DNA of 51,775 bases, from positions 1 to 51,775 of the forward strand of contig JABFRB010000025.1 of NCBI GenBank assembly GCA_013141385.1, given 5' to 3'. Below the pieces are notes generated by a model, which had not been told where the DNA came from, did not search any database, and saw only the letters and a program-made list of their open reading frames with translations. This DNA is from Bacteroidales bacterium (GTDB taxonomy: Bacteria; Bacteroidota; Bacteroidia; Bacteroidales; Tenuifilaceae). A program made the translations under genes and the position numbers. Below, piece by piece: positions 1-51,775 of the stretch; positions within the stretch are counted from its first letter, which is position 1, and each line of letters opens with the position of its first letter.

Positions 1-208
1 TTCCAGTATAGGTTATTAACATGCTCTAAAGTTACTAACTCCCCCTAGAACCCCCTTGTTAGCATCATCATCATTATTATTGATATAAAAAATGATACTG
101 TAAATCTAAAGGAACTCACGTTAATTAATTTGCGATTTGAATTGTTAAATTGAAGTTGAAACTATTTGATTGCTTTTTTTATTCATACCTTAGTGATTGA
201 ACTTGTAA

Positions 209-661
209 ATGCCTAAACGTATGACTAATCAGAGCAAACACCTAATCACTGCGATATTAATACTATTTTTCATAGCTATTGATATTTCAGGGAAATGTTC
301 AAGTATTAAAAACTTGGATTCTTCTAATGGCGATACAACGAGTATTAAAGTAAAAAAAGCGTTTAAACTAATTAAGATGAATGCTAATAATTCGCAATTT
401 GTGATACTAGATGTTCGAAAACCTGATGACTTTTTAAAAGAGCATATTACAAACGCAATAAATATTGATTTTAAATCCGAAGATTTTTCGAATAAAATAG
501 ACCAATTGGATAAAGGGAAAACATATTTGGTTTACTGTTATGGTGGCTTTCGAAGTAAGAGTACCATGCAACTGATGGAAAATAAAGGATTCACAAAAAT
601 TTATAATATGAAAGGTGGTATTATGAAATGGAGAGTTAGGAAATTACCTCTTTCCAAGTAG
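209..661 (+). CDS. Exported single-domain rhodanese-like protein
   Basis: A 150-residue protein with a hydrophobic N-terminal segment (about residues 12-25) followed by one rhodanese domain (about 50-145). The active-site loop CYGGFRS starts at Cys110 and fits the CxxGxRS pattern of persulfide-carrying rhodaneses, so the domain looks catalytically intact. Upstream residues V-I-L-D-V-R and the terminal GG-x-x-x-W motif are also typical. Cys30 follows the hydrophobic stretch, but the residue before it is Lys, so it is not a good lipobox; a periplasmic or membrane-anchored form is more likely. A second ATG at 221 gives a slightly shorter signal and is an equally good start. It stands alone, convergent with the Rel/SpoT gene 49 bases downstream. 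The sulfur acceptor is unknown. Confidence 0.85.
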   Translation: MPKRMTNQSKHLITAILILFFIAIDISGKCSSIKNLDSSNGDTTSIKVKKAFKLIKMNANNSQFVILDVRKPDDFLKEHITNAINIDFKSEDFSNKIDQLDKGKTYLVYCYGGFRSKSTMQLMENKGFTKIYNMKGGIMKWRVRKLPLSK

Positions 662-710
662 GAGTAAAATTTTCAAAACGGCAAAACAGCATTGCAGTAA
701 CAGACCTAAA

Positions 711-2906
711 TCACTTCAATCTTACTGCTTTTTGAACCCCTTTAATATTATTCAGCTTATAGAGGAGCGTTTCAAGATTCTTTATATCCGAAACAAATAC
801 CTGAATTCGCCCTTCAAATAGCCCTTTGGAGCTATTGATTGCAATACTTCTCATATTTACTTTTAAATCGTTGCTTATTACCTCCGAGATTTTATTTACA
901 ATTCCGAGTTCGTCAAAACCATTGATTTTGATAGTGGTTTGGAATGAACCAACCATTTTTGATTCCCTCCATTTTGCTTTTACAATTCTGTAACCCCATC
1001 GGGCATTAAGCTGTGGTGCATTTGGGCAATTCGTGCGATGAATCTTAATACCCTCACTAATTGTGACAAAACCAAAAATATTATCGCCTAATATTGGATT
1101 ACAGCATCTTGCAAGTTTGTAATCGATGTTTACAAGTTTCTCATCTATAACCAGAAAATCATCACTTGCATGTAGCTTTCTAGAATCATCGGGTTTATTG
1201 GAATCATATACCTTCTCATCTGCTGGGGTTGTAATTTTTTTATCAGTTTGGAGAACTATGGATTTCATTTCTGTTAAGTCAACCTTTTCGTTTGCAATAA
1301 GAGAGAAAAGATCGGGTTGACTTTTTATCTTGAGATGCTTTTGAATAGCCTGAATAGCTTCCTCGTTATCAGTAATCTTCCAGTTTTTAAACCTTCTGTA
1401 TAGAATCTCTTTTCCTAAAAGAATCTCCTTGTTTTTCTCTTCCCTTAAGCTTTGCTTAATTTTTCCTTTAGCTTTTGACGTTATTACAACGTTTAGCCAA
1501 TCGGTCTTAGGTTTCTGATTTTTGGATGTAATAATTTCAACAATATCACCATTGCTTAAGATTTGCCTAATGGTTGCATTTTTATTATTCACTTTAGCTC
1601 CAACGCACTGACAGCCAACGTTTGAGTGTATTTCAAAAGCGAAATCTAAAACAGTTGCCCCAACGGGTAACTTTCTTAAATCCCCATTTGGAGTAAAAAT
1701 AAAAATCTCTTTGGTGTATAAATTTGCTTTCAGATGATCAACGAAATCTTCTGGAGATGAATTGGAAGTATCAATAATCTCTCTAACCTTTGTTAACCAT
1801 TCTTCGACATTTTGTTCCTGCTTAATACCTTTGTATTTCCAGTGGGCAGCCAATCCATCTTCTGCAATTAGATCCATCCGATTTGTACGAATCTGAACTT
1901 CCACAAACCTGCCTTCAGGGCCAACAACTGTTGTATGAAGCGATTCATAGCCATTGTTCTTTGGCGCAGATATCCAATCTCTAAGACGCTCGGGGTTAGG
2001 TGTGTATTTGTCTGTTATAATTGAGTATACCTGCCAACAATCTGATTTCTCTTTTTCGGGAGGACTATTTAAAATTATTCTAATTGCAAAGAGATCATAA
2101 ACCTCTTCGAAATCGACACCCTGCTTTTGCATCTTTTTCCAAATAGAGTAAACCGACTTGGTTCTACCCTTAATATCAAAATCAAATCCCTTGGATTTAA
2201 GCTCATCCTGTATTGGAGTGATAAACTCTTTGATATATTTATTTCGCTTTACATTGGTATTCTTCAGTTTCTTATTAATAGCTTCGTAATCTTCGGAGTT
2301 GGTGTACTTCATTGCTAAATCTTCCATCTCGGATTTTATTCTATAAAGACCAAGGCGATGGGCAAGAGGGGAGTAGAGGTAAAATGTTATCAATGAATTT
2401 TTAAGCTGAACATTATTTGGCATAATGTTCAATGACCGCATTGTTTCTAGCCGTTCAGCAATTTTAATAAGGATAACCCGAGGATCTTGAGAAATGGTTA
2501 GTAAAAGTTCTCTGAAATTCTCAGCCTGTAGTTTAGGGTTTTTAGGATCAATCTCGGATATTTTTGTCAAACCATCAATAATTCTGGCGATTTTAGACCC
2601 AAATTGCTTCTCAATCTCATCAATGGTTAGTTGATTCCTTTTAATGGTTTCATGCAGAAGTGCTGATACTATGGATGTTTTTCCAAGACCCATCTCTTCC
2701 ACACAAATACGAGCAACATTTACCAGATGGAAAATATTTAGTTGACCAGATTCTCTACGGACACCTGAATTCAAATCAACTACGAGTTTAAATGCTATTC
2801 GGATCTGTTTTTGATCATCTTTGGAAATTAGTCCCTTTGCTGCACGCAGTAAACATCGATAATAGTTAACGATTTTGCTATTTTCAGTTTGTGTAGTAGA
2901 TTCCAT
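711..2906 (-). CDS. RelA/SpoT family (p)ppGpp synthetase, hydrolase site degenerate
   Basis: A 731-residue long Rel/SpoT homologue that makes the alarmone (p)ppGpp from ATP and GTP/GDP. Order: HD hydrolase-like region (about 40-160), synthetase (about 235-360), TGS (about 400-460), a cysteine-containing region (ARCCNP ... HRTNC) and a C-terminal ACT domain. The synthetase keeps YDLFAIR (Asp271), GYESLHTTV and VEVQIRT (Glu336). The loop that is RxKD in bifunctional enzymes reads RLRD (307-310), thus basic like the Rel/SpoT type and not acidic as in RelA. The hydrolase site is damaged: His60 and His85 remain, but the HD...ED pattern reads HE...KR (85-90) and the later ADRLHN motif reads AERLET (150-155). 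I infer synthetase activity with little or no hydrolysis, so another enzyme must degrade the alarmone. Confidence 0.93.
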   Translation of the reverse strand: MESTTQTENSKIVNYYRCLLRAAKGLISKDDQKQIRIAFKLVVDLNSGVRRESGQLNIFHLVNVARICVEEMGLGKTSIVSALLHETIKRNQLTIDEIEKQFGSKIARIIDGLTKISEIDPKNPKLQAENFRELLLTISQDPRVILIKIAERLETMRSLNIMPNNVQLKNSLITFYLYSPLAHRLGLYRIKSEMEDLAMKYTNSEDYEAINKKLKNTNVKRNKYIKEFITPIQDELKSKGFDFDIKGRTKSVYSIWKKMQKQGVDFEEVYDLFAIRIILNSPPEKEKSDCWQVYSIITDKYTPNPERLRDWISAPKNNGYESLHTTVVGPEGRFVEVQIRTNRMDLIAEDGLAAHWKYKGIKQEQNVEEWLTKVREIIDTSNSSPEDFVDHLKANLYTKEIFIFTPNGDLRKLPVGATVLDFAFEIHSNVGCQCVGAKVNNKNATIRQILSNGDIVEIITSKNQKPKTDWLNVVITSKAKGKIKQSLREEKNKEILLGKEILYRRFKNWKITDNEEAIQAIQKHLKIKSQPDLFSLIANEKVDLTEMKSIVLQTDKKITTPADEKVYDSNKPDDSRKLHASDDFLVIDEKLVNIDYKLARCCNPILGDNIFGFVTISEGIKIHRTNCPNAPQLNARWGYRIVKAKWRESKMVGSFQTTIKINGFDELGIVNKISEVISNDLKVNMRSIAINSSKGLFEGRIQVFVSDIKNLETLLYKLNNIKGVQKAVRLK

Positions 2907-2921
2907 TTAAAGGCACTTGTT

Positions 2922-2953
2922 TGAAAGTAGAAATATAACAATAAAACTACAAA
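2922..2953 (-). promoter_or_regulatory. Possible promoter of the Rel/SpoT gene
   Basis: On the minus strand a TTTG (rc of 2950-2953) is followed after 20 bases by TACTTTCA (rc of 2922-2929). This resembles the Bacteroidota -33 TTTG / -7 TAnnTTTG promoter, with a poor match in the last two positions of the -7 box. It lies just upstream of the start at 2906. Confidence 0.3.
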
Positions 2954-3030
2954 AGAGTTCCTACAACCTTTAAATAGTAAAATATATAATAAATGTATAT
3001 TTGAATATACAATATATGTTTAATAATGTC

Positions 3031-3059
3031 TTTTTATATAAACAAATATGTTATATTTG
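3031..3059 (+). promoter_or_regulatory. Promoter -7 element before the AAA ATPase gene
   Basis: TATATTTG at 3052-3059 is an exact match to the Bacteroidota -7 consensus TAnnTTTG; a T-rich stretch about 20 bases upstream could serve as a weak -33 element. Transcription starting just after it would exclude the ATG at 3026 and favours the ATG at 3086 as the translation start. Confidence 0.4.
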
Positions 3060-3085
3060 TGTCTGTATTAATAAATATTATTGCT

Positions 3086-6330
<3,245 letters not shown>

Positions 6331-6352
6331 TATTTAATTGAGAAATTGGTCA

Positions 6353-6371
6353 ATTTTTCAGATTGAAAAAT
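6353..6371 (+). terminator. Weak hairpin after ligA
   Basis: ATTTTTCA, a 3-base loop and TGAAAAAT form an 8-bp AT-rich stem 22 bases after the ligA stop. There is no clear U-tract, so it may be only a weak terminator. Confidence 0.25.
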
Positions 6372-6467
6372 GAATATGAATGAAAAAAGTTATATTATTA
6401 GCAATCATTAACAATTAATAGGCATCAAATAACTAATAACCATTTTTTAAATTAATACAATTGCACC

Positions 6468-7046
6468 GTGAAAATTATTGATAATATAAAAAGAAATGCT
6501 GGGTTAAAAGCTTTAAGCAAAAGCCTACGAACATTACAACGAAATAAGTTTGTTCATAACCTAGTAACTGCCCGTAAAATTGCAATAGTGGGGTTGGTAA
6601 ATAATAATAAGGATTTTGACGAGATTAACAGCTTGCAAAAATTTCTTACTGAAAAAAATATGCAAGTGGAGATTCTTTTATATTATCCAGGAAAAGAGAT
6701 TCCACAGCAATTGCTATTACGTAAAGGGATTAATATCTTTAATCGGAACGAGGTCAACTGGTATGGTAAACCTCTAATTCCTTTTGTTGATCAATTTTGT
6801 AGGGTGGAATATGATATACTTATTGACCTTTCGTTAGTTGAGCAATTTCCAATTCGTTGGATATCTTCCTTATCCCGTTCGAAGTTTAAAGTTGGAAGTC
6901 ACAGCTATGTTGGCAATCCATACGATTTGATTATTAACGTGGATAATAAAAAGGAGATACCTTACCTGTCCGAACAGATTATCCATTATCTAAATATTTT
7001 AAATAATCGTTTTGCTCAGGATAAAGAAGATGATACAGTTAATTAA
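6468..7046 (+). CDS. DUF6913 family protein
   Basis: A 192-residue protein of a Bacteroidota-typical family of unknown function (DUF6913). No signal peptide or membrane segment is seen; the N-terminus is basic and helical (residues 1-35), followed by a Rossmann-like alternation with IAIVGLVNN near residue 40 and YDILIDLS near residue 118. The start is a GTG; no in-frame ATG near the N-terminus gives a better reading. It ends 16 bases before dapA, so the two are probably cotranscribed. That adjacency hints at a link with lysine or cell-wall precursor synthesis, but the sequence itself shows no catalytic motif. Confidence 0.75.
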   Translation: MKIIDNIKRNAGLKALSKSLRTLQRNKFVHNLVTARKIAIVGLVNNNKDFDEINSLQKFLTEKNMQVEILLYYPGKEIPQQLLLRKGINIFNRNEVNWYGKPLIPFVDQFCRVEYDILIDLSLVEQFPIRWISSLSRSKFKVGSHSYVGNPYDLIINVDNKKEIPYLSEQIIHYLNILNNRFAQDKEDDTVN

Positions 7047-7062
7047 AAAATATTAAAGTAAA

Positions 7063-7941
7063 ATGAACAAAAGATTTGGAGGTTTGGGGGTAGCAATGGT
7101 AACCCCTTTTACTAAGGAGAACGAGATTGATTATAATGCAACGGAGAAGCTAATTGAGTATTTAATTAGCGGAGGCGTTAACTACCTTGTTGTTCTGGGG
7201 ACAACTGGAGAAGCGGCAACTCTATCGGATAAAGAAAAGAAATCACTAGTTAAATTTGTAGTAAAAAAGAATAATAAGCGAGTTCCAATTGTTGTTGGAG
7301 TTGGAGGAAATGACACAAAGCACGTTATTGAATCAATTGATAACTATGATTATGATGATATTGATGCAATACTCTCAGTAACACCTTACTATAATAAACC
7401 TTCACAAAAAGGTTTGGAGTTGCATTATAAAGAAATAGCATCAAAAAGTCCAGTGCCGGTTATTCTCTATAATGTACCTGGCAGAACCGGTGTTAATATG
7501 ACATTCGATACAACCCTTAAACTTGCACAAGTTCCTAATATTGTAGCAATTAAAGAAGCTTCTGGGAATTTAAATCAGATTTCATATATTCTCAGGGATA
7601 AGCCCGATTCATTCCAAGTAATATCTGGAGATGATGGATTAGCATTATCCCAACTGGCATTAGGACTTGATGGGGTAATTTCGGTTTTAGGTAATGCTTT
7701 CCCAAAACCATTCTCCGAGATGATCCATCTTGCATTAAATGGAAATTTTGCAGAAGCACGTAAGATTCATCTTAAACTTATAGAAATTACAGATGCATTA
7801 TTTATTGAAGGTAATCCAGCAGGAGTTAAAGCTGCTCTTAACATAAAAGGAATAATTGAAAATAACTTAAGATTACCCTTAGTTCCAATTAGCGAATCAA
7901 CTTTTTATAAATTAACGTTATTAATGGAAAACTTTGGATAG
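7063..7941 (+). CDS. dapA: 4-hydroxy-tetrahydrodipicolinate synthase
   Basis: A 292-residue TIM-barrel enzyme that condenses pyruvate with aspartate semialdehyde, the first committed step of lysine and diaminopimelate synthesis. All key residues are visible: the GTTGE motif with Thr47-Thr48, Tyr110, Tyr136 and Arg141 in LYNVPGR, and the Schiff-base lysine Lys164 in VAIKEASG. Each is shifted by three from the E. coli enzyme, and the length is the family's usual one. It follows the DUF6913 gene by 16 bases and is closed by a strong terminator, so the two genes form a short operon. Confidence 0.97.
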   Translation: MNKRFGGLGVAMVTPFTKENEIDYNATEKLIEYLISGGVNYLVVLGTTGEAATLSDKEKKSLVKFVVKKNNKRVPIVVGVGGNDTKHVIESIDNYDYDDIDAILSVTPYYNKPSQKGLELHYKEIASKSPVPVILYNVPGRTGVNMTFDTTLKLAQVPNIVAIKEASGNLNQISYILRDKPDSFQVISGDDGLALSQLALGLDGVISVLGNAFPKPFSEMIHLALNGNFAEARKIHLKLIEITDALFIEGNPAGVKAALNIKGIIENNLRLPLVPISESTFYKLTLLMENFG

Positions 7942-7972
7942 ACTTATTTGTTAGTATGTATAAGAAATTAAT

Positions 7973-8000
7973 AAAAAGACTCTTGATTGAGTCTTTTTTT
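7973..8000 (+). terminator. Rho-independent terminator after dapA
   Basis: AAAAAGACTC (7973-7982), loop TTGATT, then GAGTCTTTTT (7989-7998) running into further T residues. A perfect 10-bp stem with a U-tract, 31 bases after the dapA stop. Confidence 0.9.
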
Positions 8001-8055
8001 ATTATTAATAGTTTACAGAAATTTCATACATTTATATTAACCTAAAAAAAATCCT

Positions 8056-9045
8056 ATGACTGATTTAACCACAGCCTATATGGGTTTGAAGTTGAAAAAC
8101 CCAATTATTATCTCGAGTTCTGGTCTCACCAGTAGCGTTAAAGATATTATTGATTTGGAGTCAAAAGGTGCTGGTGCTATTATTACTAAGTCGTTATTTG
8201 AAGAAGAAATAATTATTGAGACTCACGAAAACCTTAATAAAATGCATGCTTCTGGATTTGTATACCCAGAAACAACAGAGTATTTTGATTTTGATAGGAT
8301 GGAGGACACCGTCTCTAATTATCTAAAGTTTTTGGTTGATAGTAAGAAAAGTGTTCATATACCTGTAATTGCTAGTGTAAATTGTATTTCAGCTGAAGGG
8401 TGGACAGATTTTGCTAAACGTATTGAAGATACTGGCGTTGACGGTTTGGAACTTAATATTTTTAGATTACCAGCCAATTTCAATATAGAAAATGATGATA
8501 ATGAAAAGATTTACTTCGATATTATCGATAAGATAACATCTGTTGTCAAATTACCTATTGCACTAAAAATTGGATTCTATCATTCAAACCTAGGTTATTT
8601 GATTAAACACTTAAGCCAAACTCAAATAAAAGCAATTGTTCTATTTAATAGATTTTACAATCCCGATATTGATATTCATACTCTTAACTTTGCATCGTCA
8701 AATGTATTTAGCAATCCTTCGGAGATGTCGATGTCACTCAGATGGATAGCAATAATGGCTAATAGAGTGAGTTGCGATCTATCCGCATCAAGCGGTATTC
8801 ACGATGGTAGTGCTGTAATAAAGCAGCTACTTGCTGGGGCAAAAGCTATTCAACTTTGTTCTACACTATATAAACACGGTAATGATCAAATAGCAACAAT
8901 ACTTACTCAAATTGAGCAGTGGATGGTTGAAAAGGATTATAAAACAATAGATGAGTTTAGAGGTAAGATGAGCCAATCTAGGACTTTTGATCCAAAAGTT
9001 TTTGAAAGAGTTCAGTTTATGAAATATTTGAGAAATAGAGATTAA
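8056..9045 (+). CDS. Dihydroorotate dehydrogenase-like FMN TIM-barrel protein
   Basis: A 329-residue protein related to class 1 dihydroorotate dehydrogenases. The N-terminal LKNPIIISSSGLT, the KSLFEEE strand end, the SVNCISAEGW segment, DGLELNIF and the C-terminal SSGIHDGSAVIKQLLAGA (a phosphate-binding glycine/alanine region for FMN) follow the family's barrel order. Several positions expected in true PyrD, such as the NCPN-type segment, are changed (here ELNIFRLP), and it is annotated in this phylum as a DHODH-like protein and not as PyrD. Substrate is therefore uncertain; pyrimidine synthesis is possible but not shown. It stands alone between the dapA terminator and a palindromic repeat. 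Confidence 0.85.
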   Translation: MTDLTTAYMGLKLKNPIIISSSGLTSSVKDIIDLESKGAGAIITKSLFEEEIIIETHENLNKMHASGFVYPETTEYFDFDRMEDTVSNYLKFLVDSKKSVHIPVIASVNCISAEGWTDFAKRIEDTGVDGLELNIFRLPANFNIENDDNEKIYFDIIDKITSVVKLPIALKIGFYHSNLGYLIKHLSQTQIKAIVLFNRFYNPDIDIHTLNFASSNVFSNPSEMSMSLRWIAIMANRVSCDLSASSGIHDGSAVIKQLLAGAKAIQLCSTLYKHGNDQIATILTQIEQWMVEKDYKTIDEFRGKMSQSRTFDPKVFERVQFMKYLRNRD

Positions 9046-9117
9046 AAAAGCACCTAAAGTACTTAAGGTTTAGTGTATTTCAAGTACTCCAAGCACTTTA
9101 AGTATTTTAGGCATTTA
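9046..9117. repeat. REP-like palindromic intergenic element, copy 1
   Basis: Imperfect inverted repeats GCACCTAAAGTACTTAA (9050-9066) and TTTAAGTATTTTAGGCATTT flank a central CAAGTACTCCAAGCACTT. A closely similar element lies at 47066-47157, sharing the AAGTACTCCAAG core and the GCCTAAA/TTTAGGC arms. It begins right after the stop of the preceding gene. Confidence 0.6.
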
Positions 9118-9218
9118 TTTCCTGTTAATATTATTGCTGCATTGTTAATAGTTTAAAAATAATAATCTGCTAACTTCCACGAAAATATAGCTAAGTTTGC
9201 AAAAGAAGGAAATTACAG

Positions 9219-10619
9219 ATGAAGGACGATAGAGATTTTGGTTATAACGAAATTGAGACTTTTGAACTTGTTCAAAAGTATGAGGAGCTTATTCGTCAGA
9301 GTAAAAGTTTCTTTTTTGATGTATTGGAATTCGAAGCTATTATTAATTACTATCTTGATAATGAAGAATTGGTTAACGCATCAGAATCTATTAGGATAGC
9401 CAATGGCATGCACCCATATTCAACCGAAATTCAGTTGTTGAAAGCAGAACTTTTTATTACAGAAAAGAATTATAACGAAGCATTAGCTATCCTTGACTTT
9501 CTTGAACAGATTCATTCGGAAAAATCAGAAGTGCTCTTTTTAAAGGGTCAGGCTTTTTTCAATTTAGGAAATTTTATTAAAGCGGATGAGAATTTCGCAA
9601 AATCAGTTGAGGCATGTACCGAAGAGAAATCCGAACTTGTATATAGAATTTCGAGTATATATTTTGTTGAAGAAGAACTTAATACAGCCATTCGCTACTT
9701 GCTAGAAGCGCATAGACTTGACCCAAATCATTTTGCCACACTTTTTGATTTAGCATATAGTTTCGAGAAGATTAATGAAATTGAAAAAAGTTATTTTTAC
9801 TATAATAAACTTCTTGATTTATATCCTTTTACCCAAAATGTTTGGTATAACTTAGGAATTGTTCTAACTAAACAGGGTAAATTCGATGAGGCTATTGAGG
9901 CATACGATTATTGTATTGCAATTGATCCTGAGTACAATTCAGCATATCACAATAAGGCGAATACATTAGCCTCTATTGAGAGGTATAAAGAAGCCACCTC
10001 TGTATTCCAAGAACTTATTCTCCTTGAACCCGAGAACCCTCGGATTTATTGCTCACTTGGCGAATGTTATGAAAAAACTGAAAAGTTTGAGCAGGCACTT
10101 GAAATGTACAATAAAACAATATCCATTGATCCTGCTTTTGCTGAGGCATATTATGGCATTGGAATTATAATGAATGAACGAAAACAACCAAACTTAGCCC
10201 TTGATTTTATTAAAAAATCAATAGCATTGGAGTCGGAACAGTATGATTTTTGGCTAGGTCTTGGAAAAGTTCATTATGAACTGAATAACATTGAGGAAGC
10301 TCTTAAAGCTTATCGTGAGGCAACAATATTAAACCCCGATGAGCCCGATGCGTACCTTGCACTAGCAGAGATTTATCTATATCAGGAAAAATTTAGAGAT
10401 GTTGAATGTATGTTCGATGAGCTTGGACCTAAGTTTGAAGGTAACGCATCTATGAAAGTGCTTAATGCTGCTGCCCTTTACCTATCACACAGAAGAAAAG
10501 AGGCTCTTGACGAATTAAAGGTGGCGAAACGGATTGATCCCACATCAATCGATGATTTTTTCAGCATCGTATCAGTAATTAATGATGATGATTTTGTAAA
10601 TCAAACCAAGCAACTCTAA
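9219..10619 (+). CDS. Tetratricopeptide repeat protein
   Basis: A 466-residue protein made almost entirely of tandem TPR units from about residue 40 to 430. Clear repeats include VWYNLGIVLTKQGKFDEAI, AYHNKANTLASIERYKEAT and IYCSLGECYEKTEKFEQAL, each followed by a D/E-P-containing turn. It has no signal peptide and no membrane segment, so it is probably a cytoplasmic scaffold. Such long TPR proteins mediate protein contacts; no catalytic domain is present, and the partner cannot be named from the sequence. It is a single gene, separated by 97 bases from the downstream ComA homologue. Confidence 0.9.
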   Translation: MKDDRDFGYNEIETFELVQKYEELIRQSKSFFFDVLEFEAIINYYLDNEELVNASESIRIANGMHPYSTEIQLLKAELFITEKNYNEALAILDFLEQIHSEKSEVLFLKGQAFFNLGNFIKADENFAKSVEACTEEKSELVYRISSIYFVEEELNTAIRYLLEAHRLDPNHFATLFDLAYSFEKINEIEKSYFYYNKLLDLYPFTQNVWYNLGIVLTKQGKFDEAIEAYDYCIAIDPEYNSAYHNKANTLASIERYKEATSVFQELILLEPENPRIYCSLGECYEKTEKFEQALEMYNKTISIDPAFAEAYYGIGIIMNERKQPNLALDFIKKSIALESEQYDFWLGLGKVHYELNNIEEALKAYREATILNPDEPDAYLALAEIYLYQEKFRDVECMFDELGPKFEGNASMKVLNAAALYLSHRRKEALDELKVAKRIDPTSIDDFFSIVSVINDDDFVNQTKQL

Positions 10620-10716
10620 GGGATTTTCTCTTGTTTAAGCATTCAAAATCAACTATTATTTTTCAAAATCAAAAAAAGGAAATACTTTTGGTAAATAACT
10701 TTATTAAATTTTGAAT

Positions 10717-11496
10717 ATGAACTACAATCTTCCTTTTATTCCCGAAAGACCAAATAAACCACGTAATCATGGTTTAACAATGGTTATGGATAAAGGCTTA
10801 AGCCTTTCTGAGGCTGAATCTATGGTTGAATCGGGTGGAGAATTTATTGACTTTGTGAAATTTGGATTTGGAACAGCTCTTATCACTAATAAACTTGAAG
10901 AGAAAATTAAACTCTACAGGCAGGCAGGTATCAGACCTTACTTTGGAGGAACTCTTTTTGAAATCTTTATAATTAGAGGAATGTTCGATGAGTTCTGTAA
11001 ATTTATAGATAAATATAAACTCGATTTGGCTGAAGTTTCAGATGGTTCAATGGAAATGAATAACGATGTAAAGTGTGATTACATTTCAAAACTTGCAAAG
11101 CGGGTAACCGTTATTTCTGAAGTTGGTTCTAAACAAGCAGATGTTCATATTCCTGATGATGAGTGGGTTGCAATGATGAGAAGAGAACTTGAATCTGGCT
11201 CTTGGAAGGTTATTGCAGAGGCAAGAGAAAGTGGTAATATTGGAATTTATAACTCAAACCAATCAGCAAATACTAAACTAATTGACGATATTGTTCATAA
11301 TATCAAAATTGAAAATGTGCTTTGGGAAGCACCAATAAAAAGCCAACAGGCTTGGTTTATTAATCTTCTTGGTGAAAATGTTAATCTGGGAAATATTGCT
11401 CCGAACGAGGTTGTTTCCCTTGAAACATTACGTAGAGGACTAAGAGGTGATACATTCTTCCAATTTCTTCCTAAAGACCTAAGAGGCAATAACTAA
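10717..11496 (+). CDS. Phosphosulfolactate synthase (ComA family)
   Basis: A 259-residue TIM-barrel protein of the ComA family. The characterised archaeal enzyme adds sulfite to phosphoenolpyruvate to give phosphosulfolactate, the first step of coenzyme M synthesis. Family hallmarks are the N-terminal RPNKPRNHGLTMVMDKG, FVKFGFGTA, YFGGTLFE, VSDGSMEM and KVIAEARESG segments, and the length matches. A TTG at 10711 would add two residues, but the ATG at 10717 is the natural start. In Bacteroidota there is no coenzyme M pathway known to me; the product could feed sulfolactate or cysteate, a precursor of sulfonolipids, but this is inference. No pathway partner lies nearby. A strong terminator follows. 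Confidence 0.88.
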   Translation: MNYNLPFIPERPNKPRNHGLTMVMDKGLSLSEAESMVESGGEFIDFVKFGFGTALITNKLEEKIKLYRQAGIRPYFGGTLFEIFIIRGMFDEFCKFIDKYKLDLAEVSDGSMEMNNDVKCDYISKLAKRVTVISEVGSKQADVHIPDDEWVAMMRRELESGSWKVIAEARESGNIGIYNSNQSANTKLIDDIVHNIKIENVLWEAPIKSQQAWFINLLGENVNLGNIAPNEVVSLETLRRGLRGDTFFQFLPKDLRGNN

Positions 11497-11512
11497 AAAA
11501 TATATACTCAAC

Positions 11513-11542
11513 AAAAAAACCGAGAAACTCTCGGTTTTTTTT
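11513..11542 (+). terminator. Rho-independent terminator after the ComA homologue
   Basis: An A-tract then CCGAGA (11520-11525), loop AAC, TCTCGG (11529-11534) and a run of T. The A-tract pairs with the T-tract, so it may act in both directions. Confidence 0.9.
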
Positions 11543-11593
11543 ATTAATCACTTTTAGATTAGATTTGTTAATGATTTATTTAACGAATAACAA

Positions 11594-12388
11594 ATGAAGT
11601 TTTTTAGAACAGCACTATTCCTTTTACTGGTAAGCATCTCCAAAACTCTTTTTGCACAGGGTACAGATTGTTATATAATCAATAATACTTTTAAAAGTGG
11701 CGAGAAGGTATACTACCGAGCTGTATATAATTGGGGATTTATTTGGATAAATGCTGCAGATGTTATTTTTACGGTTAAGGATACTATATATGCAGGGGAA
11801 AACTGTTATTATCTAAAATCAGAAGGTTGGAGTTTAAAGCAGTATGATTGGTTCTATAAAGTGCGCGATAAGTTTGAATCGATTGTAAATAAAGACTCTT
11901 TGAAACCTCACTGGTTTAGAAGGGATACGTATGAGGGAGGTTATGTAGCCTATAATAATTATACCTTTGATTACAATTCGAATAATCTAAAAATAAATAG
12001 TTATACCTCCGAACGAAAATCAAAACTCGAACAATTCCCCCTGAAACCTTGTACATTTGATGTGTTGAGTGCTATATACTATTGTCGAAATATCGACTTT
12101 AATTCGCTTGTAATAGATCAAAAAGTTCCATTGACAATGGCTGTTGATAATGAGATTTACGATTTGTATATCAGATTTTTGGGTAAAGAGAAGATTATTA
12201 TTCATAAAGGAAAAACTTATAATACCTTTAAATTCTCTGCAATGCTTGTAAAGGGAACAATTTTCAAAGGCGGCGAAGATTTAGTGGTTTGGGTTACTGA
12301 TGATAATTACCATATCCCTGTTATGGTTGAAGCAAAAATTTTAATTGGATCAGTTAAGGCTCTGCTAGTGGGTGTTGAAGGGATTTAG
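11594..12388 (+). CDS. DUF3108 family exported protein
   Basis: A 264-residue protein with a clear signal peptide (residues 1-22, ending LFAQ). The mature part carries the DUF3108 pattern: FKSGEKVYYRAVYNWGFIW, an AADVIFTV strand, YYLKSEG and later the VWVTDDNYHIPVMVEAKI motif near the C-terminus. Members are predicted periplasmic beta-rich proteins of unknown function, widespread in Gram-negative bacteria and usually single genes. It ends 11 bases from the convergent PagL-like gene, with no terminator between, so the two transcripts probably overlap at their 3' ends. Confidence 0.85.
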   Translation: MKFFRTALFLLLVSISKTLFAQGTDCYIINNTFKSGEKVYYRAVYNWGFIWINAADVIFTVKDTIYAGENCYYLKSEGWSLKQYDWFYKVRDKFESIVNKDSLKPHWFRRDTYEGGYVAYNNYTFDYNSNNLKINSYTSERKSKLEQFPLKPCTFDVLSAIYYCRNIDFNSLVIDQKVPLTMAVDNEIYDLYIRFLGKEKIIIHKGKTYNTFKFSAMLVKGTIFKGGEDLVVWVTDDNYHIPVMVEAKILIGSVKALLVGVEGI

Positions 12389-12399
12389 ACAGTTTCCAA

Positions 12400-13515
12400 T
12401 TAATTCGAATTTATTTTGTATGAAAACCCGAATTCGAGATAATCGGCAACATTTAAATGGGTTTTAAGCGATATTTGACTATATAAAGATTGACTTAATC
12501 GATATCGTAAACCAATCCTTTGGTATATGGCTTTATTCTGCTTATCGTGATTGTATAAATAGACTCCTAATTCCCCAAATGCTGATAGTCGATATAAAAC
12601 CATTTCCCCTTTAACAGTTAGCCCACACTTAGATGCTTTAAGACGAGATTGATATAAAACACCGTTCTCTCTGAAATGAATTAGCGTGGAACCATCGTAC
12701 ATATAATCGAATGTTGCACCATATTTAAAAAATGTTTTAAAGGGTTTGCTCCACTCTATAGAAAGTGAACCAATCCCATATTTTGATCCACCGGGATCTT
12801 TTGCTTCCTTTATGCCTCCGCAAAAAGTGGCTAGCCATCTTATCTTTTCAGTATCTTGTATTTCGAGGTTTTTAATAAATTTATTGTTATTGCCGAAATT
12901 GTAATTTATTCCAAAACTTGTAGTTATAATATTTAGCCCATAATTGGGTTTTTTAATTGCACCGTTTGAGAAATGGGAAGTGTTTATTCCAAAATTTGTA
13001 GTAAGGCTTTTCGATAGGCGATAGTTTATGTTAAAACTGAATGAGGCATAATAGTTGAGATGTGATGATATAGCAATATTTTTTGGATTAGTAAGGCTAT
13101 CGTAAGTTTTGGTGATATAGGATATGCCTGAAGCAACTCTTAAACTAATACTAAAAGGTTTATCCTGTATTGTCAAGGGAAAGATTATGTAAGGAAAAAT
13201 ACAATGTGTGTAGCCAAGAACCTCTCTATACCCCAAATCCATAAACATATATGATATTCCAACCTCAGGATAGTTGTAATATTGATGCCAAGTCCTTCCA
13301 TCCGATTCAATGACGCTATAGCTAAGTTCAAAAGCCCTGACTCGTCCTTTTTTTAAAGGTTTTAGAGGTTTTTCATGAGGAACAATGGTGCCTGTGTAAA
13401 GTTTAAAACTTAGATGATTGGTTATATGGGTTGTATCAAAATAAGTATTTTCCTGAGAGTATGTCAGGAATGTAAGTGAGCAAAAAAGGGATAGTAATAG
13501 TATTCGTATTCGCAA
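12400..13515 (-). CDS. PagL-like acyloxyacyl hydrolase family outer-membrane protein
   Basis: A 371-residue protein with a signal peptide (residues 1-20, ending TYSQ) and alternating beta strands typical of a small outer-membrane barrel. The segment SHFSNGAIKKPNYGLN (180-195) matches the PagL lipid A 3-O-deacylase active-site region, with His181 and Ser183 in the catalytic positions. The third member of the PagL triad, a glutamate 14 residues after the histidine, is Asn195 here. It is therefore unclear whether the protein deacylates lipid A. It is about 200 residues longer than PagL, and the extra C-terminal part (about 215-371) looks like further beta strands. It sits between a convergent DUF3108 gene and the amylase terminator. 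Confidence 0.75.
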   Translation of the reverse strand: MRIRILLLSLFCSLTFLTYSQENTYFDTTHITNHLSFKLYTGTIVPHEKPLKPLKKGRVRAFELSYSVIESDGRTWHQYYNYPEVGISYMFMDLGYREVLGYTHCIFPYIIFPLTIQDKPFSISLRVASGISYITKTYDSLTNPKNIAISSHLNYYASFSFNINYRLSKSLTTNFGINTSHFSNGAIKKPNYGLNIITTSFGINYNFGNNNKFIKNLEIQDTEKIRWLATFCGGIKEAKDPGGSKYGIGSLSIEWSKPFKTFFKYGATFDYMYDGSTLIHFRENGVLYQSRLKASKCGLTVKGEMVLYRLSAFGELGVYLYNHDKQNKAIYQRIGLRYRLSQSLYSQISLKTHLNVADYLEFGFSYKINSN

Positions 13516-13545
13516 TTATCATGATTTTGTAGGGTAAATATAAAA

Positions 13546-13584
13546 TAAAAACCCGTCAGGTTTTCATTTTAACCTGACGGGTTC
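13546..13584 (-). terminator. Terminator of the secreted amylase gene
   Basis: A 13-bp perfect stem, AACCCGTCAGGTT (13550-13562) with AACCTGACGGGTT (13570-13582 or so) around an 8-base loop. On the minus strand the stem is followed by TTTTTATTTTA, so it serves the amylase gene ending at 13598. Confidence 0.88.
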
Positions 13585-13597
13585 TATTTAGAGTTAC

Positions 13598-16384
13598 TTA
13601 TTCAACTATTATCTTCTTCGATTGAATTGAATTACCCTGAGTAATTCGACAAATATAAACACCCGGAGTTATATATGATGGTATCCGAATATCAAAAGTG
13701 TTCCACCCAAACGATAAGTTGTTGTAATTGGAACTGAAAATCTGCTGTCCAAGAATTGAGTAAATAGCTACTGCTATTTTATGTTGATTTGTGAGATTTA
13801 CTCCTAGTTCAAATAAACCATTGTTTGGGTTTGGCCATATTTCGAGTTCGGAACTACTAACTATTGGTTGATTTGTTTCGATTCCCAAGAATATATCATC
13901 TTTAATAATTCTTTTTGAGGTATATAAACGACACTCTCCGGGAACAAAATCAGCATTAAATGTTGTGGTAGACAGATCAATAGAATCTTGGGCGAAATAC
14001 TCATACCATCTGCCAGTATTTGGAAAGTCAAGCGTAAATGTCTCGGTTTGAACATTGAAATTACCCATAGCAATTGCATTCATATCATTGCTGTTCAGTT
14101 TAATCCATTTTTTTGCACCTGAAAAGGATGTGATAAAATCATTGGTTCCAAAAACCGGATAATCTTTCCTTAGTTTGATTAGCTGAGCATAGGTGGTTAA
14201 TAGATGACGACGATTAACATCTTGCATGTAATCCCAGTGAATAGGTTTACGACCAACACGTCCATTCTGGTCAATAGAAATATCATATCCAAGTTCGCCA
14301 AATTGCCATATCATCTTGGGACCAGGTACAGTAAAGAAGAAAAGAGCCGCTAGTTCGTTACGAGCCAACCCTAACGGTATATTCTTAATATTGTAAGTTG
14401 CATTTGTTGAATTTCCATAGGTTTTGTTTTTGAACATTAATCGTTCTTCATCGTGACTTTCCATATAACCAACAAGATTTGGATTTGCCCAACCTCTAGT
14501 TTTATAGGAAATGCTTGAAAAATTGGAGGTAGAGACATATCCCATAGTTGCTTCATTATAATTATAATTTAAATTGCCCCATATCATCATTCCATAATCT
14601 GACAACTCTTTTTCTTCAGTATCTGCGCAGAAATGTTCAAGGATAACATAAGCATTAGGTTTTACACTCCATATTTTATCTGCTATGCGTTTGATTATAG
14701 ATATTCTAGAGGCATCGTAAGCGCTTCCATCACCAGGAACATTTGTAAAACCTTTGGTAAAATCGAAACGGAAACCATCCATCTTAAATTCAGTAAGCCA
14801 ATAATGTATAACACTATCTACGAACGTTTTAGTAGATACGCTTTCGTGGTTAAAATCGTAGCCCCAAGAATATGCGCTGTTAGGGTTATTTTCATTATAC
14901 CAGGGATTATCAGCAGTAGGTTTATTAGTATTTGTGTTAAAATACATCTGAACTAATGGTGATTGATCGTATGAATGGTTGAAAACGATATCCTGAATAA
15001 CAGCAATACCTCTGCTATGGCAATCATCAATAAACGCCTTGTAATCGTTTTTGGTTCCGTAGGCCTTATCGGGGGCAAAGTAAAAGGAGGGATTGTAACC
15101 CCAGCTATCATTACCCTCAAACTCGCTTATTGGCATTAGTTCAATTGCGTTAACTCCAAGTTTTTGAAGATAATGCAAGGAGTCTTTAACGGTTTTTATG
15201 TAATCACCACTGATAAAATCGCGAATATGAAGTTCGTAGATTACCAAATCCTTTTTTTGAGGAGGTGTAAAACTGGGATTATTCCAAGTGTATGATTCCT
15301 CGTTTATTTTGAAAGTTGAGGCGATACCTGTAGTCTTGCCAGTTGGATAGTTTATTAAACTCGGATAGTTTGTTTGACTAATATATTGATCGTTTGGATC
15401 ACTTGTTTTGGTACAATAGGGATCGGCAAGTTTTATTTGTCCATCGACAAAATATTGGTAAATATATTCTTGATCAGGATTAAGGCCTGTTAAAGTAATC
15501 CAGTAGTTTTTACCATCTGGGGTACGTTTCATGTAGTATTGACCATCTATAAGCCAATAGTTAAAACTACCAATTAAGTAGCAATATTGCTTTTTTGCGG
15601 CAGGATCATTAAGTACTAGGGTAACTGTACTATTATCAATTTTATTTATTCCAGGAACTACTCCTATGGGGAGCACTTCGGTTATTACTTCAGGTCTGAC
15701 AATAATATAAACAGAATCTTTTTTAGTTTCTGTTGCGCTTGTAGCTATTGCTTTTAGCCAGTGCTTACCGTAAACAGTAGCGTTATAATTATATGTAATA
15801 GATGTTTGTGTAGTGCTTGATACCTCTACATTATCAATAAAAAGTTTTAGAGATGTTGAACTTTTTGAATTTATCTGAACAGCAATTGAGGAATTATACT
15901 CATATATTGGTTTATCTTGAACAGGGTTGGCGAAACCAACGGTTAATCCTTGTTCGTAAACATTATAGAAAATATCTTCGGTTTGCTTTGTTGCATCGCT
16001 ACTCCTGAAAACGAAGCATAGTTGAGTGATTTTTTGAGATGCTAATACACCATAGTATTGTCTGATACTTGGACTAATTGTTAATGTGTAAGTGTTAGTT
16101 CCCGTGCGAGTCAACTTTGGTTGTGTGGAATTATTATTCCAGGTCCCCTTAACATATTGCCAAGTAGTTAAACCTTCCACCTTTACCCCGGTGTGAGTGT
16201 ATACATCACCAACGTAGTTTAAAAGATCCTTACGAGTTGCTTGTGATGCATCAAATGTTATCACTACCTGATCGGCATCAGTTGGCATAACCGGATTAGT
16301 GGTAATTACTTGTGTAATAGCTGGTTTAAAATTTAACATAAATATTAACCCAATTATTAAACCTTTGCTTATGTTACAGTTCAT
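13598..16384 (-). CDS. T9SS-secreted GH13 alpha-amylase
   Basis: A 928-residue extracellular amylase. Order: signal peptide (MNCNISKGLI..., ending AITQ), an N-terminal beta-rich region with two Ig/starch-binding-like modules, an E-set/CBM48-like module around YWITLTGLNPDQEYIYQYFVDG, the GH13 catalytic barrel and a C-terminal type A sorting domain of about 80 residues (IWPNPNNGLFELGV ... YSILGQQI ... PGVYICRI). Catalytic motifs are present: DIVFNHS, the nucleophile Asp in MDGFRFDF, the acid Glu in VILEHF and the third Asp in MESHDEER. The open frame runs 20 codons further up, but only the ATG at 16384 begins a proper signal peptide. It is the last gene of the susCDE direction, 305 bases after susE, and would degrade starch at the surface or outside the cell. 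Confidence 0.93.
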   Translation of the reverse strand: MNCNISKGLIIGLIFMLNFKPAITQVITTNPVMPTDADQVVITFDASQATRKDLLNYVGDVYTHTGVKVEGLTTWQYVKGTWNNNSTQPKLTRTGTNTYTLTISPSIRQYYGVLASQKITQLCFVFRSSDATKQTEDIFYNVYEQGLTVGFANPVQDKPIYEYNSSIAVQINSKSSTSLKLFIDNVEVSSTTQTSITYNYNATVYGKHWLKAIATSATETKKDSVYIIVRPEVITEVLPIGVVPGINKIDNSTVTLVLNDPAAKKQYCYLIGSFNYWLIDGQYYMKRTPDGKNYWITLTGLNPDQEYIYQYFVDGQIKLADPYCTKTSDPNDQYISQTNYPSLINYPTGKTTGIASTFKINEESYTWNNPSFTPPQKKDLVIYELHIRDFISGDYIKTVKDSLHYLQKLGVNAIELMPISEFEGNDSWGYNPSFYFAPDKAYGTKNDYKAFIDDCHSRGIAVIQDIVFNHSYDQSPLVQMYFNTNTNKPTADNPWYNENNPNSAYSWGYDFNHESVSTKTFVDSVIHYWLTEFKMDGFRFDFTKGFTNVPGDGSAYDASRISIIKRIADKIWSVKPNAYVILEHFCADTEEKELSDYGMMIWGNLNYNYNEATMGYVSTSNFSSISYKTRGWANPNLVGYMESHDEERLMFKNKTYGNSTNATYNIKNIPLGLARNELAALFFFTVPGPKMIWQFGELGYDISIDQNGRVGRKPIHWDYMQDVNRRHLLTTYAQLIKLRKDYPVFGTNDFITSFSGAKKWIKLNSNDMNAIAMGNFNVQTETFTLDFPNTGRWYEYFAQDSIDLSTTTFNADFVPGECRLYTSKRIIKDDIFLGIETNQPIVSSSELEIWPNPNNGLFELGVNLTNQHKIAVAIYSILGQQIFSSNYNNLSFGWNTFDIRIPSYITPGVYICRITQGNSIQSKKIIVE

Positions 16385-16625
16385 AAAGAATTCATTTAAA
16401 TTGTTGATTGTTTTATTGATCTCAAACATGCAAATCATTATCAATTACTAAGTAAGAAGGTTAAAGGGATGTCAAGCCTTTTACTCTACGATTTTTCTGA
16501 GTGATCATATCCAATAAACTCAATAGTTTTCCAATTTGTTTCATTATATCCTTTCATTTCCATAGTTTCATCAACCATCATACTATAGGCTATCTATAGT
16601 TTTTGTACCATATTGGTAATAAAAT

Positions 16626-16653
16626 GAGGGCTACTATTAATAAAGCAGCCCTC
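16626..16653 (-). terminator. Probable terminator of susCDE
   Basis: GAGGGCT (16626-16632) pairs with AGCCCTC (16647-16653) across a 14-base AT loop. T-runs lie on both sides, so it can act on the minus strand just after susE (ends 16690). The interval 16385-16689 holds nothing else that I can recognise. Confidence 0.6.
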
Positions 16654-16689
16654 TTTTTAAAATTTACATTACTGAAAATTACTAAGCCT

Positions 16690-17787
16690 CTATTGCGCAG
16701 TCATTGTAATAATCTTATCAAGCATATTTAAGGTGATTTTAAAATTACCAGTTGTACCAGTAAACCTAAAATTCTTATCACCATCATTTGCATTTTCAAA
16801 AAGATTGCTAACTGTGCCACCTGCAAAATAGGGGTAGTTGTATGAAGTTGGACCCCAATCCTTTTGAGCAAAGAAGCGGAATGCTTCACCATTAATAAAA
16901 TCTGTTGTGGCTTCGAAAATCCCATTGCTTTTCCAAGTCATTTGAACATAGTTTGTTGTCCAATCCCAACCACCAACTGCTCCTCCGGTCATAAACATTT
17001 TAGGTTCGTCAACAGCAGTCATTTCAACAGTTTTAGTTTTTAGGTTCACAGTAATACTGAAATAACCAGTTGTGCCAATAAACTTGAAGTTAGAATCTCC
17101 ATCGTTAGCATTTTCAAATAAAGCACTAACTGTACCAGTTGCAAAATAGGGGTAGTTGTATGAAGTTGGACCCCAATTTGCCTGAGCGAAGAACCTGAAT
17201 GCACCTGCGTTTTCGAAATATGCAATAGTTTGATATACTTTTGGAGCAGTACTACGCATTTCAACTCCTTTAGTCCAGTCCCAACCACCAACAGCAGATC
17301 CACACATATAGATAGGAGGGAAAGAGGTTGCATATGGAGTTATAGTTGCCTCAACTATATTGGAGTAAATAGGAGCAACATTGTCATTAACAATAGCTTT
17401 TACCCTAAACTCTAAAATAACTGCAGTTTCTGGCTCAAGTTCCTTATCTAGTAAAAACTTATTAAAATCACCAATTGTAATAGTTTTTGTTAAAAGATTA
17501 TTTACCGTAAGGATATCAACAGCACTAGCAAAGTCATTACCTTTTACATCTATTTGAACTTTGTAAGTGATAGATGCTGTAAAACCAAAATCGACTTTTG
17601 TCCAGTTAAACGTTTGAAAATCATTTGCAGCACTATCCAATAGAAGAATATATGAAGATGCAGACAAAGCACTTAGTTCATTAGAGGCTATTATCTTCTT
17701 GACTATGGCTTTTTCCTCATCCTTTTCACAGCTAATTATAACACAAGCCAGAATTAGAAAAGTTAGAAGTATTTTTACTTTTTTCAT
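16690..17787 (-). CDS. susE: SusE/SusF-like starch-binding outer-membrane lipoprotein
   Basis: A 365-residue surface lipoprotein with lipobox VIISC (Cys20). After an N-terminal SusE domain (about 25-150) come two tandem starch-binding modules of about 100 residues, each with PxxxMxGxAVGGWDWT, a GAFRFFAQ or EAFRFFAQ strand, WGPTSYNYPYF and LFENANDGD. The tryptophans and aromatic clusters are of the kind that stack on glucose units in SusE/SusF. The two modules are so alike that 38 bases are identical between them, showing recent internal duplication. The gene follows susD by 19 bases. It holds starch at the cell surface and does not cut it. SusF would have one more module, so SusE is the better name. 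Confidence 0.9.
   Translation of the reverse strand: MKKVKILLTFLILACVIISCEKDEEKAIVKKIIASNELSALSASSYILLLDSAANDFQTFNWTKVDFGFTASITYKVQIDVKGNDFASAVDILTVNNLLTKTITIGDFNKFLLDKELEPETAVILEFRVKAIVNDNVAPIYSNIVEATITPYATSFPPIYMCGSAVGGWDWTKGVEMRSTAPKVYQTIAYFENAGAFRFFAQANWGPTSYNYPYFATGTVSALFENANDGDSNFKFIGTTGYFSITVNLKTKTVEMTAVDEPKMFMTGGAVGGWDWTTNYVQMTWKSNGIFEATTDFINGEAFRFFAQKDWGPTSYNYPYFAGGTVSNLFENANDGDKNFRFTGTTGNFKITLNMLDKIITMTAQ
16822..17177 (-). repeat. Internal tandem duplication within susE
   Basis: Identical 38-base blocks at 16822-16859 and 17140-17177 lie 318 bases apart in the same frame (318 = 3 x 106), marking duplicated 106-residue starch-binding modules. They encode the WGPTSYNYPYF segment. Confidence 0.9.
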
Positions 17788-17806
17788 CGTTTCGAGTTTT
17801 TAACTA

Positions 17807-19426
17807 TTAATAACCATCATTTTGCTTAAGGTTTGGATTTGCAACCAGGTCATTAGCAGGAATTGGGTAAAGATCCCTAAATGCAGGAGTTGCAGTACCT
17901 GCTTGTGAATTTCCTTTCCATTCCCATAAATAGCTACCACCTGTAAATTTACCAAACCGGATAAGATCAGTTCTTCTATGGCATTCCCAGTAAAGTTCGC
18001 GACCTCTTTCATCAAGAATAAAATCAAGAGTTAGTTGGCCTGAATTGATATCGCCAGTGGCATTTCCATAAGCTCTTTGACGAATTTGGTTTACATAGGT
18101 AAGTGCAGTTCCTGCATTTCCACCTGTTCCGCCTCTAAGAACTGCTTCGGCATACATTAAATAAGCATCGGTTAAACGAAACATTGGGAAATCGGTGCTA
18201 ACAAATGAAGGGTGTGAATTTGGTGCTTCTCCACCTGTCGAAGTAACATTTCTAAATTTAACCACTCCAATACCATGTGTAAATGTACCTATATTTGTAA
18301 TACTCCATTTCCATGTGTCTGGATTGAAATAAAACAGTGCTCTTTTATCGGCTGCACCTGTATTTAAAGGATTACCAGAACTGTAATCGCTTTCCTGTAC
18401 ACCAAATAAAGAAACAAAGTTCTTGATAGTTCTAATACCACCCCATCCACCATCAATACCGAATAATGGCATACCACCTCCGTTAGAAGCATGCATAATA
18501 AATGTCATTCCTCCATACTGTTGTGTGTTTTGTCCGTCAAAACAAATTGGGAAAATAATTTCGGGACTTTCATTATTATCAGCACTGAAAATCCTCTGGT
18601 AATTAGGATCAAATGAGTAAGCAGAACCGATAACTTGATTAATGTAAGTTAACGCTTCGGTATTCTTGTCTTGTGCAATATATACCTGTGCGTTTAAGTA
18701 AAGTTTCGAAAGAAGCATCCAAGCAGCTACACGGTCAGCACGTCCATACTCATTAGCCTTAGGTGCTGCAAGATCCGTCTCAATTGCTTTTAATTCACTT
18801 TCAATATAGTTGAACAAATTAGCACGGGTAATCCTTTCTGGTGAAAATGCTCCAGGTTTGTTAGCTTCTGTAACAAAAGGAACATTACCAAACATATCTA
18901 TTGCATGCCAGTAAGAAAGTGCTCTTAAGAAACGAGCCTCAGCTTTGAATAATTTAAGATTGGTTTGATATGAACCCGTAACACTAGGAATTCTCTCAGA
19001 TGAGGTTCTAATAAATTCATTGCAAAGAGCTATTGTATAGTAGATACGTGAGTATAAAGCCGAGATGAACACATCGTTTGGAGCCCATGTTTGCCAGTGG
19101 AAGTTCTTAATTGTAGCATCATCCCATGCAATAATAGCCTCGTCTGTAGATAATTCTTGCAAACCCCAGTACTGACGTAAATAGTTACCGAAGTTCTCGT
19201 CAATACCTTGAATGTCAGGATTACCACCGCCACCACCAGTTTGTCCGCTGATAGCATAGGTTGCATATAGTTTAGCCAGTGCTTGTTTAAAAGCTGCTTC
19301 ATTCTTGAAAAGATTGGAAGATGTTGTAATATTTGGATCATTTGGGGTAACATCCAAATCTTTAAGACATGAAGACATTATCACCATTGTGATGATAAGT
19401 GCTATATATATTTTTAACTGTCTCAT
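17807..19426 (-). CDS. susD: SusD-like outer-membrane glycan-binding lipoprotein
   Basis: A 539-residue SusD/RagB protein. Signal peptide II with Cys20 (VIMSSC), then the helical TPR-like scaffold with YNFA-type markers such as ALFKAEARFLRALSYW, and the C-terminal SusD motif DFILDERGRELYWECHRRTDLIRFGKF near residue 480, ending in PIPANDLVANPNLKQN. SusD sits as a lid on the SusC barrel and captures maltodextrins. It lies 24 bases after susC and 19 before susE, a tight operon whose context (amylases, maltose phosphorylase) makes starch the likely glycan. Confidence 0.96.
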   Translation of the reverse strand: MRQLKIYIALIITMVIMSSCLKDLDVTPNDPNITTSSNLFKNEAAFKQALAKLYATYAISGQTGGGGGNPDIQGIDENFGNYLRQYWGLQELSTDEAIIAWDDATIKNFHWQTWAPNDVFISALYSRIYYTIALCNEFIRTSSERIPSVTGSYQTNLKLFKAEARFLRALSYWHAIDMFGNVPFVTEANKPGAFSPERITRANLFNYIESELKAIETDLAAPKANEYGRADRVAAWMLLSKLYLNAQVYIAQDKNTEALTYINQVIGSAYSFDPNYQRIFSADNNESPEIIFPICFDGQNTQQYGGMTFIMHASNGGGMPLFGIDGGWGGIRTIKNFVSLFGVQESDYSSGNPLNTGAADKRALFYFNPDTWKWSITNIGTFTHGIGVVKFRNVTSTGGEAPNSHPSFVSTDFPMFRLTDAYLMYAEAVLRGGTGGNAGTALTYVNQIRQRAYGNATGDINSGQLTLDFILDERGRELYWECHRRTDLIRFGKFTGGSYLWEWKGNSQAGTATPAFRDLYPIPANDLVANPNLKQNDGY

Positions 19427-19450
19427 AATAAAACTATTTTCTTAAAGTTA

Positions 19451-22400
19451 TTAGAAATCAATTTGTATGCCAAGGATGAATGTTCTAGGACGAGGATAGA
19501 TATTGTTATCAATACCACCATCAACTTCAGGATCAAGACCAGAATACTTGGTTATTACAAATGCATTCTGAACTGTAAAGTTCAATCTTCCTTTTAGTTT
19601 TTCAGTAAGAAGTTTGTTAAACTGATAACCTAGGCTAATATTATCCATTCTAAAGAAAGAAGCATCTTCCAAGTATGTATCTGACCAGTATTGAGCTGTA
19701 AAGAATTTTGTTTCTGAAACAGCAGATAGGATATTACTGGTATAACCTGATTGATTATACATTTGCTGATATAGAGCTCTATTGGAGTTATTGTTATTGT
19801 AAACATAGTTTCCAATACTCAAACGACCAGAAAATGATAAATCAAAATTCTTATAGTTCAATCTTGAAGAAAGGCCAATTATGTAATCAGCTGCTGGTTT
19901 TCCTAGGTAATACTTATTTGCATTATTTCCAGCTACATTTCCACCGGTTCCAGTTTTATCAACATATAGACCTTCAATAGGATTACCATTGGAATCATAT
20001 ACTTGTTTAAATAAAAGGAATGAGTTAGCGGGATGTCCCACACTGTTAATTTGAACTTTATTACCAACTCCACCAGAAATGTCACCTACATCATACCCAA
20101 CATAGTTAGGATCGTTCACACGGGTTAGTTTTGTAATTTTATTTAAATTGCGTGAGAAAGTTCCATTAACCTCCCAACTTAACTCCTTGGTTGAGATTAT
20201 TCTTATGCCTAAAGTGGCTTCATAACCAGTATTCTCAAGTGAACCAACATTAGTTATTAGAAAGTTTGAGAAGTTTGTTCCAGCAGCAATAGGAATCTCA
20301 TTAATCAGATTATCTGTGACTCGTTTATAGTAATCAAACGAACCAACAACCCTATCGTTGAATAGCCCGAAATCAAAACCAATATTTGAGGTTGTAGTCT
20401 CTTCCCATTTAATGTTTGCATCATAACGATTTGGTCTTTGAGTTGGATAAAATTCATTGCCAAATTGGTAATATGCACCTTGTTGACTAATGGCGTATGT
20501 AGGAAGATAAGGCCAATAGTTATCAGAAATATCTTGCTGTCCAGTTACACCGTAACCTAACCGAAGTTTTAAATCGGACAAATAGCTAACTCCAGATAGA
20601 AATGATTCATTCTTAATTTTCCATGCAAATGCAGCTGATGGGAATAGGCCCCAACGATTATCCTTGCTAAATCTTGATGAACCATCATCACGAACTGTTA
20701 AGGTTAATAAGTAACGGTCTAATAAAGTATAGTTTAAACGACCAAAAAATGAAACTAAGAAATTTTCATTCTTGGTAACTACATCATTAGCACCAATATA
20801 TACTCCATTGGTTTCTTTCCAAGGACGGTTAAAATCGTTTTTTTCTCTATAAAAATGTTGCCATGAATAACCTGCAGTAGCATCTATTTTACTTGAAATA
20901 GAACTCAAGTCCTTTTGATAGTTAAAGAAGAAATCCAGCAAACTAGTTTTAAGATTCTGAGAATAAGTTTTATAATTTTTTTCAGGTTCACGATAACTCC
21001 ATGATGCTAATGTATCGGTATTGTCATGACCCTTACTGTCAGTATAATCATAACCCAAGTTTAAATTAGCACGCAATTCGGGTAAAAAATGAAACTTATA
21101 TCCAAGTTGAGCATTTGCAATAGCCCTTTTTACGTTGGATGTATTATCACGATACTTCAATCTTGTTACGGGGTTATGAGTAGCAATATTATTTGGTAAA
21201 GCGTTAATATCAGTTAATGGCGAATTAGTCCATGCTGTATACCCACCAAACCGTGTATTTCCATTCCTAATTGGTTGAGTTGGATCAAATTCAACAGCTG
21301 AACCAATAGCATCAGTATTGGAAAAGTCATTGTCTATATTCATCCCCTTCACGTTTACATTAACAGATAGGTGATCATCTAAAAATGAAGGACTTACACC
21401 TATGTCTAATGTTGAACGCTTAATATTTGAATTATCTAATAAGCCGTTTTGAGATGTATATCCATAGGAAGCACGATAAGGTACTTTTTTCACTGCTCCC
21501 ATGACGCTTACATTTTGATCTGTTGAAATAGCATTTCTGTATATTTCCTTTTGCCAATCAGTATTTGCAGTTCCTAAGTAGTTTATAGCAGCACCTGTAA
21601 TTTTACCAGCATCAATTTGGGCTTGTAGAGCAGCACGAAACTCCTTGGCATCCATTACGTCAATTAATTTTACTGGAACTCCTACTGATACGTTGCTGTT
21701 ATAACTTACTTTGAAAGGAACACCCAAACTACCTTTTTTTGTAGTAATAATTATGACTCCGTTTGATGCTCTTGAACCATAAATTGCTGCTGCTGAAGCA
21801 TCTTTAAGCACAGTTACAGATTCAATATCACTTGGGTTTATGGTCATTAATGGATTTGCCAACCCTGATATTGTAGTATTGTCAATTGGAAATCCATCAA
21901 TTACATACAAAGGATCGTTGTTTGCTTTTAATGATGACCCCCCTCTGATACGCACAGTAGAATTGCTACCAGGTGCTCCACCAGTTGAAGTTACAACAAC
22001 ACCTGCCGATTTTCCAACAATCAACTCCTGTGGTGAGGTAATTGAACCTTTGTTGAAATCTTTTGAACTTACAGTTGTGACTGAACCAGTTAGATCTGTC
22101 TTTTTAACAGTTCCATAACCAATTACCACAACCTCATCCAGTGATTCGGAAGACACTTTTAAGGCAATATCTATCACTGAACGGCCATTAACTGGTATTT
22201 CCTGAGCTTCGTAACCTACGAAACTGAATACCAGTACATCGTTTGCTTTTGCCTGGATTAAATACTTACCATCCATGCTGGTGGCTGTCCCAGTTGACGT
22301 TCCTTTTATAAGTACTGTTACACCGGGTAATGGATCTTTACTCGTAACATCGGTAATTGTACCTGTTACGGTGACCCCTTGACCAAAGGTGAAACCACCA

Positions 22401-22456
22401 TACATAATAAAAGCTAACAGGACAAAAAATCTCCTGATGAAAAACTCTTTCTTCAT
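19451..22456 (-). CDS. susC: SusC-like TonB-dependent transporter
   Basis: A 1001-residue SusC/RagA outer-membrane transporter. Signal peptide (1-26, ending FGQ), a carboxypeptidase-like N-terminal domain (about 27-105, GTITDVTSKDPLPGVTVLIKG), the SusC signature LDEVVVIGYGTVKKTDLTGS (about 108-128), plug domain with VRIRGGSSL and DASAAAIYGSRASNGVIIITT, and a beta barrel ending in aromatic FILGIQIDF. It imports maltodextrins across the outer membrane with TonB/ExbBD energy. First gene of the susCDE operon; the upstream region carries a promoter-like sequence and a tandem LacI-type operator shared with the divergent regulator gene. Confidence 0.97.
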   Translation of the reverse strand: MKKEFFIRRFFVLLAFIMYGGFTFGQGVTVTGTITDVTSKDPLPGVTVLIKGTSTGTATSMDGKYLIQAKANDVLVFSFVGYEAQEIPVNGRSVIDIALKVSSESLDEVVVIGYGTVKKTDLTGSVTTVSSKDFNKGSITSPQELIVGKSAGVVVTSTGGAPGSNSTVRIRGGSSLKANNDPLYVIDGFPIDNTTISGLANPLMTINPSDIESVTVLKDASAAAIYGSRASNGVIIITTKKGSLGVPFKVSYNSNVSVGVPVKLIDVMDAKEFRAALQAQIDAGKITGAAINYLGTANTDWQKEIYRNAISTDQNVSVMGAVKKVPYRASYGYTSQNGLLDNSNIKRSTLDIGVSPSFLDDHLSVNVNVKGMNIDNDFSNTDAIGSAVEFDPTQPIRNGNTRFGGYTAWTNSPLTDINALPNNIATHNPVTRLKYRDNTSNVKRAIANAQLGYKFHFLPELRANLNLGYDYTDSKGHDNTDTLASWSYREPEKNYKTYSQNLKTSLLDFFFNYQKDLSSISSKIDATAGYSWQHFYREKNDFNRPWKETNGVYIGANDVVTKNENFLVSFFGRLNYTLLDRYLLTLTVRDDGSSRFSKDNRWGLFPSAAFAWKIKNESFLSGVSYLSDLKLRLGYGVTGQQDISDNYWPYLPTYAISQQGAYYQFGNEFYPTQRPNRYDANIKWEETTTSNIGFDFGLFNDRVVGSFDYYKRVTDNLINEIPIAAGTNFSNFLITNVGSLENTGYEATLGIRIISTKELSWEVNGTFSRNLNKITKLTRVNDPNYVGYDVGDISGGVGNKVQINSVGHPANSFLLFKQVYDSNGNPIEGLYVDKTGTGGNVAGNNANKYYLGKPAADYIIGLSSRLNYKNFDLSFSGRLSIGNYVYNNNNSNRALYQQMYNQSGYTSNILSAVSETKFFTAQYWSDTYLEDASFFRMDNISLGYQFNKLLTEKLKGRLNFTVQNAFVITKYSGLDPEVDGGIDNNIYPRPRTFILGIQIDF

Positions 22457-22506
22457 ATCTCTTATTTTAGGTTTAGGTTTAAACTTTTACAATGGCAATC
22501 TACTGA

Positions 22507-22538
22507 TAAATTTAGCATAATATAAAACCATAAGCAAT
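22507..22538 (-). promoter_or_regulatory. Probable susC promoter
   Basis: On the minus strand ATTG (rc of 22535-22538) is followed after 20 bases by TAAATTTA (rc of 22507-22514), close to the Bacteroidota -33/-7 promoter pattern. It lies about 50 bases upstream of the susC start and just downstream of the operator pair. Confidence 0.4.
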
Positions 22539-22556
22539 TATTAATCAATAAATTAT

Positions 22557-22583
22557 GCAAACGTTACCGCAATCGTTTGAAAT
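22557..22583. promoter_or_regulatory. Tandem LacI-type operator between susC and lacI
   Basis: Two overlapping near-palindromes, centred at 22562/22563 (GCAAACGTTACC) and 22574/22575 (CAATCGTTTG), 12 bases apart. The block CCGCAATCGTTTGAAAT (22567-22583) recurs with one change at 23831-23847 and in a looser form near 35420. The CG-centred palindrome is the usual shape of LacI-family operators, and the regulator gene lies next to it. Confidence 0.75.
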
Positions 22584-22673
22584 ATGGCTTTTCTATTTGA
22601 AAATATATTTATAACTTGAAAAAAGTTGATGAGGCACTTTGCAATTTATTTATTCGTTGAACTTCTTTTTTAC

Positions 22674-22681
22674 TAACTTTG
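22674..22681 (+). promoter_or_regulatory. -7 promoter box of the LacI-type regulator gene
   Basis: TAACTTTG is an exact match to the Bacteroidota -7 consensus TAnnTTTG, 14 bases before the ATG at 22696. No good -33 TTTG is seen at the right distance. Its position supports the ATG at 22696 over the TTG at 22639. Confidence 0.4.
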
Positions 22682-22695
22682 TTAAAATATTTTCT

Positions 22696-23712
22696 ATGAA
22701 ATCGAATCAGGTTACAATTAAAGATATTGCACGCGAATTGGGTATTAGCCCTTCAACAGTTTCTAGAGCATTAAAAGATCACCCTGATATTAGCCAAGAT
22801 ACTAAAACTCTTGTAAATAATTTAGCAACAAAACTTAACTATCGACCCAATATCATTGCATTAAGTTTACGTAGCCAAAAGAGTAATGTCATTGGGGTAA
22901 TCATACCTGAAATAGCTCACTACTTTTTTTCTTCAGTTATTTGTGGGATAGAAGAGGTTGCCAATGAAAATGGCTACAGTGTAATGATTAGCCAATCAAG
23001 TGAGGATTATAAAAAAGAGGTGGCAGCCTGTGATGCTTTTTATAATGGAATAATTGATGGACTCCTAGTTTCTGTTACCAAGGAGACTGAAGATTATGTT
23101 CATTTTCAGAAATTGGAGGAAGAAGGGATCCCAATTGTGTTTTTTGATAGGATTGTTGAGGAGATAACATCGGATAGAGTTATTATCGATGATTTTGTTG
23201 GAGCGTATCAGGCAACTGAGCACTTAATTATTCAGGGACGTCGTAAGATAGTTCATTTTGAGGGCCCACAAAACCGTTTAATTGGGCAAAATAGACTAAG
23301 TGGTTATCTGAAAGCGATGAGTGATAATGGAGTAGTAATAGATAGATCGTTACTGATTCCTTGCGATAATTTCCATTCGGCAATTATCGAAACTCAACAG
23401 TTGATTGATAGTAAGGTTAAGTTCGATTCAATATTTACCGTAAACGACTTTTCTGCTGCGGGTGCAATGAAAGTGTTACAGAGGAATGGCCTTAAAGTAC
23501 CTCAGGATGTTTCTGTAGTTGGTTTTGGTGATGATTTGATTGCTGAGATGCTAGATCCAGCATTAACTACGGTAAAGCAACCTGGGTTTGAGATGGGACG
23601 AAAGGCAATGGAGTTGCTTATTAAAAGAATAAAGCAGAATAAACCAGAACCCCAAAAAACCGAAACACTAAAAACAAGCCTAGTCGTGAGGGATTCATCG
23701 AAAATTAGGTAA
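22696..23712 (+). CDS. LacI-family transcriptional regulator of the starch/maltose locus
   Basis: A 338-residue LacI/GalR regulator. The N-terminal helix-turn-helix (VTIKDIARELGISPSTVSRAL, about 6-26) and the hinge helix (RPNIIALSLRSQKSNVIGVI) are intact, followed by the periplasmic-binding-like sugar domain with VVGFGDDLIAEMLDPALTTVKQP near the C-terminus. An upstream extension to a TTG at 22639 is open but hydrophobic and overlaps a promoter box, so the ATG at 22696 is used. It is divergent from susC and upstream of the symporter; three matching operator sequences sit at the ends of the locus, so it probably controls all of it in response to maltose or a derivative. In Bacteroides thetaiotaomicron the sus locus is controlled by the unrelated SusR; a LacI-type regulator is the alternative arrangement. 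Confidence 0.93.
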   Translation: MKSNQVTIKDIARELGISPSTVSRALKDHPDISQDTKTLVNNLATKLNYRPNIIALSLRSQKSNVIGVIIPEIAHYFFSSVICGIEEVANENGYSVMISQSSEDYKKEVAACDAFYNGIIDGLLVSVTKETEDYVHFQKLEEEGIPIVFFDRIVEEITSDRVIIDDFVGAYQATEHLIIQGRRKIVHFEGPQNRLIGQNRLSGYLKAMSDNGVVIDRSLLIPCDNFHSAIIETQQLIDSKVKFDSIFTVNDFSAAGAMKVLQRNGLKVPQDVSVVGFGDDLIAEMLDPALTTVKQPGFEMGRKAMELLIKRIKQNKPEPQKTETLKTSLVVRDSSKIR

Positions 23713-23739
23713 ATCATATTTTGTTATAAAGTATTTAAT

Positions 23740-23768
23740 AAGCTCAGCTATTCGTTGGGCTTTTTTTA
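23740..23768 (+). terminator. Rho-independent terminator after the LacI-type gene
   Basis: AAGCTCA (23740-23746), a 9-base loop and TGGGCTT (23756-23762) with one G-T pair, followed by seven or more T residues. Confidence 0.75.
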
Positions 23769-23830
23769 TTAGTTCTTAGTAATCCTTTCTAAAAGAAGAT
23801 CATTAAAAAAAAATATTTTTTTTGTGCCTT

Positions 23831-23847
23831 CCGTAATCGTTTGAAAT
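23831..23847. promoter_or_regulatory. LacI-type operator before the symporter gene
   Basis: CCGTAATCGTTTGAAAT differs at one base of 17 from the operator at 22567-22583. It lies about 130 bases before the symporter start. A TACTTTTG box (23925-23932), matching TAnnTTTG, lies between them and could be the promoter. Confidence 0.75.
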
Positions 23848-23975
23848 GCCCTTTCCAAGTTTTAAACCCCTTGTATTTAGAAGGTTCTAGTGAGTTGGAA
23901 GATCTATTGAATCTCTTTTTTACGTACTTTTGAATTTGCAGTTCAAAACCTATACCCTATACCTATATTATATAT

Positions 23976-25481
23976 ATGAGCAAAAGACCTAAATTGAGTT
24001 TTTGGCAAATTTGGAATATGAGTGTTGGATTTCTTGGAATCCAATTCGGTTTTGCCCTCCAAAACGCCAATGTTAGTAGAATCTTTGAGACACTTGGAGC
24101 TAAAATTGAAACAATTCCCATCCTTTGGTTAGCAGCTCCGTTAACAGGACTAATCATACAACCAATTATTGGTCATGCTAGCGATAAGACCTGGGGAAGA
24201 TTTGGACGAAGAAGACCCTACTTTCTGGTAGGCGCAATCCTAGCATCGCTTGCATTGTTTATTATGCCTAGTTCTCCGGTATTATGGATAGCAGCTGGTA
24301 TGCTTTGGATAATGGATGCATCCATAAACGTATCGATGGAGCCCTTTAGGGCTTTTGTTGGTGATATGCTTCCATCGGAACAGAGAACAACAGGTTTTGC
24401 AATGCAAAGTTTCTTTATTGGAACTGGTGCCTTTGTTGCCTCTTCGTTGCCATATATTCTTACTAATTGGTTTAATATTCCGAATACAGCAGCAACAGGC
24501 GAGATTCCAATGTCAGTAAAACTTTCGTTTTACATAGGGTCTGTGGTATTTATATCTGCTATCATAATAACTGTTGTATCAACTAAAGAGTACTCTCCTG
24601 AGCAACTCGAAGAGTTTGATAATGCAGAAAAAGAAGAGTTAGAAATGGGTAATCTTTCAGATTATGAAAAGATAAATCCTCCTCACTTAAAATATCAAAT
24701 CGGTGTGATTGGACTTATTTTAGGCATTCTTTTATCTGTATTTCTATTCTTTATAGATGTTCAGAAGGAGGTTTATGTCGGTTCAATAGGTTTAATTGCT
24801 TTCGGTATTCTCGAAATTATTGCAGGTTATTTTCAGGGTTACACTAATAAAGCGAAAGGGTTGGTTGAGGTAATTTCAGACCTGAATACAATGCCTTCAA
24901 CAATGAAACAGTTGTCATTTGTTCAATTTTTTTCATGGTTTGCACTATTCTCAATGTGGATTTATACAAACAGAGCAGTTACAAGCCATATATATGGAAC
25001 AACAGATCCAACATCTGCCTTATATAATGAGGGAGCAAATTGGGTGGGTTTCTGTTTTGGAATTTATAATCTTTTTGCAGCGTTATTTGCTTTTTTATTA
25101 ATAATCTTTGCTCGTTTAACGAGCCGAAAAATAACACACATGATTGCTTTAATTGTTGGTGGTGTTAGTTTTATTTCAATTTATTTTATATCAAATCCCA
25201 ACTTTTTACTAATATCATTTTTAGGAATTGGGTTAACCTGGGCAAGTATCCTTGCAATGCCATATGCTATACTTACTGGTTCGCTACCATCTAAGAAAAT
25301 GGGAGTATATATGGGTATTTTTAATTTCTTTATTGTAATTCCTCAGATTCTAGCGGGCAGTATTTTAGGATATTTGGTTGGCAAAGTATTTCACGATGAA
25401 GCTATCTATGCCCTAGTCCTAGGCGGGATATCACTATTCATAGCAGCTTTTTTAGTTCTATTTGTAAAAGATAAGAGGTAA
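23976..25481 (+). CDS. MFS sugar (maltose) symporter, GPH/SUC-like
   Basis: A 501-residue inner-membrane protein with about 12 hydrophobic segments and a hydrophilic stretch with acidic residues between the two halves (about 205-235). The N-terminal half has IQFGFALQNANVSRIF, the loop DKTWGRFGRRRPYFLVGA (MFS motif A-like RxGRRRP) and MDASINVSMEPFRAFVGDML, features shared with the plant sucrose/SLC45 and bacterial maltose carriers. It would import maltose by proton symport. Context supports maltose: it lies directly after the regulator and before beta-phosphoglucomutase and maltose phosphorylase, and a copy of the operator lies upstream. Transport substrate is inferred and not shown. Confidence 0.88.
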   Translation: MSKRPKLSFWQIWNMSVGFLGIQFGFALQNANVSRIFETLGAKIETIPILWLAAPLTGLIIQPIIGHASDKTWGRFGRRRPYFLVGAILASLALFIMPSSPVLWIAAGMLWIMDASINVSMEPFRAFVGDMLPSEQRTTGFAMQSFFIGTGAFVASSLPYILTNWFNIPNTAATGEIPMSVKLSFYIGSVVFISAIIITVVSTKEYSPEQLEEFDNAEKEELEMGNLSDYEKINPPHLKYQIGVIGLILGILLSVFLFFIDVQKEVYVGSIGLIAFGILEIIAGYFQGYTNKAKGLVEVISDLNTMPSTMKQLSFVQFFSWFALFSMWIYTNRAVTSHIYGTTDPTSALYNEGANWVGFCFGIYNLFAALFAFLLIIFARLTSRKITHMIALIVGGVSFISIYFISNPNFLLISFLGIGLTWASILAMPYAILTGSLPSKKMGVYMGIFNFFIVIPQILAGSILGYLVGKVFHDEAIYALVLGGISLFIAAFLVLFVKDKR

Positions 25482-25534
25482 ATAGTAATGTTTTCATTTA
25501 AGTTTTGTTTTAGGTGTAGTTGGGGGTAGGGGAA

Positions 25535-25564
25535 GGTTGGAACGACAAATTTGTTGTTCCAACC
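25535..25564 (+). other. Strong hairpin between symporter and pgmB
   Basis: GGTTGGAACGACAA pairs with TTGTTGTTCCAACC, 14 bp with a single G-T pair and a minimal loop. No T-run follows, so it is not a standard terminator. It could cap or separate two transcript segments or adjust relative expression. Confidence 0.7.
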
Positions 25565-25601
25565 ATCCTATTTCTTAAGGATTAATTTTGAATTATAAAA
25601 G

Positions 25602-26258
25602 ATGTTTGACATAAAAGCTTGCATATTCGATCTTGATGGAGTTGTTGTTGATACTGCAAAGTACCATTATTTAGCGTGGAGAAGATTGGCTAGTGAACTT
25701 GGATTTGAGTTTCATATAGAGGATAATGAGCGGTTAAAAGGCATTAGCCGTATAGAGTCGTTAAACATTCTTTTAGAGATTGGTAAATTATCTCTAAATA
25801 CACAGGAGAAAGAGAAATTAGCCAAACAGAAGAATGATTGGTATCTCGATTACATTAATAAAATGAAATCCGATGAAATTCTTCCAGGGGTTAGGGCGTT
25901 TATTGAGGAGCTAAAGGGTAATGGGATTAAAATAGGCTTGGGCTCTGCAAGTAAGAATGCTACCTTGATTCTTAATCAACTCGGAATTATTCATCTATTC
26001 GAAACCATTGCTGATGGCAATAGAGTTTCTAAGGCAAAACCCGATCCTGAAATTTTTTTGCTTGCAGCAAAGGATTTAAAGGTTGAACCAAACCAAAGTA
26101 TTGTTTTTGAGGATGCAGAAGCAGGAGTTGAAGCAGCAATCCGAGGAGGATTTAGGTGTGTTGGTATTGGTGAGCAATCAATTCTTTACAAAGCAAATAT
26201 CGTTTTACCAAATTTTAAAGGGATGACGATGAGTAAGTTTATGAGTTTGATAAACTAA
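25602..26258 (+). CDS. pgmB: Beta-phosphoglucomutase
   Basis: A 218-residue HAD-superfamily enzyme that converts beta-glucose-1-phosphate to glucose-6-phosphate. The catalytic pair lies in FDLDGVVVDT (Asp10 nucleophile, Asp12 acid/base). The cap domain carries KGISRIESL, the beta-PGM specificity motif, and later motifs are LGSASKN, KAKPDPEIFL and VFEDAEAGVEAA. Length matches the family. It precedes maltose phosphorylase, whose product is its substrate, which makes the assignment firm. The gap from the symporter (120 bases) holds the strong hairpin; the gap to the next gene (134 bases) holds nothing obvious. Confidence 0.95.
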   Translation: MFDIKACIFDLDGVVVDTAKYHYLAWRRLASELGFEFHIEDNERLKGISRIESLNILLEIGKLSLNTQEKEKLAKQKNDWYLDYINKMKSDEILPGVRAFIEELKGNGIKIGLGSASKNATLILNQLGIIHLFETIADGNRVSKAKPDPEIFLLAAKDLKVEPNQSIVFEDAEAGVEAAIRGGFRCVGIGEQSILYKANIVLPNFKGMTMSKFMSLIN

Positions 26259-26392
26259 TCATAAAATTTTTTCTGCTATGAATCACCCACATTAATTTGT
26301 GCAATTATGAAAAAAGTATGGGTTTTTCGTTCACTTGGTAGAAAATGCTATAATTATAATTGTAACGTATTAATAACTAAATATTTTTACGG

Positions 26393-28696
26393 ATGAATCA
26401 ATACTTAAAGCACGACGAGTGGTCAATTATTGAGGAGGGTTTTAACCCAATGAATGCACGTGCTTCAGAAAGTATTTTTAGCCTCGGCAATGGTGCAATG
26501 GGTCAGAGGGCGAATTTTGAAGAACGTTATAGCGGCAAATCCTTGCAAGGAAGCTACGTTGCAGGAGTATACTACCCTGATAAAACTCGCGTTGGCTGGT
26601 GGAAGAATGGCTACCCTGAATATTTTGCAAAGGTTATTAATTCTACAAACTGGATAGGCATTAATGTTCTTGTTAATGGTGAGCATATTGATTTGGCGGT
26701 ATGTAAAATTGACTCATTCACTAGAACCCTTAATATGAAGGAGGGATTTCTCGAACGCAAGTTTGTTGTAGAGATGCCTTCGGGGATAAAGGTTAAAGTG
26801 AACGCCAAGCGATTTCTTAGCATGAGTACTCCAGAATTGAGTGTAATAAGATATTCAGTTACACCTTTAAATGCTAAGGCTGAGATATCGTTACAACCAT
26901 ATCTTGATGGGAATGTTATAAATGAAGATTCCAATTATGACGAAAAATTTTGGAATGAAGTTGAAAAGGTTTTTCTGAATGATGGTGGGTATCTAATTAC
27001 TCAAACCAAAAAACTCGACTATATCGTTGGTCATGGGATGATGTGTAATGTTACCTTAGATGAACAGACGACAATTGATATAACCGATAAGAATCAATAC
27101 GAAAAATATATTGGTTGTTCTTATAATCAGACTGTTGAAATAGGACAAACATTAACTGTTATTAAGTATGTAGCGGTTATTTCATCATTAAACTGCGAAA
27201 AGAATAATATTGGAAAATCAATAAAAGATTTCTTAAACACTGCTGTTTTGAAGGGTTACAATTCCCTGATTAAAGATCACATTGAGGCATGGGCTGATAT
27301 TTGGGTGCATAGCGATATTACTGTTGAAGGTGATATTGCTGCTCAACAAGGCATAAGATTTAACATATTTCAGCTTAGTCAAACCTATACAGGTAAAGAT
27401 GAACGTTTAAATATTGGCCCAAAAGGATTTACTGGAGAGAAGTATGGTGGATCAACGTATTGGGATACAGAGGCATATTGTTTACCATTTTATTTAGGCA
27501 CACACGGACAAAAAGTTGCTCGTCAGCTGCTTCTTTATAGGTATAAACATTTAGAAAAAGCAATTCTTAATGCTAGTAAATTAGGTTTTAAAGATGGTGC
27601 TGCGCTTTATCCGATGGTTACCATGAATGGGGAGGAATGTCACAATGAATGGGAAATAACCTTTGAGGAGATACATCGTAATGGTGCAATCGCTTTTGCA
27701 ATATTTAACTATGTAAGATACACGGGTGATTCGACATATCTTGCAAATTTTGGACTAGAGGTGCTGATTGCTATATCAAGATTTTGGGTTCAACGTTTTA
27801 CCTATTCTGAATCAAAGAGTAAATATGTAATGCTTGGTGTTACTGGGCCAAATGAGTACGAGAATAATGTAAATAACAATTGGTATACAAGCACAATTGC
27901 AAGTTGGTGTCTTGAGTATACTGAACAGGCCGTTAGGCAAGTTAAACAGATTGAATCAGGGAAATATAAAAATATTATCGAATTGGTTAAGTTCGATGAA
28001 ATAGATGAGATAGCCAAATGGCAAGAAGTTAGAGCAAATGTTTATCTCCCGTATGATGAAAAGCATCAAGTTTTTCTACAACAAGAGGGATACATGGATA
28101 AGGAGCAGATTTTGGTAAAGGATCTCGAACCTTCTCAACGACCCATAAACCAAAAATGGAGTTGGGATCGAATTCTTCGCTCATGCTTCATCAAACAGGC
28201 AGATGTGCTTCAGGGAATATATCTTTTTGAAGATCAATTCGATATTGAGACTATCAAAAGGAATTTTGAATTCTATGAAAACCGTACTGTTCACGAATCA
28301 TCTCTGTCGCCCTGTGTTCACTCAATTCTGGCTTCAAAGATTGGGAAAATCGAACAAGCTTACAACTTATACCTTAGAACTGCCCGTCTTGATTTAGATG
28401 ATTATAATAAGGAAGTCCATGAAGGACTTCATATTACAAGTATGGCAGGTACTTGGATGTCTATTGTTGAGGGTTTTGGTGGTATGAGAATTCAAAATGA
28501 TATACTTATCTTTAACCCCTGTATTCCCAAAGGATGGAAATCCTTTAGTTTTAAGATTTGGTTTCGCGACAATCTAATAAAAGTTAAAGTTGCTCATGAT
28601 GAAATCATAATAATCAATGAGCAGGGACCCTCCTTAACCGTGAAGGTCTGGGATAAGTCATTAATAGTAAATGGTGGTAGCATGGTAAAAATATGA
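26393..28696 (+). CDS. malP: Maltose phosphorylase (GH65)
   Basis: A 767-residue cytoplasmic GH65 enzyme that phosphorolyses maltose to glucose and beta-glucose-1-phosphate. The N-terminal beta-sandwich (ARASESIFSLGNGAMGQRANFEE) leads into the (alpha/alpha)6 barrel with YWDTEAYCLPFY (about 356-367), the catalytic region CHNEWEITFEEIHRNG (417-431, containing the general-acid Glu), GVTGPNEYENNVNNNWYT and QKWSWDRILRSC plus KQADVL. The NEWEITFEEIHRN segment is typical of maltose, rather than trehalose or kojibiose, phosphorylases. Length is normal for the family. It sits between pgmB and an aldolase gene and gives the pathway two sugar phosphate entry points per maltose while saving one ATP. Confidence 0.95.
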   Translation: MNQYLKHDEWSIIEEGFNPMNARASESIFSLGNGAMGQRANFEERYSGKSLQGSYVAGVYYPDKTRVGWWKNGYPEYFAKVINSTNWIGINVLVNGEHIDLAVCKIDSFTRTLNMKEGFLERKFVVEMPSGIKVKVNAKRFLSMSTPELSVIRYSVTPLNAKAEISLQPYLDGNVINEDSNYDEKFWNEVEKVFLNDGGYLITQTKKLDYIVGHGMMCNVTLDEQTTIDITDKNQYEKYIGCSYNQTVEIGQTLTVIKYVAVISSLNCEKNNIGKSIKDFLNTAVLKGYNSLIKDHIEAWADIWVHSDITVEGDIAAQQGIRFNIFQLSQTYTGKDERLNIGPKGFTGEKYGGSTYWDTEAYCLPFYLGTHGQKVARQLLLYRYKHLEKAILNASKLGFKDGAALYPMVTMNGEECHNEWEITFEEIHRNGAIAFAIFNYVRYTGDSTYLANFGLEVLIAISRFWVQRFTYSESKSKYVMLGVTGPNEYENNVNNNWYTSTIASWCLEYTEQAVRQVKQIESGKYKNIIELVKFDEIDEIAKWQEVRANVYLPYDEKHQVFLQQEGYMDKEQILVKDLEPSQRPINQKWSWDRILRSCFIKQADVLQGIYLFEDQFDIETIKRNFEFYENRTVHESSLSPCVHSILASKIGKIEQAYNLYLRTARLDLDDYNKEVHEGLHITSMAGTWMSIVEGFGGMRIQNDILIFNPCIPKGWKSFSFKIWFRDNLIKVKVAHDEIIIINEQGPSLTVKVWDKSLIVNGGSMVKI

Positions 28697-28756
28697 TACT
28701 TATTAATTGTATTATTATCGGCTAATTGTTAAGTATTTAAATTATTCGTCTAAATC

Positions 28757-29824
28757 ATGAAAAAAATCTCTTCTGGGGTTCTAACCGGAAAGCAACTTTC
28801 GGAGTTGTTCTCTTATGCAAAGGCCGAAGGCTTTGCTATTCCTGCTGTTAACGTAACAGGGACAAACACCATGAACGCTGTACTTGAAACTGCTAAAGCA
28901 GTTAATTCACCAGTAATCATTCAGTTTTCGAATAGTGGGGCTTCGTTTTTAGCTGGTAAAACATTAAGCAATGATGGGCAAAAGGCTAGCATTCTAGGAG
29001 CTATAAGCGGTGCGAAGCATGTTCATCTTCTGGCTGAAGCGTATGATGTTCCCGTAGTTCTGCATACTGATCATGCTGCAAAGAAATTACTTCCTTGGAT
29101 TGATGGTTTACTCGATGCTGGAGAGAAATACTATAAGGAAACAGGGAAACCCCTATTTAGCTCTCATATGTTGGATTTATCCGAGGAAAGTTTAAAGGAG
29201 AATATAGAGATATGTAAACGCTACCTTGAGCGTATGAGCAAAATGGGAATGACCCTTGAAATAGAATTGGGTGTTACGGGTGGTGAAGAGGATGGTGTAG
29301 ATAATACTGGTGTTGATAGTTCAAAGTTATATACCCAACCCGAAGAAGTTGCCTATGCGTATGAGGAATTATTGAAGATCAGCCCCAATTTTACCATTGC
29401 TGCGTCATTTGGTAATGTTCATGGTGTATATAAACCAGGAAATGTTGTTTTGAATCCGGTAATTCTCATGAATTCTCAGAAATTAATAGAGCAGAAGTTT
29501 AGTACAAAACATAACCCCGTAAACTTTGTTTTCCATGGAGGTAGTGGCTCTGAGAAGGAAAAGATAGCTGAAGCGATTAGCTATGGTGTTATTAAAATGA
29601 ATATCGATACTGACCTTCAGTGGGCTTACTGGGATGGTATTAGAAAATTTTATATTGCTAAACAGGGATATCTTCAAGGACAAATTGGAAACCCTGAGGG
29701 AGAAGATGCTCCTAATAAAAAGTATTACGATCCTCGTGTTTGGCTTCGAAAAGGGGAGGAGTCTATTGTTGAACGATTAAAAGAAGCTTTTGCTGATTTA
29801 AATGCATTAAATAGGTGGATTTAA
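28757..29824 (+). CDS. fbaA: Class II fructose-bisphosphate aldolase
   Basis: A 355-residue zinc-dependent aldolase splitting fructose-1,6-bisphosphate into dihydroxyacetone phosphate and glyceraldehyde-3-phosphate. HTDHAAKK (His103, Asp105, His106) holds the catalytic aspartate and a zinc ligand; FGNVHGVYKPGNV and NFVFHGGSGS hold the other zinc histidines; the length and the PEGEDAPNKKYYDPRVWLRKGE C-terminus are those of class IIA, like E. coli FbaA. It lies 60 bases after malP and 20 before the neopullulanase, so it appears to be transcribed with starch genes, which is unusual for a central glycolytic enzyme. Confidence 0.96.
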   Translation: MKKISSGVLTGKQLSELFSYAKAEGFAIPAVNVTGTNTMNAVLETAKAVNSPVIIQFSNSGASFLAGKTLSNDGQKASILGAISGAKHVHLLAEAYDVPVVLHTDHAAKKLLPWIDGLLDAGEKYYKETGKPLFSSHMLDLSEESLKENIEICKRYLERMSKMGMTLEIELGVTGGEEDGVDNTGVDSSKLYTQPEEVAYAYEELLKISPNFTIAASFGNVHGVYKPGNVVLNPVILMNSQKLIEQKFSTKHNPVNFVFHGGSGSEKEKIAEAISYGVIKMNIDTDLQWAYWDGIRKFYIAKQGYLQGQIGNPEGEDAPNKKYYDPRVWLRKGEESIVERLKEAFADLNALNRWI

Positions 29825-29844
29825 ACTTTTTAGAATTTTAACAT

Positions 29845-31692
29845 ATGCAAAGATATCTAGTTTTAATGTCATTAGCATTTATTCTTTCTTTTCAGATGAG
29901 TAAGTCACAATCGATAAATCGGGTTGAACCGCTTAACTGGTGGGTTGGTATGAAAAATCAAAACCTTCAACTTATGATTTATGGAAAAAATATTGGTGGC
30001 GCTGATGTAAAAGTAAATTATGCTGGTGTTAAACTTGTTAAGGTTAATCGTGTTTCCAATCAAAACTATCTGTTTTTAGACTTGTTTATCGATAAAACTA
30101 CCCAAGCAGGTAATTTTGATATTAATTTTACTTTTCAGAATAGGAGCACATTAAAGCATTCATATTCACTTTTTCAACGCAAGGAGAACTCTTCATTACG
30201 TAATGGGTTTAGTTCCAAGGATGTTGTTTACCTGATTATGCCTGATAGGTTTGCAGATGGCGATACTTCGAATGATAATGTTGCTGGTTATGCAGATGTT
30301 ATAGACCGAAAAAACCAGTACGGTCGACATGGAGGTGATATACGGGGAATTATAAATCATCTTGATTATTTTAATGATTTGGGAGTTACAACCCTATGGT
30401 TAACCCCAGTGCTTGAGAATAATCAAACCAAGGGATCTTATCATGGGTATTCTATTACCGATTATTATAAGATTGATCCACGCCACGGCTCAAATGAACT
30501 TTATAGTTCAATGGTTGAACAGGCTCATCAGAAAGGGCTAAAAATTATTATGGATATGGTTTTTAATCATTGTGGAAGTGAGCATTGGTGGATGAATGAC
30601 CTACCATCGGAGGATTGGATTAACGTTTGGCCTGAATACACTACCTCAAACTTCAGATCGAGTGTATTATCCGATCCTTATGCATCAGATTACGACACTA
30701 AAATGATGTCAAGGGGTTGGTTCTCAGGTACTATGCCTGATTTAAATCAGGATAATCCATTTTTGGCAAACTATCTTACACAGAATAGCATTTGGTGGGT
30801 TGAGTTTGCCGATTTGGATGGTATAAGGATGGATACATACCCATTTTCACAGAAAAATTTCATGGCACATTGGGCAAAAGTTGTAATGACTGAGTATCCT
30901 AATTTTAATATTGTGGCAGAGGCTTGGTTTAAAGAATCACCTTGGTGTGCTTATTGGCAAAAAGATGCTAATAATAGAGATGGATATAATTCGAATGTGC
31001 CTTCTGTAATGGATTTTCCCTTAATGTTTACAATGCAAGTTGCGTTCGATGATACAATGGGTTGGGATATGGGTCTTACACGCCTCTATAATCATCTGTC
31101 CAAGGACTTTTTATATGCAAATCCTAGTAATATCTTAATATTTGCTGACAATCACGATGAGTCAAGGTTTTTTATGGCAAAAGATAGTATTAGCCGGTAT
31201 AAATTAGTAATGACTTTTTTATTGACCACTCGTGGTATACCCCAAATTTATTATGGAACTGAGTTGTTAATGAAAGGACTGAAATCAGAAGGAGATGGTA
31301 ATCTTAGGCTTGATTTTCCTGGAGGTTGGTATGGAGATACGAGGAGTGCTTTTATATCTGAGGGTAGAACTAAAAAAGAGAATGAGGCGTGGAATTTCCT
31401 TCAAATCTTACTCAAATGGCGTAAAGGATCAGAAGTAATTCAAAGCGGAAAATTAAAACAGTTTGTACCCGAAGATAATATCTATGTTTATTTTAGATAT
31501 AGCAACCACAAGGCTGTTATGGTTATCCTCAACTCTAATAAAACAGAAAAGGTTTTGAATACCGACCGTTTCAAAGAGGTTTTAGGTGGATATTCCAAAG
31601 GACTTGAAGTTATTTCTAATAAGCATTTTGATAGTTTAAAGGAAATAAAACTTGCACCATTTTCATCGGCTGTTATTGAATTAATACCCTAA
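29845..31692 (+). CDS. susA: SusA-like periplasmic neopullulanase/cyclomaltodextrinase (GH13)
   Basis: A 615-residue GH13 enzyme with signal peptide (1-21, ending SKSQ), an N-terminal Ig-like domain with VEPLNWWVGMKNQNLQL, and the catalytic barrel. Motifs: YLIMPDRFADGD, MDMVFNH, nucleophile Asp330 in DGIRMDTYPF, acid Glu359 in NIVAEAW and Asp438 in FADNHDES. Length is nearly that of Bacteroides SusA (617). It should cut maltodextrins to maltose and glucose in the periplasm after SusCD import. It starts 20 bases after the aldolase and is followed after 22 bases by another GH13 gene. Confidence 0.93.
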   Translation: MQRYLVLMSLAFILSFQMSKSQSINRVEPLNWWVGMKNQNLQLMIYGKNIGGADVKVNYAGVKLVKVNRVSNQNYLFLDLFIDKTTQAGNFDINFTFQNRSTLKHSYSLFQRKENSSLRNGFSSKDVVYLIMPDRFADGDTSNDNVAGYADVIDRKNQYGRHGGDIRGIINHLDYFNDLGVTTLWLTPVLENNQTKGSYHGYSITDYYKIDPRHGSNELYSSMVEQAHQKGLKIIMDMVFNHCGSEHWWMNDLPSEDWINVWPEYTTSNFRSSVLSDPYASDYDTKMMSRGWFSGTMPDLNQDNPFLANYLTQNSIWWVEFADLDGIRMDTYPFSQKNFMAHWAKVVMTEYPNFNIVAEAWFKESPWCAYWQKDANNRDGYNSNVPSVMDFPLMFTMQVAFDDTMGWDMGLTRLYNHLSKDFLYANPSNILIFADNHDESRFFMAKDSISRYKLVMTFLLTTRGIPQIYYGTELLMKGLKSEGDGNLRLDFPGGWYGDTRSAFISEGRTKKENEAWNFLQILLKWRKGSEVIQSGKLKQFVPEDNIYVYFRYSNHKAVMVILNSNKTEKVLNTDRFKEVLGGYSKGLEVISNKHFDSLKEIKLAPFSSAVIELIP

Positions 31693-31714
31693 AATATAAC
31701 TTAAACTTTATGCT

Positions 31715-34090
31715 ATGATTAAGAAGTTGCTAATTGTTGCTTCTGTGTGTGGACTTTTGTCATGTTCTAATGTTGAGTCAATTCAAAATCTACCCCAGAA
31801 TTCTGATATACGAGGATTTGCAACACCTATTCAGTTAACCAGTGAAAAGACAGAAATCAATCTAGAAGATTATTTTCTGGATGTTAACCGAATCGACTCT
31901 CTTAAAGCCCTTCCTGTATTTCAGATTGTACTTTTTCAGGATAAGAAATTGGCTAAAATCCAGTACGAAACGGATAAGACTCCTTTACTCTCGGAGATGA
32001 AAGTATGGGTTAAAGGTACTTCATACTCATTACTGCTAAAGAAGAGCAAGAAATTGAAAGCCGATTTCTCCTTTAATCCTAAATTGAAAAAATATAAATC
32101 GGTACAAATTAAAGGACAGATGAACGATTGGAATCCTTCTCGATCTCCACTTGAGTTACGGGATGGGAGATATCAAACCTCAATGTGGTTAAATCCTGGT
32201 AAGTATCAATACCTTTTTGTTGTTGACGGCAAAGAAATGCTTGATCCTGAAAATCCAATGGCTGAAGATAATAATATTGGAGGACGAAACTCTATTGCGT
32301 TTGTTGGGCAAAATGTAGATAGCCTGAAACCTTCTTTAGTTACAAAAGAAATTGGTGAAGAGTTTACCATAGGTGTTGCAAATAAGGTTGATGAGATATT
32401 TGTTTTCTGGGAAAACTTCAGACTGGGAAATACCTTTGTATCGAATGACGGGAGCAAAGTACATATAAAAATACCTACAAATGCCAAATTGATGAAAAGA
32501 TCAAATATTAGAATTTGGGCGTTTAACAAGTATGGTTGTTCCAATGATGTTCTAGTTCCTTTAGATTATGGTGTAGTTCTTACACAAGCAACTCAATTGG
32601 ATAGAAGCGATAAGCAAGCACAGATTCTCTACTTTTTAATGGTTGATCGATTTTTTGATGGAAGCACATCCAATAATAAACCTGTTAATGATCCTGAAAT
32701 ACTTCCCAAAGCCAATTATTTTGGAGGGGATATTGCTGGAGTTACCCAAAAATTAAAAGAGGGGTATTTCGATTCGTTAGGAATTAATACGATTTGGCTT
32801 TCGCCTATAACCCAAAATCCATTGGGTGCGTGGGGATTGTATAATGATCCTAAAACGAAATTTTCAGGATATCATGGATACTGGCCAACATCATTGTCTA
32901 AAGTCGATTTTCGATTCGGCACATCTGACGAACTTCATAATTTGATCAACCTTGCACACAATAAGGGGATGAATATTATTCTAGATTATGTTGCTCATCA
33001 TATCCATATAGAGCATCCAGCATGGAAGGAGCACCCTGATTGGTTTACGTCACTATACCTTCCAGATGGTACTTTGAATACTGAGAAATGGGACGAATAC
33101 AGACTTACAACATGGTTTGATTCATTCCTTCCAACCCTCGCACTCGATAAACCAGAGGTTTACGAACCGATGTCTGATTCAGCATTATACTGGATTAAAA
33201 ACTACGATATTGATGGTTTTCGGCACGATGCAACTAAACATATTCCTGAACCATTCTGGCGAAGGTTAACCCAGAAAATTAAGCAACAGCTACCCGCAAA
33301 TAAATCCGTATTCCAAATAGGTGAAACTTATGGAAGTCGAGAGTTAATAAACAGTTACATTGGGAGTGGAATGATGGATTCTCAATTCGATTTCAACGTT
33401 TATGATGATGCTATTGCCGTATTTGCCAAACCCAACGTATCCTTTTCAAAATTGGATTCTTCATTACTTGAAAGTCTCGATTATTATGGATATCATAACC
33501 TAATGGGTAACATATCAGGCAATCAGGATAGGGCTAGGTTTGTATCATACGCTGGAGGTTCGTTGAAATTTGATGAGAACGCCAAAAAAGCAGGATGGAA
33601 AAGGGATATAGAGGTCGGAGATGCTGTTGGGTATAAAAGACTTTCCATGCTTAACGTATTTAACATGACAATCCCGGGAGTTCCTACAATTTACTATGGT
33701 GATGAGTTTGGCTCACCAGGAGGGAACGATCCTGATAATAGACGTTTAATGAAGTTTGCAGGTCTTAATGTTGATGAGAAGAATACTATAAACATTACTA
33801 AGAAAATTGTTAATATTCGAAAGAATAACCTTGCCCTGATCTTCGGTGATTTTAAAACTCTCTTTGCCGAACAAGATATCTTTGCTTTTGCCAGAGGGTA
33901 TTTTAGCAATAGGGTAATTGTTGTATTTAATAAAAGTAAACAAACCAAAGAGGTGGAGTTGATTCTGCCTAAAGAGTATCAAGGTAAGGAGTTTACCGCT
34001 TCATTCAGTTCTAACTTTACAATTAATGGAAATAGACTAACTCTTACCTTAGCTGATAACTCATTTGATATTCTAATTGCGAAGAATTAA
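31715..34090 (+). CDS. GH13 alpha-amylase lipoprotein with CBM48-like domain
   Basis: A 791-residue lipoprotein (lipobox LLSC, Cys17). A CBM48-like starch-binding domain (about 125-195: QIKGQMNDWNPSRSPLEL, KYQYLFVVDG) and a second beta-sandwich precede the GH13 barrel (about 305-690). Nucleophile Asp505 is in DGFRHDATKHI, acid Glu537 in FQIGETYG; the third acid lies in GNQDRAR, a variant of the usual NHD. This differs enough from the other GH13 enzymes here to suggest a distinct specificity, perhaps for longer chains. Last gene of the plus-strand run, 22 bases after the SusA-like gene and followed by a strong terminator. Confidence 0.92.
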   Translation: MIKKLLIVASVCGLLSCSNVESIQNLPQNSDIRGFATPIQLTSEKTEINLEDYFLDVNRIDSLKALPVFQIVLFQDKKLAKIQYETDKTPLLSEMKVWVKGTSYSLLLKKSKKLKADFSFNPKLKKYKSVQIKGQMNDWNPSRSPLELRDGRYQTSMWLNPGKYQYLFVVDGKEMLDPENPMAEDNNIGGRNSIAFVGQNVDSLKPSLVTKEIGEEFTIGVANKVDEIFVFWENFRLGNTFVSNDGSKVHIKIPTNAKLMKRSNIRIWAFNKYGCSNDVLVPLDYGVVLTQATQLDRSDKQAQILYFLMVDRFFDGSTSNNKPVNDPEILPKANYFGGDIAGVTQKLKEGYFDSLGINTIWLSPITQNPLGAWGLYNDPKTKFSGYHGYWPTSLSKVDFRFGTSDELHNLINLAHNKGMNIILDYVAHHIHIEHPAWKEHPDWFTSLYLPDGTLNTEKWDEYRLTTWFDSFLPTLALDKPEVYEPMSDSALYWIKNYDIDGFRHDATKHIPEPFWRRLTQKIKQQLPANKSVFQIGETYGSRELINSYIGSGMMDSQFDFNVYDDAIAVFAKPNVSFSKLDSSLLESLDYYGYHNLMGNISGNQDRARFVSYAGGSLKFDENAKKAGWKRDIEVGDAVGYKRLSMLNVFNMTIPGVPTIYYGDEFGSPGGNDPDNRRLMKFAGLNVDEKNTINITKKIVNIRKNNLALIFGDFKTLFAEQDIFAFARGYFSNRVIVVFNKSKQTKEVELILPKEYQGKEFTASFSSNFTINGNRLTLTLADNSFDILIAKN

Positions 34091-34110
34091 GTAATTGATA
34101 TATTTGAACA

Positions 34111-34140
34111 ATAAAGGCTAACTCATCGGTTAGCCTTTAT
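34111..34140. terminator. Bidirectional terminator between GH13 gene and pfkA
   Basis: ATAAAGGCTAAC (34111-34122) and GTTAGCCTTTAT (34129-34140) form a perfect 12-bp stem around TCATCG, between convergent genes. Confidence 0.88.
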
Positions 34141-34168
34141 TTATATGATCTATTTGTTAGCATTTGAT

Positions 34169-35263
34169 CTAGGCCCCAAAGCTAATACCAATCCCTTTGG
34201 CAGTCTTTAATAAATCACTGGTTGGATCAACAAAATTAGGTTTGTTGATTGCATCAATCAATGGAACAGAGATAATATCGGGGTGGCGGTATGCTACCAT
34301 CTCGCCGAACTTCCCTTCTAATACCATTTCGAAAGCTTTAACTCCAAATTGGGTAGCAAGTATTCTATCATACGCAATAGGGCTACCTCCACGCTGCAAG
34401 TGTCCAAGTACTGTTTCGCGCATGTCTGCTTCGAATCCTGCAACCTTAAGATCGTGAACTAATTTGTGAGCAACACCACCCAGACGGAGATTGTTATAGC
34501 CAACCTCATCGCTATGTTCAGAAGTAAGGGCGCCTCCTAGTTCTGTTGCACCTTCGGCAATAACAATAATTGCATTTCCTTTCCCTTTACTATATCTGCT
34601 GTTTAGTTTATCTAATACTTTTTGAGTATTGTATGGTATTTCGGGAATAAGGCATACCTCAGCACCACCTGCAATAGCAGCATGTAAGGCAATCCAACCA
34701 GCAAATCGACCCATAACTTCAAGAACCAGAACACGATTGTGACTAGCTGCTGTGGTAACTAATTTATCAACTGCTTCGGTAGCAATTTGAACTGCAGTTT
34801 GAAAACCGAAAGTAAAATCGGTTGCAGAAAGGTCGTTATCAATTGTTTTTGGGACTCCAATAATATTTAATCCCTTTTCATACAAATCTTGAGAAATTTT
34901 TTGAGATCCATCACCACCAATGCTAATTACAGCATCTATCCCAAGATACTGAAGTTTCCTAATCATTTCATCAGATCGATCGACTGACGTCCAAATTCCA
35001 TCTTTGGATTTTACTGGCCAAGCGAAGGGACCACCCTTGTTTGTTGTTCCTATAATTGTTCCACCTTGTACGTGGATTCCAGCTACAGCCCTCTCATCCA
35101 AAACCCTAATCTCTGTTGGTTCACGCAGAATTCCATCAAAAGATTGAATGCTACCAATTACTTCCCAGTCTCGTTCATGAGCAGCACGTTTCACGATTGC
35201 CCTAATTACTGCATTTAAACCCGGACAATCACCACCACCAGTTGCCACTAAAACTCTATTCAT
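34169..35263 (-). CDS. pfkA: 6-phosphofructokinase, predicted ATP-dependent
   Basis: A 364-residue PfkA-family enzyme making fructose-1,6-bisphosphate. The N-terminus is ATGGGDCPGLNAVIR (7-21). The phosphoryl donor site reads GGDGS (116-120), as in ATP enzymes, while the substrate site reads PKTIDND (138-144) with the lysine that is typical of PPi-dependent and 'group III' enzymes. This Gly+Lys combination is known from ATP-using actinomycete enzymes, so ATP use is predicted, with some uncertainty. Also seen: MGRFAGW and LGHLQRGG. The gene is divergent from the last amylase and convergent with the lipoprotein GH13 gene; with the aldolase it places two glycolytic steps inside the starch locus. 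Confidence 0.94.
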   Translation of the reverse strand: MNRVLVATGGGDCPGLNAVIRAIVKRAAHERDWEVIGSIQSFDGILREPTEIRVLDERAVAGIHVQGGTIIGTTNKGGPFAWPVKSKDGIWTSVDRSDEMIRKLQYLGIDAVISIGGDGSQKISQDLYEKGLNIIGVPKTIDNDLSATDFTFGFQTAVQIATEAVDKLVTTAASHNRVLVLEVMGRFAGWIALHAAIAGGAEVCLIPEIPYNTQKVLDKLNSRYSKGKGNAIIVIAEGATELGGALTSEHSDEVGYNNLRLGGVAHKLVHDLKVAGFEADMRETVLGHLQRGGSPIAYDRILATQFGVKAFEMVLEGKFGEMVAYRHPDIISVPLIDAINKPNFVDPTSDLLKTAKGIGISFGA

Positions 35264-35417
35264 AAAAACAATTAATTAATTAAAAAAACATTTTATTAAG
35301 TTGAAAAAAATATTCCATGCATGTCAATTTTTATCCAACATTGCAAAAATATAAAAAAAAGCAATGCTATATTAGCGGAAATTATTCAATTTCAATACTT
35401 TTTTATGTTGAGATTAG

Positions 35418-35433
35418 TGCAATCGTGTGAAAT
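35418..35433. promoter_or_regulatory. LacI-type operator before the fourth GH13 gene
   Basis: TGCAATCGTGTGAAAT resembles the operator block at 22567-22583 (CAATCGTTTGAAAT with one change), and the following ATAT-GCTTT also matches. It lies 35 bases before the ATG at 35468; a TATATTTT box (35442-35449) lies between them. This places regulation inside the frame that would extend upstream to 35321, and so supports the later start. Confidence 0.65.
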
Positions 35434-35467
35434 ATATGCTTTATATTTTAACCAAAATTTAATTAAT

Positions 35468-36847
35468 ATGAAAAATAGATTTTTTTCAATCATGATTCAA
35501 CTTTTTTTTGTTGTGATAACACTTGTAGTGTTAACCTCTCTAGTATTATGTAAGCAACCTTCAAGCGATGAATTTAAAGTAATTCATCCTGAATGGGTTA
35601 ATAATGCAACACTTTATGAGGTAAATATTAGACAATTCACGCACGAAGGAACATTTAAGGCTTTTGAACCTCATTTGTCGAGATTAAATGAATTAGGTGT
35701 TGAAATTATTTGGTTTATGCCAATTCATCCAATTGGGAAGTTAAATCGTAAAGGTCCACTTGGGAGTTACTATTCCGTTAGAGATTATTTAGCTGTTAAC
35801 CCTGAATTTGGTACTCTAGAAGATTTTAAGCAGGTAGTTACCAAGGCTCATGAATTTGGCATGAAAGTTATTATTGATTGGGTTGCGAATCATACTTCAC
35901 ATGATGCAGTTCTTATAAAAGAACACCCCGATTGGTATGTTTACGATTCAATAGGAAGTGTTATATCTCCGTTTGATTGGAGTGATGTTGCCAAACTCGA
36001 TTATAATAAAAAGGAGCTCAGAGAATATATTATTAATGCTATGAAATTTTGGGTTAAGGAAACTGGAATTGATGGTTTTCGGTGTGATGTAGCAGCCGAA
36101 GTTCCAGTTAGTTTTTGGAATGAGGCAAAAAAAGAACTTGATGTAATAAAACCATTATTTATGCTCGCCGAAGCAGAGGAACCTGAGATGCAGAAGTATG
36201 CTTTTGATGCCGATTATGCATCGAAGTTTCATAAAATTATGAATCAGATAGCTATAGGGAAAGAATCTGTAAATGGTATTGAAAAGTATTTACTTAATAA
36301 TATTGCCACTTATCCAAAGAATACTATCAAACTAAATTTCATTACAAATCATGATGAAAACTCTTGGAATGGAACGGAATTCGAACGAATGGGCAAAAGT
36401 TTCAAAACCTTTGCTGCATTGTCTTTTGTTATTCCAGGCCTACCCTTAATTTATTCAGGTCAAGAGGTTGGATTAAATAGAAGACTCAAGTTTTTTGAAA
36501 AAGAGGAAATCAGTTGGAATGACTCTTTAGGTTTGACCCCATTCTATAAGAAATTGGTTGAATTAAAGAAGACTAGTTCAGTGCTAGCTGCTGGCGAGAA
36601 AGGAGCTGACATTTTCAGAATCAAATCATCAAACGATTCATGTGTTTTTTCCTTTTTAAGGAAGAATGAGACCGAAAAACTTTTCTCAATCTTTAATCTT
36701 TCTAATAAAAATATAAAGGTCACATTTGAAGGTGATGAGTACGCAGATTTATTTAAAGACTTTATGTCTGGCGAAACAAAAACATTTGTCAAAGGTGAAG
36801 AGGTAAATCTTAAACCATGGGAATTTCATATTTACCTAAAAAAATGA
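35468..36847 (+). CDS. Small GH13 alpha-amylase, exported
   Basis: A 459-residue GH13 enzyme. A long hydrophobic N-terminal segment (about 8-27) ends in LVLC (Cys28); the residue before the cysteine is Leu, which is not typical of a lipobox, so either a lipoprotein or a plain signal anchor is possible. The barrel follows at once with ATLYEVNIRQFTHEG. Motifs: DWVANHTSHD, nucleophile Asp207 in DGFRCDVAAEVP, acid Glu235 in MLAEAEEPE and Asp296 in ITNHDENSWNGTE. It lacks starch-binding modules. The open frame runs up to 35321, but the operator and promoter-like box lie in that part, so the ATG at 35468 is chosen. It is a single gene divergent from pfkA, with its own operator copy. Confidence 0.9.
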   Translation: MKNRFFSIMIQLFFVVITLVVLTSLVLCKQPSSDEFKVIHPEWVNNATLYEVNIRQFTHEGTFKAFEPHLSRLNELGVEIIWFMPIHPIGKLNRKGPLGSYYSVRDYLAVNPEFGTLEDFKQVVTKAHEFGMKVIIDWVANHTSHDAVLIKEHPDWYVYDSIGSVISPFDWSDVAKLDYNKKELREYIINAMKFWVKETGIDGFRCDVAAEVPVSFWNEAKKELDVIKPLFMLAEAEEPEMQKYAFDADYASKFHKIMNQIAIGKESVNGIEKYLLNNIATYPKNTIKLNFITNHDENSWNGTEFERMGKSFKTFAALSFVIPGLPLIYSGQEVGLNRRLKFFEKEEISWNDSLGLTPFYKKLVELKKTSSVLAAGEKGADIFRIKSSNDSCVFSFLRKNETEKLFSIFNLSNKNIKVTFEGDEYADLFKDFMSGETKTFVKGEEVNLKPWEFHIYLKK

Positions 36848-36979
36848 TTCTATTTATTTGATTGATAATGCTTTTGTAAAAATTCTGGTTAAATAGTATT
36901 ATTATAGTGAAACAAGTTCTAAATTTGGTACAATATTGTATTTATATATTAAAATAACTGTAGCTAATATTTATGTAAA

Positions 36980-37381
36980 ATGAAAAAAATACTCTTAACA
37001 ATGATACTGTTTTCATTGGTAGCTTACGTTTATTCGCAAAATAAAGTGATACCAAATCCTGCATCTTTGTACACCAAATTTTTAGGGTATAAAACAGAGA
37101 TGAAAACCGATAGTAATGGTAATCAGATAAAAGTATGTATTTTCCCTAATAATACTGAATGCGATGAGTGGGCGTTTTTTCGAGGTAAGTGTGGATCTGA
37201 ATTCTCCTACTGTGCGCTAAAAGGATGTGATGCAGAAACCGACTCAACTGATACTGCACAGTTTGGCGTTTGTGTATGTACTGATTCTCTAGGGAAAAAG
37301 ATGAAAATTTCTTTGCTTGATTTTATGATGCAGCATGGTGATACATTATATAAGGAGTCGAGGATAGATAGAATGAAATAG
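36980..37381 (+). CDS. Small secreted DUF333 protein, stand-alone protease pro-region homologue
   Basis: A 133-residue protein with a signal peptide (1-19, ending VYSQ) and one DUF333 module. It has seven cysteines in the mature part (VCIFPNNTEC, GKCGSE, YCALKGC, VCVC). It aligns end to end with the N-terminal pro-regions of the two papain-family proteases encoded just downstream on the other strand: PASLYTKFLGYKT with PAATYCETLGYKY, ECDEWAFFRGKCGSEFSYC with VNAWDFYKGKVAQEYSY, and KISLLDFMMQHGD with RMSLQDLMEKNGD. It therefore looks like a pro-region without its protease. A role as inhibitor or folding aid is inference. Its own terminator follows. Confidence 0.82.
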   Translation: MKKILLTMILFSLVAYVYSQNKVIPNPASLYTKFLGYKTEMKTDSNGNQIKVCIFPNNTECDEWAFFRGKCGSEFSYCALKGCDAETDSTDTAQFGVCVCTDSLGKKMKISLLDFMMQHGDTLYKESRIDRMK

Positions 37382-37406
37382 TTTAATAGACAAAATTTAA
37401 AAAATA

Positions 37407-37441
37407 GAGGGTGTCCAAATAATGGACACCCTCCTTCTTTT
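37407..37441 (+). terminator. Terminator after the small DUF333 gene
   Basis: GAGGGTGTCCA (37407-37417), loop AATAA, TGGACACCCTC (37423-37433), then a T-rich tail. A perfect 11-bp stem between convergent genes. Confidence 0.9.
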
Positions 37442-37512
37442 TATGCTATTTTGAATCTAATGTAAAGAATCCTTTTGAAGCATATTTTATATTGATAGTT
37501 ATATAATAGAAT

Positions 37513-40500
37513 TTACTGTTTTGTTACTTTCAATGAGTGATTCTTAACGCCATCGTTAACAATTATTATATATACACCATTGCTGAAATTAGAAAGATCA
37601 ATTTCCTTTGATGTCTCATCTGTAACATTTGGTCTTGAGTAAATCTTAGCTCCAGTTATTGAGTAAACATCAATTGATCTAATGCTTCCTTCGCTTCTTA
37701 CAGTAATAATACCAGTTGTAGGATTTGGGTAAGCGCTAATCATTTCGTTATTCTCAATATTTTGGTCAAGATCTTCAGTTCTTGGTGAAGCTACTCCTGA
37801 GAATGTTAACCTGATGTTGGGGCGGTAACTTGAAACAGTTGCAGTACCTGTTGGGGCTGAATTATCAGCTCTGATGTACATGTGTTTGCTTGTTGCAGAA
37901 GTGTAACGACAAGCTGGACCTGTACTTGTACCTGCACCAGTTCCTGTGTAGTTCGTCTCAACAAGAACCAATACATTGTTTGCGGTATAGTTAAATGTTG
38001 TAGATAGGCTGAATGCCTTCCATGCATTAGCTGTTGTTCCAGCCATAGTACCGTTATAAACTAATGTAGCACCTGAAATTGCTGTTGCCCATGTTGAAGC
38101 GGTAATGGTAGTAGCGGTTGTGGTCTTAATGTAAATCTTTACAGGAACGTTGTATGATAAGGTTATTGTGGGATACCACTCAACCTTATTGATTGTTCCT
38201 GTTCTACCAATTTCAGCAGATGTGTAAAGTGATGCGCTTCTCTCGTAACCGTAGTAGCAGCTTAGTGGATATCCCTGTGTTGCAGTTCCAGTACCAATTA
38301 TTACAGTTGTTCCTGTACCTAATGTTGTGAAAGAAACCTGTGAGCCGTAAGCTGTTCCGTTGGCATTAATTGCATAAGCTCTTACATAGTAAAGAGTACT
38401 TGCAGCAAGTCCTGTCATGGTTGAAGTGTATGTTCCTGTTCCTGATCCTGTTACCACCTTGCTGTTTGCAGTTGTTGGATTTGCAGTTGTTGCATAGCAA
38501 ATGCCTCTTTCAGTAACGGTTGCACCACCATCGGCAGTTACATTACCACCACTTACCGCAGAACTTGAAGTAATGCTTGTTGCGGCGGTTGTAGTAACAG
38601 TCGGGATTGTTGAGCCACCGCTTGTTATTGAAATATTATCGATATACCAGTAGTCAATCTGGTATAGGTCACCATCAGCAACAAGGGCAAAATAGGTATT
38701 GTTTGAGTTTAGATTGGTTGTAACAGGAACGCTAACGGTAGTAGCTGCAATATCGGTAGCTGTAGTTGCAACAGACCAGCTGGTATTTGTCCAAGTTGAT
38801 TTGTCATTCGATGTTTGTAGGCGTAAAGTAACACCAGTAGCATAAGCATTTAGCATGTGTTTGAATGAGAATGTTACTTGGCTAACCCCAACGGTATTAA
38901 CAGGAGCAGTAATAATTCTTGTTGTTCCTGGGTTAATTTGTTGGTATGTACACATTAATTCGTAAGCAGCACCACCTGCGGTTGCAGTATTCGACATGCT
39001 CCAACGCTCGGTAATACCTGTTCCAACATTTTGAGTTGTCCATTGGCTTGGTAGTGTTGATGCAGCAAAATTCTCGGTTACTGGGAGAGTCAATGATATT
39101 GGATTTGCTGAGGTCGTAAAAGTCATATTGAGACCATAGGTAGTACCATAGGCGTTAACAGCTTTTACCCTATAATTATAAGTGGTGCTGGCGGTCAGTC
39201 CTGTTAAAGATGCAGTAACACTGGTTGCAGATGCACCAGTTAATGTATTAGGTGTACCGTTTATAGTACTTCCGTAGCTGGTTGTTAAACCATACTCAAA
39301 AGTAACTGTGGTTGAAGCATTATTTGCATTAACTGTACCATTTAAAGTAGCAACATTATTAGTAACTCCAGATGCAGCAACTGTAGTTGCAGTTGGAGCT
39401 GCAGGAGGTGTGTTTTGATAAACCATATAGCAAACGGAGCAAGCTACACGTGCTGCTGTTACAGCAGTTCTCATATATCCACTTTCTCCCCATGTTGGAC
39501 CCCATGAATTTCTCAAAATCCAGTAGTCACCAGCAGTTGCATCGTGTCCCCAACCTACTAATGCAACAGCATGGTTAGTTGTTGTGTAATCGCAAGGACT
39601 ACCAGGGCAAGATGTTGAAGCATCTGTATATATACCCCCACTGTAGTTTTGCCATGCAGTTGAAACATAAACAGCAACATCAACAACGCCGTAGGTCATA
39701 ATGGCTGTTTTGATTGCCTCAATATCTGAACAAGGAACTCTATACCAAGCATTGAATTTAGTCTTAGGAGCATTAGTAGCTGCTGCTGGACATGTTTGAG
39801 GATCGGTAGCTGAGTATGGGAAGTATGATTCAGCTACTGTTCCAATGTCAACTAATGCTTGAAGTTCAGAATAGGTATAGTCTGCTCCGCCACATCCACC
39901 AAAATGGCTACTATATGCTGACATGGTACCTAAACACCAAACTATGTAAGATTCAGCAAAATCAGATGTGTTTGAATCATATAGACCTGTTGCAAAATTG
40001 TAAGTACCCTCAGCGCAGGCAGATGCTCCAAATGCATAGCATGATCCGCAGCTACCTTGATCGCGAACTGCTCCTATATATGAATGTCCGTTGTAGCTTC
40101 TCCAGTCGAAAGAGGTTGGATTGACTTTAGACGCAACGAAGCTAGGATTATCCTTAGCTATTTCATAAATATCCTTTCCAGGACCTCTTGTTTCCAGTTG
40201 CATTCTATCACCATTTTTTTCCATTAGATCTTGTAAGGACATTCTTTCTTTAACACCCTTAACTTCGCGAGTACAAACTGCATACTCAGTTACAAATCCG
40301 TTGATTTTTTCTGTAACTGTTTCAATTTTGTACCCTTTTTTTGCTGCATAAGAATACTCTTGTGCAACTTTACCTTTATAAAAATCCCATGCATTTACCG
40401 TTTGGCCTGATGGGAGGGTGCACATACCAACTTCATTACCTTGTTTGTCGGTTTGAATTGAGTACTTGTATCCCAAGGTTTCACAATAGGTCGCAGCCGG

Positions 40501-40578
40501 GCTTTTAAACCCTTTTTGTGCGAAAGTGGTCATACAAATCACTATGAATAGTACAACCAATTTAATTTTTTTCGTCAT
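37513..40578 (-). CDS. T9SS-secreted papain-family (C1) protease with DUF333 pro-region, paralogue 1
   Basis: A 1021-residue secreted cysteine protease. Order: signal peptide (1-20, ending TTFA), DUF333 module (about 25-125), linker, C1A papain domain (about 155-388), FN3-like domain (about 395-487), a MAM/jelly-roll-like domain with YQIDYWYIDNISI, a second FN3-like domain, another beta-rich adhesion-like domain and a type A sorting domain (ISAYPNPTTGIITV ... NGVYIIIV). Catalytic residues: Gln174 and Cys180 in DQGSCGSCYAFG, His336 in TNHAVALVGWG, Asn357 in LRNSWGPTWG. The 389-residue front is nearly the same as in the neighbour at 41122-44031, while the rear differs. Secreted by T9SS, it probably degrades external protein; the DUF333 part likely serves as pro-region. 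Confidence 0.93.
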   Translation of the reverse strand: MTKKIKLVVLFIVICMTTFAQKGFKSPAATYCETLGYKYSIQTDKQGNEVGMCTLPSGQTVNAWDFYKGKVAQEYSYAAKKGYKIETVTEKINGFVTEYAVCTREVKGVKERMSLQDLMEKNGDRMQLETRGPGKDIYEIAKDNPSFVASKVNPTSFDWRSYNGHSYIGAVRDQGSCGSCYAFGASACAEGTYNFATGLYDSNTSDFAESYIVWCLGTMSAYSSHFGGCGGADYTYSELQALVDIGTVAESYFPYSATDPQTCPAAATNAPKTKFNAWYRVPCSDIEAIKTAIMTYGVVDVAVYVSTAWQNYSGGIYTDASTSCPGSPCDYTTTNHAVALVGWGHDATAGDYWILRNSWGPTWGESGYMRTAVTAARVACSVCYMVYQNTPPAAPTATTVAASGVTNNVATLNGTVNANNASTTVTFEYGLTTSYGSTINGTPNTLTGASATSVTASLTGLTASTTYNYRVKAVNAYGTTYGLNMTFTTSANPISLTLPVTENFAASTLPSQWTTQNVGTGITERWSMSNTATAGGAAYELMCTYQQINPGTTRIITAPVNTVGVSQVTFSFKHMLNAYATGVTLRLQTSNDKSTWTNTSWSVATTATDIAATTVSVPVTTNLNSNNTYFALVADGDLYQIDYWYIDNISITSGGSTIPTVTTTAATSITSSSAVSGGNVTADGGATVTERGICYATTANPTTANSKVVTGSGTGTYTSTMTGLAASTLYYVRAYAINANGTAYGSQVSFTTLGTGTTVIIGTGTATQGYPLSCYYGYERSASLYTSAEIGRTGTINKVEWYPTITLSYNVPVKIYIKTTTATTITASTWATAISGATLVYNGTMAGTTANAWKAFSLSTTFNYTANNVLVLVETNYTGTGAGTSTGPACRYTSATSKHMYIRADNSAPTGTATVSSYRPNIRLTFSGVASPRTEDLDQNIENNEMISAYPNPTTGIITVRSEGSIRSIDVYSITGAKIYSRPNVTDETSKEIDLSNFSNGVYIIIVNDGVKNHSLKVTKQ
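39547..39657 (-). repeat. Identical 111-base block shared by the two protease genes, copy 1
   Basis: This block is identical to 43000-43110, and the surrounding catalytic-domain DNA differs only at scattered sites. It encodes the region around the catalytic histidine. Marks recent duplication or gene conversion. Confidence 0.9.
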
Positions 40579-40639
40579 AAAATATTTAGATTAAATTAAA
40601 AAATAGTGCATACAAGTTAAAATATTTATATAGCATAGC

Positions 40640-40676
40640 AAAGTGTCATAAAAAAAGATATCGAAATATTCTATAA
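40640..40676 (-). promoter_or_regulatory. Conserved upstream block of protease gene 1
   Basis: A 37-base block (AAAGTGTCATAAAAAAAGAT...) identical to 44093-44129, at the same distance (62 bases) from each start codon. A second shared stretch, AATTAAAAAATAGTG and TACAAGTTAAA, lies between the block and the start. Probably the shared promoter region, though no perfect TAnnTTTG box is seen. Confidence 0.7.
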
Positions 40677-41068
40677 TTATTTAGTAAAATTTATATTAAA
40701 TGAAGCATTAATATATTCTATTATATGTTTTTATTCAAACTTAAAAATCAATTTCAAAGAACGATATCTTTTAAATATTAGTTTGCTCAAGAATCCTTAT
40801 GAAGTATTTGCTTAGGTTTAAAGAAAAACTTGTAGAGGAAATCATTTTTTGTCAAAAGGATATTGTCCAAATCCAGATAGCAAAATTGTACTATATGTCA
40901 AATACCAAGGGGGATGCGAGAAAATCTTATAAGAATAGTAAGGAGCATTCGACTTTTAAACCCTGTGCATTCTTTATCTTAAATTCTACATCTTTAGAAG
41001 GATGATTTTTTAACAGAAATTCTATTTTTTGATCCTCTATTAATTCTGAATTTTTATTATAAAGCGAT

Positions 41069-41100
41069 AAAAAAAGAGGCTATTATTAGCCTCTTTTTTT
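41069..41100 (-). terminator. Terminator of protease gene 2
   Basis: An A-tract, GAGGCTA, loop TTAT, TAGCCTC and a T-tract, symmetric. It lies 22 bases after the stop of the minus-strand gene that ends at 41122. Confidence 0.88.
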
Positions 41101-41121
41101 ATTTAAGATGATATCAGATTG

Positions 41122-44031
41122 CTATTTTTTAACAAATCTGGTTGTAAGAGGTCCTTTTGAATCATCAACAGAAAGGATGTAAACACCAGAAGGTAATTCT
41201 GAAACATTAATTGATTTTTCAGTTTTATCAATGTTTTCAGTTTTTACAAGTGAACCATTTGTATTGTAGATTTTAACCACACCAATCATAGCACCATTGC
41301 TGAGTTTAACATTGATAGTGTTATTGCTTGGATTGGGATAAACAGATATACTTGTAGGTAGCTCTTCAGCATCAATGTTGTCACTTTTAGGCGTTGCAGT
41401 GCCTAGTATATTTACAGTGTAATCCTCAACTTCGCCATAGCTGAAAGTTTCACATGCGGTTGGAGCTGAATTATATTTCATCGTCACGCGCATTCTAGTT
41501 GAACCTAATGTTGCAGTTGTTGGAACTGTGAAGGCTTTGCTAAGAGTTGCGCTACTTTTCGATGAACCAGAACTGATTAGTTCATTACTTTCAAATGTTC
41601 CATCCTGATCGTAGTCAATCCAGATATACCAGTATTCAGTGCGTTTAGTGCTTTTATAACCTGCACTGTAGTAAATAGTATAACTTGTTCCTCTGCCTAA
41701 ATTTGTACTTAAGTTTGTAAAGTTACCGTAACCTGCATTAGCAGCAGTAACATTGTTGATTGTATTCAGCCTTACTAAATCAATCCATTCATTAGTAACA
41801 TTATTACCCTTTGATGCACAATAAGTGATAGATGTTAAGGTTGTTACGTTAATGATATTACTAGCAGCAGAAACATTACCAGCTGCATCTTTAGCTTGAA
41901 CATAGAATGAATAGGCTGTTGCAGCTGTTAAACCAGTTACGATATATGATGTAGTGGCTGATGTTGCAAGATAAGTACCATTCTCATACACATCGTATCC
42001 AGTAACACCAAAATTATCTGTAGAAGCAGTCCAACCTAATGTAACAGAATTGGTGGTTATATTTGAAGAGGTAAGATTACTTGGAGCAGTTGGTGCTTGA
42101 GTATCTGGTCCACCTTCGGCAATTACTACCGTATAATCTTCAACCTCACCATATGAAAATGTTTCACATTCAGTTTGTGCAGAATTATACTTCATAGATA
42201 CGCGCATTGTTGTTGTTTTAGGCGTTGTGCCAGAAGGAACTGTTAATGTGCCGGTAACAGTAGTGCTACTAAGAGCACCGGCATCAAAAACTAGCTCACC
42301 AGTATCTGCGAAATCGCCATCATAGTTGAGGTCAATCCATATTTTCCAGTATTCATTATATGTTGTACTTGCAAATGCGGGGGTTAGTGATACGCTATAA
42401 CTACTACCAGCGATTACATTTAAAGTTTTGTTAGTAAAGTCGGTATAACCAGCTGCTCCAGATGAGTTTGATAACGACCCAACTATAACGTTCGATATCC
42501 ATTCGTATGAGAAATTACTACCCATTGATGTACAATAAACAATTGGAGCTATCCCTGTTGTTGTGAAAGTATCCTGACTTCCATAGCTTGTTCCTTTAGC
42601 ATTTGTAGCGTAAGCACGTACATAATAGGTTGTACCTGAAGCTAGACCATCCATTGTTAATGTATATGATCCCGTAAGAACAGTTGGAGAAGTAGCCACT
42701 ACTGTACCTGATACAACTGTTGGATTGGCTGTTTTTGAGTATACAAGCCCACTATTTATAATGGTTGCACCTCCATTTGAAGTGATATTTCCACCACAAA
42801 TGGCAGAATTATCAGCTATTGATGATACGCTATTAGTTGTTACTGTAGGAGCGGTTGTTCCATCATCTTGATAAACCATATAGCAAACTGAGCAAGCAAC
42901 GCGAGCTGCTGTTACAGCAGTTCTCATATATCCGCCTTCACCCCATGTTGGACCCCATGAGTTTCTTAATATCCAGTAGTCACCAGCAGTTGCATCGTTT
43001 CCCCAACCTACTAATGCAACAGCATGGTTAGTTGTTGTGTAATCGCAAGGACTACCAGGGCAAGATGTTGAAGCATCTGTATATATACCCCCACTGTAGT
43101 TTTGCCATGCGGTTGAAACATAAACAGCAACATCAACAACGCCGTAGGTCATAATAGCCGTTTTTATTGCCTCAATATCTGAACAGGGAACCCTATACCA
43201 AGCATTAAATTGAGTTTTAGGTGCCGAAGCGGTGGATGATGGACATGGTTGACCAGCAGTTGGAGTATATGGAAAGTATGATTCAGGTATAGTTCCGACA
43301 TCAACCAATGCTTGTAATTCAGAATAGGTATAATCGGCACCGTTACAACCACTAAAATGGCTAGAATATGCAGGTAAAGTACTCAAACAAAATGCGATGT
43401 AAGATTCTGAAAAATCTGATGTGTTTGAATCGTATAGACCTGTTGCAAAATTGTAAGTACCCTCAGCGCAAGCAGAGGCTCCAAATGCATAGCATGATCC
43501 GCAGCTACCTTGATCGCGAACTGCTCCTATATACGAATGTCCGTTGTAGCTTCTCCAGTCGAAAGAGGTTGGATTGGCTTTAGACGCAACGAAACTAGGA
43601 TTATCCTTAGCTATTTCATAAATATCCTTTCCCGAGCCCCTAGTTTCTAGTTGCATTTTATCACCATTCTTTTCCATCAATTCCTGTAGAGATAGTTTTT
43701 CTACAACTCCTTTTACTTCGCGAGTACATACAGCTTTTTCGGTTACAAATCCATCGATTTTTTCTGTAACTGTTTCAATTTTGTATCCCTTTTTTGCAGC
43801 GTAAGAATATTCTTTTCCAACCTTGCCCTTATAGAAGTCCCAAGCATTTACTTGTTCCCCATTAGGTAGGGTACACAAACCAATTTCATTCCCTTTCTTA
43901 TCGCTTTGAACGGAATAGCGATAACCCATGAATTCACAATAGGTTGCAGCTGGGTTTTTAAACCCTTTTTGTGCAAATGTGGTCATACAAATCACTGTGA
44001 AAAGTATAACCATTTTAACTTTTTTAGTCAT
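41122..44031 (-). CDS. T9SS-secreted papain-family (C1) protease with DUF333 pro-region, paralogue 2
   Basis: A 969-residue paralogue of the protease at 37513-40578. Signal peptide (1-20), DUF333 module, C1A domain with the same catalytic positions (Gln174, Cys180, His336, Asn357), then a different rear: FN3-like domain (about 393-490), GEVED domain with ETFSYGEVEDYTV, FN3 domain (APSNLTSSNITTNSVTLGW), a second GEVED domain with the same ETFSYGEVEDYTV motif and a type A sorting domain (ISVYPNPSNNTINV ... SGVYILSV). GEVED domains occur in secreted adhesins and hydrolases. So the two enzymes share a catalytic engine and are directed to different surfaces or partners by their C-terminal modules (inference). 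Confidence 0.93.
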   Translation of the reverse strand: MTKKVKMVILFTVICMTTFAQKGFKNPAATYCEFMGYRYSVQSDKKGNEIGLCTLPNGEQVNAWDFYKGKVGKEYSYAAKKGYKIETVTEKIDGFVTEKAVCTREVKGVVEKLSLQELMEKNGDKMQLETRGSGKDIYEIAKDNPSFVASKANPTSFDWRSYNGHSYIGAVRDQGSCGSCYAFGASACAEGTYNFATGLYDSNTSDFSESYIAFCLSTLPAYSSHFSGCNGADYTYSELQALVDVGTIPESYFPYTPTAGQPCPSSTASAPKTQFNAWYRVPCSDIEAIKTAIMTYGVVDVAVYVSTAWQNYSGGIYTDASTSCPGSPCDYTTTNHAVALVGWGNDATAGDYWILRNSWGPTWGEGGYMRTAVTAARVACSVCYMVYQDDGTTAPTVTTNSVSSIADNSAICGGNITSNGGATIINSGLVYSKTANPTVVSGTVVATSPTVLTGSYTLTMDGLASGTTYYVRAYATNAKGTSYGSQDTFTTTGIAPIVYCTSMGSNFSYEWISNVIVGSLSNSSGAAGYTDFTNKTLNVIAGSSYSVSLTPAFASTTYNEYWKIWIDLNYDGDFADTGELVFDAGALSSTTVTGTLTVPSGTTPKTTTMRVSMKYNSAQTECETFSYGEVEDYTVVIAEGGPDTQAPTAPSNLTSSNITTNSVTLGWTASTDNFGVTGYDVYENGTYLATSATTSYIVTGLTAATAYSFYVQAKDAAGNVSAASNIINVTTLTSITYCASKGNNVTNEWIDLVRLNTINNVTAANAGYGNFTNLSTNLGRGTSYTIYYSAGYKSTKRTEYWYIWIDYDQDGTFESNELISSGSSKSSATLSKAFTVPTTATLGSTRMRVTMKYNSAPTACETFSYGEVEDYTVNILGTATPKSDNIDAEELPTSISVYPNPSNNTINVKLSNGAMIGVVKIYNTNGSLVKTENIDKTEKSINVSELPSGVYILSVDDSKGPLTTRFVKK
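43000..43110 (-). repeat. Identical 111-base block shared by the two protease genes, copy 2
   Basis: Identical to 39547-39657; see that entry. The similarity covers roughly the first 1,160 bases of both genes and stops where the C-terminal modules begin. Confidence 0.9.
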
Positions 44032-44092
44032 AAAATATTTGTATTAAATTAAAAAATAGTGTATACAAGTTAAATCATTTGTACAATTCAAC

Positions 44093-44129
44093 AAAGTGTC
44101 ATAAAAAAAGATATCGAAATATTCTATAA
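44093..44129 (-). promoter_or_regulatory. Conserved upstream block of protease gene 2
   Basis: The same 37-base block as at 40640-40676, 62 bases before the start codon. Beyond it (44130 onward) the two upstream regions diverge, which bounds the duplicated unit. The rest of 44130-44309 holds nothing recognised. Confidence 0.7.
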
Positions 44130-44309
44130 GCATTTGGGAAAATAACAGATAAAACAAAGCGTTTTAGGGAATTATTTTTTTGTCAAAAAAAATCAAATAT
44201 GAGTTTTAAATGAAATGATTTTGCATCTGATTTTTTTAATGTCTAATACCCTTTAATATTTTTTATGCGATTATTGTTTCATATTTTTGCTTCCATAAAT
44301 AAAAAAATT

Positions 44310-45500
44310 ATGCACTATACTGAACTGGTAAAAGGGAAAGTACATTGGATTGGGGTGAACGATCGAAGAAAAAGGTTGTTTGAGAATATATGGCCGCTCG
44401 AAAGGGGCGTTTCATATAATTCATATTTGATTCTTGACGAAAAAACGGCACTTATCGATACAATCGAGGATCGCGCAGCGGGAAATTATATTGAGCGAAT
44501 TGAGAAACTTCTGAATGGTCGAAAACTCGATTATCTGATAATTAATCATATGGAACCAGATCATTCTGGTGAAATAAAAGAGATTTTCAACCACTTTAAG
44601 GGCGTTAAGCTTATTGGTAACCTCAAGACTTTTAAAATTGTTGAGGCATACTGGGGTATTAAAGATAATTTACATCAGGTTGATGATTGCGATATTATAG
44701 ATTTAGGTTATCATAAACTTAAATTTTTTATGACACCATGGGTGCATTGGCCAGAAACAATGATGACTTATGATTCAACAGATCAAATACTATTTTCCGG
44801 TGATGCTTTTGGAAGTTTTGGTACGCTGGATGGCGGTATTTTCGATGATGAAATAAACGATACATTTTTTGAGGAAGAGATGCGTCGTTATTACTCTAAT
44901 ATTGTTGGTAAATATAGCAATATGGTGCAGAAGGCTCTTGTAAAACTTCAAGGAATTCCAGTTCAAGCAGTAGCCCCAACGCATGGACCAGTATGGCGTT
45001 CAAATCCTAGTAAAGTTATTGGTTTGTATGATAAATGGAGCAGATACGAAGCGGAGGAGGGTGTTGTTATCATTTTTGCATCAATGTACGGGAATACTGA
45101 GATGATGGCTGATTATATTGGCCGTAAACTTTCCGAAAATGGTGTTAAAAATATCCGAATTCATGATGTTTCAAGAACACATATTAGCCACCTTATCAAT
45201 GAGATATGGAAATATAATGGATTGATACTTGGTTCTTGTGCATACAATTCACAGATGTTTCCATTGATGGAACAGCTTACCCGTGAATTGACTCATATGG
45301 GATTAAAAAATAAATATTTAGGATTATTTGGCAGCTATAGTTGGAATGGGGGCGGAGTGAAAAATCTTATGGCTTTTGCTCAGGAGATTGGACTTGAACT
45401 TGTTGCAGATCCTGCCGAAATTTTTGGAAAACCATCGGATGATAAATATCAACAGTGCGAGATATTGGCTCAAAAAATGGCCGAAAAAGTTAAAAGATAA
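44310..45500 (+). CDS. Flavodiiron protein (A-type flavoprotein, FprA family)
   Basis: A 396-residue cytoplasmic enzyme that reduces O2 to water or NO to N2O. The N-terminal metallo-beta-lactamase domain keeps every diiron ligand: His80, Glu82, Asp84 and His85 in NHMEPDHSGE, His146 in TPWVHWPE, Asp165 in FSGDAFGSFG and His225 in APTHGPVWR. The C-terminal flavodoxin domain starts with IIFASMYGNTEMMADYIG (FMN phosphate loop). There is no rubredoxin extension, so an external electron donor is needed. An open frame extends 15 codons upstream to 44265; the ATG at 44310 gives the usual N-terminus. It suggests an anaerobe or microaerophile that meets O2 or NO. Confidence 0.95.
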   Translation: MHYTELVKGKVHWIGVNDRRKRLFENIWPLERGVSYNSYLILDEKTALIDTIEDRAAGNYIERIEKLLNGRKLDYLIINHMEPDHSGEIKEIFNHFKGVKLIGNLKTFKIVEAYWGIKDNLHQVDDCDIIDLGYHKLKFFMTPWVHWPETMMTYDSTDQILFSGDAFGSFGTLDGGIFDDEINDTFFEEEMRRYYSNIVGKYSNMVQKALVKLQGIPVQAVAPTHGPVWRSNPSKVIGLYDKWSRYEAEEGVVIIFASMYGNTEMMADYIGRKLSENGVKNIRIHDVSRTHISHLINEIWKYNGLILGSCAYNSQMFPLMEQLTRELTHMGLKNKYLGLFGSYSWNGGGVKNLMAFAQEIGLELVADPAEIFGKPSDDKYQQCEILAQKMAEKVKR

Positions 45501-45534
45501 AGCAAAAGCCCCGAAATTTGGGGCTTTTGCTTTT
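45499..45534. terminator. Bidirectional terminator between flavodiiron and PiT genes
   Basis: AAAGCAAAAGCCCC (45499-45512) and GGGGCTTTTGCTTT (45520-45533) form a perfect 14-bp stem. It begins inside the stop codon of the flavodiiron gene and separates convergent genes. Confidence 0.92.
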
Positions 45535-45549
45535 CCAATTGCTAATGAA

Positions 45550-46965
45550 TTAGCTTAATATCCAGTAAAGACCCAAGAAAATACCACACGAAAGCACTAC
45601 TGTTACAGGTATAGTCACGACCCATGCAATCAATATGTTTTTAACGGTTTTATACTGTAAGTTTTTTAGACCGCCCTGTGAAACCATGCTACCAGCAATG
45701 CCCGAAGATAATACGTGAGTTGTACTTACTGGTAAACCTAACATGGTTGAAACACCAATAGTACTTGCAGCCACCATCTCAGCACTTGCGCCTTGTGCGT
45801 AGGAAAGGTGCGATTTACCGATCTTTTCTCCAATTGTAACTACAATTCGTTTCCAACCAATCATTGTTCCAAGACCTAGCGAAGCAGAGACCATAAGAAT
45901 AACCCACCATGGAGCAAATTCTGTAAAGGATTTTAACTCTTTAAGGTTGCTTTTAAGCTTAGAGTTCTCAATTTCAGTTAACCCAAGTTGCATGTAATTA
46001 CTATGTTTACTTAAAAGTTTATCACAATTTTTAGAAATCATTATTATATCCTTACGTACCTCAAATCTTTTTTTAGGAGTAATTTCATCTTTAGTTTCCG
46101 ATTCTTCAATAACTTGTCTAATATCTTTAACATCGGTTTTAATTTGCATTAACTTAACTTGTTCCTCAGCGTTTATGGTACTTGCATTAATCTTATTAAG
46201 ATAAATATCAATGGCTTGCACATTTCCATACATATTACTTATATTCTTGGAACTATCTATAGCGAAAAATGTTGGGGCAAGGCTTATTAGAATAATCATA
46301 ATCAATCCAACACCCTTTTGCCCATCATTTGAGCCATGTGAATAGCTAACACTTGTACAAGTAAGTACTAGAATACCTCTAATCCAGAATGGTGGCTTTT
46401 TATCCTTTTCAGGTTCGTCAAAGAATTTTTTACGTTTAACTACTCTTTTAAATATTGTCATGAGAAGCATAGTGAGACCAAAACCAAAAATTGGGGAGAT
46501 AAGCAACGATAAACCAGCATCTATTACTTTTTTCCAATTTAGAGCAACGCTGCCATCAACATTAATAAACATAAAAGCAATACCTACTCCAAAAATTGAC
46601 CCTAAAAGCGTATGCGAACTAGAACAAGGTATTCCAAAATACCAAGTTCCGAGATTCCAGAAAACAGCAGTTAGAATAAGCGCAAATATCATAGCCATTG
46701 TATGATAGGTATTCTGGTCAACTAAAATTTCAAGCGGAAGTAAGTTGATTATACCCATCGCAACTGCTAGGCCACCAAGGTAAACCCCTAAGAAGTTCCA
46801 GATACCAGACCAGATAACGGCTGTTCGAGGTTTTAGCGATTTAGTATAGATTACAGTTGCAACAGCATTCGCAGTGTCGTGAAAACCATTGATAAATTCG
46901 AATGTCAGTGCAGCAAGAATGCTGAATATTAATAAAATTGTTAATCCAGTGCCTAGTCCAAACAT
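45550..46965 (-). CDS. pit: PiT-family inorganic phosphate transporter
   Basis: A 471-residue inner-membrane phosphate:cation symporter. The inverted-repeat PiT signatures are both present: FEFINGFHDTANAVATVIYT near residue 30 and YAQGASAEMVAASTIGVSTMLGLPVSTTHVLSSG near residue 400. SYSHGSNDGQKGVG lies in the middle. A hydrophilic, mostly helical stretch of about 110 residues (about 235-345) separates the two halves; its role is unknown and it has no recognised domain. No phosphate regulator or PhoU-like gene lies beside it. The gene stands alone. Confidence 0.93.
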   Translation of the reverse strand: MFGLGTGLTILLIFSILAALTFEFINGFHDTANAVATVIYTKSLKPRTAVIWSGIWNFLGVYLGGLAVAMGIINLLPLEILVDQNTYHTMAMIFALILTAVFWNLGTWYFGIPCSSSHTLLGSIFGVGIAFMFINVDGSVALNWKKVIDAGLSLLISPIFGFGLTMLLMTIFKRVVKRKKFFDEPEKDKKPPFWIRGILVLTCTSVSYSHGSNDGQKGVGLIMIILISLAPTFFAIDSSKNISNMYGNVQAIDIYLNKINASTINAEEQVKLMQIKTDVKDIRQVIEESETKDEITPKKRFEVRKDIIMISKNCDKLLSKHSNYMQLGLTEIENSKLKSNLKELKSFTEFAPWWVILMVSASLGLGTMIGWKRIVVTIGEKIGKSHLSYAQGASAEMVAASTIGVSTMLGLPVSTTHVLSSGIAGSMVSQGGLKNLQYKTVKNILIAWVVTIPVTVVLSCGIFLGLYWILS

Positions 46966-47065
46966 AATGTGAAGTTTTTAAAATGCAGCGCAAAGGTATA
47001 ACACGGTATTAATTTAATGTTAATATAATATTTTATTAATGTTAAATTAATGTTAAGTGATGGAA

Positions 47066-47157
47066 AAAGTGCCTAAAATAGGTTGAATGTCTAAAATTTC
47101 AAGAGTGTTTTAAGTACTCCAAGTACTTTAGGCACTTAAGTGCACTCTAGGCACTTC
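47066..47157. repeat. REP-like palindromic intergenic element, copy 2
   Basis: Contains AAGTGCCTAAA (47068-47078), its inverse TTTAGGCACTT, and a further CTAGGCACTT, around the core TTTAAGTACTCCAAGTACTTTA. Shares the core and arms with 9046-9117. It abuts the stop codon of the cupin gene, as copy 1 abuts the stop of its neighbour. Confidence 0.6.
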
Positions 47158-47427
47158 TTATTTAAAATTGTAATATTTTCTGATAGGTTTTTTCACATTC
47201 CATACACACTTTAAACCTACTTTGAAAGTCACAAAATCGCCGGCTTTGATCGAGTAATTTCCGTCAGGAGTTTCAACTTCAACTTCACCATCAATTATCT
47301 GACATTCCTCCTCAGATTCGTAATACCAATCAAATTTCGAAATCTCTTTCGTCCAAATTGGCCATTTGTTGATTCCTCTATTAATAATCTCTTCTTTCGA
47401 GAGTTTATCGATGATTACCTTACTCAT
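47158..47427 (-). CDS. Small single-domain cupin
   Basis: An 89-residue protein consisting of one cupin barrel of the Cupin_3/DUF861 type (related to the ureidoglycine aminohydrolase cupin). The core is EEECQIIDGEVEVETPDG, SIKAGDFVTFKVGLKCVWNV. It lacks the usual metal-binding histidines of cupin motif 1 and ends at the barrel, so it may bind a small ligand and need no metal. Cytoplasmic; single gene. Function unknown. Confidence 0.8.
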   Translation of the reverse strand: MSKVIIDKLSKEEIINRGINKWPIWTKEISKFDWYYESEEECQIIDGEVEVETPDGNYSIKAGDFVTFKVGLKCVWNVKKPIRKYYNFK

Positions 47428-47624
47428 AATGATTAATTTAAAAGGATTAAAAACCTAAATTATATAGATAAATTTGAATAATTAAATGAAAATGGAAAAA
47501 ATTTTGGTTCGCATAACATCTTGTTTATTAATATAATTACTGGTTATATTTTATGCAAAAATAGAAAGACTATACCAATTTGAAAAGAAAATATTAAAGA
47601 AAACCAATAGAGTGCCGATTTTTA

Positions 47625-47632
47625 TACATTTG
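47625..47632 (+). promoter_or_regulatory. -7 promoter box before the thioesterase pair
   Basis: TACATTTG matches TAnnTTTG exactly and lies 14 bases before the ATG at 47647. It overlaps the alternative GTG start at 47632, which would then not be in the mRNA. No clear -33 element is seen. Confidence 0.4.
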
Positions 47633-47646
47633 TGAAAACAAATTAT

Positions 47647-48039
47647 ATGGAGTTCAATCTTAGTATCGGATTATCTCATCTTGAGACGCAACGTGTTACT
47701 TCCAATACAACCGCGTTACATTATGGTTCAGGTTTGGTTGATATATTTGCAACACCCGCAATGATTGCTTTAATGGAAAAGGCTGCTCTAAATGCTGTTC
47801 GCACAAAATTACCCGAAGGATATAATACTGTAGGTACAGAAATCTCAGTAAAGCATATAAAAGCTACTCCAAAGGGAATGAAAGTAAAAAGCGAAGCTAC
47901 ATTAAAAGAGATTAATGGCAATAAACTTTTATTCGAAGTTCTGGCCTGGGACGAAGAGGGTGAAATTGGACGAGGAACACATTCTCGTAAGATTATAGAA
48001 ACTGAAAAATTTATGAGTCGTTTTCGAAATAAGAAATAG
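47647..48039 (+). CDS. Hotdog-fold thioesterase, FlK-like
   Basis: A 130-residue single hotdog-domain protein similar to fluoroacetyl-CoA-type and other small acyl-CoA thioesterases. Visible are the ATPAMIALMEKAALNAV helix, GTEISVKHIKATPKGMKVKSEATL and the terminal GEIGRGTHSRKII. The TPAMIALME segment, with a Glu at the end of the hotdog helix, is the family's active-site region. The GTG at 47632 adds five residues but overlaps a promoter box, so the ATG at 47647 is chosen. It lies two bases before an acyl-ACP thioesterase gene. Substrate unknown. Confidence 0.85.
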   Translation: MEFNLSIGLSHLETQRVTSNTTALHYGSGLVDIFATPAMIALMEKAALNAVRTKLPEGYNTVGTEISVKHIKATPKGMKVKSEATLKEINGNKLLFEVLAWDEEGEIGRGTHSRKIIETEKFMSRFRNKK

Positions 48040-48041
48040 TC

Positions 48042-48797
48042 ATGGATTTGGGTATTTTTACATCTCCTTCGTATCATAGGCACGAAATTAAAGTGCATTC
48101 ATTTGATATAGACTTTAATAGTAGGCTAAACGTTTTTTCGCTGTTTAACTACTTTCAGGAGATAGCTTGGGAACATGCTGCAATTTTACAATTTGGACTA
48201 GAAGATTTATCTAAGAAGAATCTTTTCTGGGTCTTATCCCGTGTAAGGGTTGAAATTGTAAGGCTGCCAAATTGGGCTGAGAAAATTACTTTAATTACAT
48301 ATCCAAGGGGTATCTATGGGTTATTTGCGTTAAGGGACTACGAGGTTTATGACTCAGGAGGGAATTGCATTATTTCTGGTTCAGGTGGTTGGCTTATTTT
48401 GGATGCGAAAAATCGACGACCTATTCGCTTGAATGATCTTGATTTAGATTTTTTTAATAATGATCGTAGAGCACTTTCGGTAAACGCATCAAAGGTTGTA
48501 GATGTAAAGCAAAATCCTTTAAGGGTAGATAATTTAGTCGTTAGAACGAGTGATATTGATCTTAACAATCATGTAAACAATACTCGATATATTGAATGGG
48601 CTTATAATATGTTTTCTTTAGATTATCATAAAGTGAATCTGCTTAAAGTTGTTGAAGTTAATTTTTTGGCAGAAGGGAAAGAGAATAATAACCTTAGTGT
48701 TGAATTGTATCAATTATCTGAGAAAGAGAATACTATTAGTATTAATCGGATTGATGATAAAAAAGAATTATGTAGAGTTTATTTTGAGTGGGTGTAA
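48042..48797 (+). CDS. Acyl-ACP thioesterase (FatA/FatB-like)
   Basis: A 251-residue double-hotdog enzyme releasing fatty acids from acyl carrier protein. The N-terminal hotdog has FDIDFNSRLNVFSLFNYFQE and WVLSRVRVEI; the C-terminal hotdog begins with SDIDLNNHVNNTRYIEWAYN, the conserved D-x-N-x-H-V-N-N motif of plant and bacterial acyl-ACP thioesterases. It lies two bases after the small thioesterase, so the pair is translationally coupled in one operon. It may set fatty acid supply for lipids or lipoproteins (inference). Confidence 0.93.
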   Translation: MDLGIFTSPSYHRHEIKVHSFDIDFNSRLNVFSLFNYFQEIAWEHAAILQFGLEDLSKKNLFWVLSRVRVEIVRLPNWAEKITLITYPRGIYGLFALRDYEVYDSGGNCIISGSGGWLILDAKNRRPIRLNDLDLDFFNNDRRALSVNASKVVDVKQNPLRVDNLVVRTSDIDLNNHVNNTRYIEWAYNMFSLDYHKVNLLKVVEVNFLAEGKENNNLSVELYQLSEKENTISINRIDDKKELCRVYFEWV

Positions 48798-49003
48798 GAA
48801 GTAAGGTTGGTAATTAACTATAACGTAATAAAATGGAATGATGGAGGGTAGTACATGAAGTAACCCCATAATTTCGATACTAAACTTGAGAATTATTATT
48901 AATAGTAAATCATTAACATTGTATATTTTTAGCATCAAACAAGGATTTATTACGGATTTAGTATCAATTAATGCTTTTTTATCGATTACCAAAATCATAC
49001 TAG

Positions 49004-50545
49004 ATGTTTACCGAAATCGACTTAATTCAGCTAGCAGAACAAGGAGTGGAGCCATCAACCGCTACTCAGCAAATCGAAAACTTTAGAAAAGGTTTTCCTT
49101 TTTTGAAAATCACTGCTCCTGCAACCAGTAATAATGGTATCATAAAACTTGATTGCGATGAGGTTGATGATCTTGTTGATCTATATAAAGGTTTTGACGG
49201 TAGTCGATTAAAATTTGTACCTGCCTCTGGTGCTGCTACTCGAATGTTTAAGCACCTCTTTGAATTTATTCAGGATTTCCCTAGTAAAGGAGCGGAATGC
49301 CTTAATGATAAGAGTTTTGGTTCTGCAAGGAATTTTTTCAATTGTATAAATAAATTTTCATTTTATCCTAAACTGTTCGATGAACTTTGGAATACTGGCT
49401 ATAAGATGGATGAACTCTTAGAGCGACAGTATTTTCTGCCTATTGCTGAAGCACTTCTTGCGAATGACGGGTTAAACTACGGGAATCTACCAAAAGGGTT
49501 AATACTTTTTCATCGATATAAAGATAGTTCACGTACAGCCATGGAAGAGCATTTAGTAGAAGGTGCTCAGTACTGTAGGGATACTCATGGAAATCTCAAT
49601 CTACATCTTACAGTTTCAACAGAACATCGGGTAGGTTTTGAAAAACTTATAGAAAGGGTTAAAGAGCATTATGAATCACATTATGATGTAAAGCTAAACA
49701 TCTCCTTTTCTGAGCAAAAATCATCAACTGATACAATTGCCGTTGAGATGGATAATACCCCATTCAGGAATACTGATGGCACATTACTTTTTAGACCTGG
49801 CGGACATGGTGCACTACTTGATAACCTAAATGACATTAATTCTGATATCGTTTTTATAAAGAATATTGATAATGTTGTTCCCGATAGGCTTAAACCACAA
49901 ACTGTAAGGTATAAAAAAGCTCTTGCAGGTTTACTGCTTAGCTATAAAGACATAATCTTCGACTATATACTAAAACTTCATGATGACGAGTATGTTGATG
50001 AAGAGTTTTTACATCAAGTTTTCAATTTCTCAAAAAATGAACTTTGCATTTTGCCATCCGATAGTTTGAACACTAATGATTTAAAAGAACTAAAGAGATA
50101 TTTAATTGATGTTCTTAACCGTCCTATTAGAGTTTGCGGGATGGTAAAAAATCAAGGAGAACCCGGTGGTGGCCCTTTCTGGGCAAAAAATACTGACGGC
50201 ACAACTAGCCTACAAATAGTTGAAAGTTCCCAAGTTGATTTAAATGATCGAACCATTACAGAGATATTTAACCAATCTACCCACTTTAACCCTGTGGATT
50301 TAGTCTGCTACTTGAAGGATTATAAAGGAGAGAAATTTGATCTGCTTAAATTCCGTGATCCTTTAACAGGCTTTATTTCGATTAAAAGCAAGGATGGACG
50401 AAATCTGAAAGCGCAGGAATTGCCCGGATTATGGAATGGTGGAATGTCGAACTGGAATACCATTTTTGTTGAAGTGCCATTAATTACCTTTAACCCTGTT
50501 AAGAGCGTGAATGATTTGTTGAGGGATGAGCATCAAACGGATTAA
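49004..50545 (+). CDS. DUF4301 family protein, nucleotidyltransferase-like
   Basis: A 513-residue cytoplasmic protein of family DUF4301, function unknown. Three motifs recall UDP-sugar pyrophosphorylases of the GT-A fold: an N-terminal VPASGAATRM (72-81, in place of LAGGxGTR), RPGGHGALLDNL (264-275, like PGGNGGLYxAL) and FIKNIDNVVPD (284-294, like xxxVDNxL). KGLILFHRY and TAMEEHLVEGAQY lie between. The catalytic identity is not proven and no sugar-nucleotide genes lie beside it. The 206 bases before it hold nothing recognised, and it ends 90 bases from convergent truA. Confidence 0.8.
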   Translation: MFTEIDLIQLAEQGVEPSTATQQIENFRKGFPFLKITAPATSNNGIIKLDCDEVDDLVDLYKGFDGSRLKFVPASGAATRMFKHLFEFIQDFPSKGAECLNDKSFGSARNFFNCINKFSFYPKLFDELWNTGYKMDELLERQYFLPIAEALLANDGLNYGNLPKGLILFHRYKDSSRTAMEEHLVEGAQYCRDTHGNLNLHLTVSTEHRVGFEKLIERVKEHYESHYDVKLNISFSEQKSSTDTIAVEMDNTPFRNTDGTLLFRPGGHGALLDNLNDINSDIVFIKNIDNVVPDRLKPQTVRYKKALAGLLLSYKDIIFDYILKLHDDEYVDEEFLHQVFNFSKNELCILPSDSLNTNDLKELKRYLIDVLNRPIRVCGMVKNQGEPGGGPFWAKNTDGTTSLQIVESSQVDLNDRTITEIFNQSTHFNPVDLVCYLKDYKGEKFDLLKFRDPLTGFISIKSKDGRNLKAQELPGLWNGGMSNWNTIFVEVPLITFNPVKSVNDLLRDEHQTD

Positions 50546-50635
50546 ATTAACAATGAGGCAAAATGCCAATTAGCCAATTTGAGGTACTATTATTCGAGAA
50601 TTGTTTCCATTTTTAATTGTCAAATCGGCATATTG

Positions 50636-51394
50636 TTAAATTAAGAAAATTTCTTTTGGATACTCAATCCCAGTAAGATAAAGCCCTTCCGCAGGTGCTG
50701 AAGATCCAGCTAATGATCGATCTTTTGCAGCAATAATCTCCGAAAACCTTTCAACGGTTATCTTTTTCCTACCCACATCAACCATAGTGCCTACAATGGC
50801 CCTAACCATATTTCGCAAAAACCTATCCGCAGTTATTGAAAAAACGAGTAGATTATCCTTCTCTTCCCAATTTGCCGAATATATTTTGCAATCTGATGTT
50901 TTATTATCTGAACCAACCTTGCTAAAGCTTGTAAAATCTGTGTAATTGAATAAATGCCTGGATGCTTGCTGCATCAAATCAATGTCAAGCGATCCAAAGA
51001 ACATCCAAGCCAGTTCGCGCCAAAAAGGATCTTTGTCCCGGCAAATAAAATAGTGGTAAGTTCTGCTAGTAGCATCAAAACGGGCATGAGCCTCGGGTTT
51101 AACGGAGCGTATAGATTTAATTGAGATATCTAACGGAAGAATTTGATTTAGGTGATATAGAAAAGAGGGGTTGCTGCTTAAATCGCTACGAATAGAATCA
51201 AAATGAGCAACAAAATACTTTGCATGAACACCAGTATCGGTGCGCCCTGCGCCTAATGTGCTAATATCCTCCTTAAGAAGAGTGGCTAAAGAACTATTAA
51301 GCTCAGCTTGAACACTATGTGCATTCTCCTGAATTTGCCATCCGTGATAATTTGTTCCACGGTACGATAGTTCGATGAAGTAACGATAGTTCAC
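50636..51394 (-). CDS. truA: tRNA pseudouridine synthase A
   Basis: A 252-residue enzyme that makes pseudouridine at tRNA positions 38-40. Catalytic Asp53 lies in GAGRTDTGVHA (48-58). Other family marks are LSYRGTNYHGWQ (9-20), DATSRTYHYF, DRFLRNMVRAIVGTMVDVGR and PAEGLYLTGIEYP. Length is standard. Single gene, convergent with the DUF4301 gene. Confidence 0.97.
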   Translation of the reverse strand: MNYRYFIELSYRGTNYHGWQIQENAHSVQAELNSSLATLLKEDISTLGAGRTDTGVHAKYFVAHFDSIRSDLSSNPSFLYHLNQILPLDISIKSIRSVKPEAHARFDATSRTYHYFICRDKDPFWRELAWMFFGSLDIDLMQQASRHLFNYTDFTSFSKVGSDNKTSDCKIYSANWEEKDNLLVFSITADRFLRNMVRAIVGTMVDVGRKKITVERFSEIIAAKDRSLAGSSAPAEGLYLTGIEYPKEIFLI

Positions 51395-51775
51395 TTTGTT
51401 AATCTTTTTGCAAATGTAATGTTTGGATTGGAATACTGATAAATTGATAGGATGATAAGTGGAAAGTTAAATATGACCTTGTTGCATGCAATTTGGCTAT
51501 CGCAGCGATTATTGGGGTGGGATATGGAGCATTATGAAGAATAATAGCCATAATGGTTTAATAATGGATGGTAATGGGGTGTTAGTTCTGTGCAATAAAA
51601 CTATCGCATTTTACGATATTAACCCGTAGTCCACCTTTAACTAAATTGTAATGCGAATTAAGGGTTGAAACTACTTTACTAATAATTTAGTTAAATATTT
51701 GAAAATCAATAAAATAACATCAGAAATATTTGTTTAAAACCCTGGAAATCATTATCTTAAGCGATTAATCTCACT
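51395..51775. other. Window end, 381 bases without recognised gene
   Basis: AT-rich stretch upstream of truA. No open frame, hairpin or promoter element stands out; it probably belongs to the upstream region of truA and a gene beyond the window. Confidence 0.4.

Follow-up and report, generated by a model that had tools for sequence, protein, structure and literature searches.

A secreted stand-alone DUF333 protein encoded beside two papain-family proteases with a homologous pro-region: a candidate inhibitor in trans

Results

Organization of the locus

The window, i.e., the whole stretch of 51,775 nucleotides that was analysed, encodes a small secreted DUF333 protein (hereafter the free protein) and two papain-family proteases in tandem, and the three open reading frames agree with the preliminary description (Table 1). 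In Pfam, all three proteins exceed the curated cut-off for DUF333 (PF03891), with 56.7 bits for protease 1, and are thus members of this family; they account for every DUF333 match in the whole genome. The Peptidase_C1 domains of the proteases score 142 and 141 bits, and the two enzymes share 86% identity over their first 390 residues. The fn3-like part of protease 1 scores under the Pfam cut-off. Both proteases end in a T9SS sorting tail (Por_Secre_tail, or type A sorting domain), which is absent from the free protein. Neither Inhibitor_I29 nor Inhibitor_I42 (chagasin) was matched by any of the three window proteins at E values up to 1 in Pfam. As the I29 propeptide is missing, DUF333 occupies the propeptide position. 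When PDB sequences were searched, the free protein and two profiles each drew weak, unrelated matches only.

Table 1. Positions of the genes, domains and repeat at the DUF333 locus
Feature	Position	Strand	Description
Free DUF333 protein	36980..37381	+	133 aa; signal peptide (by reading); no T9SS tail; 7 Cys
DUF333 core of the free protein, residues 24-69	37049..37186	+	Pfam PF03891, 63.4 bits, cut-off 25
C-terminal extension of the free protein, about residues 72-126	37193..37357	+	~55 residues; common to the protease pro-regions
Inverted repeat GAGGGTGTCC/GGACACCCTC	37407..37433	.	Between the converging genes; read by eye
Protease 1	37513..40578	-	1021 aa; signal peptide (by reading), DUF333 pro-region, Peptidase_C1, fn3-like part, T9SS tail
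Por_Secre_tail, protease 1	37537..37731	-	48.1 bits, cut-off 27
Peptidase_C1 domain, protease 1	39433..40119	-	Segments QGSCGSCY, NHAVALVGWG and NSWG present
Pro-region of protease 1	40201..40515	-	Homologous to the free protein; DUF333 core 40372-40506 plus extension
Protease 2	41122..44031	-	969 aa; signal peptide (by reading), DUF333 pro-region, Peptidase_C1, fn3, two GEVED, T9SS tail
Por_Secre_tail, protease 2	41137..41343	-	53.1 bits, cut-off 27
Peptidase_C1 domain, protease 2	42892..43572	-	
DUF333 core of protease 2, residues 25-69	43825..43959	-	56.8 bits

Relation of the free protein to the protease pro-regions

The preliminary description held that the free protein resembles the N-termini of both proteases from end to end, and the alignments bear this out. 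They run from residue 1 to residue 128, signal peptide included, with 44/131 identical positions for protease 1 (E = 1e-22) and 46/131 for protease 2 (E = 6e-24), i.e., 34-35% identity over 131 residues. The free protein does not span the entire pro-region: it ends shortly beyond the MxxxGD motif, so that the linker of about 27 residues leading to the mature enzyme is mostly missing. The earlier claim of additional cysteines holds for C78, C83 and C100 only, which are special to the free form. C53, C61 and C71 belong to the usual DUF333 set and recur in other phyla, and the neighbouring proteases have cysteines equivalent to C53 and C98. Seven cysteines are present in the free proteins of the window and of the related genomes G002 and G001, six in that of G007 and eight in that of G384.

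An HMM built solely from the C-terminal extension of 16 protease pro-regions (the fused rows) found 5/5 free proteins with E values of 1e-14 to 4e-7. The best E value among 1000 shuffled free proteins was 0.72, so the likeness is beyond chance. The same HMM found none of 22 DUF333 proteins of other phyla. The reverse HMM, built from the five free extensions, found 16/16 fused rows and also 9 of these 22 proteins, at E values (5e-7 to 0.01) that overlap the weakest fused row (2.8e-6), suggesting that the extension may not be entirely private to this group. In an hhalign test of the extension as a second DUF333 repeat, the probability was 87% for the free rows and 62% for all rows, and 0/200 column shuffles came as high in either case. 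This weakly suggests that the extension may be a second, decayed DUF333 repeat.

Neighbourhood and distribution in relatives

Among 27 genomes of the family, the one studied here included, four have both genes, three the protease only, 20 neither, and none the free gene only. In all four genomes with the free gene (the window, G001, G002 and G007), it lies tail to tail with a DUF333-C1 protease gene, in convergent orientation and 30-131 bp from its 3' end. The conserved neighbourhood on which the preliminary description had staked its idea is thus found within the family, even in G007, which belongs to another genus and in which the pair is flanked by typA and pyruvate formate-lyase-type genes (names read from the sequence) and not by amylase and flavoprotein genes. 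The inverted repeat between the converging genes, which is likely a terminator shared by both, is similar in G002, shorter in G001 and absent from the 30-bp gap of G007.

The one free copy found outside the family (48% identity) lies in G384, a genome of another family that has no DUF333 protease and whose C1 proteins are of another type; no DUF333 was found in 15 listed congeners of G384. Moreover, of the 18 genomes that encode a DUF333-C1 protease, 14 lack the free protein, and in G002 no free DUF333 gene adjoins the second protease, which indicates that the free protein is not obligatory.

The 22 DUF333 proteins of other phyla are secreted or lipoprotein-like. They were sampled by DNA patterns from the free proteins and are hence biased to the CxFxxxxECDEW form. 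The idea that DUF333 proteins more widely carry inhibitor or protease domains found no support, as no recognised domain of either kind was seen in the same chain in these 22. No relative of the pro-region plus C1 was found in viral contigs; one C1-like viral locus (32%) proved to be misaligned and was dropped from the alignment.

Phylogeny and selection

Sixteen of 22 fused DUF333 frames entered the alignment, the tree and the extension HMM, those of G014 (a near copy of G008), G048, G122, G215, G222 and G368 being left out; 18 of the 22 were taken into the C1 tree. A branch with support of 99/97 separates the five free forms from the 16 fused pro-regions, and the idea that the free gene is a recent copy of its neighbour's pro-region was rejected on this basis. 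The dN/dS of the free gene is 0.11 against G002 and 0.18 against G001, where dS is near saturation, and ranges from 0.11 to 0.21 over the three computable comparisons; in three comparisons with G007 dS was saturated, and dN/dS was omitted. The free forms are under purifying selection.

Chagasin-fronted C1 proteases in Bacteroidales

Chagasin (I42) is a known family of C1 inhibitors. In two samples, 10/11 frames of at least 300 aa with I42 over the cut-off are C1 proteases with I42 in the N-terminal slot (the chagasin frame G164 C218 is under the cut-off and outside these counts). The spacing before C1 is 27-39 residues for I42, compared with about 27 for DUF333, and a recognised T9SS tail is present in 7/10. 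Like the DUF333-C1 proteases, these are C1 enzymes with a small domain in the pro-region slot; unlike in the window, the domain is I42, and no separate free I42 match was found on the same contigs of the ten, so free I42 copies do not offer a parallel. In the C1 tree, which has long branches and an unsettled bootstrap, the ten I42-fronted C1 domains form their own clade (100/99) and 17/18 DUF333-C1 domains group together (86/93), with G048 falling outside at weak support (85/41). A swap of chagasin and DUF333 within one C1 clade is therefore unsupported.

Discussion

The explanation that we favour, with moderate confidence, is that the free DUF333 protein acts in trans as an inhibitor of the propeptide type and probably does so in the periplasm; its binding, inhibition and location we infer from the sequences. 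The DUF333 module fronting each protease (core plus extension) would be a pro-region that holds the C1 domain inactive during periplasmic folding and type IX export through the outer membrane, a role to which its position and the chagasin-fronted proteases point. The propeptides of gingipains, which are T9SS cargo (PMC5053529), inhibit their own enzymes (PMC3677877). Because the free copy has an export signal and no T9SS tail, it should remain in the periplasm. There it would bind a catalytic domain prematurely stripped of its pro-region, replacing the lost pro-domain and so guarding the cell envelope. Without the linker it would also lack the stretch that needs cleavage on activation, and its extra cysteines may stiffen it relative to the built-in copy. 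The presence of chagasin in the same slot of C1 proteases, together with the stand-alone propeptide inhibitors already in print, supports this explanation indirectly.

DUF333 could instead be a targeting or binding module for an envelope or substrate partner common to the free protein and the proteases, their pairing then reflecting a shared substrate or site and not inhibition. Such a role would fit the free copy of G384, a genome without a DUF333 protease, as well as the 22 proteins of other phyla, whose chains contain no recognised protease or inhibitor domain. However, the HMM of the fused rows confines the extension to protease-type DUF333 and its free relatives (the reverse HMM being less clear-cut), and the module lies between the signal peptide and the mature C1 start, which is the place of a removable pro-region, whereas accessory domains are C-terminal here. 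In the chagasin-fronted C1 proteases of the order, this position is occupied by chagasin. We regard a targeting role as unlikely.

The homology and gene pairing that suggest an inhibitor would equally be expected of a folding aid in trans, with the free module assisting periplasmic folding of the catalytic domain and exerting no lasting inhibition. Propeptide-mediated folding is allowed for in the gingipain paper (PMC3677877), and CTLA-2alpha is described as both inhibiting and stabilising its enzyme (PMC4089206). Each protease, however, already has a copy in cis, so that a second aid seems redundant, and most genomes with the protease do without the free copy; such a function appears improbable to us. 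Finally, that the free gene is a functionless leftover of protease gene duplication is hardly credible, since, although the tandem proteases show that duplication occurs here, the separate branch and the dN/dS values already disfavour it and the gene persists in two genera of the family and was found once in another family.

An inhibitor in trans would not be without precedent, as stand-alone propeptide inhibitors are already known as a kind (Spi/SpeB, SUB1-ProM, I29). The free protein has homology to a protease pro-region, and its gene lies beside a protease gene in 4/4 genomes of the family, not in G384. Spi comes from Streptococcus pyogenes, a Gram-positive host, whereas the bacterium studied here has a T9SS. 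Encoded beside the C10 protease SpeB, Spi is termed a propeptide analogue (PMC2873492) and is, as in the window, a small propeptide-resembling protein encoded beside a cysteine protease. Spi/SpeB, as well as bfi/bfp1 and bfp4, are reported as co-transcribed (PMC2873492), whereas the window enzymes are of family C1 and the genes converge in the window, G001, G002 and G007, so that the free gene and the protease gene are not one operon; the comparison with Spi-SpeB is by description and not by sequence. SUB1-ProM of Plasmodium is likewise a free propeptide-like protein at a syntenic locus beside proteases and a potent, selective inhibitor, but of a subtilisin (serine) protease with an unrelated propeptide (PMC6993865). 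CTLA-2alpha, crammer and BCPI inhibit C1 enzymes and are themselves stand-alone relatives of the pro-regions of the papain family (PMC4089206); these belong to I29, for which the window proteins gave no match.

Within Bacteroidota, Bfi/Bfp of Bacteroides fragilis and the potempins/KLIKK proteases of Tannerella also combine proteases with neighbouring genes for small, in part predicted, inhibitors (PMC2873492; PMC7296668). Bfi is reported to share no significant identity with the propeptides of known proteases (PMC2873492), unlike the free DUF333 protein, and potempins are lipoproteins encoded directly upstream of the KLIKK proteases (PMC7296668), unlike the layout in the window. In the passages on them, neither is described as a pro-region copy (PMC2873492; PMC7296668).

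In the preliminary description the arrangement was not known to be described for DUF333, and no DUF333 example of a free propeptide inhibitor was found in print. The domain occurs widely in bacteria and archaea and is uncharacterised; no function for DUF333/PF03891 was found in the open-licence PMC papers searched. One could go further and propose that DUF333 in general is a papain-family inhibitor module. It would then serve as the pro-domain of Bacteroidales C1 proteases, stand guard next to them as a free protein and, where only the short secreted form exists, inhibit cysteine proteases of foreign or own origin; we consider this extension of the idea quite doubtful.

The pairing yields a specific prediction, namely that the mature free protein, of roughly 113 residues, inhibits the catalytic domain encoded by its neighbour. 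If this is borne out, it would name a new propeptide/inhibitor family and show how bacteria with type IX export of papain-like enzymes may protect their periplasm by means of an additional, detached safety catch. The chagasin-fronted proteases suggest that the placement of a small inhibitor domain ahead of C1 enzymes may have evolved on more than one occasion in Bacteroidales.

Organization of the DUF333 genes

The window is one entire contig (C25) from a 5.5 Mb genome in which exactly three PF03891 matches were found, namely the free DUF333 protein and the two C1 proteases listed below. The preliminary description claimed a full-length likeness of the free protein to both protease N-termini, and this was borne out, with 131 residues aligned at 34 and 35% identity. 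Relatives of the free protein in Bacteroidales MAGs have 85% and 60% identity, which assigns the genome to that order. The DUF333 module of the proteases is located between the signal peptide and the apparent mature papain start (PTSFDWR), and no I29 propeptide was listed in the proteases by a Pfam domain scan.

DUF333-containing genes of the window (export signals and signal peptides assigned by reading)
Feature	Position	Strand	Layout
Free DUF333 protein, 133 aa	36980-37381	+	Export signal, no T9SS tail
C1 protease 1	37513-40578	-	Signal peptide, DUF333, Peptidase_C1, further domains, Por_Secre_tail
C1 protease 2	41122-44031	-	Signal peptide, DUF333, Peptidase_C1, further domains, Por_Secre_tail

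The tandem proteases (37513-44031) share 86% identity over their first 390 residues, with near-identical stretches within C1. However, their C-terminal parts are unlike (fn3-like in one, fn3 and GEVED domains in the other), which suggests duplication with tail exchange or gene conversion. Elsewhere in the genome, four tandem genes (L071, G000:C11:1-7000) encode small C1-like proteins of 274-280 aa, of which the Pfam scan covers the first only. Three have a GSCVAWG segment, and at least one may be inactive because its segment reads SSVAWG, without the cysteine.

Relationship between the free proteins and the protease pro-regions

Alignment of five free proteins with 16 protease pro-regions revealed a common module consisting of the Pfam DUF333 core (~46 residues) and an extension (~55 residues) with MxxxGD at its end. 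Against a database of 1063 sequences, an extension HMM built on the 16 fused rows alone recovered all five free proteins, with E-values from 1e-14 to 4e-7. Up to E 10 it hit none of 22 DUF333 proteins belonging to Chloroflexota, Actinomycetota, archaea and Patescibacteria-type lineages, and the lowest E-value among 1000 shuffled sequences of free proteins was 0.72. The reverse HMM, built on the five free extensions, is a less clean test: besides 16/16 fused rows, at E-values from 5e-19 to 3e-6, it matched nine of the 22 proteins of other phyla (E 5e-7 to 0.01), likely because the extension weakly resembles a second DUF333 repeat. Tandem two-repeat proteins do occur in other phyla (L051, L053, L054, L056, L058 and L060); by reading, these are lipoprotein-like and come from Chloroflexota and one actinomycete. 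On balance, the sequences point to kinship of the free protein with the protease pro-regions in particular, more than with DUF333 at large.

In an unrooted tree of the 21 rows, the free forms lie on one side of a branch with 99/97 support, which rules out the free gene as a recent copy of the neighbouring pro-region. Strong support was found on 4 of the 18 inner branches, and G384, a genome of another family, is on a long branch. The free gene evolves faster than the C1 domain; between the window and its relative G001, identity is 57% for the free protein, 70% for the pro-region and 86% for C1. Between the window and G002, dN/dS is 0.11 for the free gene, 0.095 for the protease and 0.10 for the amylase.

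Distribution and gene neighbourhood

DUF333 was found in 8 of 99 genomes (G000, that of the window, included), and the free form in four of these: G000, G001 and G002 of one genus, and G007 of another genus in the same family. In all four, the free gene converges on the 3' end of a DUF333-C1 gene across gaps of 131 (window), 79 (G001), 131 (G002) and 30 bp (G007), so the neighbourhood is conserved in related genomes. Within the window's genus the flanking genes, named by reading the sequence, encode an amylase-type protein and a flavoprotein; in G007 they are pyruvate formate-lyase-type genes and typA, indicating that the pair was kept while its surroundings changed. The proposal of a stand-alone pro-region beside its proteases held for homology and pairing, with the correction that the free protein does not extend over the entire pro-region: past MxxxGD the proteases have a linker of ~27 residues up to the C1 start (residue 154), most of which is absent from the free protein of the window. 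The free proteins stop between a few and some twenty residues past the motif.

Among 27 genomes of the family, four have both forms, three the protease only (G008, G011 and G014) and 20 neither. Of 393 genomes sampled in the order, 15 carry DUF333; all the frames are long apart from the free form of the window's genome and a 149-aa frame in G384; in a phylum-wide draw of 395 genomes, DUF333 was found only in the window's genome. The 99-genome and order samples together contain 19 genomes with DUF333 (fused protease in 18, free form in five, both in four). Pfam placed a C1 domain at these same loci in the window, G001, G002, G007, G008, G011 and G048; in the others, C1 was confirmed by the catalytic motif. 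G384 is the exception, having a free form, no DUF333 protease and C1 proteins of another type; since none of its 15 listed congeners has DUF333, its free form looks like a recently acquired orphan. The free copy is absent from 14 of the 18 genomes with the protease, which, together with G384, shows that the protease does not need the free protein and that the two are not strictly linked.

Putative inhibitory function

In papain-like enzymes, the propeptide has been described as an inhibitor joined to the enzyme (PMC7863939), and gingipain propeptides are reported to inhibit their own enzymes (PMC3677877). Stand-alone propeptide inhibitors are already known as a kind: Spi of SpeB (PMC2873492) and SUB1-ProM of Plasmodium SUB1 (PMC6993865) are presented as free propeptide-like inhibitors beside their proteases. 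No DUF333 propeptide inhibitor paired with T9SS C1 proteases was found in searches of open-licence PMC papers.

Chagasin (I42), which is reported to inhibit papain-family peptidases naturally (PMC2607524), occupies the same slot in a second group of C1 proteases of the order. Short free frames make up the majority of I42 matches in the two genome samples, but 10 of the 11 I42 frames of at least 300 aa over the cut-off (the exception is in G058) are C1 proteases with I42 in the pro-region slot, 27-39 residues from C1 and in seven of the ten with a T9SS tail. They are found in G004, which belongs to the window's genus, G005, G038, G115 (two), G164 (four) and G329 (loci L070, L091, L093 and L120-L125). 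We found no description of this architecture in the literature searched. A swap of chagasin and DUF333 in front of C1 is disfavoured by the C1 tree, in which the I42 enzymes fall into a single clade (100/99) and 17 of the 18 DUF333 enzymes into another group (86/93), with G048 unplaced; the two architectures look like a parallel design.

The pro-region position of DUF333, the presence of I42 in the same slot and the precedents of free propeptide inhibitors together suggest that the free protein may inhibit the neighbouring protease in trans, which we consider slightly better than an even prospect; the interpretation in the preliminary description is partly supported. This reading is weakest in that the globular DUF333 module would itself have to provide the inhibition, as chagasin does. 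The five free proteins have 7, 7, 7, 6 and 8 cysteines, so an unpaired thiol is likely in three of them. As a second correction to the preliminary description, only three of the seven cysteines in the window's protein (C78, C83 and C100) are special to the free form. One cysteine of CTLA-2alpha is described as essential for inhibition (PMC4089206); a parallel with the thiol of the free DUF333 protein would be speculation.

A response-regulator gene directly adjoins the protease gene in 7 of the 16 DUF333-C1 loci with flanks (L019, L020, L021, L037, L039, L041 and L042), the 16 including L038, which has almost no flank. All five regulators scanned are of the LytTR type by Pfam; the other two, in L019 and L021, were assigned by similar sequence. 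A Y_Y_Y sensor kinase adjoins the regulator in L020. None of the four loci with a free DUF333 gene has a regulator directly beside it, and a similar sensor kinase is ~3.8 kb away in one of them (L018). Regulation at the level of transcription may be an alternative to a free inhibitor.
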